A stretch of DNA of 64,000 bases from Negativicutes bacterium (lineage in GTDB: Bacteria; Bacillota; Negativicutes; Veillonellales; Veillonellaceae), in contig SAAC01000003.1 in assembly GCA_009929605.1 (NCBI GenBank), positions 1 to 64,000 of the forward strand. The letters are read 5' to 3'. The translations under genes and the position numbers were made by a program. The notes below the pieces were generated by a model. It was not told the DNA's origin. It searched no databases and saw only the letters and a program-made list of their open reading frames with translations. This document shows, in pieces, positions 1-64,000 of this stretch. Position 1 is the first letter of the stretch. Each line of letters begins with the position of its first letter.

Positions 1-3
1 ACA

Positions 4-1452
4 TTAGTCGTTCAAATGTTTTTGTAACAATTGGTTAACTACGCCAGGGTTCGCACGACCTTTGGATTCTTTCATAACTTGACCTACGAGGAAGCCAATT
101 GCTTTTCCGTTACCTGATTTGAAATCTTCTACTGGTTGTGGATTATTAGCGATAACTTGTTTTACGATTTCTTCGATAGCGCCAGTATCGGTAATTTGTA
201 CAAGACCTTCTTCTTTTACGATTGTGTCTGCATCTTTACGAGATTCCCACATGCTAACGATAACTTTTTTCGCGATTTTACCGGAAATAGTCCCTTTGTC
301 CATCAACGCGATCATACCTGCTAGATTTTCAGCAGTTACTTTGCTTTCACCAAAGGTTAAACCATTTTCGTTTACCATTTTGGACAAATCACCAAGAATC
401 CAATTAGAAGCTGTTTTAGCATCGCTGCCAGCGTTAACTGTAGCATCTAGGTAATCCGCCATTTGACGTGTAGATGTCAAAATTGTGCTATCCTCAACGG
501 ATAAACCATATTGGTTCACGAAGCGATCCATTTTTTGATCTGGCAATTCAGGCAATTCTGCGCGAACGGCTTCGATTTCTTCATCAGTGATGATGATTGG
601 TACCAAGTCAGGTTCTGGGAAGTAACGGTAGTCATTTTCCGCTTCTTTTTTACGCATTGACAATGTAATGCCTTGTGCGTCATCCCAAGTACGAGTTTCT
701 TGAATAACTTGACCACCTTCTTCGATAAGCATGGCTTGGCGTAATGCTTCGTATTCGATACCTTTTTGGATACCTGTAAGAGTGTTCATGTTTTTAATTT
801 CAGATTTTGTGCCTAGTTTTTCTGTGCCACGAAGACGAACGGAAATATTCGCATCGCAACGCAAGCTACCTTCTTCCATACGAGCGTCAGTTACGTCGAG
901 GTATTGAAGAATGGAACGCAATTTTTCAACATAGGCTTTTGCTTCTGCGCCAGAACGAATATCTGGTTCAGATACGATCTCAAGCAAAGGTACACCAGTA
1001 CGGTTGTAATCGACATTAGACGAATTGGAATCGCTAATGGTATTACCGCTATGTACCAATTTACCAGCATCTTCTTCCATATGGATACGAGTGATGCGAA
1101 TACGTCGAGTTTCACCGTTTACTTCTACATCAAGGTGACCATTGAGGCAGATTGGTAAATCATATTGGGATGTTTGCCAGTTTTTAGGCAAATCTGGATA
1201 ATAATAGTTTTTACGGTCGAATTTGTTAAAGTGCAAAATCTCGCAATTCAAAGCCAAACCAACTTTAATAGCATATTCTACTACTTTTTTATTCAACACT
1301 GGCAATACACCTGGTAAACCAAGGCAAACTGGGCATACATGTGTATTTTGGGCACCACCAAATTCAGTGGTACAACCGCAGAATATTTTAGAATTAGTTT
1401 TTAGCTCGGTATGAACCTCCAAGCCTACCACCGTTTCGTATTTACTACTCAT
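4..1452 (-). CDS. gatB: Aspartyl/glutamyl-tRNA(Asn/Gln) amidotransferase subunit B
   Basis: GatB binds misacylated Glu-tRNA(Gln) or Asp-tRNA(Asn), phosphorylates the side chain, and takes ammonia from GatA to make Gln-tRNA or Asn-tRNA in the cytoplasm. The 482-residue protein opens with the GatB hallmark VGLEVHTEL. Its zinc-site cysteines are at about residues 25, 27, 40 and 43 (FCGC, CPVC), and a GatB/YqeY-type helical tail follows to the C-terminus. I start at the ATG at 1452 because a GGGAGG lies at 1461-1466; an upstream in-frame ATG at 1488 lies inside gatA and would add 12 non-family residues. Its start overlaps the gatA stop as ATGA, so the two are translationally coupled. It is the last gene of gatCAB; the stop ends 3 bases from the window edge, so the terminator is out of view. 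Confidence 0.97.
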   Translation of the reverse strand: MSSKYETVVGLEVHTELKTNSKIFCGCTTEFGGAQNTHVCPVCLGLPGVLPVLNKKVVEYAIKVGLALNCEILHFNKFDRKNYYYPDLPKNWQTSQYDLPICLNGHLDVEVNGETRRIRITRIHMEEDAGKLVHSGNTISDSNSSNVDYNRTGVPLLEIVSEPDIRSGAEAKAYVEKLRSILQYLDVTDARMEEGSLRCDANISVRLRGTEKLGTKSEIKNMNTLTGIQKGIEYEALRQAMLIEEGGQVIQETRTWDDAQGITLSMRKKEAENDYRYFPEPDLVPIIITDEEIEAVRAELPELPDQKMDRFVNQYGLSVEDSTILTSTRQMADYLDATVNAGSDAKTASNWILGDLSKMVNENGLTFGESKVTAENLAGMIALMDKGTISGKIAKKVIVSMWESRKDADTIVKEEGLVQITDTGAIEEIVKQVIANNPQPVEDFKSGNGKAIGFLVGQVMKESKGRANPGVVNQLLQKHLND

Positions 1453-2909
1453 AAAGAAACCTCCCCTGTTGGTGCCACAACTTGGCAATCAGGACGTGCT
1501 TGTTCAAATGTATAGGCAGCACGTAACAACACTTCTTCACCCATAGCTGGGCCTAATAATTGCATACCGATTGGTAAATTACTAGAGCTCATACCTGTTG
1601 GAACGCTAATACCTGGAATACCTGCAAGGTTAACTGGTACAGTACATACGTCTTCGAGGTACATCGCCAATGGATCATTTAATTTTTCACCAAATTTGTA
1701 GGATGTATTCGGTGCTGTTGGGGCTAATAATAAATCAACTTGTTTGAAAGCTTCGTCAAATTCGTTTTTGATTAAACGACGAACTTTAAGGGCTTTCAGA
1801 TAATAAGCATCGTAATAACCAGAGCTCAATACATAGGTACCAAGTAAGATACGACGTTGTACTTCTTGTCCGAAGCCTTCTGTACGAGTTTTCGTGGACA
1901 TTTCAACTAAATTGTCGGCTGGCACACGAAGACCATAGCTAACGCCGTCATAACGTGCAAGGTTAGTACTAGCCTCTGCTAAAGCGATGATATAGTAAGC
2001 AGACAACGCATATTTAGTAGTAGGCAAAGATACCTCAATTATTTCAGCACCTAGCTTTTTGTACGTTTCGATAGCTTCGTCCATAGCTTTACGAACTTCA
2101 GCGTTTAAACCTTCTCCATAGTATTCTTTTGGTACACCAATTTTAATGTTTTTAACATCATTTACAAGTGCTTTTGTGTAATCTGGACGGTCACCTGGGA
2201 TAGATGTGGAATCTTTCACATCATGGCCTGTTATGGCATTCATAACGATGGCAGCATCAGTTACATCGCGTGTAACAGGTCCAATTTGGTCCAAGGAAGA
2301 CGCGAAGGCAATCAAACCATAACGAGATACATTACCATAGGTTGGTTTCATACCTACTACGCCACAGAAGGACGCTGGTTGACGAATGGATCCGCCTGTA
2401 TCAGAGCCTAATGCCCAAATAGCACTGCCACTGGATACAGCCGCTGCACTACCACCGGAAGAACCACCTGGTACACAATCAGTATTCCAAGGGTTAGCTG
2501 TTTTAGCAAGAGCAGAGTTCTCTGTAGAACCACCCATAGCGAATTCGTCCATGTTCAATTTACCAAGGCTCACAACGTCTTGGCTGAACAATTGTTCCAT
2601 AACGCTTGCATTATATGGAGGAATAAAGTTTTCCAACATTTTAGATGCACAAGTCGCTGGTTGACCTTGAATACAAATATTATCTTTAATAGCGCCTGGC
2701 ACGCCTGCTAATGGAGAAATAGCTTCGCCTTTGGCGATTTTTTCATCCACATTAGCTGCTACAGCTAGGGCTTGTTCATGAGAATCAGACAAATACGCAT
2801 GTACAGCTGGTTCTACTTGTTCTTTATGTGCAATCACTGCCTTCGTCAATTCAACGGCAGAAATTTCTTTATTCACTAATTTTGTGTGAAGTTCATGAAT
2901 GGTTGCCAC
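1449..2909 (-). CDS. gatA: Aspartyl/glutamyl-tRNA(Asn/Gln) amidotransferase subunit A
   Basis: GatA is the glutaminase subunit of GatCAB: it releases ammonia from glutamine and channels it to GatB. The 486-residue protein has the amidase signature fold with the Ser-cisSer-Lys triad visible as Lys75 (GAIKDNI), Ser150 (PGGSSGGS) and Ser174 (TGGSIRQP). The start is a GTG at 2909 with GGAGG at 2916-2920, which overlaps the gatC stop codon. It sits between gatC and gatB with a 4-base ATGA overlap into gatB. Its presence implies that at least one of Gln-tRNA or Asn-tRNA is made by the indirect pathway here. Length and motifs are typical for the family. Confidence 0.97.
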   Translation of the reverse strand: MATIHELHTKLVNKEISAVELTKAVIAHKEQVEPAVHAYLSDSHEQALAVAANVDEKIAKGEAISPLAGVPGAIKDNICIQGQPATCASKMLENFIPPYNASVMEQLFSQDVVSLGKLNMDEFAMGGSTENSALAKTANPWNTDCVPGGSSGGSAAAVSSGSAIWALGSDTGGSIRQPASFCGVVGMKPTYGNVSRYGLIAFASSLDQIGPVTRDVTDAAIVMNAITGHDVKDSTSIPGDRPDYTKALVNDVKNIKIGVPKEYYGEGLNAEVRKAMDEAIETYKKLGAEIIEVSLPTTKYALSAYYIIALAEASTNLARYDGVSYGLRVPADNLVEMSTKTRTEGFGQEVQRRILLGTYVLSSGYYDAYYLKALKVRRLIKNEFDEAFKQVDLLLAPTAPNTSYKFGEKLNDPLAMYLEDVCTVPVNLAGIPGISVPTGMSSSNLPIGMQLLGPAMGEEVLLRAAYTFEQARPDCQVVAPTGEVSL

Positions 2910-2919
2910 TGTAATCCTC

Positions 2920-3210
2920 CTATTCTTGTACTACGCGAGGTACTTTGAAATATCCGTCTTCTTCTTCTGGCGCATTAGATAATGCCAAATCATGATCGAG
3001 GGATGGTTTCGTTACATCTTCACGGAATACATTGTGAATAGGTACAGCGTGTGCCATTGGTTCCACGCCTTCTAAATCGAGCTCATTGAGCTCTGCTACA
3101 TAGGATAGAATATCGCTTAATTCTTTTTCCATATGCCCCATATGTTCTTCTTTCACTTCTAATCGTGAAAGTAATGCAATTTTTTTAATCTCTTCTTGAG
3201 TGATTTTCAT
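2920..3210 (-). CDS. gatC: Aspartyl/glutamyl-tRNA(Asn/Gln) amidotransferase subunit C
   Basis: GatC is the small belt subunit that wraps GatA and GatB and stabilises the complex. The 96-residue protein has the family pattern: an N-terminal helix with IKKIALLSRLEV, a mid segment LSDILSYVAELNELDLEGVEPMAH, and a C-terminal FKVPRVV that inserts into GatA. I choose the ATG at 3210 because the upstream in-frame ATG at 3228 lies in the AGGATG ribosome-binding site. It is the first gene of gatCAB, with an extended -10 promoter just upstream (3237-3265) in the gap after ligA. Confidence 0.95.
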   Translation of the reverse strand: MKITQEEIKKIALLSRLEVKEEHMGHMEKELSDILSYVAELNELDLEGVEPMAHAVPIHNVFREDVTKPSLDHDLALSNAPEEEDGYFKVPRVVQE

Positions 3211-3236
3211 CGGTGCACATCCTTTCATATTCTCTT

Positions 3237-3265
3237 ATTATAACAAAATTGAAAGTACTTTTAAA
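3237..3265 (-). promoter_or_regulatory. Candidate promoter of gatCAB
   Basis: On the minus strand a TGTTATAAT extended -10 (TATAAT at 3237-3242) follows a weak -35 TTTAAA (3260-3265) at a 17-base spacing. It lies in the 67-base gap between ligA and gatC, about 27 bases before the gatC start. Confidence 0.55.
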
Positions 3266-3277
3266 TGATTCGAGCTT

Positions 3278-7538
<4,261 letters not shown>

Positions 7539-7567
7539 ATGTGTCTCCAATGGGTGTGTAAACAACA

Positions 7568-7590
7568 AAAACGTTGCAGAGCAACGTTTT
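7568..7590 (-). terminator. Intrinsic terminator after ppaC
   Basis: A 10-base perfect stem (AAAACGTTGC with GCAACGTTTT) and a 3-base loop is followed on the minus strand by TTTTTGTTGTTT. It lies 18 bases after the ppaC stop and only 30 bases before the pcrA start. Either termination is partial or pcrA-ligA has its own promoter. Confidence 0.85.
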
Positions 7591-7607
7591 GTCGTGAAAT
7601 ACATGTA

Positions 7608-8549
7608 TTATTTCATAGCTCCTAAAATTGGAGGAACGATTTGTTTTTTACGAGACATAGTGTTTTCCAAGAATACACCATTATCTTTTACTTCTGTATT
7701 GAAAGCTTTTGATACGACTGCATCAGCATCACCGCTATATAACAAGTCAGTGCTTTCTTTCAAAATATTAGTAATCATAATATAAGATGCGGCATAGTTA
7801 TTGCTAGAGCGAAGTGCCTCTAAGGCAGCTACTAATTCATCACGTTTAGCCAACAACTCTGTTGTATCCATAACAGAGATTTGACCGATGGAAATAGTTT
7901 GACCAGCTTCGGAGAATTCTTTCATATCTGTCCGAACGATTTGATCATTAGTCAAGTCGGATACGTCTGCACCAGCTTTTAACATGTCTAAACCATAGGA
8001 TTCAATATCTACACCAGCGATAGGCGCTAATTTTTCAGCAGTAGCCTTGTCCTTAGGTGTACATGTTGGGGAACGGAACAATACTGTATCAGAGATAATT
8101 GCAGATAACATCAAACCAGCAATAGTTTGTGGAATCTCTTGATTGTTATCAAAGTACATGTTCGCCACGATTGTACTAGAGCAACCAACTGGTTCCATAT
8201 GAATGTATACAGGCCCATCAGTTTCAAAATCTCCAATACGATGATGATCAACCACCCCTACTACGTTCATAGATTTGTATCCATCAATAATTTGCTTGGA
8301 TTCATTATGGTCAATTAAAAACAAGTCACCACCATTAGGAGCAAATGTTTCCCAATTTTCAACAATTTGTGGATGTGCTACATTAAAATGATTCAATATA
8401 AACGTAGTTTCCTTATTGGCACTACCTGCACATACTGGTGTAGCTGATGTGCCCATTTGAGTTTTGAAATTAGCAAATGCAATAGCGGAGCAAATAGAGT
8501 CTGTATCTGGGCTTTTGTGACCAGATACATAAAGAGTTTGTTCACTCAT
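7608..8549 (-). CDS. ppaC: Manganese-dependent inorganic pyrophosphatase (family II, DHH)
   Basis: This cytoplasmic enzyme hydrolyses pyrophosphate to phosphate and pulls biosynthetic reactions forward. The 313-residue protein has the family II signature: GHKSPDTDS near the N-terminus, LFLIDHNE, the VDHHRIGDF metal-binding DHH motif, SDTVLFRSPTCT, and the C-terminal substrate loop SRKKQIVPPI. No CBS or DRTGG insert is present, so this is the short, constitutive form. It follows the RND operon on the same strand by 31 bases and has a strong terminator behind it. Confidence 0.97.
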   Translation of the reverse strand: MSEQTLYVSGHKSPDTDSICSAIAFANFKTQMGTSATPVCAGSANKETTFILNHFNVAHPQIVENWETFAPNGGDLFLIDHNESKQIIDGYKSMNVVGVVDHHRIGDFETDGPVYIHMEPVGCSSTIVANMYFDNNQEIPQTIAGLMLSAIISDTVLFRSPTCTPKDKATAEKLAPIAGVDIESYGLDMLKAGADVSDLTNDQIVRTDMKEFSEAGQTISIGQISVMDTTELLAKRDELVAALEALRSSNNYAASYIMITNILKESTDLLYSGDADAVVSKAFNTEVKDNGVFLENTMSRKKQIVPPILGAMK

Positions 8550-8580
8550 AGTATCACCTCATACTTATATATAATTAATG

Positions 8581-11500
8581 TTAATGTTTTTTCTTGCGTA
8601 AATCTTTGATATCACTGAAGCCCAATTTTTCAATCAAAATGAAGAGCATTGGGATTACGAAGATACCAAACAATGTAGCTGTAGTCATACCTGCTACTAC
8701 TGTGATACCCATGGATACACGAGCACCTGCGCCGGCACCTGTGGATACTGCCAATGGCAATACGCCTAGGATAAATGCAAAGGATGTCATCAAGATTGGA
8801 CGTAAACGGATTTTAGATGCTTCAATAGCTGCATCAACAATATCCATGCCACGTTCGTCAACACGAATCTTCGCGTACTCGATAATCAAGATTGCATTTT
8901 TCGCGGCCAAACCAATCAATGTTAAAAGACCGATTTGCATGTAAATATCATTTGCTAAATTATAGCTACCTGTTAGGTTCAACAAGTACGGTACTAATGC
9001 GGCACCAATTAAACCAGATGGTACGGAGAACAATACGGCAAATGGTACTTTCCAAGATTCATACAACGCCGCTAAAATCAAGAATACAAAGGCTAAACCA
9101 AAGCCGAGGATAACCACTGTTTGTGTACCAGCCTTAATTTCTTCACGAGCCTGACCAGAGAAGTCATATGTATAACCTTGCGGTAATGTTTTAGCAACTT
9201 CTTGTAATGCATTAATAGCATCACCAGAAGAATAACCACTCGCCTCTGCACCACCGATTTGAACTGCCATCGCATTATCAAAACGAGTGATAGTAGATGG
9301 AGAACCAGTTTTATTCTCTATAATATAGTTTGCTACCGAAACAGATTGACCTGCACTATTGGTAACATAGAGCATATTTAAATTATTAGTATTTTGACGG
9401 AATTTTTCATCCGCTTGTACTACTACCTTGTAGTTTTTACCATATTCAGTAAAGTCATTAACTTGAATACTACCGTAGAAGCCTTGCAATGTTGTAAAGA
9501 TATCAGAAATCGCTACACCATCTTGAGCTGCTTTTTCACGGTTTATATCGAATTTTAATGTAGGTGTACTATTATCAAATGTTGTATAAATAGAACCAAT
9601 AGCAGGGTTTTTACGAGCTTCTGCCATGAATTCATTCGCCCGTTCCATCATAGTAGTAGTATCATCGCCAGCTTTATTGATGAGATACATTGTGAAACCA
9701 CCTGTATTACCAAGACCTGGAATAGAAGGCGGATTCAAAGCAATTACAGTAGCCTCCGGTACGCCCTGAGCTGCAAAGCCGAAGGTTTTACCAATTTTAG
9801 TATTGATATCTTGACCTTTACCAGTCCGTTGATCCCAATCTGTTAAGGATGCAAAAATAGCACCAGCACTAGATTTTTGTCCACCCCCAAGAAGATCAAA
9901 ACCAGCAACTGTAAATACGGTTTCCATATCTTCGTCTTTTTCTAAGAAGCGAGCGATATTTTGGAGAGTTGCATTTGTGCGATTTAAAGTTGCCCCTGGT
10001 GGTTCATTTACCGCCACCATATAGTAACCACTATCCTCTGCTGGTACGAAAGCAGATGGTAGGCTAACCATAATAACCCCACCTACACCAGCAAATACTA
10101 GCAAAGCAATAATAGTTAAATATAGTTTATGGGATAATTTAGCCAATTGGAATCCATACCAATCACTAAAGCGTTCCAAATAGTAATTAAACTTGTTTAA
10201 TCCGCGATGAATAAAGTTTTCATGTTCATTAGGCGCGTGTGGTTTTAACATTGTTGCGCATAATGCTGGTGTTAATATCAAGGCCACAATAGCAGAAATA
10301 ACAACTGATACGGCAATTGTCAAGGCAAACTGCTTATACAAAATACCGGTCATACCACCCATGAAGGCAACTGGTACGAATACGGCAGACAATACAAAGG
10401 CGATACCAATTACTGGGCCTTGTACATTTTCCATAGCTTTAATGGCTGCTTCTTTTGGATGTAAACCATTAAATTTCAATTCATATTCAACGGCCTCTAC
10501 TACTACGATAGCATCATCGACGACAAGCCCAATGGCCAATACCATAGCGAATAATGTCAATGTATTGATCGAGAAGTCAAGAACCGTAAAGGCTGCAAAT
10601 GTACCAAGCAAGGATACTGGAACAGCAATCATAGGAATGATTGTGGAGCGCCAGGATTGCAAGAAGACATATACAACGACTAATACCAATAACAATGCTT
10701 CTACGAACGTATGAATAACTTCATTAATAGAAGCACGTACAAATTTAGTATTATCTACAACTACTTTATATGTTAGATCTGGAGGGAATGAAGCAGATTG
10801 TTCTTCTAGAATTTTTTCTACATTTTCAATCGTTTGCAGGGCATTCGCATCATTTTGTAATGAGATAGCAAAACCAGCAACGTCCAGCCCCTCTTGTTGG
10901 GAGTCAAAGCTATAAGACTCAGCGCCTATACCAATATCAGATGTGACATCTCGTAAATGAAGAACTGTACCATTAGATGTGGTCAAGGAGATATTACCAA
11001 ATTCCTCAGCTGTTGTTAAACGCCCCTTAATGGTAATTGGGTATTGGAAGGCTTGCTTACCATTCGTTGGGTTTGCACCAACAGTACCGGCAGCTGCTTG
11101 AAGGTTTTGCGCCCTAATAGCACTCGTTACTTGACTCATTGTAACGCCCAGTTTTGCCATTTTAGCTGGATCCAACCATACACGCATGGCATAATCAGAA
11201 CCAAACTCTTGTACAGAACCAACACCTTTAACAGATTTAATAGGATCCATTAGGTAGTTAGTGCCATAGTTTTTCAAGAATGTTTTATCATATGTACCAT
11301 TCGGAGAGTTCAAGGAGAAAATCAATGCCATATCACCAGAGGACTTTGTGGTTGTTACACCAACCTGTTGTACCTCAGATGGCAAAGATGCTACAGCTTG
11401 TTGTACACGGTTTTGAGTATTAACCGTATCCATATCTGCATCTGTGCCTTGATTAAATTGTACTGTCAAAGAATATGTACCATTACTTGTACTTGTAGAA

Positions 11501-11736
11501 GACATATAGTCCATGTCTTGAACCCCAATAATTTGGGTTTCAATAACGGATGCTACTGTATCATTTACAACCTGTGCAGTCGCGCCAGTATAATGAGCAC
11601 TTACACGCACCGTTGGTGGTGAAATTTGTGGGTATCGGGCAATTGGTAGATTAACCATAGCCAAAATACCGACCATCGTAATAACAATAGCGATTACGAT
11701 GGCAAATATTGGGCGATTAATAAAGAATTTTGACAC
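8581..11736 (-). CDS. RND multidrug efflux transporter, HAE1/AcrB family
   Basis: This inner-membrane, proton-driven pump exports hydrophobic compounds through a tripartite channel across the outer membrane. The 1051 residues show the two-fold RND layout: TM1 at about 10-30, a large periplasmic porter/docking loop, a central TM bundle, a second loop, and a C-terminal TM bundle. The proton-relay aspartates are in GLVVDDAIVVVE in TM4 and the partner lysine in IGLAAKNAILIIEYAK in TM10. The start is GTG at 11736 with GGAGG 7 bases upstream. It follows its adaptor gene by 11 bases. No outer-membrane TolC-type gene is next to it. Close subfamily (AcrB, MexB, AcrD) cannot be fixed by eye, so I give no symbol. 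Confidence 0.95.
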   Translation of the reverse strand: MSKFFINRPIFAIVIAIVITMVGILAMVNLPIARYPQISPPTVRVSAHYTGATAQVVNDTVASVIETQIIGVQDMDYMSSTSTSNGTYSLTVQFNQGTDADMDTVNTQNRVQQAVASLPSEVQQVGVTTTKSSGDMALIFSLNSPNGTYDKTFLKNYGTNYLMDPIKSVKGVGSVQEFGSDYAMRVWLDPAKMAKLGVTMSQVTSAIRAQNLQAAAGTVGANPTNGKQAFQYPITIKGRLTTAEEFGNISLTTSNGTVLHLRDVTSDIGIGAESYSFDSQQEGLDVAGFAISLQNDANALQTIENVEKILEEQSASFPPDLTYKVVVDNTKFVRASINEVIHTFVEALLLVLVVVYVFLQSWRSTIIPMIAVPVSLLGTFAAFTVLDFSINTLTLFAMVLAIGLVVDDAIVVVEAVEYELKFNGLHPKEAAIKAMENVQGPVIGIAFVLSAVFVPVAFMGGMTGILYKQFALTIAVSVVISAIVALILTPALCATMLKPHAPNEHENFIHRGLNKFNYYLERFSDWYGFQLAKLSHKLYLTIIALLVFAGVGGVIMVSLPSAFVPAEDSGYYMVAVNEPPGATLNRTNATLQNIARFLEKDEDMETVFTVAGFDLLGGGQKSSAGAIFASLTDWDQRTGKGQDINTKIGKTFGFAAQGVPEATVIALNPPSIPGLGNTGGFTMYLINKAGDDTTTMMERANEFMAEARKNPAIGSIYTTFDNSTPTLKFDINREKAAQDGVAISDIFTTLQGFYGSIQVNDFTEYGKNYKVVVQADEKFRQNTNNLNMLYVTNSAGQSVSVANYIIENKTGSPSTITRFDNAMAVQIGGAEASGYSSGDAINALQEVAKTLPQGYTYDFSGQAREEIKAGTQTVVILGFGLAFVFLILAALYESWKVPFAVLFSVPSGLIGAALVPYLLNLTGSYNLANDIYMQIGLLTLIGLAAKNAILIIEYAKIRVDERGMDIVDAAIEASKIRLRPILMTSFAFILGVLPLAVSTGAGAGARVSMGITVVAGMTTATLFGIFVIPMLFILIEKLGFSDIKDLRKKKH

Positions 11737-11747
11737 TTGTACGCCTC

Positions 11748-12878
11748 CTATTTACTAGATTCAACTTGTTCTTTAGTTAATAATGTAGCTTTTACAGTCA
11801 CACCATTTTTAACTTTTGTTAAGCCATCAACAACAATTTCGTCGCCAGCTTTCAAGCCAGATTTAATAATAGTATAGCCACCAGTTGTACCTGCAAGTTC
11901 AACTGCAGTTTGTGTTACCTTACCATCAGCACCAATCACATAGATAAAGTTTTTATCCATAACTTGTAGAATAGCTTTAGATGGAACTAGAATTGCATTT
12001 TTAACAGTAGCCCCAGAGGTAGTTACAGTAGCAAACATATTTGGCAATAATAAATGATCTGGATTAGCGAAGGATGCTTTCAAAATCAATTTACCGGTAC
12101 CACTGTCAAGACTTTTAGCAGCTTGTACAATGCTACCTTCATAAGCATATGTGGAACCATCAGCTAGTTGTAATTGCACTCCACCATTACCTGTAAAATC
12201 AGTAGCACGTTCTGTCATGAATTGTAAATATTCAGGTTCTGTCATACTGAATTCAACAATGACAGGGTCAATGGAATCGATTGTTACCAATGTTGTAGAA
12301 CCAGCTGTTACATAGGTGCCCAAATCGATGTCATCCATTTCCAACGTTCCGGAATATGGTGCATAGATGATGGTATCACTCAAATTATCTTGTGCAATTT
12401 TTACAGCAGCTTCATAAGCCTCTAATGTAGCAGCGTTTTGTTGTACTGTGCTTGCTTGTGTATCATAAGTTTGACGAGCAATGGCATCTTGTTCAGATAG
12501 AATTTGATAACGTTTCAAATCCACTTGTGCATTTTGTAAATTAGCACGGGAACTTGCTGCTGTCGCTTCTGCATTTGCTAAATTTGCTTCGTATTGGCGA
12601 GAGTCAATACGGTACAATGGTTGACCTGCAATTACTTGTTCGCCACCTTGTACATATTTTTCCACTACATAGCCAGACACACGAGCATGAACCGCTACAC
12701 TATTTTCAGCCTTAATAGTGCCACTGAAAGATTGTTTAATCGCTGTATCACTAGCATTTACTTTGTAAGCATTAACAGCTACATTCGTTGATTGTTGTGC
12801 CGCCTCTTTACCACAACCTGCTACCATGACGGCTGATAGAACCAGAGCTGCTAACATACTAGAATAACGAAACTTCAT
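11748..12878 (-). CDS. RND efflux periplasmic adaptor (membrane fusion protein), lipoprotein
   Basis: This adaptor links the RND pump to an outer-membrane channel. The 376-residue protein begins with a lipoprotein signal peptide (hydrophobic stretch about 8-20, lipobox VAGC, acylated Cys22). The barrel-sandwich half-motif around VHARVSGYVVEKYVQGGEQV follows, then a helical hairpin rich in Ala, Gln and Asn (about 90-165), the second lipoyl half (IIYAPYSGTLEMDDID), and beta-barrel and membrane-proximal domains (LVPSKAIL, ELAGTTGGYTIIKSGLKAGDEIVVDGL). It precedes the pump gene in a two-gene operon with a likely promoter at 12914-12941. No regulator gene is adjacent. Confidence 0.94.
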   Translation of the reverse strand: MKFRYSSMLAALVLSAVMVAGCGKEAAQQSTNVAVNAYKVNASDTAIKQSFSGTIKAENSVAVHARVSGYVVEKYVQGGEQVIAGQPLYRIDSRQYEANLANAEATAASSRANLQNAQVDLKRYQILSEQDAIARQTYDTQASTVQQNAATLEAYEAAVKIAQDNLSDTIIYAPYSGTLEMDDIDLGTYVTAGSTTLVTIDSIDPVIVEFSMTEPEYLQFMTERATDFTGNGGVQLQLADGSTYAYEGSIVQAAKSLDSGTGKLILKASFANPDHLLLPNMFATVTTSGATVKNAILVPSKAILQVMDKNFIYVIGADGKVTQTAVELAGTTGGYTIIKSGLKAGDEIVVDGLTKVKNGVTVKATLLTKEQVESSK

Positions 12879-12913
12879 TATACATACTCCTCTCGAGCAA
12901 AAAAGAAGAAATA

Positions 12914-12941
12914 TTTATATCCCAAAAGATATTAATTCCAA
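12914..12941 (-). promoter_or_regulatory. Candidate promoter of the RND efflux operon
   Basis: The minus strand carries TTGGAA (12936-12941), a 16-base spacer and TATAAA (12914-12919), about 36 bases before the adaptor start. The rest of the 12942-13134 gap is AT-rich, with no gene or clear operator seen. Confidence 0.5.
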
Positions 12942-13134
12942 AGATTTCAATTTCATAATAATCCTCATAATATCTTACTTAAATTTCTTCGAATAGTCAA
13001 GAATTTCCGGCCATCTCGACAATTAAAAAGTGAGATTTTACCTATAACCATAAGCATCAATTGCATACAATTTTTTAGCATGAGTGTACACACTTTTTCT
13101 AAAAAGTCAATACAATTTAATTTAATAAGTAAAA

Positions 13135-13158
13135 AAACGGCAGAAATATCTGCCGTTT
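13135..13158 (-). terminator. Intrinsic terminator of tmRNA
   Basis: A 10-base perfect stem (AAACGGCAGA with TCTGCCGTTT) and a 4-base loop lies 13 bases beyond the tmRNA CCA end. On the minus strand it runs into a T-tract formed by the adenines at 13128-13137. Confidence 0.9.
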
Positions 13159-13170
13159 GCATATGCTATA

Positions 13171-13513
13171 TGGTGGAGACGAGGGGAGTCGAACCCCTGT
13201 CCAAAAGTGTTGCCATATAAATCTCTCCGAGTGCAGTCAATGATTTAAGATCTCAAGTTCCTATCGCTCACCGACAAACTACAGAACTCCAGTTCATAAA
13301 GTCTCGCCTAATTTATATGAACAACTAAATTAAGCCAGCCCGTTGTTTGACGTTCATTCCCTCTCCACGGGCGAGAGAGAGATGAACGTAGCTTATGCAG
13401 CTAATGCAAAATTTTCTTCTGCGTTTAAATGTTTTCCCACCGTTTAACGGCCTCATGGAACGCCGACTCGCTATCTATACCACACGCACCCCTGTCGAAA
13501 CCATTACGTCCCC
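13171..13513 (-). ncRNA. ssrA: Transfer-messenger RNA (tmRNA)
   Basis: tmRNA rescues stalled ribosomes and tags the unfinished protein for proteolysis. The mature 5' end GGGGACG (13513) pairs with CGTCTCC before the encoded CCA (13171), giving the tRNA-like acceptor stem; a T-arm GGTTCGA lies just inside the 3' end. The tag frame runs 13422-13393 on the minus strand and reads AEENFALAA followed by TAA, ending in the expected ALAA degron. The resume codon is taken as GCA, but a longer tag cannot be excluded. Length of about 343 nt is normal for a one-piece tmRNA. It follows smpB and rnr, its protein partners, and has its own promoter and terminator. Confidence 0.97.
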
Positions 13514-13532
13514 GAGTTGCTTTGTAAACTTA

Positions 13533-13562
13533 ATTATACGATTATACTTTATGAATTGTCAA
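13533..13562 (-). promoter_or_regulatory. Promoter of ssrA
   Basis: The minus strand has consensus TTGACA (13557-13562), an 18-base spacer and consensus TATAAT (13533-13538). The -10 ends 19 bases before the mature tmRNA 5' end, leaving a short precursor leader. Confidence 0.8.
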
Positions 13563-13651
13563 ATTTTATTGTTCAGACTTATGCAAATTTCGCAATCACA
13601 CCAACAAAAGAATATATAGATACTCATGTTTCTCGACAATGAAAAACACAC

Positions 13652-14122
13652 TCAGTATTTCTGTTGTTCTTTTAAACGTTTTTCTATGTCACGTTTTGCA
13701 TCCCGTTCTGCCATATCTTGACGTTTATCGTATAATTTCTTACCGGTTACAAGACCTACTGTTACCTTCACATACCCACGGCTAAAGTGAAAGTTCAAAG
13801 GGATTAAAGAGAATCCCTTCTCTTTCACTTGCCCCAACAACTTGTGAATTTCAGCTTTATGCATCAAAAGCTTACGAGTTCGTTCTGGCTCATGATTAAA
13901 GCGATTCCCCTGTTCATAAGGACTAATATGCACTTGATATAGTAAAAGTTCGCCATTTTCAATACGACAAAAACTATCCTTTAAGTTCAATTTACCTTGT
14001 CGTATCGATTTAATTTCAGTCCCTGTTAAAGCGATACCCGCCTCATAGGTTTCATGAATATTAAAATCGTGGCGCGCTTTTCGATTGTCTGCTATGAGAG
14101 AATTAGATTTCTTTTCTGTCAT
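13652..14122 (-). CDS. smpB: SsrA-binding protein SmpB
   Basis: SmpB binds the tRNA-like domain of tmRNA and brings it to stalled ribosomes, where its C-terminal tail probes the empty mRNA channel. The 156-residue protein shows [18 protein letters not shown], the [11 protein letters not shown] core, and an OB-like barrel ending in a basic tail ([26 protein letters not shown]) that fits the decoding-centre helix. It lies 11 bases after rnr and 138 bases before ssrA, so three parts of trans-translation are adjacent. Confidence 0.97.
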
Positions 14123-14133
14123 ATATTACCTCA

Positions 14134-16287
14134 TTATTTTTTATGTTTAGACTTTTTAGATTTATTAGTCTTTTTCTTTCCACCTTTAGATTTTATCTTA
14201 AGATTGGAACGACTCTTGCTACTGGAACTGCGATTACTACTAGAATTTCGACTAGAGCCTCTCTTGCTACTAGAATTCCGTCCTTTTGATTTATTGCTAG
14301 ACTGTTTCAATTGTTCTTGAATGAGCATCAAATTATCAACTTCTCCAAGAACAAAGTCAATTTGCTTACGTTCTACATCGGCTTTCACCAAAGTTACTGT
14401 TACCTCTTGGCCAAGGCGATAGATAGTACCAGTTCGTTTGCCTACCATCACAAAGTGTTCTTCATCATAGAAATAGTAATCATCATTCATCATGCTAATG
14501 TGAACGAGACCATCGATACCATTTTCTAATTCCACGAACATACCAAAGGATGTAATGCTCGATACATGACCCGTAAACACTTGGCCCACAAATGGAACCA
14601 TGTATTGTGTTTTCTTAAGATCATCGGTTTCACGCTCTGCAGCTACGGCCACTTGTTCTTGAATAGATGAGTGCTCAGAAGCACGCGCCAAGAATTCTTC
14701 TTTTACATCACGTAGTTTATAGCCATCCTCCCAATGCATATCAGCCTTGAGCAAACGATGTACCATTAAATCCGGATAACGACGGATAGGCGATGTGAAA
14801 TGAGTATAACAAGTGGATGCCAATCCAAAGTGACCTACATTTTCAATGCTATATTTTGCTTGTTGCATTGAACGCAATGTCATAATTTGAGCTACTTGTT
14901 CAATATCTGTGCCCTTGATGGCATGTAAAATATCTTGGAAATTACGTGGTTCTATTTCATCAGCGTTTAATAAAATATTTTGTCCCAAATAGTTTAATAC
15001 CGTTTGGAAATTAGACAATTTTTCTTCACTTGGTTTTTCATGAATTCGATACACAGATGTACGGTGTGTATTTTTCAAGTGTGTTGCCACAGTTTCATTG
15101 GCAATAAGCATACATTCCTCAATAAGTCGTTCCGCAAGAGTCCGTTCACGTTTTACAATTTGTAAAGGTGTTCCATCATGATCAAGCATAACGCGATATT
15201 CAGGGAAATCAAAATCTAGTGCCCCTCTACGTTGACGCATTTTGTTTAAAATTTGAGATACTTTATACAAATTATGAAGCATAGGCATGAATGGAATCAT
15301 ATCATCAGGAATAATATTTTGATCTATAGCCTTAAATACTTCCTTATAATTACACCGACGTCCCACATTAATAATGGACGGTGTAATCGTGTAGTCTACA
15401 ACTTTGCCAGCCTCGTTAATTTCCATTAAACATGTCATAGCATAGCGATCTTCATGGGCATTCAAACTACAAATACCGTTAGACAATGCTACCGGTAGCA
15501 TTGGGATAACACGGTCTACTAAATAGACACTGGTGCCACGTTTGTAGGCCTCTCTATCGATTTCACTGCCAGATATAACATAATGACTCACATCAGCAAT
15601 GTGAACACCGAGTTTATAATTACCATTATCCAATACTTGTACGCTCACAGCATCATCAAGGTCTTTAGCATCTTCACCATCAATAGTAACGAGCTGTTCA
15701 TTACGCAAATCTAGACGTTTGGGATTATTCCTAATGATAGTATCAATACGTAAGCTTTCATCAAGAACCTGTTTTGGAAAGGAAAAGGGAATCTTATGAT
15801 TTGCCATAATACAATTAATATCAAGGCCAACATCACCTTCATAGCCAAGAATTTCTGTTATGATACCTTCAGCCTTGCGTTTTTTCTCAGGCCAGGAGAT
15901 AATTTTCACCAATACCTTAGCCCCACTACGAGCGTTCATAGTATTTTCTAATGCTACATAGACATCTTCGCCAATGCGTTCATCATCAGGAATAACGAAA
16001 CCGAAAGATTGTTGACGATCATAGGTACCTACAATGGTTTCATTAGCACGTTCTAGCACCTCCACAACGAGGCCTTCTTTTTTTTGATTTCCTGCAGTAC
16101 TGCCAAGAATACGCACCCGTACCTTATCGTTATGCATAGCAGAGCCTTTGTTCTCAACGCTAACATAAATATCGTCGATACCATCAGGCATAATAACAAA
16201 TCCGAAAGACTTTCGGTAGCCTTTATAAATTCCCTCTACCTCTTGCCCTGAACCTGCGTATTTATAAACATCAGTATATTTAGCCAT
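14134..16287 (-). CDS. rnr: Ribonuclease R
   Basis: RNase R is a processive 3'-5' exoribonuclease that unwinds structured RNA and degrades non-stop mRNA during trans-translation. The 717-residue protein has N-terminal cold-shock OB folds (YRKSFGFVIMPD, RQQSFGFVIPDD), the RNB catalytic domain with DGEDAKDLDDAV (metal-binding aspartates), a C-terminal S1 domain (GQVFTGHVSSITSFGMFVE) and a tail of about 50 residues made almost only of Ser, Lys, Arg, Asn and Gly. It lacks the N-terminal helix-turn-helix region of E. coli RNase R, as is usual in Firmicutes. AGGAGG precedes the ATG. The secG terminator sits just upstream of it. Confidence 0.96.
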   Translation of the reverse strand: MAKYTDVYKYAGSGQEVEGIYKGYRKSFGFVIMPDGIDDIYVSVENKGSAMHNDKVRVRILGSTAGNQKKEGLVVEVLERANETIVGTYDRQQSFGFVIPDDERIGEDVYVALENTMNARSGAKVLVKIISWPEKKRKAEGIITEILGYEGDVGLDINCIMANHKIPFSFPKQVLDESLRIDTIIRNNPKRLDLRNEQLVTIDGEDAKDLDDAVSVQVLDNGNYKLGVHIADVSHYVISGSEIDREAYKRGTSVYLVDRVIPMLPVALSNGICSLNAHEDRYAMTCLMEINEAGKVVDYTITPSIINVGRRCNYKEVFKAIDQNIIPDDMIPFMPMLHNLYKVSQILNKMRQRRGALDFDFPEYRVMLDHDGTPLQIVKRERTLAERLIEECMLIANETVATHLKNTHRTSVYRIHEKPSEEKLSNFQTVLNYLGQNILLNADEIEPRNFQDILHAIKGTDIEQVAQIMTLRSMQQAKYSIENVGHFGLASTCYTHFTSPIRRYPDLMVHRLLKADMHWEDGYKLRDVKEEFLARASEHSSIQEQVAVAAERETDDLKKTQYMVPFVGQVFTGHVSSITSFGMFVELENGIDGLVHISMMNDDYYFYDEEHFVMVGKRTGTIYRLGQEVTVTLVKADVERKQIDFVLGEVDNLMLIQEQLKQSSNKSKGRNSSSKRGSSRNSSSNRSSSSKSRSNLKIKSKGGKKKTNKSKKSKHKK

Positions 16288-16345
16288 GAGATACTCCTCC
16301 TTTGCTAACAGTCGTACAATGCGTGTTTATTTATATAAAAAGAAA

Positions 16346-16364
16346 AAGCCTGCTGTGCAGGCTT
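16346..16364 (-). terminator. Intrinsic terminator after secG
   Basis: An 8-base stem (AAGCCTGC with GCAGGCTT) and a TGT loop is followed on the minus strand by TTTTTCTTTTT. It lies 6 bases past the secG stop and 58 bases before the rnr start. Confidence 0.85.
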
Positions 16365-16370
16365 ATCCTA

Positions 16371-16613
16371 TTAGTATTGATGCATTAATGCGCCAAGAAC
16401 AAGGCTAAGCACAGCAAAAATAACACCTAAAATAACTGTGAGACGGGACAAAAGACCATCTAAACCACGTTCCTTACCACCGAATGAGGAATTTGCTGCA
16501 CCAGATACAGCCCCCATACCAGAGCTTTTACTAGATTGAAGCACTACTACTACAATCAACAAAATAGAAACGATTACCTCTGCACCCATTAAAACATTAT
16601 TCACAATTGTCAT
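16371..16613 (-). CDS. secG: Preprotein translocase subunit SecG
   Basis: SecG is the small non-essential part of the SecYEG channel that eases protein export. The 80-residue protein has two membrane helices (about 5-27 and 55-76) separated by the conserved cytoplasmic loop SSKSSGMGAVSGAANSSFGG. Its ATG overlaps the sigH stop by 4 bases (ATGA), which couples it to the sigma factor gene. Placement next to rnr-smpB-ssrA matches the common Firmicute secG-rnr-smpB cluster. Confidence 0.94.
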   Translation of the reverse strand: MTIVNNVLMGAEVIVSILLIVVVVLQSSKSSGMGAVSGAANSSFGGKERGLDGLLSRLTVILGVIFAVLSLVLGALMHQY

Positions 16614-17287
16614 CCTTCCTGTGAGACTTGATCTGTTTGATTAATTAAACGATCTTCTAAATACTTTTCCAATTTTCGCTTTACTCGTTGTAAAGCATTA
16701 TCTATCGATTTTATGCTGCGATCTGTTTCACCGGCCATTTCCTGGTAACTTTTACCATCCAAATAGCTCAATAAAACATGCCATTCCAACTCACTTAGCA
16801 AATACGTCATATTTTTTTCAATATCTGCAAACTCTTCACGAGTAATGATGAGTTCTTCGGGATCTGATACACGAACATTGGCTATCATATCCATCAAAGT
16901 ACGCTCAGATTCCTCCGTATATACCGGTTTATTCAATGATATATAGGAATTTAATGGCATATGTTTTTGACGTGTCGCTGTTTTAATAGCCGTAATGATT
17001 TGACGTGTTACACATAATTCAGCAAATGCCCTAAACGAAGCTTGACGCTCATAATCAAAATCACGTGTAGCCTTATACAAGCCAATCATACCTTCTTGTA
17101 TGATATCGTCTCGATCAGCACCTACTAAAAAATAGGACCGAGCCTTAGAACGCACAAAATTCTTGTATTTATTCACAAGATGCGCCATGGCTAATTCATT
17201 ACGGTCTTTTTGTACTAAGACCACAACTTCTTCATCGGACATTTCATTAAAGTTGTAATCGGACTTACTCATATGATTTTCTTTCAT
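16610..17287 (-). CDS. sigH: RNA polymerase sigma-H factor
   Basis: This sigma-70 family factor of the SigH/sigma-30 group directs RNA polymerase at transition-phase and, in some relatives, competence or sporulation promoters. The 225 residues include region 2 (HLVNKYKNFVRSKARSYF, DRDDIIQEGMIGLYKATRDFD), a middle part typical of SigH (FRAFAELCVTRQIITAIKTA), and region 4.2 (LDGKSYQEMAGETDRSIKSI) with its helix-turn-helix. The first ATG (17287) has GGAGG 6 bases upstream, so I use it rather than the ATG five codons later. Its place after yacP and rlmB is the Bacillus order. Target genes cannot be told from this window. Confidence 0.93.
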   Translation of the reverse strand: MKENHMSKSDYNFNEMSDEEVVVLVQKDRNELAMAHLVNKYKNFVRSKARSYFLVGADRDDIIQEGMIGLYKATRDFDYERQASFRAFAELCVTRQIITAIKTATRQKHMPLNSYISLNKPVYTEESERTLMDMIANVRVSDPEELIITREEFADIEKNMTYLLSELEWHVLLSYLDGKSYQEMAGETDRSIKSIDNALQRVKRKLEKYLEDRLINQTDQVSQEG

Positions 17288-17334
17288 CAGATGCCTCCAT
17301 ACGATTTACAAATGGAAATACCAATTCATTTTAC

Positions 17335-17363
17335 ATTATACTTTATGATGATTGGATTAGCAA
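17335..17363 (-). promoter_or_regulatory. Candidate promoter of sigH-secG
   Basis: The minus strand has TTGCTA (17358-17363), a 17-base spacer and consensus TATAAT (17335-17340), about 48 bases before the sigH start and just past the yacP stop. Confidence 0.65.
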
Positions 17364-17366
17364 TGT

Positions 17367-17903
17367 TTATTTATTTCCTCGGCGAATCGCCTCTAATTTC
17401 TCAGCTACTGTTGGATCTAGCAAATCTCCAAGCTCATTCCGTCTAATACGCATATGATCTCGATGATGATTATGGGTATATTGCTTACGCTCTTCTGCTT
17501 TGGCCAATCGAATATCATTATACAATTCTCTTGCGGGTATCCTCAGTCCCCCCGAACCAAGAATTTGATTTTGTTCATCACCATCAGAGGTTACTACATA
17601 CACATTCGTATATTTGCCCTTGCGCAAAAACACCTCCCTCTCGATATAAGAATCAGCTGTATCCCCATCATCTGTATAGACTTCGAAAAAACCTTTCGCT
17701 AGTTCCTCTACACTAGCCGGTGTGGCCGTATATTTACCATCGAAAACAAGTATGCCTTCGTATTCTTTATATTTACAGAAATTCATCAATTGATCTCTTA
17801 ATGTAAGCCGTGCATGTTCCAAAGATTCTCGAGAAAGCTTCTTTAACTCCGGCCATGCAAATATTACATTATATCCATCAATGATCAGGATGTCTTTTAA
17901 CAT
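17367..17903 (-). CDS. NYN-domain ribonuclease, YacP/Rae1 family
   Basis: Family members are PIN-like NYN endonucleases; Bacillus Rae1 (YacP) cleaves mRNA on translating ribosomes. The 178-residue protein begins ILIIDGYNVIFAWPEL, with the metal-binding aspartate of the NYN fold, has VFDGKYT and YTDDGDTADSYIER with further acidic residues, and VVTSDGDEQNQILGSGGLRI before a charged C-terminal region. It lies 9 bases after rlmB in the order cysS-mrnC-rlmB-yacP-sigH known from Bacillus, which supports the assignment. The cleavage target in this organism is unknown. Confidence 0.88.
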   Translation of the reverse strand: MLKDILIIDGYNVIFAWPELKKLSRESLEHARLTLRDQLMNFCKYKEYEGILVFDGKYTATPASVEELAKGFFEVYTDDGDTADSYIEREVFLRKGKYTNVYVVTSDGDEQNQILGSGGLRIPARELYNDIRLAKAEERKQYTHNHHRDHMRIRRNELGDLLDPTVAEKLEAIRRGNK

Positions 17904-17912
17904 AGTAACACC

Positions 17913-18644
17913 TTATTTGTTATTTCTCTGACGTACTGCTTCATACATAAGTACTGCTGCAGCTACAGAAGCATTTAAAGAATTCAAATTTCCATACATT
18001 GGTATCGTTACCAAGAAATCACACGCTTCTTTCACCACTTTGCTGATTCCCTTGCCTTCGTTACCGATAACAAGAACAGTTGGGATTGTCATATCTGCCT
18101 CATACATGGTGCGGTCGCCCTCCATATGAGCGCCCATAACCCAAAAACCTTGCTTTTGTAATTGCTTAATGGTTTGCGATACATTACCTACTTGTACCAA
18201 TGAAATTTGTTCCACCGCACCCGCAGAGGTTTTGGCAACCGTTGCATTGATTGGTGCATTATGTCGTTTAGGAATTAAAACCGCCGTAGCGCCTACACAT
18301 TCAGCTGTGCGGATAATAGCCCCCATGTTATGTGGATCCTCTACACCATCAGTGAGAATTAATAATGGTGTGGTATCACTATGTTCTTGTAATACTTCAC
18401 CAAGATCCATAAAATCGATGGCTGCTACCAGTGCTACTACACCTTGATGAGGCACTTCTTCAGCATATTTATTTAATTGTTTCACTGGTGTTGGTCGCAC
18501 TTCAATGCCTTTAGACTTTGCTAGCCCCGCAATATCAGCCAACGCCGTTTTAATTTTATCGTCTGCAATCAATACGCGTTGTACAGAACGACCTGCTCGC
18601 AACGCTTCCTTCACAGCATTACGACCTACGATATATTCGTCCAT
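17913..18644 (-). CDS. rlmB: 23S rRNA (guanosine-2'-O)-methyltransferase RlmB (TrmH/SpoU family)
   Basis: RlmB-type SPOUT enzymes 2'-O-methylate a guanosine of the 23S rRNA peptidyl-transferase region using S-adenosylmethionine. The 243 residues have an N-terminal substrate-binding domain (VGRNAVKEALRAG, VPHQGVVA) and the knotted SpoU domain with DGVEDPHNMGAIIRTAECVG, VIGNEGKGISKVVKEACD and IPMYGNLNSLNASVAAAVLMYE, which hold the cofactor. Close paralogues methylate tRNA, so the exact nucleotide is inferred from synteny with cysS-mrnC-rlmB. It is 52 bases after mrnC. Confidence 0.92.
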   Translation of the reverse strand: MDEYIVGRNAVKEALRAGRSVQRVLIADDKIKTALADIAGLAKSKGIEVRPTPVKQLNKYAEEVPHQGVVALVAAIDFMDLGEVLQEHSDTTPLLILTDGVEDPHNMGAIIRTAECVGATAVLIPKRHNAPINATVAKTSAGAVEQISLVQVGNVSQTIKQLQKQGFWVMGAHMEGDRTMYEADMTIPTVLVIGNEGKGISKVVKEACDFLVTIPMYGNLNSLNASVAAAVLMYEAVRQRNNK

Positions 18645-18696
18645 AGTGACCTTTCTCTATCTAAATGGATATATATATGCACTAATTGCACTAATA

Positions 18697-19176
18697 TTAT
18701 TTTAATTCTACTAATGTTACCCTATATGCCTTAGACATTAGTTCTTCTAGTCTATCCATTTGACGTGTTTCATATAAGAATCCAAGAATAGATTCAAAGG
18801 CCGTACTGCTACGATATTCTTGAACCGTACTACTCTTTGGTACATTCACATTGCTATTACGACCGCGTCTAGCAATATGTTGCTCAATGTCCGTCAAATC
18901 ATCTTCTATTGCTAGTAACACTTTTGCCTGTGCTTTAGCACAAATAAAATCAGTAACAATAGTATGTAAAACTTGAACTTTACCAATCCCCATTTGAATA
19001 ACACGTTCTCGAACATACATAGAATATACAGCATCTCCAATATAAGCAAGCATTAGGGCGTCTGCCACTAATGTTTCCTCAACTGTTAGGGGTGCTATCC
19101 CTGTATGATTCTCATCGAGGTCTCGTAATTTACGAAGAGCCTCGCTTTTTAAAAATTGAAATTGTTTAAATTTCAC
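18697..19176 (-). CDS. mrnC: Mini-ribonuclease III
   Basis: Mini-RNase III is an RNase III catalytic domain without a dsRNA-binding domain; it matures the ends of 23S rRNA. The protein shows the RNase III core LAYIGDAVYSMYVRERV and ends near GFLYETRQMDRLEELMSKA, with the ARRGRNSNV segment common in this family. I place the start at the GTG at 19176 (159 residues, GGTGG 7 bases upstream). The longest frame begins at 19224 and would overlap cysS by 59 bases with non-family residues. With the GTG start it overlaps the cysS stop by 11 bases. Confidence 0.9.
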   Translation of the reverse strand: MKFKQFQFLKSEALRKLRDLDENHTGIAPLTVEETLVADALMLAYIGDAVYSMYVRERVIQMGIGKVQVLHTIVTDFICAKAQAKVLLAIEDDLTDIEQHIARRGRNSNVNVPKSSTVQEYRSSTAFESILGFLYETRQMDRLEELMSKAYRVTLVELK

Positions 19177-20614
19177 GTTTTTTCCACCGAGCTCCTTGCG
19201 GAGAGTCTTCAATAGTAATACCAATTTCAGCTAGACGATCACGGATACAATCAGCAATCCCCCATTGTTTTTGCTCACGAGCATCTTGGCGCACTGCCAA
19301 GATGACTTGCATTAATTCATCATATTCTTCTGCATTGGCGCCAGTTTGACCTTCCCATGCCTTCTCAAGAATGCCAATAACTTCTGTCATGAAAGAGAAA
19401 ATACGTTTCACTTCTGCTAGCGCTTCTTGGCATACTACACCATCACGACTTACAACGGACTGGTAATAGATGTTGATTTCCTTAGCCAATCCAAACATTG
19501 AGGATGTAGCCAAGGCTGTATTGAAATCATCACTCATAGCAGCTTCGAATTCTTCTTCATATTCTTTTGCTTTTGAAAGTAAAGTTTCTACTTCTTCACA
19601 TTGACCTGCAGGACAAGTTTCCAAATACAATACATTTTGGATAGCTGTTGTAAAACGTTCTAATGCTTTGTTCGCTTCTTCCAATCTTTCATCAGAGAAA
19701 TCTAATGGGCTGCGATAATGCGTACTAAGCAAGAAATAGCGGAGTGCATCTGGGCTATAATGTTGCAATACATCTTTCACTAAGAAGAAGTTATTCAAAG
19801 ATTTTGACATCTTTTCTTGATTGATAGTAATAAAACCATTATGTAGCCAGTAACGAACGGCTGGATGATGACCAGAACAACCTTCGGATTGGGCAATTTC
19901 ATTTTCATGATGTGGGAAAATTAAATCGCTGCCACCACCATGGAAGTCAAATTCTTCGCCAAGGTATTTATTACTCATAGCAGAGCATTCGATATGCCAA
20001 CCAGGACGACCTGGGCCCCAAGGAGATTCCCAAGATGGTTCACCTGGTTTCACAGATTTCCACAATGCAAAGTCCATAGGATTCTTTTTACGACCATCAA
20101 CCTCGATACGGGCGCCTGCTTCCATATCATCCAAGGTACGTCCAGATAATTCACCGTAATGTTCAAATTTTTCAACGCTATAATATACGTCACCATCAAG
20201 TTCGTAAGCATAGCCATTTTCAATCAATTTGGCAATCATTGCCACAATATCATCGATGTGAGTAGATACACGAGGATACACATCAGCGTGTTTAACACCT
20301 AATTGATCCATAACTTCGAAATAACTATCGATATAACGATTAGCAATTACGTCCCAAGTTACACCTTCACCATTGGATGTATTGATGATTTTATCGTCCA
20401 CATCTGTGAAGTTCTGTACATATGTTACTTTATAACCCACATGTGCCAAGTAGCGACGAATTACATCCCAAGTTACAAATGGACGTGCATTACCAATATG
20501 CGGATGATTATATGGTGTTACACCACATACATACATTTTAGCTTCCCCAGGTGTCACAGGATTAAATATTTCCTTTTGACGTGTCATAGTATTAAAAACT
20601 GTAATTTCTCTCAT
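19166..20614 (-). CDS. cysS: Cysteinyl-tRNA synthetase
   Basis: CysRS charges tRNA(Cys) with cysteine. The 482-residue class I enzyme has YVCGVTPYNHPHIGNARPFV with the HIGH-type signature and the first zinc cysteine, GWHIECSAMS with the second zinc cysteine, HHENEIAQSEG, and KMSKSLNN. A DALR-type helical region follows. I choose the ATG at 20614 (MREITVFNTM); GGAGG lies 11 bases upstream, whereas the in-frame ATG at 20632 has none. It is expressed from a promoter at 20883-20911 through a T-box leader, so uncharged tRNA(Cys) should raise expression. It is followed by mrnC-rlmB-yacP. Confidence 0.97.
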   Translation of the reverse strand: MREITVFNTMTRQKEIFNPVTPGEAKMYVCGVTPYNHPHIGNARPFVTWDVIRRYLAHVGYKVTYVQNFTDVDDKIINTSNGEGVTWDVIANRYIDSYFEVMDQLGVKHADVYPRVSTHIDDIVAMIAKLIENGYAYELDGDVYYSVEKFEHYGELSGRTLDDMEAGARIEVDGRKKNPMDFALWKSVKPGEPSWESPWGPGRPGWHIECSAMSNKYLGEEFDFHGGGSDLIFPHHENEIAQSEGCSGHHPAVRYWLHNGFITINQEKMSKSLNNFFLVKDVLQHYSPDALRYFLLSTHYRSPLDFSDERLEEANKALERFTTAIQNVLYLETCPAGQCEEVETLLSKAKEYEEEFEAAMSDDFNTALATSSMFGLAKEINIYYQSVVSRDGVVCQEALAEVKRIFSFMTEVIGILEKAWEGQTGANAEEYDELMQVILAVRQDAREQKQWGIADCIRDRLAEIGITIEDSPQGARWKKREI

Positions 20615-20640
20615 CGTTACCGATGCCTCCATCTATGTTA

Positions 20641-20876
20641 AATAAAAAAAGACCGTTCATCTCATACAGAGACGATGGTCCGCGGTTCCACTCTGTTAAG
20701 TACAATTGTACTCACTCAACGCATAACGGAGCGACTCCGGATGAACCTACATATCAGCCCACCAGCTCGTGAATGCATTTCCTTTACCTATCCATAGACC
20801 CTTCCACCATCGGTCCTCGCTAGTAAGTTAGTATTAAAGTACTTCTTTCAGTCATAGCTTTTCCTATAAAAATATA
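20641..20876 (-). promoter_or_regulatory. T-box riboswitch leader of cysS (Cys specifier)
   Basis: T-box leaders bind uncharged tRNA and switch from terminator to antiterminator. The T-box core AGAGTGGAACCGCGG is at about 20681-20695 on the minus strand. A terminator hairpin follows (GACCATCGTCTC paired imperfectly with GAGATGAACGGTC) and a run of seven T at 20644-20650. Upstream is a stem I region with an AGCGAG-type segment and GGTGGAAGGG. The best specifier codon is TGC (20775-20777) in GAAATGCATTC, which fits cysteine and the downstream gene. The specifier is picked by eye, so its exact place is less sure than the T-box itself. Confidence 0.9.
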
Positions 20877-20882
20877 TATTTA

Positions 20883-20911
20883 ATGATACCAACACTATCG
20901 AAAAAAGTCAA
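20883..20911 (-). promoter_or_regulatory. Promoter of the T-box/cysS transcript
   Basis: The minus strand has TTGACT (20906-20911), a 17-base spacer and TATCAT (20883-20888). It would start RNA near 20876, just at the 5' edge of the T-box leader. Confidence 0.75.
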
Positions 20912-21100
20912 TAATTATCTAACCTTCGCACTAAAGCAGAAGCACTATGTCAAACCACTTCCTATCTACTAAAGCCGATTCTGTATGATAATCCTATCCA
21001 CCTCTCCCTAGTTCTCTATTACTCATAATTTCACTCGTCAGATAATGATGGGCCCATGCCGAAAAAAGATTCTTAACACCTTCAATACGATTGTATATGA
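20912..21100. other. Gene-free gap with no recognised element
   Basis: This 189-base stretch between the cysS promoter and the long inverted repeat holds no open frame with a ribosome-binding site, no tRNA-like fold and no clear promoter that I can see. Confidence 0.6.
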
Positions 21101-21167
21101 GAAGAATCACCCTATCTATCTCGACATTCGCGGAACGCGTCAGGAGAGAAAGATAGGGTGATTCTTC
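21101..21167. repeat. Long inverted repeat downstream of the BASS transporter gene
   Basis: A perfect 17-base arm GAAGAATCACCCTATCT (21101-21117) is repeated inverted at 21151-21167. The 33-base centre adds shorter pairings (TCTC/GAGA, GAC/GTC, GCG/CGC), so transcript from either strand would fold to a long, nearly continuous hairpin. It ends 10 bases past the transporter stop codon. Neither side has a T-tract, so it is not a standard intrinsic terminator. It may be a 3' RNA stabiliser, a remnant of a small repeat element, or an unusual terminator. Confidence 0.8.
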
Positions 21168-21177
21168 GAATACTTAT

Positions 21178-22119
21178 TTAAATGTTTTTAGAATCATTTT
21201 TTCGGCAGAAACCCGCAAAGATGGAGCCTGTGAAATTATGAATAATAGAGAACACTGCACCAGCTACGGCTGCTTGCGGAGTAAAGTGTGTCATCGCCAA
21301 ACTTGCTGCCAAAGCTGAGTTTTGCATGCCCACTTCAATTTGCATAGCACGACGAGAAGCTGTTTCCGTACCAACCAGCTTACATACACCATAGGTTACT
21401 AAATAACCACTTAAGTTTTGTAGCAAGCAAGCCACGAAAATAATGGCACCTGTTTCCATAATATTATTACGGCTAACAGCAGTTACACCACCAATAATAA
21501 TCAATACTGCGATAGCTGCAATAGTTGGTAATACTTCTTTTACCGGTTCAATTTTAGAACCAACAAAATAGTTAATGATGATACCTAACACAATTGGCAC
21601 AACTACGATTTTCACAATGGACATAAACATAGGCCAAAACGCAATTTCAATGCTAGATGTAGCACCAGCATAAAATACGATAAAAATAGGTGTCAAAATT
21701 GGGGCCAACATTGTAGAAAAAGCTGTAGCAGAAATGGATAATGGTACATTGCCATTCGCCAAGAATGTCATAACATTAGATGCAGTACCACCTGGACAAG
21801 CACCTAATAAAATGAAACCTACTGCAACCTCAGGGGGAAAGTTAAAAATATACCCAATTAAGAACCCTGCTAACGGCATCCAAGCAAATTGTATAACTGA
21901 TACCAAAATAACTTGCCATGGTTGTTTAAATACGGCTACGAATGCTGATGCTGTCAGCGTCAACCCCATACTAAACATAACTAGTTGTAACAACGGAACC
22001 GTTTGCTTTGCAGCCCAATCAAATAAACCTGGTACCAAGAAAGCCACCACGGCTACGATTAATACAATCCATGATAGATAACTATTAAACGCCTTATTAA
22101 TAGCATGAACTAAACCCAT
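21178..22119 (-). CDS. Bile acid:sodium symporter (BASS) family transporter
   Basis: BASS/SBF proteins are sodium-coupled transporters of organic anions such as bile acids, pantoate or keto acids. The 313-residue protein is almost entirely hydrophobic with about nine or ten membrane helices. It shows the family pattern MLAPILTPIFIVFYAG and the crossing-region motif FILLGACPGGTASNVMTFLANGNVPLS, plus EVGMQNSALAASLAM. I start at the ATG at 22119 with AAAGAGAG upstream; the in-frame ATG at 22152 has no site. It lies between gltX and cysS, where Bacillus has cysE. The substrate cannot be told from sequence. It has an extended -10 promoter and is flanked by inverted repeats. Confidence 0.9.
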   Translation of the reverse strand: MGLVHAINKAFNSYLSWIVLIVAVVAFLVPGLFDWAAKQTVPLLQLVMFSMGLTLTASAFVAVFKQPWQVILVSVIQFAWMPLAGFLIGYIFNFPPEVAVGFILLGACPGGTASNVMTFLANGNVPLSISATAFSTMLAPILTPIFIVFYAGATSSIEIAFWPMFMSIVKIVVVPIVLGIIINYFVGSKIEPVKEVLPTIAAIAVLIIIGGVTAVSRNNIMETGAIIFVACLLQNLSGYLVTYGVCKLVGTETASRRAMQIEVGMQNSALAASLAMTHFTPQAAVAGAVFSIIHNFTGSIFAGFCRKNDSKNI

Positions 22120-22123
22120 AAAA

Positions 22124-22185
22124 AAACACTCTCTTTCTTCAATAAAAAACAAATATGTTTTCTATTATAACAAAAGAGAGTGTTT
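22124..22185. repeat. Inverted repeat spanning the BASS promoter and ribosome-binding site
   Basis: A 13-base arm AAACACTCTCTTT at 22124-22136 recurs inverted at 22173-22185, 36 bases apart. One arm overlaps the ribosome-binding site of the transporter, the other lies just upstream of the -10 box, so the upstream arm is outside the transcript. This suits a DNA operator better than an RNA hairpin. Confidence 0.7.
22164..22172 (-). promoter_or_regulatory. Extended -10 promoter of the BASS transporter gene
   Basis: The minus strand reads TGTTATAAT, an extended -10 with consensus TATAAT at 22164-22169. No good -35 is seen. RNA would start near 22157, leaving a leader of about 38 nt. Confidence 0.55.
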
Positions 22186-22221
22186 AATACTATAGACTAT
22201 TAAGTTTTAACCTGTTATAGC

Positions 22222-23691
22222 TTATGCCAATAATAATTTAACATTGTCCAAGCGGTGTAAGCATTTTTCCTTACCGAGCAATGTTACGATATTATTCAAG
22301 TCAGGACCATGCATTTGACCAGTCAATGCAACACGCAATGGCATAAATACAGGTTTACCCTTTAGGGACGTTTCTTTCATTACGGCTTTGATAGATGCTT
22401 TTACGTCTTCTGGAGTTACCGTATCCATAGCTTCTAATTTAGCACGAAATGCAGCAAGTACTGTTGGTACAGTTTCTTCTTTCAATACTTCTTTTAATTC
22501 AGCTTCATGACCTTCTTCAAGGAATACAGCATCACCCATGAACAAGCCAACTTGTTCTTTAATTTGAGCGCCATAGCTAATATGATCACGAACAGTAACG
22601 CATAATAATGTTAACCATTCGATATCTTTTGGAGATAGGCTATCTGGTGCAATACCAACTTCTTTCAAATGTGGTAAACACAATTTGAAGAGTTCTTCAT
22701 CAGATAATTTTTTTATATAGTTAAAGTTAATCCAGTTCAATTTATCAATATCAAACACCGCTGGATTTTTAGCCACACGATCCATGGAGAATTGCTGAAT
22801 CAATTCTTCTTGACTGAACAACTCTTGTTCCCCTTCAGGTGCCCAACCAAGCAATGCTAAGAAGTTTACTAATGCGTCTGGCAAATAACCCAATTGTCTA
22901 TATTGATCCACAGAAGTAGCACCATGACGTTTGGACATTTTTTTGTAGTCTTTACCAAGAATTAAGGAAATATGACCAAATACGGGAATATCCCAACCAA
23001 GAGCTTCATAAATTGCCATTTGCCGTGGAGTATTGGATAAATGTTCTTCCGCACGGATAACATGAGTAATCCCCATAGTGTGATCATCCACGACTACGCC
23101 ATAATTATATACAGGAATGCCGTCAGATTTTACGATAACAAAGTCGCCTACACCATTGGAATCAAAGGATACATGACCACGTACCATATCATCAAAGGCA
23201 TATGTTTTATTCAAAGGTACACGTAAGCGTACAGTTGGTTTGCGACCTTCAGCTTCATATTGAGCCTTTTGCTCAGCAGTTAAATGTTGACAATGACCAT
23301 TGTATTTAGGAGTTTCGCCTTTATCCATTTGGGCTTGGCGTACTTCATCAAGTTCTTCTTGAGAACAATAGCAATAATATGCTTTGTCTTCTGCAATCAA
23401 ACGATCTGTAATTTCTTGATAGATATCAAGACGTTCAGTTTGACGGTATGGACCATTATGACCACCTACATCGATGCCTTCATCCCAATCCATGCCTAAC
23501 CATTTCAACGCAGCTTTGATATTTTCTTCACTTTCACGAGTGGAACGCGCCAAATCAGTATCTTCGATACGAAGAACGAATTGACCTTCCTCTTTACGTG
23601 CCAATAACCAGTTAAATAATGCAGAACGAGCACCACCAATATGGAATGGGCCTGTTGGACTTGGTGCAAAACGAACTTTCATGTTACTCAT
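22222..23691 (-). CDS. gltX: Glutamyl-tRNA synthetase
   Basis: GluRS charges tRNA(Glu); in an organism with GatCAB it may also mischarge tRNA(Gln). The 489-residue class Ib enzyme shows RFAPSPTGPFHIGGARSALFNW (HIGH signature), LRIEDTD, a zinc-type segment YYCYCSQEEL, and KKMSKRHGATSV (KMSKS), with a C-terminal helical anticodon-binding region. GGAGAGG precedes the ATG at 23691 and lies within the end of ispDF. With gatCAB in the same window, Gln-tRNA via Glu-tRNA(Gln) is plausible. Confidence 0.97.
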   Translation of the reverse strand: MSNMKVRFAPSPTGPFHIGGARSALFNWLLARKEEGQFVLRIEDTDLARSTRESEENIKAALKWLGMDWDEGIDVGGHNGPYRQTERLDIYQEITDRLIAEDKAYYCYCSQEELDEVRQAQMDKGETPKYNGHCQHLTAEQKAQYEAEGRKPTVRLRVPLNKTYAFDDMVRGHVSFDSNGVGDFVIVKSDGIPVYNYGVVVDDHTMGITHVIRAEEHLSNTPRQMAIYEALGWDIPVFGHISLILGKDYKKMSKRHGATSVDQYRQLGYLPDALVNFLALLGWAPEGEQELFSQEELIQQFSMDRVAKNPAVFDIDKLNWINFNYIKKLSDEELFKLCLPHLKEVGIAPDSLSPKDIEWLTLLCVTVRDHISYGAQIKEQVGLFMGDAVFLEEGHEAELKEVLKEETVPTVLAAFRAKLEAMDTVTPEDVKASIKAVMKETSLKGKPVFMPLRVALTGQMHGPDLNNIVTLLGKEKCLHRLDNVKLLLA

Positions 23692-23694
23692 AAA

Positions 23695-24867
23695 TTAAAC
23701 CTCTCCTTCATATAAGGTTACCACAGCTTGTGCTGCAATCCCTTCACGGCGTCCGAGGGCGCCAAGCATTTCATTTGTCGTTGCTTTGATGCTGATTCTA
23801 TCAAGTGGAATCTCAAGCACACGTTGTAAATTCGCCTTCATCTCTTCGATGTGGGGCTTTAATTTTGGTGCTTCTGCAATCACCATAACATCTATATTAT
23901 AGGCTTGTAATCCCTGTTCTTTCAACAAGGAATTCACCTTTTCTAGTAAAAGTACACTAGAAATCCCTTTATATTGGTCATCCTCTGGTGGGAAATAGTA
24001 GCCAATATCTCTAAGCCCAGCGGCCCCAAGCATAGCATCCATCAAGGCATGAATTAATACATCGGCATCAGAATGACCATCTGGTCCAATAGGCGATTCA
24101 ATGGTAACGCCACCTAAAATACAAGGGCGTTCCTCTTTAAATCTATGAATATCATATCCAAATCCAACGCGCATTTTATTTGTATCTACTCCTAAATATC
24201 GCTTAGCCACACTCACATCATTCAGCGTGGTAATTTTAATATTCTTATAATCGCCTACCACAATATGAACGGGCTCACCTAAATGTTCCACCAATGACAC
24301 ATCATCAGTGCCCAAGAAATTCGTCGCTTGTGCATGTGCTTGTGCCTTGAGGAACAATTCCTTTTGAAAGCCCTGTGGCGTTTGCATATTGTACAGTTCT
24401 TGACGTTGTAATGTTTCAATGACTACTCCAGTAGCATCTACCCGTTTTACCGTATCCGTAGACGGTACGGCAACGACAGCTGCACCATATAGTTTAGCGC
24501 CATCTGCCACTTTAGTGAAACTATCCGCATCCGCTACAGGACGTGCCCCGTCATGTACCAAAACAATATCACAGTCGGGTGATACATGAGCAAGTCCATT
24601 CACCACAGAATACTGACGTTCCTCACCACCTACAACAATTTGAATAGGACATGGCAGAATCATGGATTGTATATGTTCTTTCATGACCTCTTGTTCACTA
24701 TCTGCCACCACTAGAATTATTTCTTGCAAATTAGGAACACCTGCTACATGTTCCAATGTCCATTGGATAACAGATTTACGTCCTAAGGATACATATACTT
24801 TATTATGCTCTAGTCCCATACGGCGGCCAGCACCGGCCGCTAGGACGATACAACTAATCTTACTCAT
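23695..24867 (-). CDS. ispDF: Bifunctional IspD/IspF enzyme of the MEP isoprenoid pathway
   Basis: The N-terminal half is 2-C-methyl-D-erythritol 4-phosphate cytidylyltransferase (IspD: VLAAGAGRRMG, VLVHDGARP, TPQGFQ). The C-terminal half, from about residue 233 (MRVGFGYDIHRF), is 2-C-methyl-D-erythritol 2,4-cyclodiphosphate synthase (IspF: DGHSDADVLIHALMDAMLGA, IKATTNEMLG). Together they perform two non-consecutive steps to IPP/DMAPP. Separate ispD and ispF genes sit here in Bacillus, so this is a fusion. I start at the ATG at 24867 (GGAGG 5 bases upstream) rather than the GTG two codons earlier. It overlaps the end of the PIN/TRAM gene by 8 bases. Confidence 0.95.
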   Translation of the reverse strand: MSKISCIVLAAGAGRRMGLEHNKVYVSLGRKSVIQWTLEHVAGVPNLQEIILVVADSEQEVMKEHIQSMILPCPIQIVVGGEERQYSVVNGLAHVSPDCDIVLVHDGARPVADADSFTKVADGAKLYGAAVVAVPSTDTVKRVDATGVVIETLQRQELYNMQTPQGFQKELFLKAQAHAQATNFLGTDDVSLVEHLGEPVHIVVGDYKNIKITTLNDVSVAKRYLGVDTNKMRVGFGYDIHRFKEERPCILGGVTIESPIGPDGHSDADVLIHALMDAMLGAAGLRDIGYYFPPEDDQYKGISSVLLLEKVNSLLKEQGLQAYNIDVMVIAEAPKLKPHIEEMKANLQRVLEIPLDRISIKATTNEMLGALGRREGIAAQAVVTLYEGEV

Positions 24868-26023
24868 GTACACCTCCGTCTACACGAGCAAAAATCATAC
24901 GGCCTGCACTTGTTTGTAGAATAGAAGTTACCATAACAGCTACCTCTTGACCTACATATGGTTTGCCATCTTCTACAACAATCATAGTACCATCATCAAG
25001 ATAAGCAACACCTTGATGGATTTCCTTGCCTTCCTTCATGATTTGCACCGTTATCCATTCACCAGCAATTAATGCCGGTTTTAATGCGTTGGTCAGCTCA
25101 TTAAGGTTTAAAATCGTTAATCCTTGTACTTTGCCAACTTTATTTAAATTAAAATCGTTAGTCATTAATTTCCAGTTTTTCTCTAATGCTAAGCGCATCA
25201 ATTTAGAGTCCACTTCATGAATATCATCATAATCGTTATCGACAACAATAATAGGTACATTTTTATCCTCTTGCATTTCATGTAGAATATCAAGACCACG
25301 ACGGCCACGATTTCGCTTCATAGAATCTGCAGAATCAGAAATCAATTGTAATTCTTCTAGTACAAATACAGGAATGATCAAAGGACCATCAATAAATCCA
25401 GTAGATGCTAATTCCTTGATACGACCATCAATAATAACGGAAGTATCTAGCAATTTTGCAGTTTCATCATTGATTTGCTGATTATCTTGTTTTTGTTTGC
25501 TTTCACCAGAACCAAACATTTTAAAGCGACCCGTTTTTTTAGTATCATCCCCATCACGTTGTTTCATATAATTGCCATACATTTCAGGACCCTTGCGAGC
25601 CATTAAACGCAAGCCAATATAGCCAAATATGGCGCTCAAAATGATAGGAATATACGGCCCCACAATAGGAATCTGATTAAAGGCAACACCAATAAGATTA
25701 GCAATAATAAGTCCAAATAATAAACCGATAGTGCCTGCCACTAATTCTTGATTCGGAACACGTGTTAATAACCGCTCCAACTGACGAGAAATAATTAAAC
25801 CTTGGTTCAAAATGAATGACGAAATGAAATAGCCAATAGCCGCACCCACGAGACTGCCTGCCACAAGAACTGCTATTTTAATAGCTGTTAATGTTAAACC
25901 ACTGGAATTCAGGAATTTTGCATCTATATAGGGATCAAGTAAAGGCATCGCCCCATCGATTCCCATATAGCTGGCCACCCCTGCCAAGAGAGCAATCACA
26001 TAACGCAATATATTGTAAATCAT
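24860..26023 (-). CDS. Membrane-anchored PIN/TRAM domain protein (YacL family)
   Basis: YacL-type proteins couple a membrane anchor to a PIN nuclease-like domain and a TRAM RNA-binding domain; their cellular role is poorly known. The 387 residues begin with four predicted membrane helices (about 5-25, 42-68, 95-115, 120-142), then a charged linker. The PIN domain follows (LLDTSVIIDGRIKELASTGFIDG, VLEELQLISDSAD, RGRRGLDILHEMQ, LMTNDFNLNKVGKVQGL), which keeps the acidic residues expected for metal binding. The TRAM segment is at the end (GVAYLDDGTMIVVEDG). It lies between radA and ispDF, as yacL does in Bacillus, but without the disA gene. AGGAGG precedes the ATG. Confidence 0.9.
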   Translation of the reverse strand: MIYNILRYVIALLAGVASYMGIDGAMPLLDPYIDAKFLNSSGLTLTAIKIAVLVAGSLVGAAIGYFISSFILNQGLIISRQLERLLTRVPNQELVAGTIGLLFGLIIANLIGVAFNQIPIVGPYIPIILSAIFGYIGLRLMARKGPEMYGNYMKQRDGDDTKKTGRFKMFGSGESKQKQDNQQINDETAKLLDTSVIIDGRIKELASTGFIDGPLIIPVFVLEELQLISDSADSMKRNRGRRGLDILHEMQEDKNVPIIVVDNDYDDIHEVDSKLMRLALEKNWKLMTNDFNLNKVGKVQGLTILNLNELTNALKPALIAGEWITVQIMKEGKEIHQGVAYLDDGTMIVVEDGKPYVGQEVAVMVTSILQTSAGRMIFARVDGGVHE

Positions 26024-26200
26024 AATGTCACCTCCTTTTTAGAAAATATAAAAACTATACATATTGTATTCCATACTGATGATAACAATATGAATAAAAA
26101 AAACTATAATAGATATACTACTAAATATTCATGTATTAGCCGTCATATATATCACTAACGACAAAGAATAGAAAAATTCTATAGCATAAATTGTGATTCT

Positions 26201-27577
26201 TTAATTAAATGCCAGTTGCATAGCCTCTTGAATCGTTTTTACCCCACGAATTTGAAGTTCACTATTTTTTGTTTTTACTTGACGTAAATTTCCATCAGGA
26301 ATAACAAATTTCGTAAAGCCTAATTTTTTAGCTTCACTAATCCGTTGTTCGATACGTGGAATACTTCGCACATTACCAGTGAGTCCCACTTCCCCAAGAA
26401 TAACCATATCGGCAGGCACCACACGATTTTTCAAATTAGAAACGATGGCTACCGCCATGGATAAATCACAAGCTGGCTCATTCACCTTGAGGCCGCCGAT
26501 GACATTTACATACACATCCTTATTGCCCAATGTAAAACCACAACGTTTTTCAAGTACTGCCAACAAAACTATAAGACGATTCAAATCATATCCTATGGAT
26601 GTACGGCGTGGCATACCAAAGGCTGTGGGTGTGACAAGACTCTGTACTTCTACAAGTATAGGGCGCACCCCTTCTAAATAAATCATGACAGCACTGCCGC
26701 TTTCTTCATCAGAACGTTCAGCTAATAGTGCTTCCGATGGATTTTCAAGTTCCCCTAGGCCTTCTTCCTCCATGGCAAAAATACCTGTTTCCGACGTAGA
26801 TCCAAAACGATTCTTGATAGCACGTAAGATACGGAATTGGTAGGATCGTTCCCCCTCAAAATAGAGTACCACATCCACCATATGCTCTAGCATTCTTGGT
26901 CCAGCAATATTACCTTCCTTCGTCACATGACCGATGATGATAATAGAGATATTTTGCTCCTTTGCAAACCGTAATAAACGAGCTGTACATTCACGTACTT
27001 GGCTAACGCTACCTGGCGCCGCCTCAATATCTCCAGTATACATGGTCTGAATAGAATCTATCACTAGTAATGATGGTTTATTTGCCAGTGCTTCTTCCAA
27101 TACATGATCCAAATCCGTATCAGCTAATACATGTAAATTCGCACTATTAATACTCAAGCGTTCCGCTCTAAGTTTTAATTGTAATTGTGATTCTTCACCA
27201 GACGCATAAAGTACGATACCCACATCTTCGGCTACTTGTTTAGATACTTGCAATAGCAATGTAGATTTACCAATACCAGGATCGCCACCGAGGAGCATTA
27301 ATGAACCTGGCACAATGCCACCACCCAAGACGCGGTCAATTTCCTTATACCCCGATGGAATGCGTGCAATATTGGACACTTCAATATCTGGCAGGGCCAC
27401 TGGTTTCATCACGTTTTGGCCTACACCACGATTTGTAGGTGTACGGCTATGCTTTGTTCCCTTGATGACTTCTTCTACTAGAGAGTTCCACTCCCCACAT
27501 TGTGGGCAACGGCCCATCCATTTAGAGGATTCTGCACCGCAGTTATTACAGAAAAATGTTGTCTTAACCTTCGCCAT
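26201..27577 (-). CDS. radA: DNA repair protein RadA (Sms)
   Basis: RadA is a RecA-like, DnaB-related ATPase that drives branch migration in recombination. The 458-residue protein has an N-terminal four-Cys zinc finger (FFCNNCG and CPQCGEWNS), Walker A GGDPGIGKSTLLLQ, the RadA motif KNRFGSTSETG, and a C-terminal Lon-like domain (GGLKVNEPACDLSMAVAIVSNL). I choose the ATG at 27577, which has a strong AAAGGAGG; the longer frame to 27619 runs back through the preceding hairpin. The downstream neighbour is the PIN/TRAM gene, not disA. Confidence 0.96.
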   Translation of the reverse strand: MAKVKTTFFCNNCGAESSKWMGRCPQCGEWNSLVEEVIKGTKHSRTPTNRGVGQNVMKPVALPDIEVSNIARIPSGYKEIDRVLGGGIVPGSLMLLGGDPGIGKSTLLLQVSKQVAEDVGIVLYASGEESQLQLKLRAERLSINSANLHVLADTDLDHVLEEALANKPSLLVIDSIQTMYTGDIEAAPGSVSQVRECTARLLRFAKEQNISIIIIGHVTKEGNIAGPRMLEHMVDVVLYFEGERSYQFRILRAIKNRFGSTSETGIFAMEEEGLGELENPSEALLAERSDEESGSAVMIYLEGVRPILVEVQSLVTPTAFGMPRRTSIGYDLNRLIVLLAVLEKRCGFTLGNKDVYVNVIGGLKVNEPACDLSMAVAIVSNLKNRVVPADMVILGEVGLTGNVRSIPRIEQRISEAKKLGFTKFVIPDGNLRQVKTKNSELQIRGVKTIQEAMQLAFN

Positions 27578-27600
27578 ATATCCTCCTTTATCAAATAATA

Positions 27601-27637
27601 ATAAAAGGTCATGAACCAATCATTCATGACCTTTTAT
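27601..27637 (-). terminator. Terminator-like hairpin after clpC
   Basis: A 14-base perfect stem (ATAAAAGGTCATGA with TCATGACCTTTTAT) and a 9-base loop lies about 100 bases past the clpC stop and just upstream of radA. The minus-strand tail TATTATTATTTG is only partly T-rich, so termination may be incomplete. Confidence 0.65.
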
Positions 27638-27736
27638 TTGCATAATTGTTCTACAGTTCGGTCAACTATTGTTATCTAATAGTATACCATTTTTTGAGAC
27701 ATATTTTTATTGTGAAAGTGAATTTATCACTAATTT

Positions 27737-30187
27737 TTATGCAGAAACTGTAATTTCTCCATCTGTTGCATCAACTTTAATTGTCTGACCTTCTTTAACA
27801 CCTCCTTGGAGTATTAAATCAGAAACCGGATCTTCAATGAGTCGTTGAATAGCACGTTTCAATGGACGAGCACCGTAAGCAAAGTCAGAACCTTCTTTTA
27901 CAAGTACATCCATAGCGCTGTCAGAAATAGTCAATTCGAGGTCCATAGTACCTAAACGTTTTGTTACATCCTTCATCAAGATATGTACAATTTGTTTTAA
28001 ATCAGTGCTTGTTAATGGATGGAATACAATCATTTCATCAATACGATTCAAGAATTCTGGTCTAAAGTGACGTTTTACAGCATCTAAAGCAGCTTTTTTA
28101 GCTTCTTTAAATTGTTGTTCTTCTGTATTTTCTACAGTTGCATCAGTTTTCTTGCTGGAGATAAAACCAAGAGCTGCATTATCAGTCTTCAATTGTTTGG
28201 AGCCTAGGTTGCTTGTCATGATGATGACTGTATTTCTAAAGTCTACTGTACGACCTTGGCTGTCTGTTAAGCGACCATCATCTAACACTTGAAGCAAGAT
28301 ATTAAAGAAATCAGCATGTGCTTTTTCTACTTCATCAAGCAAGATAACGCTATATGGTTTACGACGTACTGCATCTGTTAATTGACCACCTTCTTCGTAC
28401 CCAACGTATCCTGGAGGCGCTCCGACTAGACGAGATACAGTATGTTTTTCCATATATTCAGACATATCAAGGCGAATCATAGCATTTTCATCACCAAATA
28501 AGGAGCTTGCTAATGCTCTTGCCAATTCAGTTTTACCAACCCCTGTAGGGCCTAGGAATAAGAACGAACCAATTGGACGTTTTGGATCCTTTAAACCGGC
28601 CCGGGCGCGACGAACGGCTTTTGCCACAGCAATAACTGCATCGTTTTGACCAACTACACGTTTATGAAGTTCATCTTCCAAGTGCAATAATGTTTCCGAT
28701 TCTTCTTCTGCAATTTTGGCTACTGGAATACCAGTCCATTGGGATACTACGTCTGCAATATCATCATCTGTAACAACGAGTTGTTCATCAGATTTTTCTT
28801 TAGCCGATGCTTTTTTATCTTCAATTTCTTTTGTTACTGATTTTTCTTCATCACGAAGTTTAGCAGCTTGTTCAAAGTCTTGTGATGTAATGGCTGCTTC
28901 TTTTTCTTTTTGAATATTCGCTAAACGATCTTCCAATGCCTTCACATCAGGTGTAGCAGAAAATACTTTCATACGAACTTTAGAGGCCGCCTCATCCATA
29001 ACGTCGATAGCTTTATCTGGGAGGAATCGATCCGTAATGTAGCGACTAGATAATGTTACAGCCGCTTTCAAGGCTTCATCAGTAATTTTAGCTTTATGGA
29101 ACGCTTCGTAACGGTCACGTAAGCCTTCCAAAATGCTCAATGCATCCTCTTCGGTAGGTTCCCCTACTTGTACTGGTTGGAAACGACGTTCTAAGGCAGC
29201 ATCTTTTTCGATGTGTTTCTTATATTCATCCAATGTAGTGGCACCAATAACTTGGAATGTGCCACGAGCTAATGCTGGTTTCAAGATATTAGCAGCATCC
29301 ATAGCACCTTCAGAGGCACCAGCCCCAACCAATGTGTGGATTTCATCAATGAAAATAATCATATCATCATGTTTTTGTACTTCATCGATGGCTTTTTTCA
29401 AACGTTCTTCAAATTCACCACGGTATTTAGCGCCTGCCAGCATGGCACTGATACTCAAGGAAATAATTCGTTTGTTACGTAAAATTTCTGGTACATTACC
29501 AGTGACAATACGTTGTGCAAGGCCCTCAGCGATGGCTGTTTTACCAACACCAGGTTCACCAATTAATACTGGGTTATTTTTAGTACGACGGCTCAAGATT
29601 TGGATAACACGTGTAATTTCGGTGTCACGGCCAATGACTGGATCAATCTTGCCTTGTTTAGCAGATTCATTCAAATCAGTGGCAAAATCAGCTAAGTCAC
29701 CTAAATTGCTATTACTAGATTGTCCTTCTTGTCCACACCCTGATTGTGCTTGTTGATTACCGCCCAAACTATTGCGTATAGCATTCACTACATCGTCACG
29801 ACGTACATTTAAATCTTGCAATATAGCTACGGCTACGCCGCCACCATCACTTAATAGGCCAAGTAAAATGTGTTCTGTACCTACGTAATTGTGTTGCATA
29901 CGGTTAGCACTTTCAATAGCTAGTTCCAATACGCGTTTGACACGTGGTGTCATATATATTGTGGAACCACTGTGATTACCTTTACCCACTTGTTCCACTA
30001 CATCGGATTCTACATCCTCTGCAGTAACGCCAAGTTCATATAAAGCCTTCGCAGCTACGCCTTGTTTTTCTTTCAACAGGCCAATCAATACATGTTCTGT
30101 ACCCACATAATCATGACCTAATTCACGAGCTGCTTGCTCTGCTAAAGATAATACACGTTGTGCTCCATCTGTAAATCGTTGCATCAT
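27737..30187 (-). CDS. clpC: ATP-dependent Clp protease ATP-binding subunit ClpC
   Basis: ClpC is the Hsp100 unfoldase that feeds ClpP, including proteins marked by McsB phosphoarginine. The 816-residue protein has two N-terminal Clp repeats ([16 protein letters not shown] and [16 protein letters not shown]), AAA+ domain 1 (Walker [16 protein letters not shown]), a middle domain with a UVR-like segment ([15 protein letters not shown]), AAA+ domain 2 ([15 protein letters not shown]) and a ClpP-loop region. It is the last gene of ctsR-mcsA-mcsB-clpC. AGGTGA precedes the first of two adjacent ATGs. Expression should be controlled by CtsR. Confidence 0.97.
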
Positions 30188-30262
30188 AAAACTTCACCTC
30201 AATTTCTCTCTATGATTGCTTTCATTTATTGTTGTTCTAATCTATGTAAACGTCTAAACTCA

Positions 30263-31318
30263 CTAGTCAAGTTTTTGACGGATAATTTTAGCGCGATAAC
30301 TATCACGCTCACTACTAGTCATGGTATCTTTTTCGGCATATTTGCTAAGGAAGTTTGGTCGTGTTATCGCCACGAGCTCATTAAATACATCGGATTTCCA
30401 TGTTGGAAGAATTCCCATATCCATTCCCAATTGAGCATCACTCAATAATGACAAGGCTTCTTGGCCACTAATACGACGTGCATATTTTAGCACACCATAG
30501 GATCGCCACAATCTATCTTCAAAGGCCTCTACATCACCTTGTTGTAATGCAGTACGGCATTTTTGCTCTTCTGCTACAATGCCTTCTACAATTTTTTGTA
30601 ATTGTTCAATAGTTTCATCTTCACTTGCACCCAATGTACGTTGGTTAGATACTTGGAAAATATGGCCTAAAGCTTCAGAACCTTCACCATATAAACCTCG
30701 TACTGAATACCCTAATTGGATGATGCTGCGAATTAAACGATTGATTTTTTCAGTCATTGCCAATGCTGGCAAATGTAACATTACGGAAGCCCGCATCCCT
30801 GTCCCTACATTGGTAGGACAAGCGGTTAAATAACCATATGTTTCATGGAATGCATAACTATGTTTAGCCTCGATGGCATCATCGATGACGATGGCATGTT
30901 CATAGGCCTTACGAAGGTTTAAGCCAGCCTCCATAGTTTGGATGCGTAAATGATCTTCTTCGTTAACCATGATGGCTACGGAACCATCCGCGGATACAAT
31001 CAATCCGCGATATGGTAATTTTTCTGCTAATGCTGGGCTGATTAGATGTTTTTCAACTAATGCCGCACGTTCTACATCAGACAATTTATCTAACGAAATA
31101 TTGGAGAACTCTTTAGAATCAGCCTGGCGTAAGGTGGATAATAGGCCTTTACCAATAGCATCAACCTTTTTCAAAGATTCCTCATCATTTCGGTTGGTAA
31201 ACAATATATCTTTAAAATTTCTAGCTAAACGAATGCGGCTTGAAATTACAATATGTTCTTTATCATTTGTATCCTTCAACCACTCACTAAGAGGGGCGTC
31301 TAAAATTCTATCTAACAT
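30263..31318 (-). CDS. mcsB: Protein arginine kinase McsB
   Basis: McsB phosphorylates arginines in CtsR and in damaged proteins, marking them for ClpCP. The 351-residue protein has the phosphagen-kinase catalytic fold: IVISSRIRLARNF (nucleotide binding), a phosphoarginine-pocket region, CPTNVGTGMRASVMLHLPAL, and a C-terminal extension. The start is the ATG at 31318, with GGAGG 8 bases upstream; a GTG three codons earlier sits too close to that site. It lies 13 bases after mcsA, whose product activates it. Confidence 0.96.
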   Translation of the reverse strand: MLDRILDAPLSEWLKDTNDKEHIVISSRIRLARNFKDILFTNRNDEESLKKVDAIGKGLLSTLRQADSKEFSNISLDKLSDVERAALVEKHLISPALAEKLPYRGLIVSADGSVAIMVNEEDHLRIQTMEAGLNLRKAYEHAIVIDDAIEAKHSYAFHETYGYLTACPTNVGTGMRASVMLHLPALAMTEKINRLIRSIIQLGYSVRGLYGEGSEALGHIFQVSNQRTLGASEDETIEQLQKIVEGIVAEEQKCRTALQQGDVEAFEDRLWRSYGVLKYARRISGQEALSLLSDAQLGMDMGILPTWKSDVFNELVAITRPNFLSKYAEKDTMTSSERDSYRAKIIRQKLD

Positions 31319-31331
31319 CACAGCCACCTCC

Positions 31332-31871
31332 TTATTCAGCGCTAGGATGTACAGTTTCTTCTAATGTTTTAATTTTATCTCTGAGCTGTACAGCTTGTTC
31401 AAAATCTTCCACTTTGATGGCTTCATCTAATTGGTGGCGTAATCGTTTAATTTCCTGCTTTGCTCTAAATACATCATTACCACGACTTGGAACACGACCA
31501 TTATATTCTAATGTACCCTGAATCCGTTGTAATAATGGTTGTATTTCTTTACTGAAAGTATCGTAACATTGATCACAACCAAATTTACCTGTGCGATTAA
31601 ATGTATCGTAGCTTATGCCACAATGTGGACAAGTTCTTCGCTCTCTAGATTGTAATAAACTGTCTGGATACACCATATTTTGGAAGAAATCATTAGTAAA
31701 GAAGTTATTGTCCCACATATCGTTGGCAAAGGAACTAAATGGTGAGAACTTACCTGCCTTTTGTAATTTGTTGGCACAATCAGCACATAGATGCTGTTCT
31801 GTCTTTTGATTATTAACGATGCTTGTCATATGCATCGTTGCTTCATTATGTTTACAGTGATCACATAACAT
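31332..31871 (-). CDS. mcsA: Activator of protein arginine kinase McsA
   Basis: McsA binds zinc and stimulates McsB, linking metal or redox stress to CtsR release. The 179-residue protein has two treble-clef style zinc sites (CDHCKHNEA with HLCADCANK, and CPHCGISY with FGCDQCYDTF) and a C-terminal UVR motif (KVEDFEQAVQLRDKIKTLEE). It follows ctsR by 6 bases in the conserved operon. All eight cysteines expected for the two sites are present. Confidence 0.95.
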   Translation of the reverse strand: MLCDHCKHNEATMHMTSIVNNQKTEQHLCADCANKLQKAGKFSPFSSFANDMWDNNFFTNDFFQNMVYPDSLLQSRERRTCPHCGISYDTFNRTGKFGCDQCYDTFSKEIQPLLQRIQGTLEYNGRVPSRGNDVFRAKQEIKRLRHQLDEAIKVEDFEQAVQLRDKIKTLEETVHPSAE

Positions 31872-31877
31872 AGTTCA

Positions 31878-32360
31878 TCACTCCTTCTTTAAGATATCAA
31901 TCATGGATGCATATAGATTTCGGATTACTTCATTACGATCATCCATATCAACATAATCGATAATAGAAGCAAAGAAATTATGCATTAGTTGTGCTTCACG
32001 TCTTGTAATTTTATCTTGTTGCAACAATTGGAATAATGATTGGTCCACATCTCGTAAATCAATCAATCTTTCACTATCATCAGGTGTTTGATAAATATGA
32101 TAAGGTGAAATCACCACTGGCAAATACCCAGAGGATGTAGGTGTTAATTTACTAATGCGAATATAACCACCAAGACCACGTCTAGATTCTACATCAAACC
32201 CACGATCATTAGAAAAACGAGTACTCAATACATAACTAATTTGAGATGGTGCACAATTTAATTCATCGGCTAACTCATTTCGTTTTAAGATGATGCGCTC
32301 TTGTTCTTCTTTCATTTTTTCTAATATAAACTTTTCTATTTTATCAGCTATAATACTCAT
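31878..32360 (-). CDS. ctsR: Transcriptional repressor CtsR
   Basis: CtsR is the dimeric heat-sensing repressor of clp and sometimes groE genes; McsB phosphorylation and heat release it from DNA. The 160-residue protein has an N-terminal winged helix-turn-helix (RNELADELNCAPSQISYVLSTRF) followed by the family hallmark ESRRGLGGYIRI, whose glycine-rich wing is the heat sensor, and a C-terminal four-helix domain. I start at the ATG at 32360 with GAGGTG upstream. It heads the ctsR-mcsA-mcsB-clpC operon with a consensus promoter that carries GTCAAA heptads, so it should repress itself. Confidence 0.96.
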   Translation of the reverse strand: MSIIADKIEKFILEKMKEEQERIILKRNELADELNCAPSQISYVLSTRFSNDRGFDVESRRGLGGYIRISKLTPTSSGYLPVVISPYHIYQTPDDSERLIDLRDVDQSLFQLLQQDKITRREAQLMHNFFASIIDYVDMDDRNEVIRNLYASMIDILKKE

Positions 32361-32401
32361 ATAAATCACCTCTTTGTCTTTTTGTCCTTTATTATGATTA
32401 C

Positions 32402-32430
32402 ATTATATTCGTCCTTTTGACCTTTGTCAA
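32402..32430 (-). promoter_or_regulatory. Promoter of ctsR-mcsA-mcsB-clpC with an embedded GGTCAAA heptad
   Basis: The minus strand carries consensus TTGACA (32425-32430), a 17-base spacer and consensus TATAAT (32402-32407). The spacer holds GGTCAAA (32416-32422), the half-site of known CtsR operators, placed so that a bound repressor would block RNA polymerase. Confidence 0.85.
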
Positions 32431-32438
32431 CAATAAAA

Positions 32439-32568
32439 AGTCAAAAAATCAAAATTAATTTTTGACTTTTAAAAAACCTGGTTTTATAAGCATTTATAGT
32501 ACTTTCTTTTAGTCAACTTTAGAATGTATAGCCTATTAAAATTTGACTTATCATGTCTAAAAGTCAAA
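32439..32568. promoter_or_regulatory. Cluster of AGTCAAA heptads between ctsR and the SpeD-like gene
   Basis: Exact AGTCAAA heptads occur at 32439-32445 (+), 32461-32467 (-), 32542-32548 (-) and 32562-32568 (+), plus AGTCAAC at 32511-32517. The first two form a 12-base inverted repeat (32436-32447 with 32459-32470); the other two face outward across 13 bases. These are candidate CtsR sites. The published CtsR box is a direct repeat of heptads, so the inverted layout is atypical. Confidence 0.6.
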
Positions 32569-32592
32569 AATCATATTCATTTTTAGTTTATG

Positions 32593-32621
32593 TTTACACC
32601 TACCAAGATACAATGTATAAT
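32593..32621 (+). promoter_or_regulatory. Promoter of the SpeD-like gene
   Basis: TTTACA (32593-32598), a 17-base spacer and consensus TATAAT (32616-32621) lie about 40 bases before the start codon. An AAAAGTCAAAAATCA segment (32559-32573) lies just upstream of the -35. Confidence 0.75.
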
Positions 32622-32660
32622 GAATTGAATATATATCTAATAGAAAGAAGGTGTTCCCCT

Positions 32661-33176
32661 ATGGCAGATGCATTAGGCCAACAATTATTAATCGACTTAT
32701 ATGCTTGTGATGAAGATACAATCTCTTCTGCTACCTCCGTACAAGAAAGTGTAGCAACTGCTTTTGATTTAGCTGAACACGAAGTAGATGAAATTAGTTG
32801 CCAAGTAATGGACGACGAAATTATCCTCATCGCCATTGCTCCAAAATTCCATTTATGCTTACATACATATCCAGCTCTCGGTTACGTAGCTGGTGACATG
32901 TATAGTTTTGAAAATGAAGTGCCTTTAACACTAATGATGAAAGCCTTACGTAAATCATTCCGTGCAGAAAAAGTCAAAGCCACTAGCGTTCAACGTGCTG
33001 ACTTTGGTAATGAACGTGATATGAAACCTCGTCGTCAAACTAAAATCACTACATTAGGTCGCGTATCGCGTACTCGTATCCAATTAAAACAAACTGGTAA
33101 AAAATTAAAATCTCAAAGTGCTAAAGTATTTAAAGTAATTGCCAAAAAAGGCAAAGGCAAAAAAAATAACGGCTAA
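32661..33176 (+). CDS. SpeD/AdoMet decarboxylase-fold pseudoenzyme with a polybasic C-terminal tail
   Basis: The first 110 or so of 171 residues match bacterial S-adenosylmethionine decarboxylase (SpeH/SpeD class 1b): QLLIDLYACDED matches the strand with LYxCD, and FHLCLHTYPALGYVAGDMYS matches [21 protein letters not shown] of Thermotoga, with identical numbering. The pyruvoyl-forming Ser63 is Phe63, the preceding Glu62 is Lys62 and the catalytic Cys83 is Phe83; His68 is kept. Self-cleavage and pyruvoyl formation should therefore be impossible. From about residue 122 a tail has some 18 Lys/Arg and no acidic residue, which suggests binding of nucleic acid, ribosome or membrane. I start at the ATG at 32661 with AGAAGGTG upstream; the frame is open to 32553 but runs through the promoter. 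It is divergent from ctsR. Function is unknown. Confidence 0.8.
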   Translation: MADALGQQLLIDLYACDEDTISSATSVQESVATAFDLAEHEVDEISCQVMDDEIILIAIAPKFHLCLHTYPALGYVAGDMYSFENEVPLTLMMKALRKSFRAEKVKATSVQRADFGNERDMKPRRQTKITTLGRVSRTRIQLKQTGKKLKSQSAKVFKVIAKKGKGKKNNG

Positions 33177-33235
33177 TCCATTTTTAGCGACCATTGTGTA
33201 GATTCATTGTAATACTACTCAACCTACTTTCACAA

Positions 33236-33283
33236 AAATAAAACCCTGTACCTCGTATCATACGAAGTGCAGGGTTTATTTTA
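33236..33283. terminator. Bidirectional intrinsic terminator
   Basis: Stem AAACCCTG (33241-33248) pairs with CAGGGTTT (33270-33277), with a second inner stem CCTCGTA/TACGAAG. T-rich tails flank both sides (TTTATTTTAT on plus, TATTTTTGTG on minus). It separates the convergent SpeD-like gene and the HAD phosphatase gene. Confidence 0.85.
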
Positions 33284-33961
33284 TCTGCGCACCATCATTT
33301 CCTCTAAATCAAGAGTCATTGCAATTTCATCTGGTTCATCACAAAGATATTCTGCATTGGCTGCCAACAATTCTGATTCAGCACCATAACCATAGGTAAC
33401 ACCGATAGAAATACAACCTAAGGCATTAGCAGATTCCACATCATATTTACGATCTCCTACCATGTAAGCAATACGACGACCATTTTTATCTTGTAATGGT
33501 TGACCACTTAGATTTAGGGCTTTTTTCAAAATATCTTCCTTGTGAATGAGTCCACTTGCGGTATCAGCGCCAACAATTAAATTAAAGTATGGTGTCAAAT
33601 AAAAATGATCGAGAATTTCACGGGCAAAGTGCTCTGGTTTCGCTGTAGCTACCGCCACATAATAATGTTCGGCTCTCAGTTTTGTCAGTAACTCTGAAAT
33701 ACCATCGTAGACTCTGTTTTCAAACTTCCCTAATGTGCCATAGCGCTCTTGGAATTTTTTGTACGCAATGCGTGCCTCTTCCTCTGTCATACCACAATGT
33801 TCTTGAAAAGATTCCACAATAGGTGGTCCTAAAAACAATTGCAATGTATCTTCATCAGGAATTTCATAGTCAAATGCATTAAGCGCATATTTAATAGAAT
33901 TGACAATACCTTCTCTAGAATCTGTTAACGTTCCATCTAAATCAAATAATACGGTCTTCAT
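33281..33961 (-). CDS. HAD-family phosphatase (phosphoglycolate phosphatase/PpaX-like)
   Basis: This HAD superfamily hydrolase probably removes phosphate from a small metabolite such as phosphoglycolate or releases pyrophosphate. The 226 residues have motif I LFDLDGTLTDSREG, a four-helix C1 cap, motif II VATAKPE, motif III Lys (IHKEDILKKAL) and motif IV YMVGDRKYDVESANALG, so catalytic aspartates and lysine are complete. The start is the ATG at 33961 with AGAGGTG upstream. Substrate cannot be set by sequence, so no symbol is given. It lies between the SpeD-like gene and suf, probably as a single-gene unit with a promoter at 34007. Confidence 0.9.
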   Translation of the reverse strand: MKTVLFDLDGTLTDSREGIVNSIKYALNAFDYEIPDEDTLQLFLGPPIVESFQEHCGMTEEEARIAYKKFQERYGTLGKFENRVYDGISELLTKLRAEHYYVAVATAKPEHFAREILDHFYLTPYFNLIVGADTASGLIHKEDILKKALNLSGQPLQDKNGRRIAYMVGDRKYDVESANALGCISIGVTYGYGAESELLAANAEYLCDEPDEIAMTLDLEEMMVRR

Positions 33962-34006
33962 CAAACACCTCTTATATAAAAATAGAATAATAAATATAAC
34001 ACCATT

Positions 34007-34015
34007 ATTATAACA
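34007..34015 (-). promoter_or_regulatory. Extended -10 promoter of the HAD phosphatase gene
   Basis: The minus strand reads TGTTATAAT (TATAAT at 34007-34012). The -35 position falls within the palindrome at 34017-34047 and has no consensus match. Confidence 0.5.
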
Positions 34016-34016
34016 T

Positions 34017-34047
34017 AAACAGCATAGTCCAATGGACTATGCTGTTT
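34017..34047. terminator. Palindrome after sufU, terminator or operator
   Basis: AAACAGCATAGTCCA is followed one base later by its exact inverse. It lies 33 bases past the sufU stop, as a terminator would, but the tail TTTATGTTATAAT has few T. It also overlaps the spacer and -35 of the HAD gene promoter, so an operator role is possible. Confidence 0.6.
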
Positions 34048-34079
34048 AGTATTCACCATTAGATAACAATCCAAAGGGT

Positions 34080-34505
34080 TTATATTTTTAGTGCTTCTTT
34101 CAATGTATGCCAAGCAAGTACGGCACATTTAACACGAGCAGGCATATTTGAAATATTTTTTAATGCCATAGCATCTTCCAATTCCTCTAACTCTTCGTCA
34201 TCAGTAACGTCTTTCTTGATCATACCCAAAAATAATTCAACTAAACGCAATGCTTCTTCTACAGATTTGCCTTTGATAATATCAATCATCATAGATGCAG
34301 AGGCTTGGCTGATGGCACAACCAGAACCTGTATAAGCAGCATCTTTCACAATACCATCTTGTACATCTACTTGTAATGTTAAATCATCGCCACAACTTGG
34401 ATTATGACCATGTTCAGATACAGTAAATGCATCAAGTTCATGTTTATTACGTTTATCTTGATTATGTTCTAAAATTAACTCTGTATATAATTGATCCATT
34501 TCCAT
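34080..34505 (-). CDS. sufU: Fe-S cluster assembly sulfur-transfer protein SufU
   Basis: SufU is a zinc protein that takes persulfide sulfur from SufS and passes it to SufBCD. The 141-residue IscU-like protein shows Cys38 and Asp40 in NPSCGDDL, Cys63 in GSGCAISQASASMM and Cys127 in ARVKCAVLAW, the zinc and acceptor residues of SufU. The insert between the second and third cysteines (about 18 residues longer than IscU) is typical of SufU. It is the last gene of sufCBDSU, 14 bases after sufS. Confidence 0.95.
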   Translation of the reverse strand: MEMDQLYTELILEHNQDKRNKHELDAFTVSEHGHNPSCGDDLTLQVDVQDGIVKDAAYTGSGCAISQASASMMIDIIKGKSVEEALRLVELFLGMIKKDVTDDEELEELEDAMALKNISNMPARVKCAVLAWHTLKEALKI

Positions 34506-34519
34506 GGTTCTAATCTCTC

Positions 34520-35749
34520 CTAGTCTTTATATCCCATAACAGAACGAACTGTTTTTAATACGTCCAAGAATGCATCCAAATCTTCTTTACGGGTATACAA
34601 GTACATGCTGAGTCGGCTAGATGCAACTACATTGTAGAACGCACCTAGTGGCTGTGCACAGTGATGGCCAGAACGGATACAAATACCTTTGCTATCCATA
34701 ATGGTTGCTACATCATGAGGATGTACATCTTCTACTGTGAAAGCAATAACACCATGTTTTTCTTTTGGATTTGTACTACCTAGTACACGTACATAAGGAA
34801 TTTCAAGCATCTTTGGTAAAATATAGGCTACTAATTTTTCTTCGTAGCTTTCAATTTGCTCCATACCGAAGGATTCCAAATAATCAATGGCCGCATGTAA
34901 TGTTACAGCACCATCTGCATTTGGTGTACCAGCTTCAAATTTATATGGCAATTCATTGAATGTAGTAGTTTGTTCTTTTACATATTCAATCATGTCCCCA
35001 CCTAACAAGAATGGAGGCATGGCTTCAAGCAATGCACGTTTGCCGTATAAAACACCGATACCTTGAGAAGCACACATTTTATGACCAGAGAATACGAAGA
35101 AATCGCAGTCAAGTGCTTGTACGTCAATTTTCATATGCGGTGTAGATTGTGCACCGTCAAGAACGACGATGGCACCTACGGAGTGAGCTTTCTCGATTAA
35201 TTCTTTTACAGGGAATTCCATGCCCAATACATTACTTACATGAGCAAAGGCCACAATTTTAGTGTGTTCATCAATTTTATTGATTTCACCATCTTTTAAA
35301 TGACCAGTTTCATCTAAATACATATATTCAAGAGTTGCACCAGTTTTATTAGCTACATATTGCCAAGTTACTAAGTTCGCATGATGTTCTGCCACAGTAA
35401 TTAGGATTTTGTCTCCTTCTTGTACATTGTTAACACCATAGCAATGAGCCACAAGATTCATGGATTCAGTACTATTGCGAGTAAAAATAACCTCTTCACG
35501 TTCACGAGCATTGATAAATTCAACAACGCGGTCACGAGCATTTTCATAGGCTTCACTAGCTTCTACAGCCAACACATGGGAACCACGGTGTGGATTACCA
35601 TTATGTTGTGTCATATGTTCAACAAGACGATCCACTACCACTTGTGGAATTTGTGCTGTAGCACCGCTATCTAAATAGATAACACGATTGCCATTATGTG
35701 TTTTATTTAAAATTGGAAAGTCTTTGTAAGCTTCTGTAATGGGTTTCAT
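34520..35749 (-). CDS. sufS: Cysteine desulfurase SufS
   Basis: SufS is a PLP enzyme that converts cysteine to alanine and makes a persulfide for Fe-S cluster assembly. The 409-residue group II desulfurase has NREREEVIFTRNSTESMNLVA-type PLP phosphate binding near residue 90, VLDGAQSTPHM, the PLP lysine in FFVFSGHKMCASQGIGVLYG, and the short catalytic loop IRSGHHCAQPLG. It is translated 12 bases after sufD and followed by its partner sufU. Confidence 0.96.
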   Translation of the reverse strand: MKPITEAYKDFPILNKTHNGNRVIYLDSGATAQIPQVVVDRLVEHMTQHNGNPHRGSHVLAVEASEAYENARDRVVEFINAREREEVIFTRNSTESMNLVAHCYGVNNVQEGDKILITVAEHHANLVTWQYVANKTGATLEYMYLDETGHLKDGEINKIDEHTKIVAFAHVSNVLGMEFPVKELIEKAHSVGAIVVLDGAQSTPHMKIDVQALDCDFFVFSGHKMCASQGIGVLYGKRALLEAMPPFLLGGDMIEYVKEQTTTFNELPYKFEAGTPNADGAVTLHAAIDYLESFGMEQIESYEEKLVAYILPKMLEIPYVRVLGSTNPKEKHGVIAFTVEDVHPHDVATIMDSKGICIRSGHHCAQPLGAFYNVVASSRLSMYLYTRKEDLDAFLDVLKTVRSVMGYKD

Positions 35750-35761
35750 ATATATCCCTCT

Positions 35762-36805
35762 TTAAATTTTATTTCGTACAGCTGTTAATGCTGCTTCTTC
35801 GATATCTTCATTACCAATACGGTCAATAATTGGACGAATCATAGATTCTACGATGATATGTTTTGCTTCGGCTTCACTGAAACCACGGCTCATCAAGTAG
35901 AATAATTTTGTTTTGTCCAATTGGCCGGCACTGGCTGCATGGTTACCAACTACATTATCTTCTTTACACAGCAATAATGGCAATGATACAGATTTTACAG
36001 TTGGATCAAGCAATAAACAAGTATCTTCTTCCGCACCTTCAGAACCAGTAGCACCATGAAGGAAATCAAGTGTACCACGGAAAGATTTTTTAGACACATC
36101 ACTTAATGCACCCAATGTATGAATATCAGATTTAGATTTTTTACCACCATGACTCATCAACATAAAAATATCAAATTTCTGTTCTTTATCGCCAAGATAT
36201 GCTAAATCATGAATAAGTTCACATTCTTCACCGGCTAAATCCTGTTCAAAATGTAAGATATTTTCTTTACCGCCAATTTCGATGTTAATAAATTCCACAT
36301 TAGCACGATCAGCAAGTTTAGTGTAGCGGTGTTCAATTTGTTGCAATTCTTCGCTTATCAAATTAACCTTCTTCACTACTACATTTGCTTCCTCACCAAT
36401 GATGAATTCTGTAAAAGTTTCAACACTAGTATCTTTTGCGTCCCCAGTCATAAGAATGAGAACCTCTAATTCCGCTCTATCTCCTACATGGAATTGGAAA
36501 CGGCTAGCTATACGTTTAGCAGCATTTACTTCAATTATAACTACCTCTTTACCATTTGCTGGCACAGTAATCAAATGAGCTTCACCAGTAGAGATTAAAT
36601 TTTGCAAAGCTGTTGGGTTAACACCTGGGAAGGTTGCTTTCACCAACTCTGTATTAATCAATGGTGTTACAACACCTGCATTGGCATTGATTACCACATT
36701 TGCTCTTTCGTCTGTTGCACCTAAAACTTGACCTTGTGTATGGTTAACACGTAACCATCTAAAGGTTGGTCTTGGAAGCACATTAAATAATAAATTTTCG
36801 CTCAT
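35762..36805 (-). CDS. sufD: Fe-S cluster assembly protein SufD
   Basis: SufD is the scaffold subunit that pairs with SufB and SufC to build clusters. The 347-residue protein is at the short end for SufD. The beta-helix core is seen from about residue 140 to 260, and the C-terminal segment HAASAGQLDKTKLFYLMSRGFSEAEAKHIIVESMI is the shared SufB/SufD SufC-binding region. SufB is clearly the other gene (469 residues), so this is SufD. It is 8 bases after sufB. Confidence 0.93.
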   Translation of the reverse strand: MSENLLFNVLPRPTFRWLRVNHTQGQVLGATDERANVVINANAGVVTPLINTELVKATFPGVNPTALQNLISTGEAHLITVPANGKEVVIIEVNAAKRIASRFQFHVGDRAELEVLILMTGDAKDTSVETFTEFIIGEEANVVVKKVNLISEELQQIEHRYTKLADRANVEFINIEIGGKENILHFEQDLAGEECELIHDLAYLGDKEQKFDIFMLMSHGGKKSKSDIHTLGALSDVSKKSFRGTLDFLHGATGSEGAEEDTCLLLDPTVKSVSLPLLLCKEDNVVGNHAASAGQLDKTKLFYLMSRGFSEAEAKHIIVESMIRPIIDRIGNEDIEEAALTAVRNKI

Positions 36806-36813
36806 ATGTCCTC

Positions 36814-38223
36814 CTACCCAATGGAACCTTCAAGTTCTAGATTAATCAAATTATTCATTTCTACAGCATATTCCAATGGCAATTCTTTAGAAATTGGTTC
36901 AACGAAACCACGTACAAGCATAGCACGCGCTTCCTCTTCACTAATACCACGAGTCATCAAGTAGAAAATAGCCTCATCAGAAATACGTCCAATTTTTGCT
37001 TCATGACCGATATCCACATTATCATTTTCAATGATGATAGCAGGGATTGTATCAGATTGAGACTCTGCATCAAGCATTAAGGATTCACAAGAAACAGTTG
37101 CTTTTGCATGTTCTGCATTAGGTCCCATTTTTAACAAGCCACGGTAAATAGCAGCACCACCACTTTTAGAGATAGATTTGGAGTTTACATTACTTGTTGT
37201 GTGTGGAGCATTATGAACAACTTTACAACCTGTATCAAGGAACTGACCTTCACCGGCAAATGTAACACCTGTAAATTCACAATGTGCCCCTTCACCATTT
37301 AGAATACTCATTGGATATAAGCAAGCTACACGAGATCCGAATGAACCAGAAACCCACTCAATCGTGCCACCTTTACCAACAATACAACGTTTTGTATTCA
37401 AATTGTACATATTCTTGGACCAGTTTTCGATAGTAGAGTAGCGAAGAGATGCATTATCTTTTACAAATAATTCTACAGCACCCGCATGAAGGTTAGATAC
37501 ATCATATTTAGGTGCAGAACAGCCTTCGATAAAGTGAACTTTCGCACCTTCTTCTACGATAATCATAGTATGTTCAAACTGACCAGCGCCAGGAGCATTT
37601 AAACGGAAATAGGATTGTAATGGAATATCTACTTGTACGCCAGCTGGTACATATACGAAGGACCCACCAGACCAAACAGCACCATGTAAAGCTGCCCATT
37701 TGTGATCCGTCGGAGGAATCAATGTCATCCAATACTTTTTAACGATTTCTTCATGTTCATGAAGAGCCGTTTCAATATCTGTATAGATAACACCTTGCTT
37801 AACCAAATCTTCTTGAATGCTATGGTATACAACTTCTGAGTCGTATTGTGCACCTACACCAGCTAAGGATGTTTTTTCCGCTTCTGGAATACCAAGGCGA
37901 TCAAATGTGCTCTTAATATCTTCTGGAACTTCATCCCAGCTTTCTTTCATGTCCACCTTTGGTTTTACATAGGTGACAATGTTAGACATATCAAGACCAC
38001 TAATATCTGGAATCCAAGTTGGAATATCCATCTTATTATATATATCTAAGGATTTTAAACGGAACTCAAGCATCCATTCAGGTTCATTTTTGTTCGCCCA
38101 AATCTCACGGATGATTTCTTCCGTCAAACCTGTATCAGCAATATAGGAATAATCGAACTCGTTTCTGATGTCATAGACACCACGGTCCATATCCGCAACT
38201 TGCGTCTTCTTTCTTTCTTCCAT
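36814..38223 (-). CDS. sufB: Fe-S cluster assembly protein SufB
   Basis: SufB is the scaffold on which the nascent Fe-S cluster is made, with SufC as ATPase and SufD as partner. The 469-residue protein has the strongly conserved SufB signatures: GAVWSGGSFVYVPAGVQVD, FEHTMIIVEEGAKVHFIEGCSAP, LRYSTIENWSKNMYNL and ISEEEARAMLVRGFVEP. Cysteine residues in IEGCSAP and in the C-terminal half fit cluster assembly. It lies 9 bases after sufC. Confidence 0.97.
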   Translation of the reverse strand: MEERKKTQVADMDRGVYDIRNEFDYSYIADTGLTEEIIREIWANKNEPEWMLEFRLKSLDIYNKMDIPTWIPDISGLDMSNIVTYVKPKVDMKESWDEVPEDIKSTFDRLGIPEAEKTSLAGVGAQYDSEVVYHSIQEDLVKQGVIYTDIETALHEHEEIVKKYWMTLIPPTDHKWAALHGAVWSGGSFVYVPAGVQVDIPLQSYFRLNAPGAGQFEHTMIIVEEGAKVHFIEGCSAPKYDVSNLHAGAVELFVKDNASLRYSTIENWSKNMYNLNTKRCIVGKGGTIEWVSGSFGSRVACLYPMSILNGEGAHCEFTGVTFAGEGQFLDTGCKVVHNAPHTTSNVNSKSISKSGGAAIYRGLLKMGPNAEHAKATVSCESLMLDAESQSDTIPAIIIENDNVDIGHEAKIGRISDEAIFYLMTRGISEEEARAMLVRGFVEPISKELPLEYAVEMNNLINLELEGSIG

Positions 38224-38232
38224 GAATGCCTC

Positions 38233-38976
38233 CTAAGCCAATTCTTTATATGCGTCGTAACCTTTTTCTTCAATTTCTTTTACTAGGGATGCATCGCCAG
38301 TTTTAACGATTTTACCGTTAATCAAAACATGAACGAATGTAGGATTTAATTTTTGAAGAATTTGATTGTGATGAGTAATAATCAATACTGAGTTCTTTTC
38401 ATTATGGAAACGATTTACACCTTCAGAAACGATGCGAACAGCATCCACGTCAAGACCAGAATCAGTTTCGTCAAGAATAGCTAATTTAGGATCAAGAATA
38501 GACATTTGTAAGATTTCATTTTTCTTACGTTCACCACCAGAAAAACCTTCATTAACATAACGTTGCGCATAGGCTGCATCAAAAGATAATTCATCCATTT
38601 TAGCTTTTAATTCTTTTTTGAAAGCCAATGCACGTACATTTTCACCAGTAATTGTAGATTTAGCTGTACGAATAAAGTTTTCAACAGTGATGCCTGGCAC
38701 AGAAATTGGATGTTGGAAAGACATAAAAATACCAGCTTTGGCACGGTCATTAACAGCATCTTCTGTAATATCGTTACCATCAAATACGATGGAACCTTTA
38801 TCTACAGTGTAAATTGGGTTACCCATAATAGCATTAGCCAATGTAGATTTACCAGCACCATTTGTACCCATAACTACATGGATTTCACCTGGATTAATTG
38901 TCAGGTTAATGCCTTTTAATATTTTTTTACCTTCAACAGATACTTCTAAATCTTTTACTTGAAGCAGTTCAGCCAA
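38233..38976 (-). CDS. sufC: Fe-S cluster assembly ATPase SufC
   Basis: SufC is a soluble ABC-type ATPase that drives structural change in SufBD. The 247 residues have Walker A GTNGAGKSTLANAIMG, Q-loop ISVPGITVENF, the SufC signature EGFSGGERKKNEILQM and Walker B LAILDETDSGLDVDA. The start is a TTG at 38976 with AAGGAG about 9 bases upstream. It heads sufCBDSU, behind a leader RNA with a terminator-type hairpin and a possible antiterminator. Confidence 0.97.
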   Translation of the reverse strand: MAELLQVKDLEVSVEGKKILKGINLTINPGEIHVVMGTNGAGKSTLANAIMGNPIYTVDKGSIVFDGNDITEDAVNDRAKAGIFMSFQHPISVPGITVENFIRTAKSTITGENVRALAFKKELKAKMDELSFDAAYAQRYVNEGFSGGERKKNEILQMSILDPKLAILDETDSGLDVDAVRIVSEGVNRFHNEKNSVLIITHHNQILQKLNPTFVHVLINGKIVKTGDASLVKEIEEKGYDAYKELA

Positions 38977-39141
38977 AATAATTCACTCCTTATATACTAT
39001 ATATAATGCTAAAACAATATGAATATTACTAAATAAAATATATCAACACATGTCTTATATAGACGTAAAAAAGCGGTATGCACCAAAGTGAATACCGCTG
39101 TATCTTCTCGCCACTTTAGCAAGTCATGTGCATAACTATCT
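38977..39141 (-). promoter_or_regulatory. Candidate attenuator leader RNA of the suf operon
   Basis: The predicted 165-nt leader starts near 39141. TATGCA (39129-39134) and CTAAAGTG (39112-39119) can pair with the contiguous CACTTTGG and TGCATA at 39090-39083 and 39082-39077 (14 pairs, two of them G-U, with a 9-nt bulge). That block is also part of the terminator hairpin at 39073-39098, so the two folds exclude each other. This is how transcription attenuators and riboswitches work. No ligand-binding fold that I recognise is present. It could still be just the lysA terminator with chance complementarity. Confidence 0.5.
39073..39098 (-). terminator. Intrinsic terminator in the suf leader
   Basis: GCGGTAT and ATACCGC form the outer stem, CAC/GTG the inner stem, with a TTTG loop; the minus strand continues with CTTTTTTACG. 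It lies 97 bases before sufC and 205 bases past the lysA stop, with a promoter in between. Confidence 0.8.
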
Positions 39142-39147
39142 ATACTT

Positions 39148-39176
39148 ATTATACATGCTTGTCTAATTGATAGCAA
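39148..39176 (-). promoter_or_regulatory. Candidate promoter of the suf operon
   Basis: The minus strand has TTGCTA (39171-39176), a 17-base spacer and consensus TATAAT (39148-39153). RNA would begin near 39141, ahead of the leader hairpins. The remaining 39177-39302 is AT-rich with no gene seen. Confidence 0.65.
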
Positions 39177-39302
39177 GATATTCCTACCAAAATATATTGG
39201 AATTAAAAGAATAGTATATATTACTTATATAAATAGGCTTTTTATCCAAATGAGTATTTTGGTATCAATTCTCAATTAATACTTTTTACTTATAATTTTT
39301 TA

Positions 39303-40559
39303 TTATAAATTAGAGAAATCCAATGTGCCAAACAAATCATCATATGTTTCAGCACGACGAATTTGTGTTACGCTGCCATCCTTATGCAATAATAATTCAG
39401 CAGAACGTAATTTACCATTATAATTGAAGCCCATAGAATGACCATGTGCACCAGCATCATGAATAATAACACGATCCCCGATATCAATTTTTGGTAATTC
39501 ACGTTGAATAGCGAATTTATCATTGTTTTCACATAAAGATCCAGTTACATCATATACATGATCTAAAGGCGCATTTTCCTTTCCCATTACTGTAATGTGA
39601 TGATAGGAACCATACAATGCTGGACGCATTAAATTAGCCATACAGGAATCTAAACCAATATAGTTACGGTAGATTTCTTTTTTATGAATCGCTGTAGATA
39701 CGAGCCAACCAAATGGTCCCGTTACCATACGGCCACATTCATATGATAAGGCAATATGTGGATACTGATTTTCCACTAAAATACGTTCATAAGCTTCTTT
39801 GATTTCAGCACCTAATGCTTCAAAGTCCATAGGTTCTTCTTCAGGACGATAAGCAACACCTACACCACCACCAAGATCGATAAATTCTAACTCAATACCA
39901 ACTTTTTCACGAATTTCAAGAGCAAATTCAAAGCAAATTTCAGCTGTTTGTTTATGAGCCATCACATCTCTGTCATTGGAAGCTAACATAACGTGTAAAC
40001 CAAAGTGCTTAACTCCAAGTCCTTTCATACGTTTGTATGATTCTAAAGCTTGTTCATGAGTCATTCCATATTTAGCTTCTGTTGGAACACCAATGATATC
40101 GTTACCACCAGATTTTAAATCACCAGGATTATAACGTAAACACATTGTATCAGGTAAAGAACCATGGTTTTCTAATAAATAATCGATATGTGTAATATCA
40201 TCAAGATTGATGATAGCCCCCAAATCTAATGCTTTCTTGTACTCTACATATGGTGTGTTATTGGACGTGAACATAATATCATGACCAGTGATACCAACCT
40301 TTTCACAAAGAATTAACTCTGCCAAAGAAGAACAATCTGCCCCTACGCCCAATGGTTGTAATAAACGCATTAGGTAAGGATTTGGTGTAGCTTTCACAGC
40401 AAAATAATTTTTGAAACCTTTGTTCCAATTAAATGCTGCTAAAAAACGTTTCATATTATTTACAATACCTTCTTCATCATAGATGTGGAAAGGCGTTGGG
40501 TATTCTTTAATAATGTCTTCAAGTTGCTCTACTGTAAATGGGACTTTTTTCTCGCTCAT
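39303..40559 (-). CDS. lysA: Diaminopimelate decarboxylase
   Basis: LysA is a fold-III PLP enzyme that turns meso-diaminopimelate into lysine. The 418 residues have the PLP lysine in NYFAVKATPNPYLMRLL, GADCSSLAEL, an H-containing ring-stacking strand (HFGLHVMLASND), the phosphate-binding glycine run FIDLGGGVGVAY, ECGRMVTGP and the active-site cysteine segment VTGSLCENNDKFAIQRELP. The CENND variant replaces the more common CESGD and occurs in a known LysA subgroup. Related fold-III decarboxylases use ornithine or carboxynorspermidine, so substrate is inferred. It has its own consensus promoter and no visible lysine riboswitch. Confidence 0.88.
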   Translation of the reverse strand: MSEKKVPFTVEQLEDIIKEYPTPFHIYDEEGIVNNMKRFLAAFNWNKGFKNYFAVKATPNPYLMRLLQPLGVGADCSSLAELILCEKVGITGHDIMFTSNNTPYVEYKKALDLGAIINLDDITHIDYLLENHGSLPDTMCLRYNPGDLKSGGNDIIGVPTEAKYGMTHEQALESYKRMKGLGVKHFGLHVMLASNDRDVMAHKQTAEICFEFALEIREKVGIELEFIDLGGGVGVAYRPEEEPMDFEALGAEIKEAYERILVENQYPHIALSYECGRMVTGPFGWLVSTAIHKKEIYRNYIGLDSCMANLMRPALYGSYHHITVMGKENAPLDHVYDVTGSLCENNDKFAIQRELPKIDIGDRVIIHDAGAHGHSMGFNYNGKLRSAELLLHKDGSVTQIRRAETYDDLFGTLDFSNL

Positions 40560-40610
40560 CTGACTCTCCTATTAGGAACAAAAAATATATTCTAACAATT
40601 GGCATAACAC

Positions 40611-40625
40611 TACACTAATAGTGTA
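40611..40625. repeat. Short palindrome in the lysA leader
   Basis: TACACTA and TAGTGTA flank one base, between the lysA promoter and start codon. It could be an operator, but it is short. Confidence 0.4.
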
Positions 40626-40669
40626 TAGATACTTTACCATGTATTTTCTATAGAATTTTAACAATATTT

Positions 40670-40698
40670 ATTATAGAGGAATCCACAGACCTAGTCAA
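40670..40698 (-). promoter_or_regulatory. Promoter of lysA
   Basis: The minus strand has TTGACT (40693-40698), a 17-base spacer and consensus TATAAT (40670-40675), giving a leader of about 105 nt before the ATG at 40559. Confidence 0.75.
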
Positions 40699-40720
40699 TG
40701 AATTTATTCAATATAGTAAA

Positions 40721-40756
40721 ACAACCCTTATATCAATACCTTGATATAAGGGTTGT
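40721..40756 (-). terminator. Intrinsic terminator of groESL
   Basis: A perfect 16-base stem (ACAACCCTTATATCAA with its inverse) and a 4-base loop lies about 50 bases after groEL. On the minus strand TTTTACTATAT follows. Confidence 0.85.
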
Positions 40757-40806
40757 GTATGTATAGCTATGTAATTAGCAATGATATAAAACTCTATATA
40801 TGGAGA

Positions 40807-42465
<1,659 letters not shown>

Positions 42466-42567
42466 TCAAATTACATGTAATTAATACATTAGTCACTGTG
42501 AAAGCAACTAATAGAACATTCCTATTCACTACAATAAGCTCAATTATTATAGTGAATCAATTTAATC

Positions 42568-42849
42568 TTATAAAACTGCTAAGATATCGCGTTCACTAAG
42601 AACTAAATGATCAACACCATCAATATTTACATCTGTACCAGCGTATTTAGCGAATAATACTTTATCTCCAACTTGCACTTCTAATGCAACACGTTGGCCA
42701 TTGTCATATACTTTACCAGCACCTACGGCTACTACTTCACCTTCTTGAGGTTTTTCTTTTGCAGTATCTGGTAAAAAAATACCACTTTTAGTTTTTTCTT
42801 CTTTTTCTAATACGCGAATAATAACGCGATCGCCTAATGGTTTTAACAT
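42568..42849 (-). CDS. groES: Co-chaperonin GroES (Hsp10)
   Basis: GroES is the seven-subunit lid of GroEL. The 93-residue protein opens with [27 protein letters not shown], holding the conserved start and the mobile loop, and ends with a GroES-type [15 protein letters not shown]. It is first in the operon, preceded by AGGAG, a CIRCE element and a near-consensus promoter. Confidence 0.98.
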
Positions 42850-42887
42850 GAGAAGTCACTCCTTTTTAGTAATTTATTTTTATATTG

Positions 42888-42914
42888 TTAGCACTCAAAC
42901 ATCTTGAGTGCTAA
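42888..42914. promoter_or_regulatory. CIRCE operator (HrcA site)
   Basis: TTAGCACTC (42888-42896) and GAGTGCTAA (42906-42914) are separated by 9 bases, a perfect match to the CIRCE consensus bound by the HrcA repressor. It lies between the promoter and the groES start. hrcA itself is not in this window. Confidence 0.97.
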
Positions 42915-42925
42915 TCACATGTATT

Positions 42926-42953
42926 ATTATATCCTATCCCTCAATAATTGCAA
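42926..42953 (-). promoter_or_regulatory. Promoter of groES-groEL
   Basis: The minus strand has TTGCAA (42948-42953), a 16-base spacer and consensus TATAAT (42926-42931), directly upstream of CIRCE. Confidence 0.75.
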
Positions 42954-42961
42954 GTATATTT

Positions 42962-42977
42962 TTTTGATTTTTTGACT
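42962..42977 (-). promoter_or_regulatory. AGTCAAA-type motif shared with the ctsR region
   Basis: The minus strand reads AGTCAAAAAATCAAAA, identical over 16 bases to 32439-32454 in the ctsR/SpeD-like gap. It lies just upstream of the groES -35. It may be a CtsR site giving dual HrcA/CtsR control of groESL, but it lacks the second full heptad. Confidence 0.45.
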
Positions 42978-43041
42978 AATTAGTTTTTTACTAGACTTTT
43001 ATATAACTTTTACAATATAAAGTCAAATCAAAAGTGCAAAA

Positions 43042-43082
43042 AGCTATAACAAGATGATGTTGTAATTCATCTTGTTATAGCT
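43042..43082 (-). terminator. Intrinsic terminator after the ANTAR regulator gene
   Basis: A perfect 16-base stem (AGCTATAACAAGATGA with its inverse) and a 9-base loop is followed on the minus strand by TTTTTGCACTTTTG. It is about 65 bases past the regulator stop. Confidence 0.8.
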
Positions 43083-43089
43083 CTGTCTA

Positions 43090-43161
43090 CATTTCGTTAT
43101 TATTTTTTATCCGTTATGCCATATTATTTTTTACTCACTATACCAATATTATTTTTTACTC
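43090..43161. repeat. Tandem 25-base repeat at the end of the ANTAR regulator gene
   Basis: On the minus strand, GAGTAAAAAATAATAT begins two units of 25 bases (43137-43161 and 43112-43136), and a weaker third unit with GATAAAAAATAATA follows. The first unit holds the last codons and TAA stop of the regulator gene, so the 3' end seems to have been duplicated in tandem. Confidence 0.7.
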
Positions 43162-43718
43162 GCCGATGCGATAATCTGTTCGCACAAAGTAGCAATGGTC
43201 ACTTGTTTTTTCATTGCCAAGCCACGAATCCGAGAAAACGCCTCATCCTCAGTTACTTTATACATATCCATTAATAGCCCGGTAGCACGACTAATAAGTT
43301 TGCGATCCTCTAAAGATTGTTCTAAAGATGCCATATCGGCACGCATTTGCTCATCCTCTTTAAAACGGCCAATAGCCATTTGTAATGTAGGAATCAGTTG
43401 CTCTTCTCTAACGGGTTTAATCAAATAGCCAAATACGCCAGAGTCTTTTGCTTTTTTAACTAGATCATCTTGACTAAACGCCGTTAATAGCACAACTGGT
43501 GCATAATGATTATAACCAATTTGTCGAGCTGCCTCTATACCATCTAATTCTGGCATTTTTACATCCATAAGGATTACATCTGGTTGTAATTGTTTTGCCA
43601 ACCGAATGGCTTCAACGCCATTAGCACCTTCTCCTATAATTTCACAGCCACCAGACTCTAGAATATCTCTAAGATCCATTCTAATTAAAGATTCATCATC
43701 TACGAGTACTACCTTCAT
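43149..43718 (-). CDS. ANTAR-domain response regulator
   Basis: This is a receiver plus ANTAR protein, the type that binds paired hexaloop RNA hairpins to prevent transcription termination (as EutV, NasR, PdtaR). The 189 residues have Asp7/Asp8, phospho-acceptor Asp52 ([13 protein letters not shown]), Thr79 and Lys101 (LIKPVREEQ) in the receiver. A coiled segment and the ANTAR helices ([35 protein letters not shown]) follow from about residue 128. The start is the ATG at 43718 with AAGGAGA upstream. It lies one base after the HisKA_2 kinase stop, so the pair forms a two-component system. RNA targets are not evident in this window. Confidence 0.92.
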
Positions 43719-43719
43719 A

Positions 43720-45123
43720 TTATTCTCCTTTTTCAAAATCAATGGTCACAATTGTCCCCCCAGACTGATGATTTCCCATCTGTATTGTGCCTTGTAATTC
43801 ATGAGTCACTAAATTTCTAATAATTTGTAATCCTAATCGCTTGGATGCATCCAAAGAAAATGACTCTGGCAGTCCCTTGCCATCATCGCCTAAGGTTATC
43901 AAAATACGCTGATTATTGTCCTGTACCGATAATGTGATATGACCATCTTGTGTCCCAAGTCCATGCTCAATGCTATTAGATATGAGTTCATTAATAATCA
44001 AGGACACATAACTCGCTTGATGTGAGGAAATGATAATATCATCTCCTATATAATCACATTGCACCTGTTGCTTTGGTAACAGCATACTATTTTTTAACAA
44101 TCTACTAAGTTCATCATAAATACTACGAATAGAAATATAATCCTCATCATAGTGGGATACGATGTCGTGTACCAATGCCATACTTTCAATTCGAGAGATT
44201 CCCTCTTGTAATGCTTTTTTAACCTCATTAGAGTCTGATCGTCTAGCCTCCATGCGAAGCAGTCCTGCTACGGTTTGCAAATTGTTTTTTACGCGATGGT
44301 GAATCTCTTTAATAACGGAATTTTTTACTAATAAAGCCTGTTGTTGTTTACTTTCACGTGTCATATCCTTTAAGAACAAAAAACTACGGCTCAAACCGCG
44401 CCCAAAGAATACGGGAATGACCGTTTGACGAACCACAATATCCTGGTATATTTCCTCACTAATGGCCCCTTGTCGTTCAGTGAGCACTTTTTTTACAAAG
44501 GACAACTTCAAGGAACTGCCATAAATAGATGACCCTACTAATCTCCGATCAAAGCCTAGTAAATTAACAAGTCGAGATGCCGATTCATTACCATACATGA
44601 TGGTGCCCCCTTCATCAAATATGATAACCCCATCCTGATAGGATAGTGGTTCATAAAGGCTCTTTGGATTATCCAATATATCTTGTGGCATTAACATAGA
44701 CATATATGTGGTCTCAGTTAAAAGAAGAATTTGTTGAATAATATTTTCATCAGCCACACTTTCTATATGAGGATTTTTAAATACGAGTCCCCCTATCACC
44801 TTACCACCATTATCTACAATAGGATAGGTAATAATAAATGCTAATTTTCCATTTTGCTCCTCTTGAAAGCCCTGTATAGGTTGCCCTTCAGACAACAGCT
44901 GTGTCCAAATGGGAACAATCGTAGCAGATAATGATTTACAAGCAATACCCTGCTTTATAGGGTAGATTTTCAAAAATCCCCCCTCTTGATTTGCCGTAAA
45001 CATATACACAGCATGCTGTACCACTGATTCAGCAAAAGGGATAAACTCAGCAATCCGCAACAACAGGCTAACTTGTGGCTCAGACAGATTGGTATCTTTT
45101 AATAATGTACTTTGTATATCCAT
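43720..45123 (-). CDS. HisKA_2-family sensor histidine kinase (PdtaS/EutW type)
   Basis: This cytosolic kinase should phosphorylate the ANTAR regulator next to it. The 467-residue protein has no membrane helix. An N-terminal GAF-like domain (about 20-145) is followed by a PAS domain (about 160-260, [23 protein letters not shown]), the HisKA_2 motif [20 protein letters not shown] with the phosphorylatable His275 or His276, and an HWE/HATPase_c domain ([24 protein letters not shown]). Cysteines or haem ligands for a known input are not obvious. The start overlaps the tsaD stop by one base (TAATG), so it rides on the t6A operon. Confidence 0.9.
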
Positions 45124-46160
45124 TATTTAATCGACTCCACCCAAGATACGGTACCAATATCTACACTTGGTTTTGCATTTAATGATAAATCAGAAAATTT
45201 ACCTGCCTGTGCCATGTAATACGCACGACATCCAATCATAGCTGCATTATCGGTAGATAAGATTTTGTGCGGTTCATAATACATAAATCCATTTCGTTCG
45301 CACATTTCCTTAATAGCCTTCTGTAACCCCTTATTGGCGGATACACCACCAGCAATGGTGATTTTCATTTGCCCTGTACGTTTTGCGGCATCCTCTGTTT
45401 TTTCCACTAATACATCAACCAATGCTTTTTGGAAGGATGCGGCAACATCGGCCTTGTTAATTTCAATATTCTTCTGCGCTGCACTATTTAAATAATTTAA
45501 TACGGCAGATTTTAATCCACTAAAACTAAATTCAAAGTTACCAGGCTCACTCAATGCTTTCGGAAATTCGATAGCCTCAGGGTTACCTTCCATAGCAATG
45601 TTATCAATATGCGGGCCACCTGGATATGGAAATCCCATAACACGAGCAATTTTATCAAAAGCCTCTCCCGCTGCATCATCGCGAGTTTGACCTAAAATTT
45701 CAAATGTTTCATAGTCTTTTACGACCACGAGCATAGTATGACCCCCAGAGACTACAAGGCTCAAAAATGGGGGTTCTAGTTCTGGATTAGCTAGGAAGTT
45801 AGCAAAAATATGACCTTCCATATGATTTACACCGATAAGAGGAATGTCCGTAGCAAAGGATAAACCTTTCGCCGCTGCCACACCTACTAACAAAGCACCT
45901 ACTAATCCTGGGCCATAAGTAACACCGATATGATCAATATCTTGTAATGTTACATGCGCATCTGCCAAAGCTTGGTCGATAACAGGGATGACTTGTTCTA
46001 TATGATGACGCGAGGCCACCTCTGGCACAACGCCACCAAATTTTCTATGAATTGGAATTTGACTAGATATAACATTGGATAAAATTGTACGACCATCCTG
46101 CAAGACAGCCGCCGAAGTTTCATCACAACTACTTTCTAGTGCTAATGTATATACACTCAT
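45123..46160 (-). CDS. tsaD: tRNA N6-adenosine threonylcarbamoyltransferase TsaD
   Basis: TsaD joins the threonylcarbamoyl group to A37 of ANN-decoding tRNAs (t6A), with TsaB and TsaE. The 345-residue ASKHA-fold protein has SSCDETSAAVLQDG near the N-terminus, the metal-binding histidines in GVNHMEGHIFAN, LVVSGGHTMLV, and the C-terminal AGGVSANKGLQKAI and STDNAAMIG. It lies in thiL-tsaE-tsaB-rimI-tsaD order with a 4-base overlap after rimI, a common Firmicute layout. Confidence 0.97.
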   Translation of the reverse strand: MSVYTLALESSCDETSAAVLQDGRTILSNVISSQIPIHRKFGGVVPEVASRHHIEQVIPVIDQALADAHVTLQDIDHIGVTYGPGLVGALLVGVAAAKGLSFATDIPLIGVNHMEGHIFANFLANPELEPPFLSLVVSGGHTMLVVVKDYETFEILGQTRDDAAGEAFDKIARVMGFPYPGGPHIDNIAMEGNPEAIEFPKALSEPGNFEFSFSGLKSAVLNYLNSAAQKNIEINKADVAASFQKALVDVLVEKTEDAAKRTGQMKITIAGGVSANKGLQKAIKEMCERNGFMYYEPHKILSTDNAAMIGCRAYYMAQAGKFSDLSLNAKPSVDIGTVSWVESIK

Positions 46161-46606
46161 TGTACATCCTCTTTAATTAAAGACATGATATATGCGTCTT
46201 CAACAGGTTCTTGATAATAATGTTTCCGCAATCCTTTTACGGTAAATCCTAAGCGTCGATATAGTGACATGGCAGCCACATTCGATACGCGCACCTCAAG
46301 AAAAATTTCAGCAGCACCACGTTTAAAACATTCTTTTACAAGTTTTCGAACAAGCATAGCCCCATAGCCTTCACGGCGCGCACAAGTACGAACGGCTACA
46401 TTAGTGATTTGCCCTTCATCTGCCACGAGCCACACTCCAGCATAGGCTAATAATTGTTTATTTTCCTCAACTACGAAATAGAGTTTATGTCCAGGGTTTT
46501 CTAATTCATTCACGATGGAATCCATGGACCAAGGAATAGAAAAACATTCTTCCTCAATATCGAAAATTTCTTCCGCATCGGAAACCTCTGCTAGTCGAAT
46601 AATCAT
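46157..46606 (-). CDS. rimI: Ribosomal protein S18-alanine N-acetyltransferase RimI
   Basis: RimI-type GNAT enzymes acetylate protein N-termini, classically ribosomal protein S18. The 149-residue protein shows IRLAEVSDAEEIFDIEEECF, the acetyl-CoA motif RREGYGAMLVRKLV, and RVSNVAAMSLYRRLGFTVKGLRKHYY with the catalytic Tyr. It sits between tsaB and tsaD, the usual place for rimI, with 4-base overlaps on both sides. The true substrate may be other proteins. Confidence 0.92.
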   Translation of the reverse strand: MIIRLAEVSDAEEIFDIEEECFSIPWSMDSIVNELENPGHKLYFVVEENKQLLAYAGVWLVADEGQITNVAVRTCARREGYGAMLVRKLVKECFKRGAAEIFLEVRVSNVAAMSLYRRLGFTVKGLRKHYYQEPVEDAYIMSLIKEDVQ

Positions 46607-47469
46607 AGATCCACCTCACTAGTCTTATCAGTTGTTACTGATACTTTAGCTATATCACCTGTATGGTTTGTAGCATCTATATACGTAGAGTCATCTAACG
46701 ATGTTAATACATTGGCTGTTTTCACGGTCTCAATCACGATAACTGTAGAATTTTGTACCAGCATATCAACATTGTCTTTATGCTTTTCTTCCCACACAAC
46801 TTCAGCCTCAGAGCGACGAATATAGTATGGCACCATCGTCATCGGATTTTCAGTTTCACCAGCTTCAATCTGTGGCATTGCTGCTAAGACAAGCGAACTT
46901 GCCTTAGGTATAGTTGCTGTCATAGGTGCAATACGAATATGTGGTGTATCGTCAGGCATCAATTTAGTAATACGTTTAATGCCATCCCCAATAAATGTTA
47001 TGGAATGACCATCAGCCACCACCTCATTCATAAGATCTACTGCAGCTTTCACCATAGGTAATTGAGTACATATCAACGAATTGTCTTGCCATTCATAACG
47101 CGCTTCATAAACATTTTTCTTTTGCGCATCGATAAGAACAGAAATAATACCCTCACAATATGGCAAATTATAGGCCATTCCGTCCATAGTCATTACACCA
47201 TATAAAGGAATGTTGAGGGCATAGGCCATCGCCTTGGCTGTACCCATACCGATACGTAAACCTGTGAAAGAACCAGGACCAGTACTGACCACAATTCCCG
47301 TCAAATCAGATTTTTGTTTCCCCGTCATATTAAATAGGGCATCAATATGTGGCACCAATTGTTCAGAATGAGTAAAGCCTGCTTGCATAGTGATTTCACC
47401 AATCACTCTAGTTTCATCCACCAGAGCTACACTTGATACTAGGCTACTTGTTTCAATTCCTAACCACAT
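46603..47469 (-). CDS. tsaB: tRNA threonylcarbamoyladenosine biosynthesis protein TsaB
   Basis: TsaB is the non-catalytic ASKHA partner of TsaD in t6A synthesis. The 288-residue protein starts MWLGIETSSLVSSVALVDE and has GIVVSTGPGSFTGLRIGMGTAKAMAYAL, the family signature. It is longer than the usual 220-240 residues: after PYYIRRSEAEVVW, where TsaB normally ends, about 60 extra residues rich in Thr, Ser, Val and Asp follow. The start is the ATG at 47469 with TTGGAGG upstream. Its 5' end overlaps tsaE by 17 bases. Confidence 0.93.
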   Translation of the reverse strand: MWLGIETSSLVSSVALVDETRVIGEITMQAGFTHSEQLVPHIDALFNMTGKQKSDLTGIVVSTGPGSFTGLRIGMGTAKAMAYALNIPLYGVMTMDGMAYNLPYCEGIISVLIDAQKKNVYEARYEWQDNSLICTQLPMVKAAVDLMNEVVADGHSITFIGDGIKRITKLMPDDTPHIRIAPMTATIPKASSLVLAAMPQIEAGETENPMTMVPYYIRRSEAEVVWEEKHKDNVDMLVQNSTVIVIETVKTANVLTSLDDSTYIDATNHTGDIAKVSVTTDKTSEVDL

Positions 47470-47947
47470 ATTGACCTCCAATTTGAGCTAATTCATCATC
47501 ACTGAGGATGTCACTAGCCATCATGATTTGACGTTCACTCTCGCCAAGACGTGTAATAGTAACCCATAATGTTTCATCTGGCAATTCATGAGGAAATTTA
47601 TTTGCCCATTCAACAATACTAATTTGGTCTTCTGTATATTCGTAGAATCCAATATTTTCTAATTCACACACATCATCCAAACGATATACATCAAAGTGAT
47701 ATAATGCTTGACCATGCGCCTCATAAGTATTCATTAATGCAAAGGTAGGGCTCGTCATTTCCTCTTTAATGCCAAAGCCTAATCCAATACCTTGAGACAT
47801 ATGCGTTTTCCCAGTTCCTAAATCACCTATGAGAGCCACACATAAGGGTTCTTGGCGTTCTTGTAAAAATGCACCTAATTGCTTTCCTAATTGAGTTGTA
47901 TCCTCCACGGAGTGTGTTTGACACTCCACTCTATACTTAGTTTCCAA
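47453..47947 (-). CDS. tsaE: tRNA threonylcarbamoyladenosine biosynthesis ATPase TsaE
   Basis: TsaE is a P-loop ATPase that resets the TsaB-TsaD complex during t6A formation. The 164-residue protein has Walker A ALIGDLGTGKTHMSQGIG, the switch-like TSPTFALMNTYEA and a Walker B-like HFDVYRLDD, plus ISIVEWANKFP. The start is a TTG at 47947 with AGAGGA about 10 bases upstream. It overlaps thiL by 11 bases. Confidence 0.93.
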   Translation of the reverse strand: METKYRVECQTHSVEDTTQLGKQLGAFLQERQEPLCVALIGDLGTGKTHMSQGIGLGFGIKEEMTSPTFALMNTYEAHGQALYHFDVYRLDDVCELENIGFYEYTEDQISIVEWANKFPHELPDETLWVTITRLGESERQIMMASDILSDDELAQIGGQYVVRN

Positions 47948-48914
47948 AATGATTATATCCTCTCGCCTCTAGCGTTTCTATTTTCCGTTCCTTCGTCACC
48001 ATTTGTACAATATTATTACCTTCCAATACTTGACCGATAATAGTGATTTGACCTATTTTTTTTAAAGTGTCTTCCAACTCCTTTGGTGCCGTAAAAACAA
48101 GCTGAAAGTCTTCTCCACCATATAAGGCATAGTCAACGGGACGTGTGCCTAATGACTTTGCTAACGTATAGGTCTCTTCATGAAGTGGTACTATTTGTTC
48201 ATCAATGACAATATTCACGCCTGACGCCTTAGCAATTTCATGTAATTCACTAGCTAGGCCATCGCTAATATCATTCATACTTGTTACACCATGCATGCGT
48301 AGAGCTTGACCTAATTCAATTTGTGGATCAGGACGTTGATGACCAAGTATCGTCATGTCATAGCCATCATAACCATACGATAAAGCACCTAAGCCTGTAG
48401 CAGCATACCCAACATAATTGGTAACCCCTACAATATCTCCAGGTCGTGCACCACTACGTAGAACAGCCGTACCACGAGGCACCTCACCTATAATCGTTAC
48501 AGTTAATACGATGCCCTCTTGAGAGCTCACAGTATCGCCACCAAGAATATTTACATGATGTAGTTTACATTGATCTTTTATGCCCTTATAGAATTCATCT
48601 AATATGGCCACATCTAGTGCCTTTGGTGCTGCCACAGATAATACAACTTGTCGTGGAATACCACCCATAGCTGCAATATCACTAAGATTGGCAGTCATCA
48701 GACGATAACCTACGTCATAAGGTGTCATATACCGCAAGGAAAAATGAATTTCCTCAACCATCGTATCAATGGATACTAATTGTTCCATCTCAGGATTTGC
48801 CTTATAAATGGCACAGTCATCGCCAATGCCTGTCACCACCGTAGATGCATCGTTAATCACATCTGAATTAATACTATCTATGAAATTAAATTCACCAATA
48901 TCTTGTAATTGCAT
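47937..48914 (-). CDS. thiL: Thiamine-monophosphate kinase
   Basis: ThiL phosphorylates thiamine monophosphate to thiamine diphosphate with ATP. The 325-residue PurM/SelD-fold protein has TGIGDDCAIYK, VSIDTMVEEIHF, MTANLSDIAAMGG, GGDTVSS, GDIVGVTNYVG and the C-terminal MNDISDGLASELHEIA and YALYGGEDFQLVFT. It is first in the thiL-tsaE-tsaB-rimI-tsaD-kinase-regulator run. No TPP riboswitch is seen in the short region upstream. Confidence 0.95.
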   Translation of the reverse strand: MQLQDIGEFNFIDSINSDVINDASTVVTGIGDDCAIYKANPEMEQLVSIDTMVEEIHFSLRYMTPYDVGYRLMTANLSDIAAMGGIPRQVVLSVAAPKALDVAILDEFYKGIKDQCKLHHVNILGGDTVSSQEGIVLTVTIIGEVPRGTAVLRSGARPGDIVGVTNYVGYAATGLGALSYGYDGYDMTILGHQRPDPQIELGQALRMHGVTSMNDISDGLASELHEIAKASGVNIVIDEQIVPLHEETYTLAKSLGTRPVDYALYGGEDFQLVFTAPKELEDTLKKIGQITIIGQVLEGNNIVQMVTKERKIETLEARGYNHFGN

Positions 48915-48975
48915 AATAGCTCACATTTCTAAACTCATATAATAATCTAACTTATACTATATCAAATTTTACAAA

Positions 48976-49006
48976 AAATCTGTAGCAATTAGATTGCTAC
49001 AGATTT
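48976..49006 (-). terminator. Intrinsic terminator after the GerMN lipoprotein gene
   Basis: A perfect 14-base stem (AAATCTGTAGCAAT with its inverse) and a TAG loop lies 20 bases past the stop; TTTGTAAAATTTG follows on the minus strand. Confidence 0.85.
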
Positions 49007-49025
49007 CTTTTACTCTAAAGAGTCA

Positions 49026-49607
49026 TTATTTAATTAAATTTTTCATACGTGTTAACGGTTCAGATGTATCAAAAGAAGCAATAGACTTAACTTGTTTTCC
49101 ATCAACCACAAATAGAACACTGTTAATATCATCAAAGGAGGTAAGTGTATTAACGATGGCTGCTAATTGTAATTTAACAGTCAAATCGCCCCCTTTACCA
49201 GCTGCAAAAGCTTTATTTACCTCCACCGTTGCAACTTTATCCTTAACAGTAACAGAGCTAATTTCAATAGCTTTATCAAAGATTGGATATTTATGACTAC
49301 GATCAGATTTTAACATCGCTAACAATGCTGCTTTTGGCGTGCTCTTATCTGCAGAAATCTCTACAGATTCTTGGGTAACACCAGATGCATCCTCAGTAGG
49401 TACAAAATAAATCATTTTAACAGATTCACTAGAGCTACTTTTATCAAGTTTTCCAGTTGATGCATCCTTATTTGCTTTAGTATCTTGCTGTACTGTTTTT
49501 TTACTAGAATCAGCTCCTGGGATAGCCATATCAGAACTACAACCAACGGCAGACACAGCTAATATGGCAATACACATAGCAGATACTAATCTCATTTTTA
49601 ACTTCAT
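49026..49607 (-). CDS. GerMN-domain lipoprotein
   Basis: GerMN domains occur in Firmicute cell-surface and spore germination proteins and often accompany amidases. The 193-residue protein has a lipoprotein signal peptide (hydrophobic about 6-21, lipobox AVGC, Cys23), a Ser/Lys/Asp-rich linker (about 25-65), and a GerMN domain (MIYFVPTEDASGVTQESVEI, TPKAALLAMLK, ILSVTVKDKVATVEVNKAF-like strands, LQLAAIVNTLTSF, FVVDGKQVKSI). It starts 3 bases after the amidase gene with GGAGG, so the two are co-transcribed and probably work together on peptidoglycan. Confidence 0.88.
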   Translation of the reverse strand: MKLKMRLVSAMCIAILAVSAVGCSSDMAIPGADSSKKTVQQDTKANKDASTGKLDKSSSSESVKMIYFVPTEDASGVTQESVEISADKSTPKAALLAMLKSDRSHKYPIFDKAIEISSVTVKDKVATVEVNKAFAAGKGGDLTVKLQLAAIVNTLTSFDDINSVLFVVDGKQVKSIASFDTSEPLTRMKNLIK

Positions 49608-49610
49608 AGA

Positions 49611-50747
49611 TTAGCCTCCAAAGTAACTTGCTAAACCTGCTGCAATTTCTGCGGCAAAGCTTTGTTGTGTTTTTGTTGTATTCAATGCTGCCTCTTCAGT
49701 TGGATTAGAGATGAATCCAAGTTCTACCAAGATAGCTGGCATATCGGAATGACGTAATACATACAAGTTCCCCTCTTGAATACCACGGTCACCATTAAAT
49801 TTTGGTTCATTCATGATTTGATCTTGTACTCGTTGAGCTAATTTAGCATCATACCCAGTTTTACTATAATAATAAGTTGCAATGCCACCTACGCTAGGAT
49901 TGGTGAATGCATTAATATGAATACTTACAAAAGCATCAGAATTATATTTATTTGCTACATTAACACGAGCTTGTAACTCATCTACACCACTCGCATTGGG
50001 TGCATATACATCAACGTCAGTTGTACGAGTCATATATACTTTAGCTCCACGTGCTTCTAAATCAGCCTTTAAGTATTTAGCAATTGGCAATGTAACTTGT
50101 TTTTCTTGTAAACCATTAGGCCCAATAGCACCTGGATCGCTACCACCATGCCCAGGATCAAGAGTAATAACTTTACCAGCTAATCCACCAGAAGTTTTGT
50201 AATTACCATTAGAACTAATTGTTGTTGCAGCACCTGTCGAAGTTGAGCTTGTTTTTTTAGTGGAACTCGAACTAGACTTAGCAGTTGTTTTCTTACTGCC
50301 ATAATAGTTACTTTTAGGTGCAACCCCTTGTTTTTGTACATCCATCACTATACGGTATGGTTTATTATTAACCGTATCCTTTTTTAAAGAAAATACTTTA
50401 ATTCCATCTGTATCAAGAGCTTTAGGTGTTTTAATAGTTACATTTACATTTTTTCCAACTTGTGTCAAGTTAGCTGAGCTAGCAATGGAGGAGTCCATTG
50501 TCATCGATGACTTTACCTTACCAATTTTGGTATTCTTTAATGTAACGGTCGTCGTTTTTCCATCTTCACTAATAGATGCACTAGCTTTCACTGGTGCAGA
50601 TAAATCCATTACCATCCGCACATATGGTATGGGTGCATCATTTCTAGTTACCCATCTTGCATCTTGTAGAGTGGCCGCCTGTGCCTCAAATCCCATAAAT
50701 GAAATCAACATAAGAAGGGCAAAGAAAAATAAGTAGAGTTTTCGCAA
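49611..50747 (-). CDS. N-acetylmuramoyl-L-alanine amidase (AmiC-like) with AMIN domain
   Basis: This periplasmic hydrolase cuts the bond between MurNAc and the stem peptide, usually for daughter-cell separation. The 378-residue protein has a signal peptide (hydrophobic about 5-20, cleavage near EAQAA), an AMIN domain (about 25-125), a Ser/Thr/Lys linker (about 130-175), and an Amidase_3 domain with zinc ligands in TLDPGHGGSDPGAIG and SIHINAF and the catalytic Glu in ILVELGFISNP. I place the start at a TTG (50747), 8 bases after GGAG; longer frames using upstream TTG or GTG codons lack spacing. A 31-base palindrome lies in its leader. Confidence 0.92.
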   Translation of the reverse strand: MRKLYLFFFALLMLISFMGFEAQAATLQDARWVTRNDAPIPYVRMVMDLSAPVKASASISEDGKTTTVTLKNTKIGKVKSSMTMDSSIASSANLTQVGKNVNVTIKTPKALDTDGIKVFSLKKDTVNNKPYRIVMDVQKQGVAPKSNYYGSKKTTAKSSSSSTKKTSSTSTGAATTISSNGNYKTSGGLAGKVITLDPGHGGSDPGAIGPNGLQEKQVTLPIAKYLKADLEARGAKVYMTRTTDVDVYAPNASGVDELQARVNVANKYNSDAFVSIHINAFTNPSVGGIATYYYSKTGYDAKLAQRVQDQIMNEPKFNGDRGIQEGNLYVLRHSDMPAILVELGFISNPTEEAALNTTKTQQSFAAEIAAGLASYFGG

Positions 50748-50786
50748 AACATTCACTCCAATCAAGCTCAAATCCTAGTACATCAT

Positions 50787-50817
50787 TGGTGTAAATTAAT
50801 TCATATAATTTACACCA
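50787..50817. repeat. Perfect palindrome upstream of the amidase gene
   Basis: TGGTGTAAATT (50787-50797) and AATTTACACCA (50807-50817) flank 9 bases, about 40 bases before the amidase start. No T-tract follows. The form fits a dimeric repressor operator, but I do not recognise the regulator. Confidence 0.6.
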
Positions 50818-51059
50818 CGTGGTACGCTATCATAATTTTAATGTCATATCTCAATTATAGTCTGATTACATCGTAATAAGATGAAGATTTACTAATTATT
50901 TTCATAAATAACATTCGATTGACTAGATATCATTAAGATAACAATATATTCACAAAATCTCATTACGTCAGTTATTTATTATACCACAGAATTTCGCTCT
51001 AGGTACACAGTCAATGTACATTCTAGTCCTTGAATCCCTCTATCAAAACACATAAAAAA
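50818..51059. other. Amidase upstream region without a gene
   Basis: This stretch is AT-rich. On the minus strand it holds a possible extended -10, TGGTATAAT with TATAAT at 50978-50983, but no -35 match. That promoter would give the amidase a leader of about 225 nt. I see no gene. Confidence 0.35.
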
Positions 51060-51089
51060 GGGATATATACAATTTACAGTATATATCCC
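51060..51089 (-). terminator. Intrinsic terminator after the MBL lipoprotein gene
   Basis: An 11-base perfect stem (GGGATATATAC with its inverse) and an 8-base loop is followed on the minus strand by TTTTTTATG. It lies about 52 bases past the stop. Confidence 0.85.
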
Positions 51090-51141
51090 CTATATATATG
51101 ACCTTATATGGTATATCATGAGTAAAAAATTTTTTACTACT

Positions 51142-52116
51142 TTATCGTTCTGTCTCTACTTGCCAGGCCTTTCCATCTGTACTAATGTGCACTATACCCA
51201 TCGTATCAGTTCTATAAATAGAAACCTTTTCTTGTTGTAACCTAGCTAATGTTTTATCCCCAGGATGATTATAACTATTATGTAAACCTACAGAAATAAC
51301 ACCAATTTCTGGGCGTACAGATCGGATAAACTTTGTAGGTGAACTATGATCAGAACCATGATGCGCTACCTTGAGAACACGAGCAAATAATTTACTATTC
51401 TGCTCCTTCACCAATCGAGCTTCTTCAATCTTTTCAGCATCACCAGTAAATAGCATAGAAAATTTACCAAATTTAAACTTTCCCACAATAGAATTATTAT
51501 TCAAATCAGGTTTCCCTTTTGAATCCTTAATAACGTCCTCCCACGGGGCATAGACGATGAAAGTTGAATTACTTCCAAAATCTACCACATCACCTTTATG
51601 TAAACTATGATGTCTAATATGATTTTTTTCGATGATTCGTCGATAGGAATTTTCCACCGTTGTTTTGGTGATTATACCATTGTCATAAACATTTTCAATT
51701 TCAAAATTTTTAGCTATGGCTAAAAATCCCCCAATATGATCCTCATGTCCATGAGTAATAATAATATTTTTAAATTTCTTTACCCCTAATTGTTGCAATT
51801 GAGCCACTATATTGGGGCGATGTGCCACATCCCCCGTATCAATCAAGCTATATTCATTTCCGACCTTAACGAGGAATGCGTCACCTTGTCCAATATTTAG
51901 AGCATATACATGGGCCGTCCCCTTAGCTTCATTAGGATAATCGTCACGCTCTTGATCATTGACTGAACTTTCAGCAGCCCCGTTTGTCACATTTAGTACA
52001 CTCGTGGCTTGATCTAAAATAATATTCGCTGCACTTTCATTGTTACATCCTGCTAGTGAAAGTACGAACACAAGGAGACACAAACAATATGTAATTATTT
52101 TTTGTATTGATTTCAT
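51142..52116 (-). CDS. Secreted ComEC/Rec2-like metallo-beta-lactamase-fold lipoprotein
   Basis: The 324-residue protein is the MBL part of the ComEC family without the membrane channel. It has a lipoprotein signal (hydrophobic about 8-22, lipobox LAGC, Cys24), then from about residue 68 a beta-lactamase fold with NIGQGDAFLVKVG, LIDTGD, the zinc motif THGHEDHIGGF, FTGDAEKIEE and KVAHHGSDHSSPTKFI. The metal ligands are complete, so it is likely an active hydrolase outside the inner membrane. Possible substrates are extracellular DNA or phospholipid-type phosphodiesters; neither is shown. No competence genes lie beside it. Confidence 0.88.
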   Translation of the reverse strand: MKSIQKIITYCLCLLVFVLSLAGCNNESAANIILDQATSVLNVTNGAAESSVNDQERDDYPNEAKGTAHVYALNIGQGDAFLVKVGNEYSLIDTGDVAHRPNIVAQLQQLGVKKFKNIIITHGHEDHIGGFLAIAKNFEIENVYDNGIITKTTVENSYRRIIEKNHIRHHSLHKGDVVDFGSNSTFIVYAPWEDVIKDSKGKPDLNNNSIVGKFKFGKFSMLFTGDAEKIEEARLVKEQNSKLFARVLKVAHHGSDHSSPTKFIRSVRPEIGVISVGLHNSYNHPGDKTLARLQQEKVSIYRTDTMGIVHISTDGKAWQVETER

Positions 52117-52189
52117 TCACACACTCCCAATAATATAATCTCTATCTACTTCTAAATACATAGACTACACTGAATATACAAACAATATA

Positions 52190-53734
52190 CTAAACATTCA
52201 GTGAGGGAGAAAGCAATTCGCTAATAACACTCCCTACACGAACACTCACATCACTAGGAGTATATCCCCACAACTTTTTTGTCCCTAAGCGATCTGCAGT
52301 ATAACTATGTAAAAACGTACCTATAAGTGCTGCTTCATTTACCTCATATCCTTGTGCCACAAAAGCCGCAATCATACCGGTTAGCACATCACCCATTCCT
52401 CCGGTGCCCATACCTGAATTACCAGCCATATTTATATAAATCGTCCCATTAGGCAATGCTACTAATGAAGGAATGCCCTTTAAGACAAGAACAACATGTT
52501 GTGCTATAGCAAAGTCACGAGCACTTTGAACATAATTCTTTTGAATGTCTAAAATTGAGCGCCCTGTCAATCGACTGAACTCACCTAGATGCGGTGTCAT
52601 AATAGCTGGATGAGAGCGAGATTGCAAAACTCCATTCGTCTCTCCATTAGCCATATCTCCCAAAGCATAGAAAGCATCGGCATCAAGCACAATAGGCCCA
52701 TCATAGGTCGCTAAAAATTCGAGTATTATTTGTGCCGTTTCCTCACGTCTCCCTAATCCAGGGCCCAATGCCAGCACACTCTTATCTTTTACCAAATCCA
52801 TTATATCTGACACACTGCGAAAAGAGGCAGTCATCACCTCTGGCATAACTTTATTTTGCAACGTACGTAAACAATCGTCTGGTACAGCTACAGTTGTTTT
52901 ACCTGCCCCACTATGAACAGATGCCTCGCCAGCCATCAAAGGTGCCCCAATCATACCATTAGAACCACCAATAACTAGAGTGTGCCCATTACGGCCTTTA
53001 TGGGCTATTGCACTCCTAGGACGCAATAGGGTCTCTATTAATCTAATATCTAATCCCCACGTATTGTGATAGGCTTGATAATTTTGTAACACCTTCTCAA
53101 AGGGGATACCTAAAGGTTTTACAATTACATGCCCAGCATACTCTTTACCAGGATACAAACATACGCCTTGTTTGGTAGCGCCAAAAGTAATCGTATAATC
53201 AGCCTTAAAACTAGAGTGAAATACCTCACCTGTATTAGCATTTACACCAGCCGGTATATCAATGGACCATTTACTGATAGAATATAATTCACACTGAGAT
53301 TGTACTATTTCAATAACCTCCTTCATCTGAAACCGCAATTCACCTTTCATTCCAGTTCCAATGAGACCTTCCACAACCGCCCATATAGTATGCCATGGAA
53401 TATCATCTAGTGATGTATAGATTGCTATCCCTAACTGCTTAACCATATGTAATTGCTCTTTAAATAGCTGAGAGCCCTTTTGACTTTCACCAAAAAGATA
53501 TATACAAACAGGAATTTCTAGTTCCATTAAATGGCGAGCTGCCACAAGACCATCAGCACCATTGTTACCATTTCCAGAGAGAAATAAAATAGATTTTGCC
53601 CCTTTGTAATGATTGGCCAAAACTTGTGCCACATCAGAACCTGCATTTTCCATGAGATACCCTAATGGAATTCCGTATTTTTCTGGCGCCATACGGTCAA
53701 TGTATTGGGACTCTTCCTTTGTTAATATTCGCAT
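52190..53734 (-). CDS. nnr: Bifunctional NAD(P)H-hydrate repair enzyme (epimerase/dehydratase)
   Basis: Nnr repairs hydrated NADH and NADPH. The 514 residues have an N-terminal YjeF_N epimerase domain (about 1-215: GNGNNGADGLVAARHL, SIDIPAGVNANTGE, TITFGATKQG) and a C-terminal ADP-dependent dehydratase with ribokinase fold (about 225-510: KGRNGHTLVIGGSNGMIGAP, VLALGPGLGR, VLDADAFYAL, AGNSGMGTGGMGDVLTGMI). The fusion is normal in bacteria. The acpS gene lies upstream in the same direction, a frequent pairing. Confidence 0.95.
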   Translation of the reverse strand: MRILTKEESQYIDRMAPEKYGIPLGYLMENAGSDVAQVLANHYKGAKSILFLSGNGNNGADGLVAARHLMELEIPVCIYLFGESQKGSQLFKEQLHMVKQLGIAIYTSLDDIPWHTIWAVVEGLIGTGMKGELRFQMKEVIEIVQSQCELYSISKWSIDIPAGVNANTGEVFHSSFKADYTITFGATKQGVCLYPGKEYAGHVIVKPLGIPFEKVLQNYQAYHNTWGLDIRLIETLLRPRSAIAHKGRNGHTLVIGGSNGMIGAPLMAGEASVHSGAGKTTVAVPDDCLRTLQNKVMPEVMTASFRSVSDIMDLVKDKSVLALGPGLGRREETAQIILEFLATYDGPIVLDADAFYALGDMANGETNGVLQSRSHPAIMTPHLGEFSRLTGRSILDIQKNYVQSARDFAIAQHVVLVLKGIPSLVALPNGTIYINMAGNSGMGTGGMGDVLTGMIAAFVAQGYEVNEAALIGTFLHSYTADRLGTKKLWGYTPSDVSVRVGSVISELLSPSLNV

Positions 53735-53823
53735 ATTTTCACCTCAATCAATCTGAATTTGAACTATATGTCCTCATTACGGTAGTGGGTTAGAGAAAAT
53801 ATCTATCCATGATTTACTAGTAT

Positions 53824-54192
53824 CTATTTGCTCAAAATAACTTGAGCCATTGCTATGTTCTGACAATGACTAATAGATACTTGTACATCACTATACCCCC
53901 CTTGTTCAAATATATTTTTAAATACCCCAGATATTGTAATATAAGGGGCTCCTAATTCATCATGATCAATTTGAATCTCTTGCCAGGAACCATAACGCAT
54001 TCCTGTTCCTAAAGCCTTCAAAAATGCTTCTTTTGCAGCGTAAAGACCTGCAAAGGACTCATATTGATGTTTCCCCTTACTCTTACAATAGGAAACCTCT
54101 ATAGGTGTATATACGCGTTCTATAAAGGCATTATTTCTTTCAATAGCCATTTGAATCCGTTCAATTTCAATTATATCAATGCCTAGTTTCAT
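53824..54192 (-). CDS. acpS: Holo-[acyl-carrier-protein] synthase
   Basis: AcpS moves the 4'-phosphopantetheine arm from CoA to apo-ACP, which starts fatty acid synthesis. The 122-residue protein has LGIDIIEIERIQMAI (metal-binding Asp) and the signature FAGLYAAKEAFLKALGTG with the catalytic Glu-Lys, plus VSISHCQNIAMAQVIL. I use the ATG at 54192 with GAGGAGG; the longer frame to 54249 lacks family residues. It precedes nnr by 89 bases. Confidence 0.94.
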   Translation of the reverse strand: MKLGIDIIEIERIQMAIERNNAFIERVYTPIEVSYCKSKGKHQYESFAGLYAAKEAFLKALGTGMRYGSWQEIQIDHDELGAPYITISGVFKNIFEQGGYSDVQVSISHCQNIAMAQVILSK

Positions 54193-54277
54193 GCATCCTC
54201 CTCGGATGAGTGTAATACAAAATACAAGAGCTGTATACTCATTATACACAAAGCCTTATAAATAGACAAAAAAAATC

Positions 54278-54304
54278 CCAACCCTATTGATACAACAGGA
54301 TTGG
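54278..54304 (-). terminator. Intrinsic terminator after tRNA-Leu
   Basis: CCAATCCT and AGGGTTGG pair with one G-U, with an inner TTG/CAA; the minus strand continues with GATTTTTTTT. It lies 17 bases beyond the CCA end of the tRNA. Confidence 0.85.
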
Positions 54305-54320
54305 AACTTTATTAGCTTTA

Positions 54321-54404
54321 TGGTGCCGGAGGTGGGACTTGAACCCACACGGTGTTACCCGCTTGATTTTGAGTCAAGTGCGTCTGCCATTCCGCCACTC
54401 CGGC
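54321..54404 (-). tRNA. tRNA-Leu (anticodon CAA)
   Basis: The 84-nt minus-strand gene folds into a class II tRNA: acceptor stem GCCGGAG with CTCCGGC, discriminator A and encoded CCA, a D arm, anticodon stem CTTGA/TCAAG with loop CTCAAAA giving anticodon CAA (reads UUG), a long variable arm (GGGTAACACC), and T-arm GGGTTCAAGTCCC. It has its own consensus promoter. Confidence 0.97.
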
Positions 54405-54421
54405 ACATCGGAACAATTGCT

Positions 54422-54450
54422 ATTATACCGAAACGACTATACCTTGTCAA
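54422..54450 (-). promoter_or_regulatory. Consensus promoter of tRNA-Leu
   Basis: The minus strand has TTGACA (54445-54450), a 17-base spacer and TATAAT (54422-54427), both exact consensus. The -10 ends 17 bases before the mature tRNA 5' end. The -35 lies inside the last codons of surE. Confidence 0.9.
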
Positions 54451-55198
54451 CAATTTTTTTTACAATTTCCATATCTTCATCATTCTGCTGCTTCCAGGTT
54501 AATGCTACTACAGTAATTACGCCATGTTCTATGCGTTCTACATCCGTAGGAATATCTTCTTTATCAAACTCTAAATGACCGCCAATCCAAAAGTATTCAT
54601 CCCCGCGACGACTCATGCGAGCATCAATAATATCTGTATATCGCTGGAATCCTTGACTTACAACCTCTACATGATCCCAGTCACATGGGCCTTCCAATGG
54701 AAAATTTACATTTAAGAGACCATGAAATGCTTCCTTTACAAATATTTGCTCAATAAAAGACTTAATAAATGGCAACATCTCTTCCCCACGTCGAGAACTG
54801 TATTTTCTCACTGAAAGCGCTAACCCTGGTATATTATAGAACATGGATTCCATAGCCCCTGAAACAGTGCCTGAATACAGTACATCAGATCCTAAATTAA
54901 ATCCATGATTAATACCCGATATCACCAGGTCCGGCATATCATCTACAAGTAAATAACTCATAGCTAGTTTCATACAATCAGACGGTGTTCCTGTAACTGC
55001 CATCAATCTTGGGTTTGCTGTATCATCGCTAAATTTTCGAATCTTTAAAGGTGTTTCAATCGTCAAGGCATGTGATTTGGCACTTTGCTCCACTTCGGGT
55101 GCCACAACTGTGACTTGATAAAATTGTGCTAAATAATCGGCCATATCACGAAGGCCGGGCGCTAAAATACCATCATCATTACAAATTAAAATATGCAT
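54437..55198 (-). CDS. surE: 5'-nucleotidase SurE
   Basis: SurE is a metal-dependent phosphatase acting on 5'- and 3'-nucleotides, and in some species on polyphosphate. The 253-residue protein opens with ILICNDDGILAPGLRDMADYL (metal-binding Asp pair) and has VVAPEVEQSAKSHALTIETPL, VTGTPSDCMKLA and SGINHGFNLGSDVLYSGTVSGAMES, all typical. Its 3' end holds the -35 of the tRNA-Leu promoter. It lies downstream of the WecG-Psd-PssA-GT2 operon behind a terminator. Confidence 0.95.
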   Translation of the reverse strand: MHILICNDDGILAPGLRDMADYLAQFYQVTVVAPEVEQSAKSHALTIETPLKIRKFSDDTANPRLMAVTGTPSDCMKLAMSYLLVDDMPDLVISGINHGFNLGSDVLYSGTVSGAMESMFYNIPGLALSVRKYSSRRGEEMLPFIKSFIEQIFVKEAFHGLLNVNFPLEGPCDWDHVEVVSQGFQRYTDIIDARMSRRGDEYFWIGGHLEFDKEDIPTDVERIEHGVITVVALTWKQQNDEDMEIVKKIVDKV

Positions 55199-55347
55199 AT
55201 ATACCTCTATAAATTATTAATTCTACACTATCTAAAACCATGTATCCTATAGGATAACTCTAGTGAGCTCACATATAATCATCATATGAACTAACATAGT
55301 ATAACTTTCATGAGATTATTATACTTGAAAATTCCTCTCTATAGCAA

Positions 55348-55375
55348 AAAGCAGCCGATCAAAATCGACTGCTTT
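55348..55375 (-). terminator. Intrinsic terminator after the GT2 gene
   Basis: GCAGTCGAT and ATCGGCTGC form a 9-base stem with one G-U and a TTTG loop, followed on the minus strand by TTTTTGC. It lies just past the glycosyltransferase stop. Confidence 0.85.
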
Positions 55376-55379
55376 CATA

Positions 55380-56645
55380 TTATTTTTTATTCATGTTGCC
55401 CATACGAGTTAATTTCACATCCTCAAGTGCAACGGCACGAGTATGAATCGTATGAGACCAAACCTTGTTGTAACGGCGGAAATAGCCAAGAATATTGACT
55501 GGAACCCAGGAGTACACAAAGAGTGGATATAACAAATAATAGAACCAAATTTTTGGTGGCACCTTAATTTTAAGGAGTACAATCAATGGGAAAAGATATT
55601 GTCCTACCCCAATGATGGTCCACACCGTTACTGGCATAATTTGATACAAAATATTTGTATAAATTGGGTAATATCCATTGATGTAAGATAATACTAAGTA
55701 TACGGTAGATAATAATAAGAAATATGGCTGACTCACTTGGAAAATCCCATCAAGAATCATAATATTTCCAGTTTTTACACCTATGGTAAAGAGTTTTGGA
55801 ATATATCGCTCTGCACATAGAAATTGCCCCTGTGCCCAACGAAGACGTTGTTTACAAGATGCCATCATAGTAGTTACTTTTTCATCATATACAATAGCAT
55901 CATGAGCCCAACAAGTACGAATTCCATGAGTCAATAACTTCATAGAGAATTCCATATCTTCTGTAAGGCTGTTACATTCCCAACCATAGTCTCGAATGAT
56001 AGAGGTGCGAATACACATACCTGTGCCACCCAATGCAGTAGATAAACCCAATCTGTATTTAGCTAGATGCCACATATGATTAACCATCCAAAACGCAATA
56101 GAGAATGTACCTGCTACCCAAGAGTCTGTAGGATTTTTGGAGTTCAAATACCCTTGAATAACAGATTCACCTTTTTCAAGATGATCATTCATTTCCAAGA
56201 GAAATTGTGGATGCACTAAATTATCAGCATCAAAGACAAGATAGGCATCATATTTTCGTTGCTTTTGTTCAACGCGCTCAAACATCCACCCCATAGCATA
56301 GCCTTTGCCTACTTCTTCTTGGTTAAAGCGTTCATGCACTAAGGCCCCTGCTTCACCAGCTACTTTTACAGTATTATCTGTGCAGTTATCTGCTACCACA
56401 AAGATATCATAGAGTTCATCAGGATAATCTAAACTGCGTAGATTCTTGACTAATTCTCCTACTACAACCTCTTCATTATGCGCACAAATAACAACGGCAA
56501 AGGAGTTTTTCGGTGTATAGTTTTTATGTACGCGTTGACGCCACATGCCTACGACGGCCAACACAAAATAATAAATCGTGTAAATTACGATTATTACCTG
56601 CATAGGAATCAATAGTAGATCCAGTAGGTAATCCATGTAATACAA
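55380..56645 (-). CDS. Membrane glycosyltransferase family 2
   Basis: This is a processive-type inverting glycosyltransferase in the inner membrane, of the BcsA/HAS/poly-GlcNAc group. The 421 residues start with one or two N-terminal helices (about 8-32), then the GT2 domain: AVVICAHNEEVVVGELVKNL, the DDN-type VADNCTDNT, VFDADNLVHPQFL (metal DxD), GGTGMCIRTSII, DMEFSMKLL and QRLRWAQGQ, followed by three or more C-terminal helices (about 300-400). The sugar is unknown. It is last in a four-gene run with wecG/tagA-like, psd and pssA, so an envelope or lipid-linked glycan is likely. Confidence 0.9.
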   Translation of the reverse strand: MYYMDYLLDLLLIPMQVIIVIYTIYYFVLAVVGMWRQRVHKNYTPKNSFAVVICAHNEEVVVGELVKNLRSLDYPDELYDIFVVADNCTDNTVKVAGEAGALVHERFNQEEVGKGYAMGWMFERVEQKQRKYDAYLVFDADNLVHPQFLLEMNDHLEKGESVIQGYLNSKNPTDSWVAGTFSIAFWMVNHMWHLAKYRLGLSTALGGTGMCIRTSIIRDYGWECNSLTEDMEFSMKLLTHGIRTCWAHDAIVYDEKVTTMMASCKQRLRWAQGQFLCAERYIPKLFTIGVKTGNIMILDGIFQVSQPYFLLLSTVYLVLSYINGYYPIYTNILYQIMPVTVWTIIGVGQYLFPLIVLLKIKVPPKIWFYYLLYPLFVYSWVPVNILGYFRRYNKVWSHTIHTRAVALEDVKLTRMGNMNKK

Positions 56646-56653
56646 CCTCCACC

Positions 56654-57328
56654 TTACTTGCGAATAGCTAAGTTAAGTGCTGAGTTAATCAAGCCAAATA
56701 ACACATAGCCAGCAAACAACAATACAGCCCAAGCGTGATAATCACAAATCAAGCCCAATACTACCAATAGACCAACAATACCTATGGCAATTTTTTGAAT
56801 GCGCAAAGAACTATGACCTTTAAAATCAGGATATTTTACTTCGCTAACCATCAAGATGCCTACGCAAATCATAGAAACCATCAAGACGATTTGAGGCACC
56901 ATAACACCACATAATACATAGGTTGCTGCCAAACAACCAGCAGCTGGAATTGGTAACCCTTGGAAATACCCATGTACCTCTTCTGTCATAATATTAAAAC
57001 GGGCCAATCTGAAAGCACCCAATACAGCAAATGCTAACAATGGTACATAAGCGTACCAACCTAAACCATATAGTTCTTTCACATATAACATATATGCAGG
57101 CGCTACACCAAAGCCCACAACATCAGCTAGCGAATCTAATTCACGGCCAAATGGACCTGACACACCTAAAGCTCGAGCCACGCGCCCATCCAAACCATCT
57201 GCCAATAGAGACAACAAAACACAGATTGCTGCATATGTTGTTTCCCCTTGTGCAGATAATGTAATCCCAATAACGCCAAAAGCTAAATTGCTTCCGGTAA
57301 ACAAATTAGGAAATATTGATTTATTCAT
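56654..57328 (-). CDS. pssA: CDP-diacylglycerol-serine O-phosphatidyltransferase
   Basis: PssA makes phosphatidylserine from CDP-diacylglycerol and serine in the membrane, the precursor of phosphatidylethanolamine. The 224-residue protein is mostly hydrophobic and carries the CDP-alcohol transferase motif LADGLDGRVARALG followed by FGRELDSLADVVGFG, which holds all four conserved aspartates. FPNLFTGSNLAFGV at the start is typical of the PssA type. It overlaps psd by 8 bases, so the two PE-forming enzymes are coupled. Confidence 0.94.
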   Translation of the reverse strand: MNKSIFPNLFTGSNLAFGVIGITLSAQGETTYAAICVLLSLLADGLDGRVARALGVSGPFGRELDSLADVVGFGVAPAYMLYVKELYGLGWYAYVPLLAFAVLGAFRLARFNIMTEEVHGYFQGLPIPAAGCLAATYVLCGVMVPQIVLMVSMICVGILMVSEVKYPDFKGHSSLRIQKIAIGIVGLLVVLGLICDYHAWAVLLFAGYVLFGLINSALNLAIRK

Positions 57329-57962
57329 GACCTAACCTCCCAATAACTGTATCTCCGGCAGTCACATGTTGACCTTTTTCAACAAAAATTTCAACATCTT
57401 TATCCATATAGATTTCTGTGCAAGAACCAAACTTAATCATTCCATACAGTTGTCCACGTTTCAATACGCTATCTAGGTCAGTCCAAGATACGATACGTCT
57501 AGCCAAAAGACCAGCAATTTGTGTTACTAGTACTTTTGTGCGGTCATTTTCAATACAAATTGTGTGGCGTTCATTTTCAAAACCTACTTCATCCTTATAA
57601 GCTGGTAGAAAGCCACCTTCTGTATATTGACGATATATAATTTTTCCATCGATAGGTGCACGATTAGCATGCACATCAAATACAGATAAGAAAATTGTTA
57701 CTTTTTTACAATCACGATGCAAATATAAATCTTCATATACATCGGCAATATCCATAACTTTCCCATCCGCAGGAGATAGAATTAAGTCTGGATCTTGAGG
57801 AATTACGCGCTTTGGATTACGGAAAAAATTGACAAAGAACAGTGCCAATATAAAGGGAATAATTGCAATATAATAATGTCCAAAAGCACATAATAGTACC
57901 GCTATTAGGAGCATGGCACCAATGAGCGGAAAGCCTTCTTTTATAATAGGACCTGTGGGCAC
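57321..57962 (-). CDS. psd: Phosphatidylserine decarboxylase proenzyme
   Basis: Psd converts phosphatidylserine to phosphatidylethanolamine using a pyruvoyl group made by self-cleavage. The 213-residue protein is the short archaeal/Bacillus type: two N-terminal membrane helices (about 12-45), FFRNPKRVIP, LSPADGKVMDI, VFDVHANRAPIDGKI and the cleavage site GMIKFGSCTEIYM, where Ser after Gly becomes the pyruvoyl. The start is a GTG at 57962 with GAGGTGG upstream. PE and its plasmalogens are major lipids in Veillonella-type cells, which fits. Confidence 0.94.
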   Translation of the reverse strand: MPTGPIIKEGFPLIGAMLLIAVLLCAFGHYYIAIIPFILALFFVNFFRNPKRVIPQDPDLILSPADGKVMDIADVYEDLYLHRDCKKVTIFLSVFDVHANRAPIDGKIIYRQYTEGGFLPAYKDEVGFENERHTICIENDRTKVLVTQIAGLLARRIVSWTDLDSVLKRGQLYGMIKFGSCTEIYMDKDVEIFVEKGQHVTAGDTVIGRLGHE

Positions 57963-57976
57963 GTTGCACCACCTCT

Positions 57977-58702
57977 CTAGCGTTTATTTTTAATAACAGT
58001 AAGCATAAATTTAGGTATGCTCATCATACGACCAATACGTTTTGGTTCTAAATATAGACGATATAACCACTCTAAACGATTATGTTGCATCCACTCTGGG
58101 GCACGTGGAATATTACCAGCTAATACGTCAAAGGATCCACCAATCCCCATAGCCACAACACCATCAAGATGGGACAATTTATGTTGAATCCACTCTTCTT
58201 GTTTTGGTATGCCCAGTGCTACAAATATGATTTTGGCGCCACCCTCTTCGATAGTACGAATAATATTCGTTTCTTCTTCAGCATTAAAGAAGCCATCATG
58301 AATACCAACGATATTCAATGGACCTACTTCTTGTTCTATATTAGACACTGCTTTTTCTGCCACACCCGGTGCAGCCCCCAAGCAATATACAGGAATCGAT
58401 TGTTCACTAGCGACCTTAAATAGACCTTTAGCTACATCGATACCAGCTACACGTTCTGGGAAATGTTCTCCATTTTGTTCTGCTGCCCAAAGCACACCTG
58501 CTCCATCTGGAACCACTAGGCTAGCATTCGCTAATATTGTATGCAAAGAAGGATTACTATTGGCAAGCATAACCATTTCAGCATTAGCCGTGGCTACAAT
58601 ATGTAGCCCCGGCTCGTTCATCATCTCTTGAACACGCTGAATAGTTTCGTCCTTCGTAATAACATCAATTGGCACAGACAATATATCAATACGCTTGCGC
58701 AA
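57977..58702 (-). CDS. WecG/TagA/CpsF family glycosyltransferase (GT26)
   Basis: GT26 enzymes add a ManNAc or ManNAcA type sugar to an undecaprenyl-linked acceptor in teichoic acid, ECA or capsule assembly. The 241-residue protein shows VTKDETIQRVQEMM, ATANAEMVMLA, VVPDGAGVLWAAEQNG, RVAGIDVAKGL, VYCLGAAPGVAE, IFVALGIPKQEEWI and GIGGSFDVLAG, in the usual order and length. It heads the wecG-like/psd/pssA/GT2 operon. The product in this organism is unknown. Confidence 0.93.
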   Translation of the reverse strand: MRKRIDILSVPIDVITKDETIQRVQEMMNEPGLHIVATANAEMVMLANSNPSLHTILANASLVVPDGAGVLWAAEQNGEHFPERVAGIDVAKGLFKVASEQSIPVYCLGAAPGVAEKAVSNIEQEVGPLNIVGIHDGFFNAEEETNIIRTIEEGGAKIIFVALGIPKQEEWIQHKLSHLDGVVAMGIGGSFDVLAGNIPRAPEWMQHNRLEWLYRLYLEPKRIGRMMSIPKFMLTVIKNKR

Positions 58703-58750
58703 TATAACACCTCACTAAAACCTTTATCATAATCTGTTTAAAATAATCAG

Positions 58751-58779
58751 TATATATTTATACAGAAAAATATATCCAA
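58751..58779 (-). promoter_or_regulatory. Possible promoter of the WecG-psd-pssA-GT2 operon
   Basis: The minus strand has TTGGAT (58774-58779), a 17-base spacer and TATATA (58751-58756). The -35 lies inside one copy of the tandem repeat at 58766-58799. Confidence 0.4.
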
Positions 58780-58799
58780 CCTAAAAATATATCCAACCT
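58766..58799. repeat. Perfect 17-base tandem repeat
   Basis: Two adjacent copies of AAAAATATATCCAACCT lie between guaB and the WecG-like gene. On the minus strand each copy carries TTGGATATAT. They may be a recent duplication of a promoter element. Confidence 0.9.
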
Positions 58800-58864
58800 A
58801 TAATTTATAACATATTTTTTCTAAATGTCCAACCAGAAGATTTTACAATCCACAGTAAAAAGGA

Positions 58865-60334
<1,470 letters not shown>

Positions 60335-60352
60335 TCACTTATATAAAACTAA

Positions 60353-60405
60353 AAACTGCGTTATCATAAAGGGCCGTCGTAACGGCCCCTTTGACATCGC
60401 AGTTT
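60353..60405 (-). terminator. Intrinsic terminator between the tautomerase gene and guaB
   Basis: An outer 8-base stem (AAACTGCG with CGCAGTTT) surrounds an inner GC-rich stem (AAAGGGGCCGT with ACGGCCCTTT, one bulged G); TTTTTAGTTTT follows on the minus strand. It overlaps the tautomerase stop codon. Confidence 0.85.
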
Positions 60406-60589
60406 ATCTTTCAGACCGCAATACGCCGCCTTCCATAAAATCATCTTTTTTCATATCAACAAAAATTACTTTTACTGCATCCACAGGAACCCCTACGATA
60501 TCTACAGTTGCTTTTGTAATTGCTTCGCCCAATTGTTTCTTAGTTTCTTTACTACGACCTTCAACGAGTTCAACATGAATTAATGGCAT
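60404..60589 (-). CDS. 4-oxalocrotonate tautomerase family enzyme
   Basis: This small enzyme class uses the N-terminal proline as a base for keto-enol tautomerisation. The 61-residue protein reads MPLIHVELVEGRSKETKKQL, so Pro1 after Met removal is present, with KKQLGEAITKATVDIVG and VKVIFVDMKKDDF following. I choose the ATG at 60589 (GGAGG upstream) because the longer frame to 60619 would bury the catalytic proline. Substrate is unknown. It lies alone between recG and guaB. Confidence 0.9.
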   Translation of the reverse strand: MPLIHVELVEGRSKETKKQLGEAITKATVDIVGVPVDAVKVIFVDMKKDDFMEGGVLRSER

Positions 60590-60725
60590 AATTTTTTCCT
60601 CCATTGGATTGATAATCAAAAATAAATTATTAAATTTATTATACGTGAAAGAGAGTATAGATACAACTAAAACATTAGATAAAATCTAATATTATAGCAC
60701 CTTATAACATTATAACCAGTATATC

Positions 60726-62768
60726 TTAATTATACAATATTCTAATAAATTTTTCACCAAATCGTTTCGATAATTCACTACTCATAACAGTTTGTAATTG
60801 TTCAATACCAAACTCCTTAGCGTAATCTAAAACATCCTGCCGTGCTTGCACTAAAATATCTATATCTTTAATAATATTAGCAACACGTAAATCTGGCAAT
60901 CCTGACTGTGCCACTCCAAATAACTGACCGGATCCACGCAACAATAAATCTTGTTCCGCCAATTCAAATCCATCGTTTGTAGTTTCCATCAATTTTAGCC
61001 GTTCTTGACTAACATCAGTTTTAGAATCACTAACGAGAATACAATAGGACTGAATATCGCTACGACCAACACGACCACGCAATTGGTGCAATTGTGAAAG
61101 TCCGAAACGTTCCGCCCCTACAACGCACATAATAGTGGCATTCGGTACATTCACACCTACCTCGATAACCGTTGTCGACACGAGTAGCTTTACATCACCT
61201 GCATGGAATCGTTCCATAATTTCATCTTTTTCGGATGGTGTCATACGACCATGAACGAGACCTACGTCAAAACGTTTATAGAAATAGTCACGTAATTCTA
61301 GAAAGGTTTCCTCTGCCGCCTGTAAATCTAATTTTTCGGATTCTTCCACTAAAGGACAAACCACATAGACTTGATGTCCTACAGTCATTTCCTTTTCAAA
61401 AAATTTACGTAATCGTTCCGTATACGATGTATCCACCACATAGGTTTTCACAGGTTTACGTCCCGGTGGCATTTTCTTAATGAGACTCACAGCTAAATCA
61501 CCATACACAGACAAAGTCATGGTTCTTGGAATGGGCGTTGCCGTCATGATAAGTACATGGGGATGTATTCCTTTTTTTTGCAATGATGCCCGTTGTTCTA
61601 CGCCAAAACGATGTTGTTCATCAATAACGACAAGGCCTAGTCGATCAAACACAACACTGTCCTGAATAAGTGCGTGAGTACCAATAATCATCTGAATAGT
61701 GCCATCCGCCAATCGATCGTATATATCCTGTTTTTCTTTCTTTGATGTAGACCCTGTTAATAAAGCAATGGTAATATCAAGATTATGACAAAGCGCTTGT
61801 ATACCTTCATAATGTTGAGCGGCTAAAATTTCCGTCGGCGCCATCAATGCCCCTTGGAATCCATTTTCAATAGCCTTTAACAGACTCAATGTAGCCACCA
61901 CGGTTTTTCCAGAGCCCACATCACCTTGCAACAATCGTTGCATAGGGCGTTCATCTTGCATATCACAAGAAATTTCATACAACGCTTGCTGCTGATCCCT
62001 AGTCAATGTAAATGGCAGAGCCTCTGTGAAAGCCGCCATTAATTTCCCATCAGGCTCCATTTTATGGCCCACATAATTCTGAGCTTTATTACGCAATAAA
62101 GCCAAACCAGCTTGCATGATAAATAATTCTTCATAGGCCATCTGATGACGAGCTTGTTCGTATCTTTCACTCGAGGTAGGAAAATGCATATTATAAAACG
62201 CATCATAGCGACTCATAAATGTATGTTTTTTGCCTATGGACGGCGGCAATACCTCATCCATAAATCCATGGACAGAAAACCAATTTCTCACTGCACTACG
62301 GATAATATATTGACTCACCCCATCCACCAAAGAATAAATAGGTACAATACCTGTATCCGGATTTTGATTGGGCCCTAAATTTTCCATTTGTGGCGTGTTC
62401 ATCTGCAATGCACCATAACCAATTTCCACCTTGCCATAAGCATATAATCGTTGACCTTTTTTATAAAAGTTCTTTTTATAGCCTTGATTGAACATAACGA
62501 TTTTCAAGGAACCCGTTCCATCCGTCACCACGATTTCTAAAATAGATAATCTAGGACGTGGCCGTTTTTCCCCGACAGCGATTACGGTACCAATAATACC
62601 TCCCGTCATGCCAACTGTTAATTCCTTGATACTATAAATTTTACGTCTATCCTCATAAGTACGTGGAAAATACGACAGCAAAGAGGATACCGTATGGATA
62701 CCTAATTTATGGAATTGTTTTTCCCTACCAGGGCCAACGCCCTTGATAGAAGTTAGTAATTCACTCAT
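60726..62768 (-). CDS. recG: ATP-dependent DNA helicase RecG
   Basis: RecG remodels stalled replication forks and Holliday junctions. The 680-residue protein begins with the wedge/OB region (YFPRTYEDRR, VGMTGGIIGTVIAVG, LKIVMFNQ), then the SF2 motor: LLQGDVGSGKTVVATL, MAPTEILAAQHY, VVIDEQHRFGVEQR, MTATPIPRTM, and domain 2 with STTVIEVGVNVPNAT and QLRGRVGRSD, and the RecG-specific C-terminus. It is slightly short at the N-terminus relative to E. coli (693), within the family range. It is divergent from rpmB. Confidence 0.96.
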   Translation of the reverse strand: MSELLTSIKGVGPGREKQFHKLGIHTVSSLLSYFPRTYEDRRKIYSIKELTVGMTGGIIGTVIAVGEKRPRPRLSILEIVVTDGTGSLKIVMFNQGYKKNFYKKGQRLYAYGKVEIGYGALQMNTPQMENLGPNQNPDTGIVPIYSLVDGVSQYIIRSAVRNWFSVHGFMDEVLPPSIGKKHTFMSRYDAFYNMHFPTSSERYEQARHQMAYEELFIMQAGLALLRNKAQNYVGHKMEPDGKLMAAFTEALPFTLTRDQQQALYEISCDMQDERPMQRLLQGDVGSGKTVVATLSLLKAIENGFQGALMAPTEILAAQHYEGIQALCHNLDITIALLTGSTSKKEKQDIYDRLADGTIQMIIGTHALIQDSVVFDRLGLVVIDEQHRFGVEQRASLQKKGIHPHVLIMTATPIPRTMTLSVYGDLAVSLIKKMPPGRKPVKTYVVDTSYTERLRKFFEKEMTVGHQVYVVCPLVEESEKLDLQAAEETFLELRDYFYKRFDVGLVHGRMTPSEKDEIMERFHAGDVKLLVSTTVIEVGVNVPNATIMCVVGAERFGLSQLHQLRGRVGRSDIQSYCILVSDSKTDVSQERLKLMETTNDGFELAEQDLLLRGSGQLFGVAQSGLPDLRVANIIKDIDILVQARQDVLDYAKEFGIEQLQTVMSSELSKRFGEKFIRILYN

Positions 62769-62860
62769 AATATACCTAGTATTTAGTCTAATAAAATATT
62801 ATAATCTATGGAGAGTATACCATATATTGATGAAATCAGGAAAACTTACTCATTATGTGC

Positions 62861-62889
62861 TTGCTTTACTATTCTATTTGTGATAATAT
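62861..62889 (+). promoter_or_regulatory. Candidate promoter of rpmB
   Basis: TTGCTT (62861-62866), a 17-base spacer and TAATAT (62884-62889) precede the rpmB start by about 41 bases. Confidence 0.5.
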
Positions 62890-62930
62890 ATTTTTGTTAT
62901 GTTGTAGAACTATGCTTGGAGGTGGAAACT

Positions 62931-63119
62931 ATGGCAAACCTTTGCGAAGTATGTGGCAAATTCACATCTAGCGGTATGAACGTGAGTCATTCTCATATTC
63001 GTACAAGAAAAACTTGGAAACCAAACATTCAAAGAGTACGAGCTGTTGTCGACGGTGCTACTAAAAAAGTAAACGTGTGCACACGTTGCCTTCGTTCTAA
63101 TAAAATTACACGCGCGTAA
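62931..63119 (+). CDS. rpmB: 50S ribosomal protein L28
   Basis: L28 is a small protein of the large ribosomal subunit. The 62-residue protein is the zinc-ribbon form, with CEVC near residues 5-8 and CTRC near residues 50-53, plus MNVSHSHIRTRKTWKPNIQ, the L28 signature. The start is the ATG at 62931 with TTGGAGGTG upstream; the frame is open to 62808 but that extension is hydrophobic and crosses the promoter. It is one of two plus-strand genes here and has its own terminator. Confidence 0.96.
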   Translation: MANLCEVCGKFTSSGMNVSHSHIRTRKTWKPNIQRVRAVVDGATKKVNVCTRCLRSNKITRA

Positions 63120-63152
63120 TATAAAAAGTACATGTACTCAACGAAGAAAAAT

Positions 63153-63184
63153 AAGGGAAGAAATGATAACTCATTTCTTCCCTT
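63153..63184. terminator. Intrinsic terminator of rpmB
   Basis: A perfect 14-base stem (AAGGGAAGAAATGA with its inverse) and a 4-base loop is followed on the plus strand by ATTTTTTTA. A T-rich tail also exists on the minus strand, so it may act both ways. Confidence 0.88.
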
Positions 63185-63219
63185 ATTTTTTTATAAAAAC
63201 CTATTGCCTACATACAGCA

Positions 63220-63265
63220 AAAAACCGGATTTACCAACGCACCTAATTTGGTAAATCCGGTTTTT
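63220..63265 (-). terminator. Intrinsic terminator after the dGTPase-like gene
   Basis: A perfect 17-base stem (AAAAACCGGATTTACCA with its inverse) and a 12-base loop lies 4 bases past the stop. On the minus strand the descending arm ends in a T-run. Confidence 0.88.
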
Positions 63266-63268
63266 CAT

Positions 63269-64000
63269 TTATAGCATAATTTTAGGAATGTAAAATTTCT
63301 TGAATAGTTTAATAGCATATTGGTCTGTCAGGCCCGCTACATAATCCACCACATCTACAGTAGAATAGAACCCATTATGGCCAAAGTCTTCTTCCATATC
63401 TCCTGGATGCTCCATGAAATAGGTAAATAAGTTTTTTACCACATGAGCCGCCTTATTTCGATCAGGGATTAAGGCCGGTGCTAAATAGACTTCTTTAAAC
63501 ATAAATTGACGGAACCGATTCATCGTTAATTCTACATCTGCAGACATTTTAATTTCAGTCTGATCCATAGAATTTTCTACAATATCCATTACCATGGATG
63601 TAATCATTTCAGAGGGAGTAATCCCTAAGACTTCACGGACGTCATCAGGCAATCTATCCTCGGATAACATACCGGCACGCTGTGCATCATCAAAATCATG
63701 ACATAAATAAGCAATACGGTCTACAATGCGAACAATTTGGCCTTCTAATGTAGACGGAATCACCGCCCCGGTATGGCCCACAATTCCCTCTTTAACAGCT
63801 GTTGTTAAATTAAGGCCCTTCCCATTCTTTTCAATGACCTCAACCATGCGTAAGCTTTGTTCATTATGATTAAAATGACCAACTAAATCACGAAGTGCGT
63901 ATTCCCCCACATGACCAAATGGGGTATGCCCCACATCATGGCCCATCGCAATAGCCTCTACTAAATCTTCATTAAGACGCAATGCTCTAGCTACGGTACG
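63269..64000 (-). CDS. dGTP triphosphohydrolase-like HD protein (5' end beyond the window)
   Basis: HD-domain dNTP triphosphohydrolases remove the triphosphate from dGTP or related dNTPs. The visible C-terminal part, about 243 residues, has VARALRLNEDLVEAIAMGHDVGHTPFGHVGE, whose HD pair binds metal, then LTTAVKEGIVGHTG, IVDRIAYLCHDFDDAQRAG and a helical C-terminal region. The frame continues to the right edge without a start, so it is truncated by the window, not broken. The first in-frame start inside the window would drop conserved residues. Order and spacing fit a Dgt-like protein, but substrate is inferred. Confidence 0.9.
   Translation of the reverse strand, partial: RTVARALRLNEDLVEAIAMGHDVGHTPFGHVGEYALRDLVGHFNHNEQSLRMVEVIEKNGKGLNLTTAVKEGIVGHTGAVIPSTLEGQIVRIVDRIAYLCHDFDDAQRAGMLSEDRLPDDVREVLGITPSEMITSMVMDIVENSMDQTEIKMSADVELTMNRFRQFMFKEVYLAPALIPDRNKAAHVVKNLFTYFMEHPGDMEEDFGHNGFYSTVDVVDYVAGLTDQYAIKLFKKFYIPKIML

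Follow-up and report, generated by a model that had tools for sequence, protein, structure and literature searches.

The leader of the suf operon in the 64,000-nucleotide stretch of Negativicutes DNA analyzed here (the window) is best read, with a probability of about 0.58, as a lineage-specific transcription attenuator that would work by antitermination. The promoter sequence, a small hairpin (P1), and an intrinsic terminator are conserved, the two hairpins covary, and complementarity between an upstream segment and the terminator is retained in relatives. Fe-S assembly operons are known mainly for regulation by DNA-binding proteins, with small RNAs taking part in some bacteria. In the literature searched on suf and Veillonella we found no report of a conserved suf-leader attenuator and no RNA data for Veillonella suf read-through, work published in 2024 on the S. 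mutans sufCDSUB promoter mentioned neither a terminator nor a leader, and in the main text of a survey of premature terminators (PMC2965389) neither Veillonella nor iron-sulfur nor any suf gene is mentioned. Should read-through prove to be regulated, Veillonella of the mouth and gut would tune Fe-S assembly once transcription is under way, and the compactness of the 75-nt element would make its input easy to seek.

The operon lies on the minus strand and runs from 38976 downwards in the order sufC, sufB, sufD, sufS, and a sufU-like gene. The ABC ATPase gene sufC (38233-38976) has orthologues in 28 of 28 family genomes, and its Shine-Dalgarno sequence AGGAG and TTG start codon (38974-38990) are both conserved in relatives. 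The products of sufB (36814-38223) and sufD (35762-36805) account for two Pfam SUFBD_core matches within 34080-38223, sufS (34520-35749) matches Aminotran_5, and the sufU-like open reading frame (34080-34505) is named from sequence inspection only. Upstream, a gene for a lysA-like PLP decarboxylase (39303-40559, minus strand) is separated from the suf promoter by ∼130 nt. The promoter (39148-39176, minus strand) reads TTGCTA-17-TATAAT, with the -35 element at 39176-39171, the -10 element at 39153-39148, and a 10/12 match to the consensus. A start near 39141 leaves ∼165 nt to the sufC TTG at 38976, in agreement with the TATAAT promoter and 165-nt leader described in the initial annotation.

The intrinsic terminator occupies 39067-39099 on the minus strand and reads, from 39099 to 39067, AGCGGUAU-U-CAC-UUUG-GUG-C-AUACCGCU followed by U6, with CAC-UUUG-GUG at its apex and the U tract at its end. 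From the end of the last G-C pair to sufC there are 97 nt, the distance originally given. Folding yielded this hairpin (leader free energy -21.8 kcal/mol, z -2.6). A strict terminator scan listed no site here, apparently because a U·C mismatch interrupts the stem. P1, which was absent from the initial annotation, was found at 39107-39123 (minus strand) as CUUGC-UAAAGUG-GCGAG with the core GCU-AAAGU-GGC, and it overlaps the pairing segment considered below. The three pairs of the P1 core were kept in 100% of 19 distinct sequences, and two of the three covary (G-C/A-U and C-G/U-G/U-A); the variants across genera were GCC-AAAGU-GGC, UACC-GAAGU-GGUA, UACC-AAAGU-GGUA, and GCU-AAAGU-(G/A)GC, and the main Veillonella clade carries AAGUU in the loop. 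For the terminator by itself, 99.5% of cells were paired and three pairs had changed on both sides. In the structural alignment (29 matches, 19 distinct), P1 and the terminator together had 99.6% of cells paired and five pairs changed on both sides, with a covariation score of 0.345 compared with 0.186 ± 0.019 for shuffled alignments and at most 0.108 with slid partners; because the alignment was fitted to the structure, these values lean towards it. We consider P1 and the terminator to be well supported as conserved structures on the basis of this comparison.

A DNA search recovered the leader from 14 of 14 genomes of the genus, and a search with SufC located the element before sufC in 28 of 28 family genomes spanning four genera, once per genome and nowhere else. 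P1, the spacer, and the terminator follow the same promoter at near-fixed spacing in all 28, the TATAAT sitting 32 to 42 nt before P1. Conservation formed an island from an operator-like dyad to the terminator, the spacer from there to the Shine-Dalgarno sequence being poorly conserved; across genera the conserved residues comprised only the 11-nt P1 and the terminator, and the leader before P1 was not conserved. Named carriers include V. denticariosi, V. infantium, V. caviae, V. agrestimuris, and V. ratti, which places the element in Veillonella sensu lato. A covariance model run over 300 genomes of the class gave no clear match in the 272 genomes outside the family, the best matches there (L076 and L077) being rejected as ordinary terminators of other genes; the weak second matches that were read in family genomes also appear to be ordinary terminators. 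The 26 sister-family sufC leaders that were read directly (three families) are short and lack the element, and the sufC loci of 71 non-Veillonella records contained no convincing match to it. A pattern of two complementary halves, run over 398 genomes of the phylum, matched none of them; this is weak negative evidence, as the pattern is too strict even for this genome, which it also misses. The recurrence of the helices in relatives, put forward initially as the check on the proposal, was thereby borne out with covariation within the Veillonella family (28/28) and failed in the Megasphaera- and Dialister-type relatives, as the 26 sister-family leaders show.

The initial annotation had also described a pairing over 14 positions, and this was reproduced: TATGCA (39134-39129), a 9-nt bulge, and CTAAAGTG (39119-39112) are complementary to CACTTTGG/TGCATA (39090-39077). 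We divide it into two putative antiterminator blocks on the minus strand. Block 1, with the 5' strand CTAAAGTG (39112-39119), lies inside P1 and is complementary to 39090-39083, and block 2, with the 5' strand TATGCAC (39128-39134), pairs with GTGCATA at 39083-39077. The mutual exclusion claimed for this pairing and the terminator holds sterically. The two folds are not evenly balanced, since in the window the terminator (-24.5 kcal/mol) is more stable than the competing pairing (-14.4 kcal/mol) by ∼10 kcal/mol, and folding favored the terminator by 3 to 16 kcal/mol in 13 of the 13 sequences tested. Given this thermodynamic advantage, antitermination would need to be transient or kinetic, or else stabilized or assisted. 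Equally strong pairing arose in ∼8% of dinucleotide shuffles of the window sequence alone, so that the single-sequence pairing is not significant by itself and the weight is carried by conservation in relatives.

Across the family, block 1 (CUAAAGUG:CACUUUGG) had 89% of cells paired compared with 22 to 56% when the partners were slid. It comprises eight or nine pairs in the window, as it does in genera 3 and 4 and the divergent genus-1 species G006 (L015/L047); genus 2 has a bulged form, and the main Veillonella clade a degenerate one (5-7 of 9). When compared with shuffles, the block 1 pairing gave p = 0.002-0.03 in five sequences of two genera and was no better than shuffles in the main Veillonella clade (p 0.2-0.7); in one other genus, represented by L045, a base has been lost from the loop and p was 0.46. 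Block 2 (UAUGCAC:GUGCAUA or GUGCGUA), of 7 bp, was fully paired (100% of cells) in each of the 10 distinct sequences from genus 1, the changes being limited to those to or from G-U wobbles; the main Veillonella clade, with its degenerate block 1, always retains it. No covariation was seen in block 1 across the family or in block 2 within genus 1, and block 2 is so nearly invariant that it yields no such signal. Partial transcripts ending before the complete 3' arm of the terminator were predicted to fold into block 1 or block 2 in most sequences, via block 1 in the window, the three other genera, and G006, and via block 2 in several others. With complementarity kept in most lineages yet no covariation, and with one block partly broken in the main Veillonella clade, the competing pairing is less secure than P1 and the terminator.

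From these features we infer that antitermination takes place, in which direction it works, and that some signal, probably trans-acting, may feed into it. RNA polymerase would start at the conserved promoter, make a ∼75-nt leader, and meet the terminator by default, such that many transcripts would stop before sufC. Before completion of the terminator 3' arm, the upstream segment could pair with the terminator loop and then with the descending arm, block 1 (CUAAAGUG:CACUUUGG) and block 2 (UAUGCAC:GUGCAUA) keeping the terminator open while P1 either competes with block 1 or persists unbroken within block 2. Read-through into sufCBDSU would then be set by a trans-acting factor or an elongation-rate effect, either of them acting on P1 or the antiterminator. 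The leader shares with the terminator/antiterminator attenuators surveyed previously (PMC2965389) a promoter, a short leader, a putative competing upstream pairing, and an intrinsic terminator ahead of an operon. A more specific version, in which the leader would represent an undescribed cis-regulatory RNA family private to the Veillonella lineage and antitermination of suf would be governed by a dedicated RNA-binding protein or a factor that responds to Fe-S, is a tentative and rather doubtful proposal. A compact, conserved RNA of ∼75 nt with its own promoter and terminator might also be a trans-acting small RNA transcribed from the suf promoter, its 3' end being the terminator; no known small RNA was matched and suf transcription must still pass the terminator, which makes this reading very improbable.

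The initial annotation had offered an attenuator or a riboswitch as alternatives. That a premature terminator controls suf at the RNA level is supported, as a covarying intrinsic terminator lies between promoter and first gene in 28 of 28 genomes. The riboswitch part is not supported: a search of the leader against Rfam at gathering and relaxed thresholds matched no family, and with only P1 and the terminator conserved across genera, and nothing before P1, there is no aptamer-sized conserved core. Despite the competing folds in a terminator-controlled Fe-S operon leader, we therefore give little credence to a riboswitch for a metabolite or metal (iron, cysteine, or an Fe-S precursor). Control by cysteine through a leader peptide was likewise contradicted. 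A five-codon frame, ATG CAC ATG ACT TGC TAA (MHMTC; 39133-39116, minus strand), is present at the leader start. This frame is confined to this genome, frames in relatives being different or absent, and the idea falls with the lack of a conserved reading frame; a ribosome-mediated attenuator with regulatory codons in a conserved short frame was rejected on the same grounds. The sole match to the T-box covariance model in the window was a leader at 20665-20864 (minus strand), scoring above the Rfam gathering threshold, and the suf leader had no T-box match.

Genes for an ANTAR response regulator and an overlapping HisKA_2 histidine kinase lie 4 kb upstream of suf (43149-45123, minus strand), and such a regulator, or another RNA-binding protein, might bind P1 and the terminator apex (CAC-UUUG-GUG) and control termination. 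ANTAR target RNAs consist of two hexaloop hairpins with A1 and G4, the second overlapping the terminator (PMC3369931), and the nearby genes make the presence or absence of these hairpins relevant. The leaders regulated by EutV, NasR, and AmiR (PMC3369931) resemble the suf leader in having a small hairpin upstream of the terminator and an ANTAR regulator encoded nearby, and ANTAR proteins were found in 28 of 28 family genomes, mostly within about 4 to 8 kb of suf. In several sequences, A1 and G4 are both present in the P1 loop AAAGU. The suf leader differs, though, in lacking a second A1/G4 hairpin over the terminator; dual A1/G4 hexaloop hairpins occurred in none of 14 leaders, and the P1 loops have five nucleotides rather than six and change to GAAGU or AAGUU, so A1/G4 is not conserved. 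ANTAR proteins are, moreover, equally present in 26 of 26 sister-family genomes that lack the leader. Binding of such a protein is thus quite improbable, and the ANTAR regulator is a candidate trans factor that these comparisons do not support.

The terminator could alternatively belong mainly to lysA, ending lysA read-through and passively lowering suf expression by an unvarying fraction rather than switching it, in which case the arrangement would be ordinary. Nearly all representatives examined have lysA upstream, and in 12 of the family the stretch from lysA to sufC contains no strong terminator but that of the suf leader, which may therefore also end lysA transcripts; in a sister family without the element (L090, L095, and L098), a terminator belonging to lysA follows its stop codon directly. 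In the window, no strong terminator follows lysA at 39202-39302 and the suf leader terminator is the first downstream. A role confined to lysA would, however, leave unexplained the covarying P1, the near-fixed spacing from promoter to P1, and the retained complementarity, and in one genus the element stays beside sufC despite ∼470 nt and another reading frame between it and lysA. We consider a terminator serving mainly lysA to be unlikely, and prefer attenuation of suf.

Control of read-through by the attenuator would act on top of a promoter operator. An imperfect dyad, TTCC-N14-GGAA (39181-39202, minus strand), lies directly upstream of the -35 element and is the most conserved intergenic block (39202-39181; mean identity 0.94 in genus 1); like P1, it was absent from the initial annotation. 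Operator sites were sought by pattern search only, and the exact pattern occurred once in the genome; the other three genera of the family have related dyads in the corresponding position. This conservation suggests that the dyad is probably an operator for a DNA-binding regulator, and in that respect the promoter resembles suf promoters under IscR/Rrf2-type control (for example in Caulobacter, PMC11475020). It differs in the 14 nt between CC and GG and in the additional RNA element. In the E. coli IscR type 2 site the spacing between CC and GG is 13 nt. A relative of the dyad with three mismatches, ATCCCCTATATTTTACTAGGAT (L197), was noted ∼150 nt upstream of an Fe-only-hydrogenase-like gene, matches with three mismatches being near the noise level. 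Sister family f2 (L078-L088) has another conserved sequence upstream of sufC, ACTAAAwAGGTTGACTTT, which overlaps the -35 region and is probably a distinct suf operator of that family.
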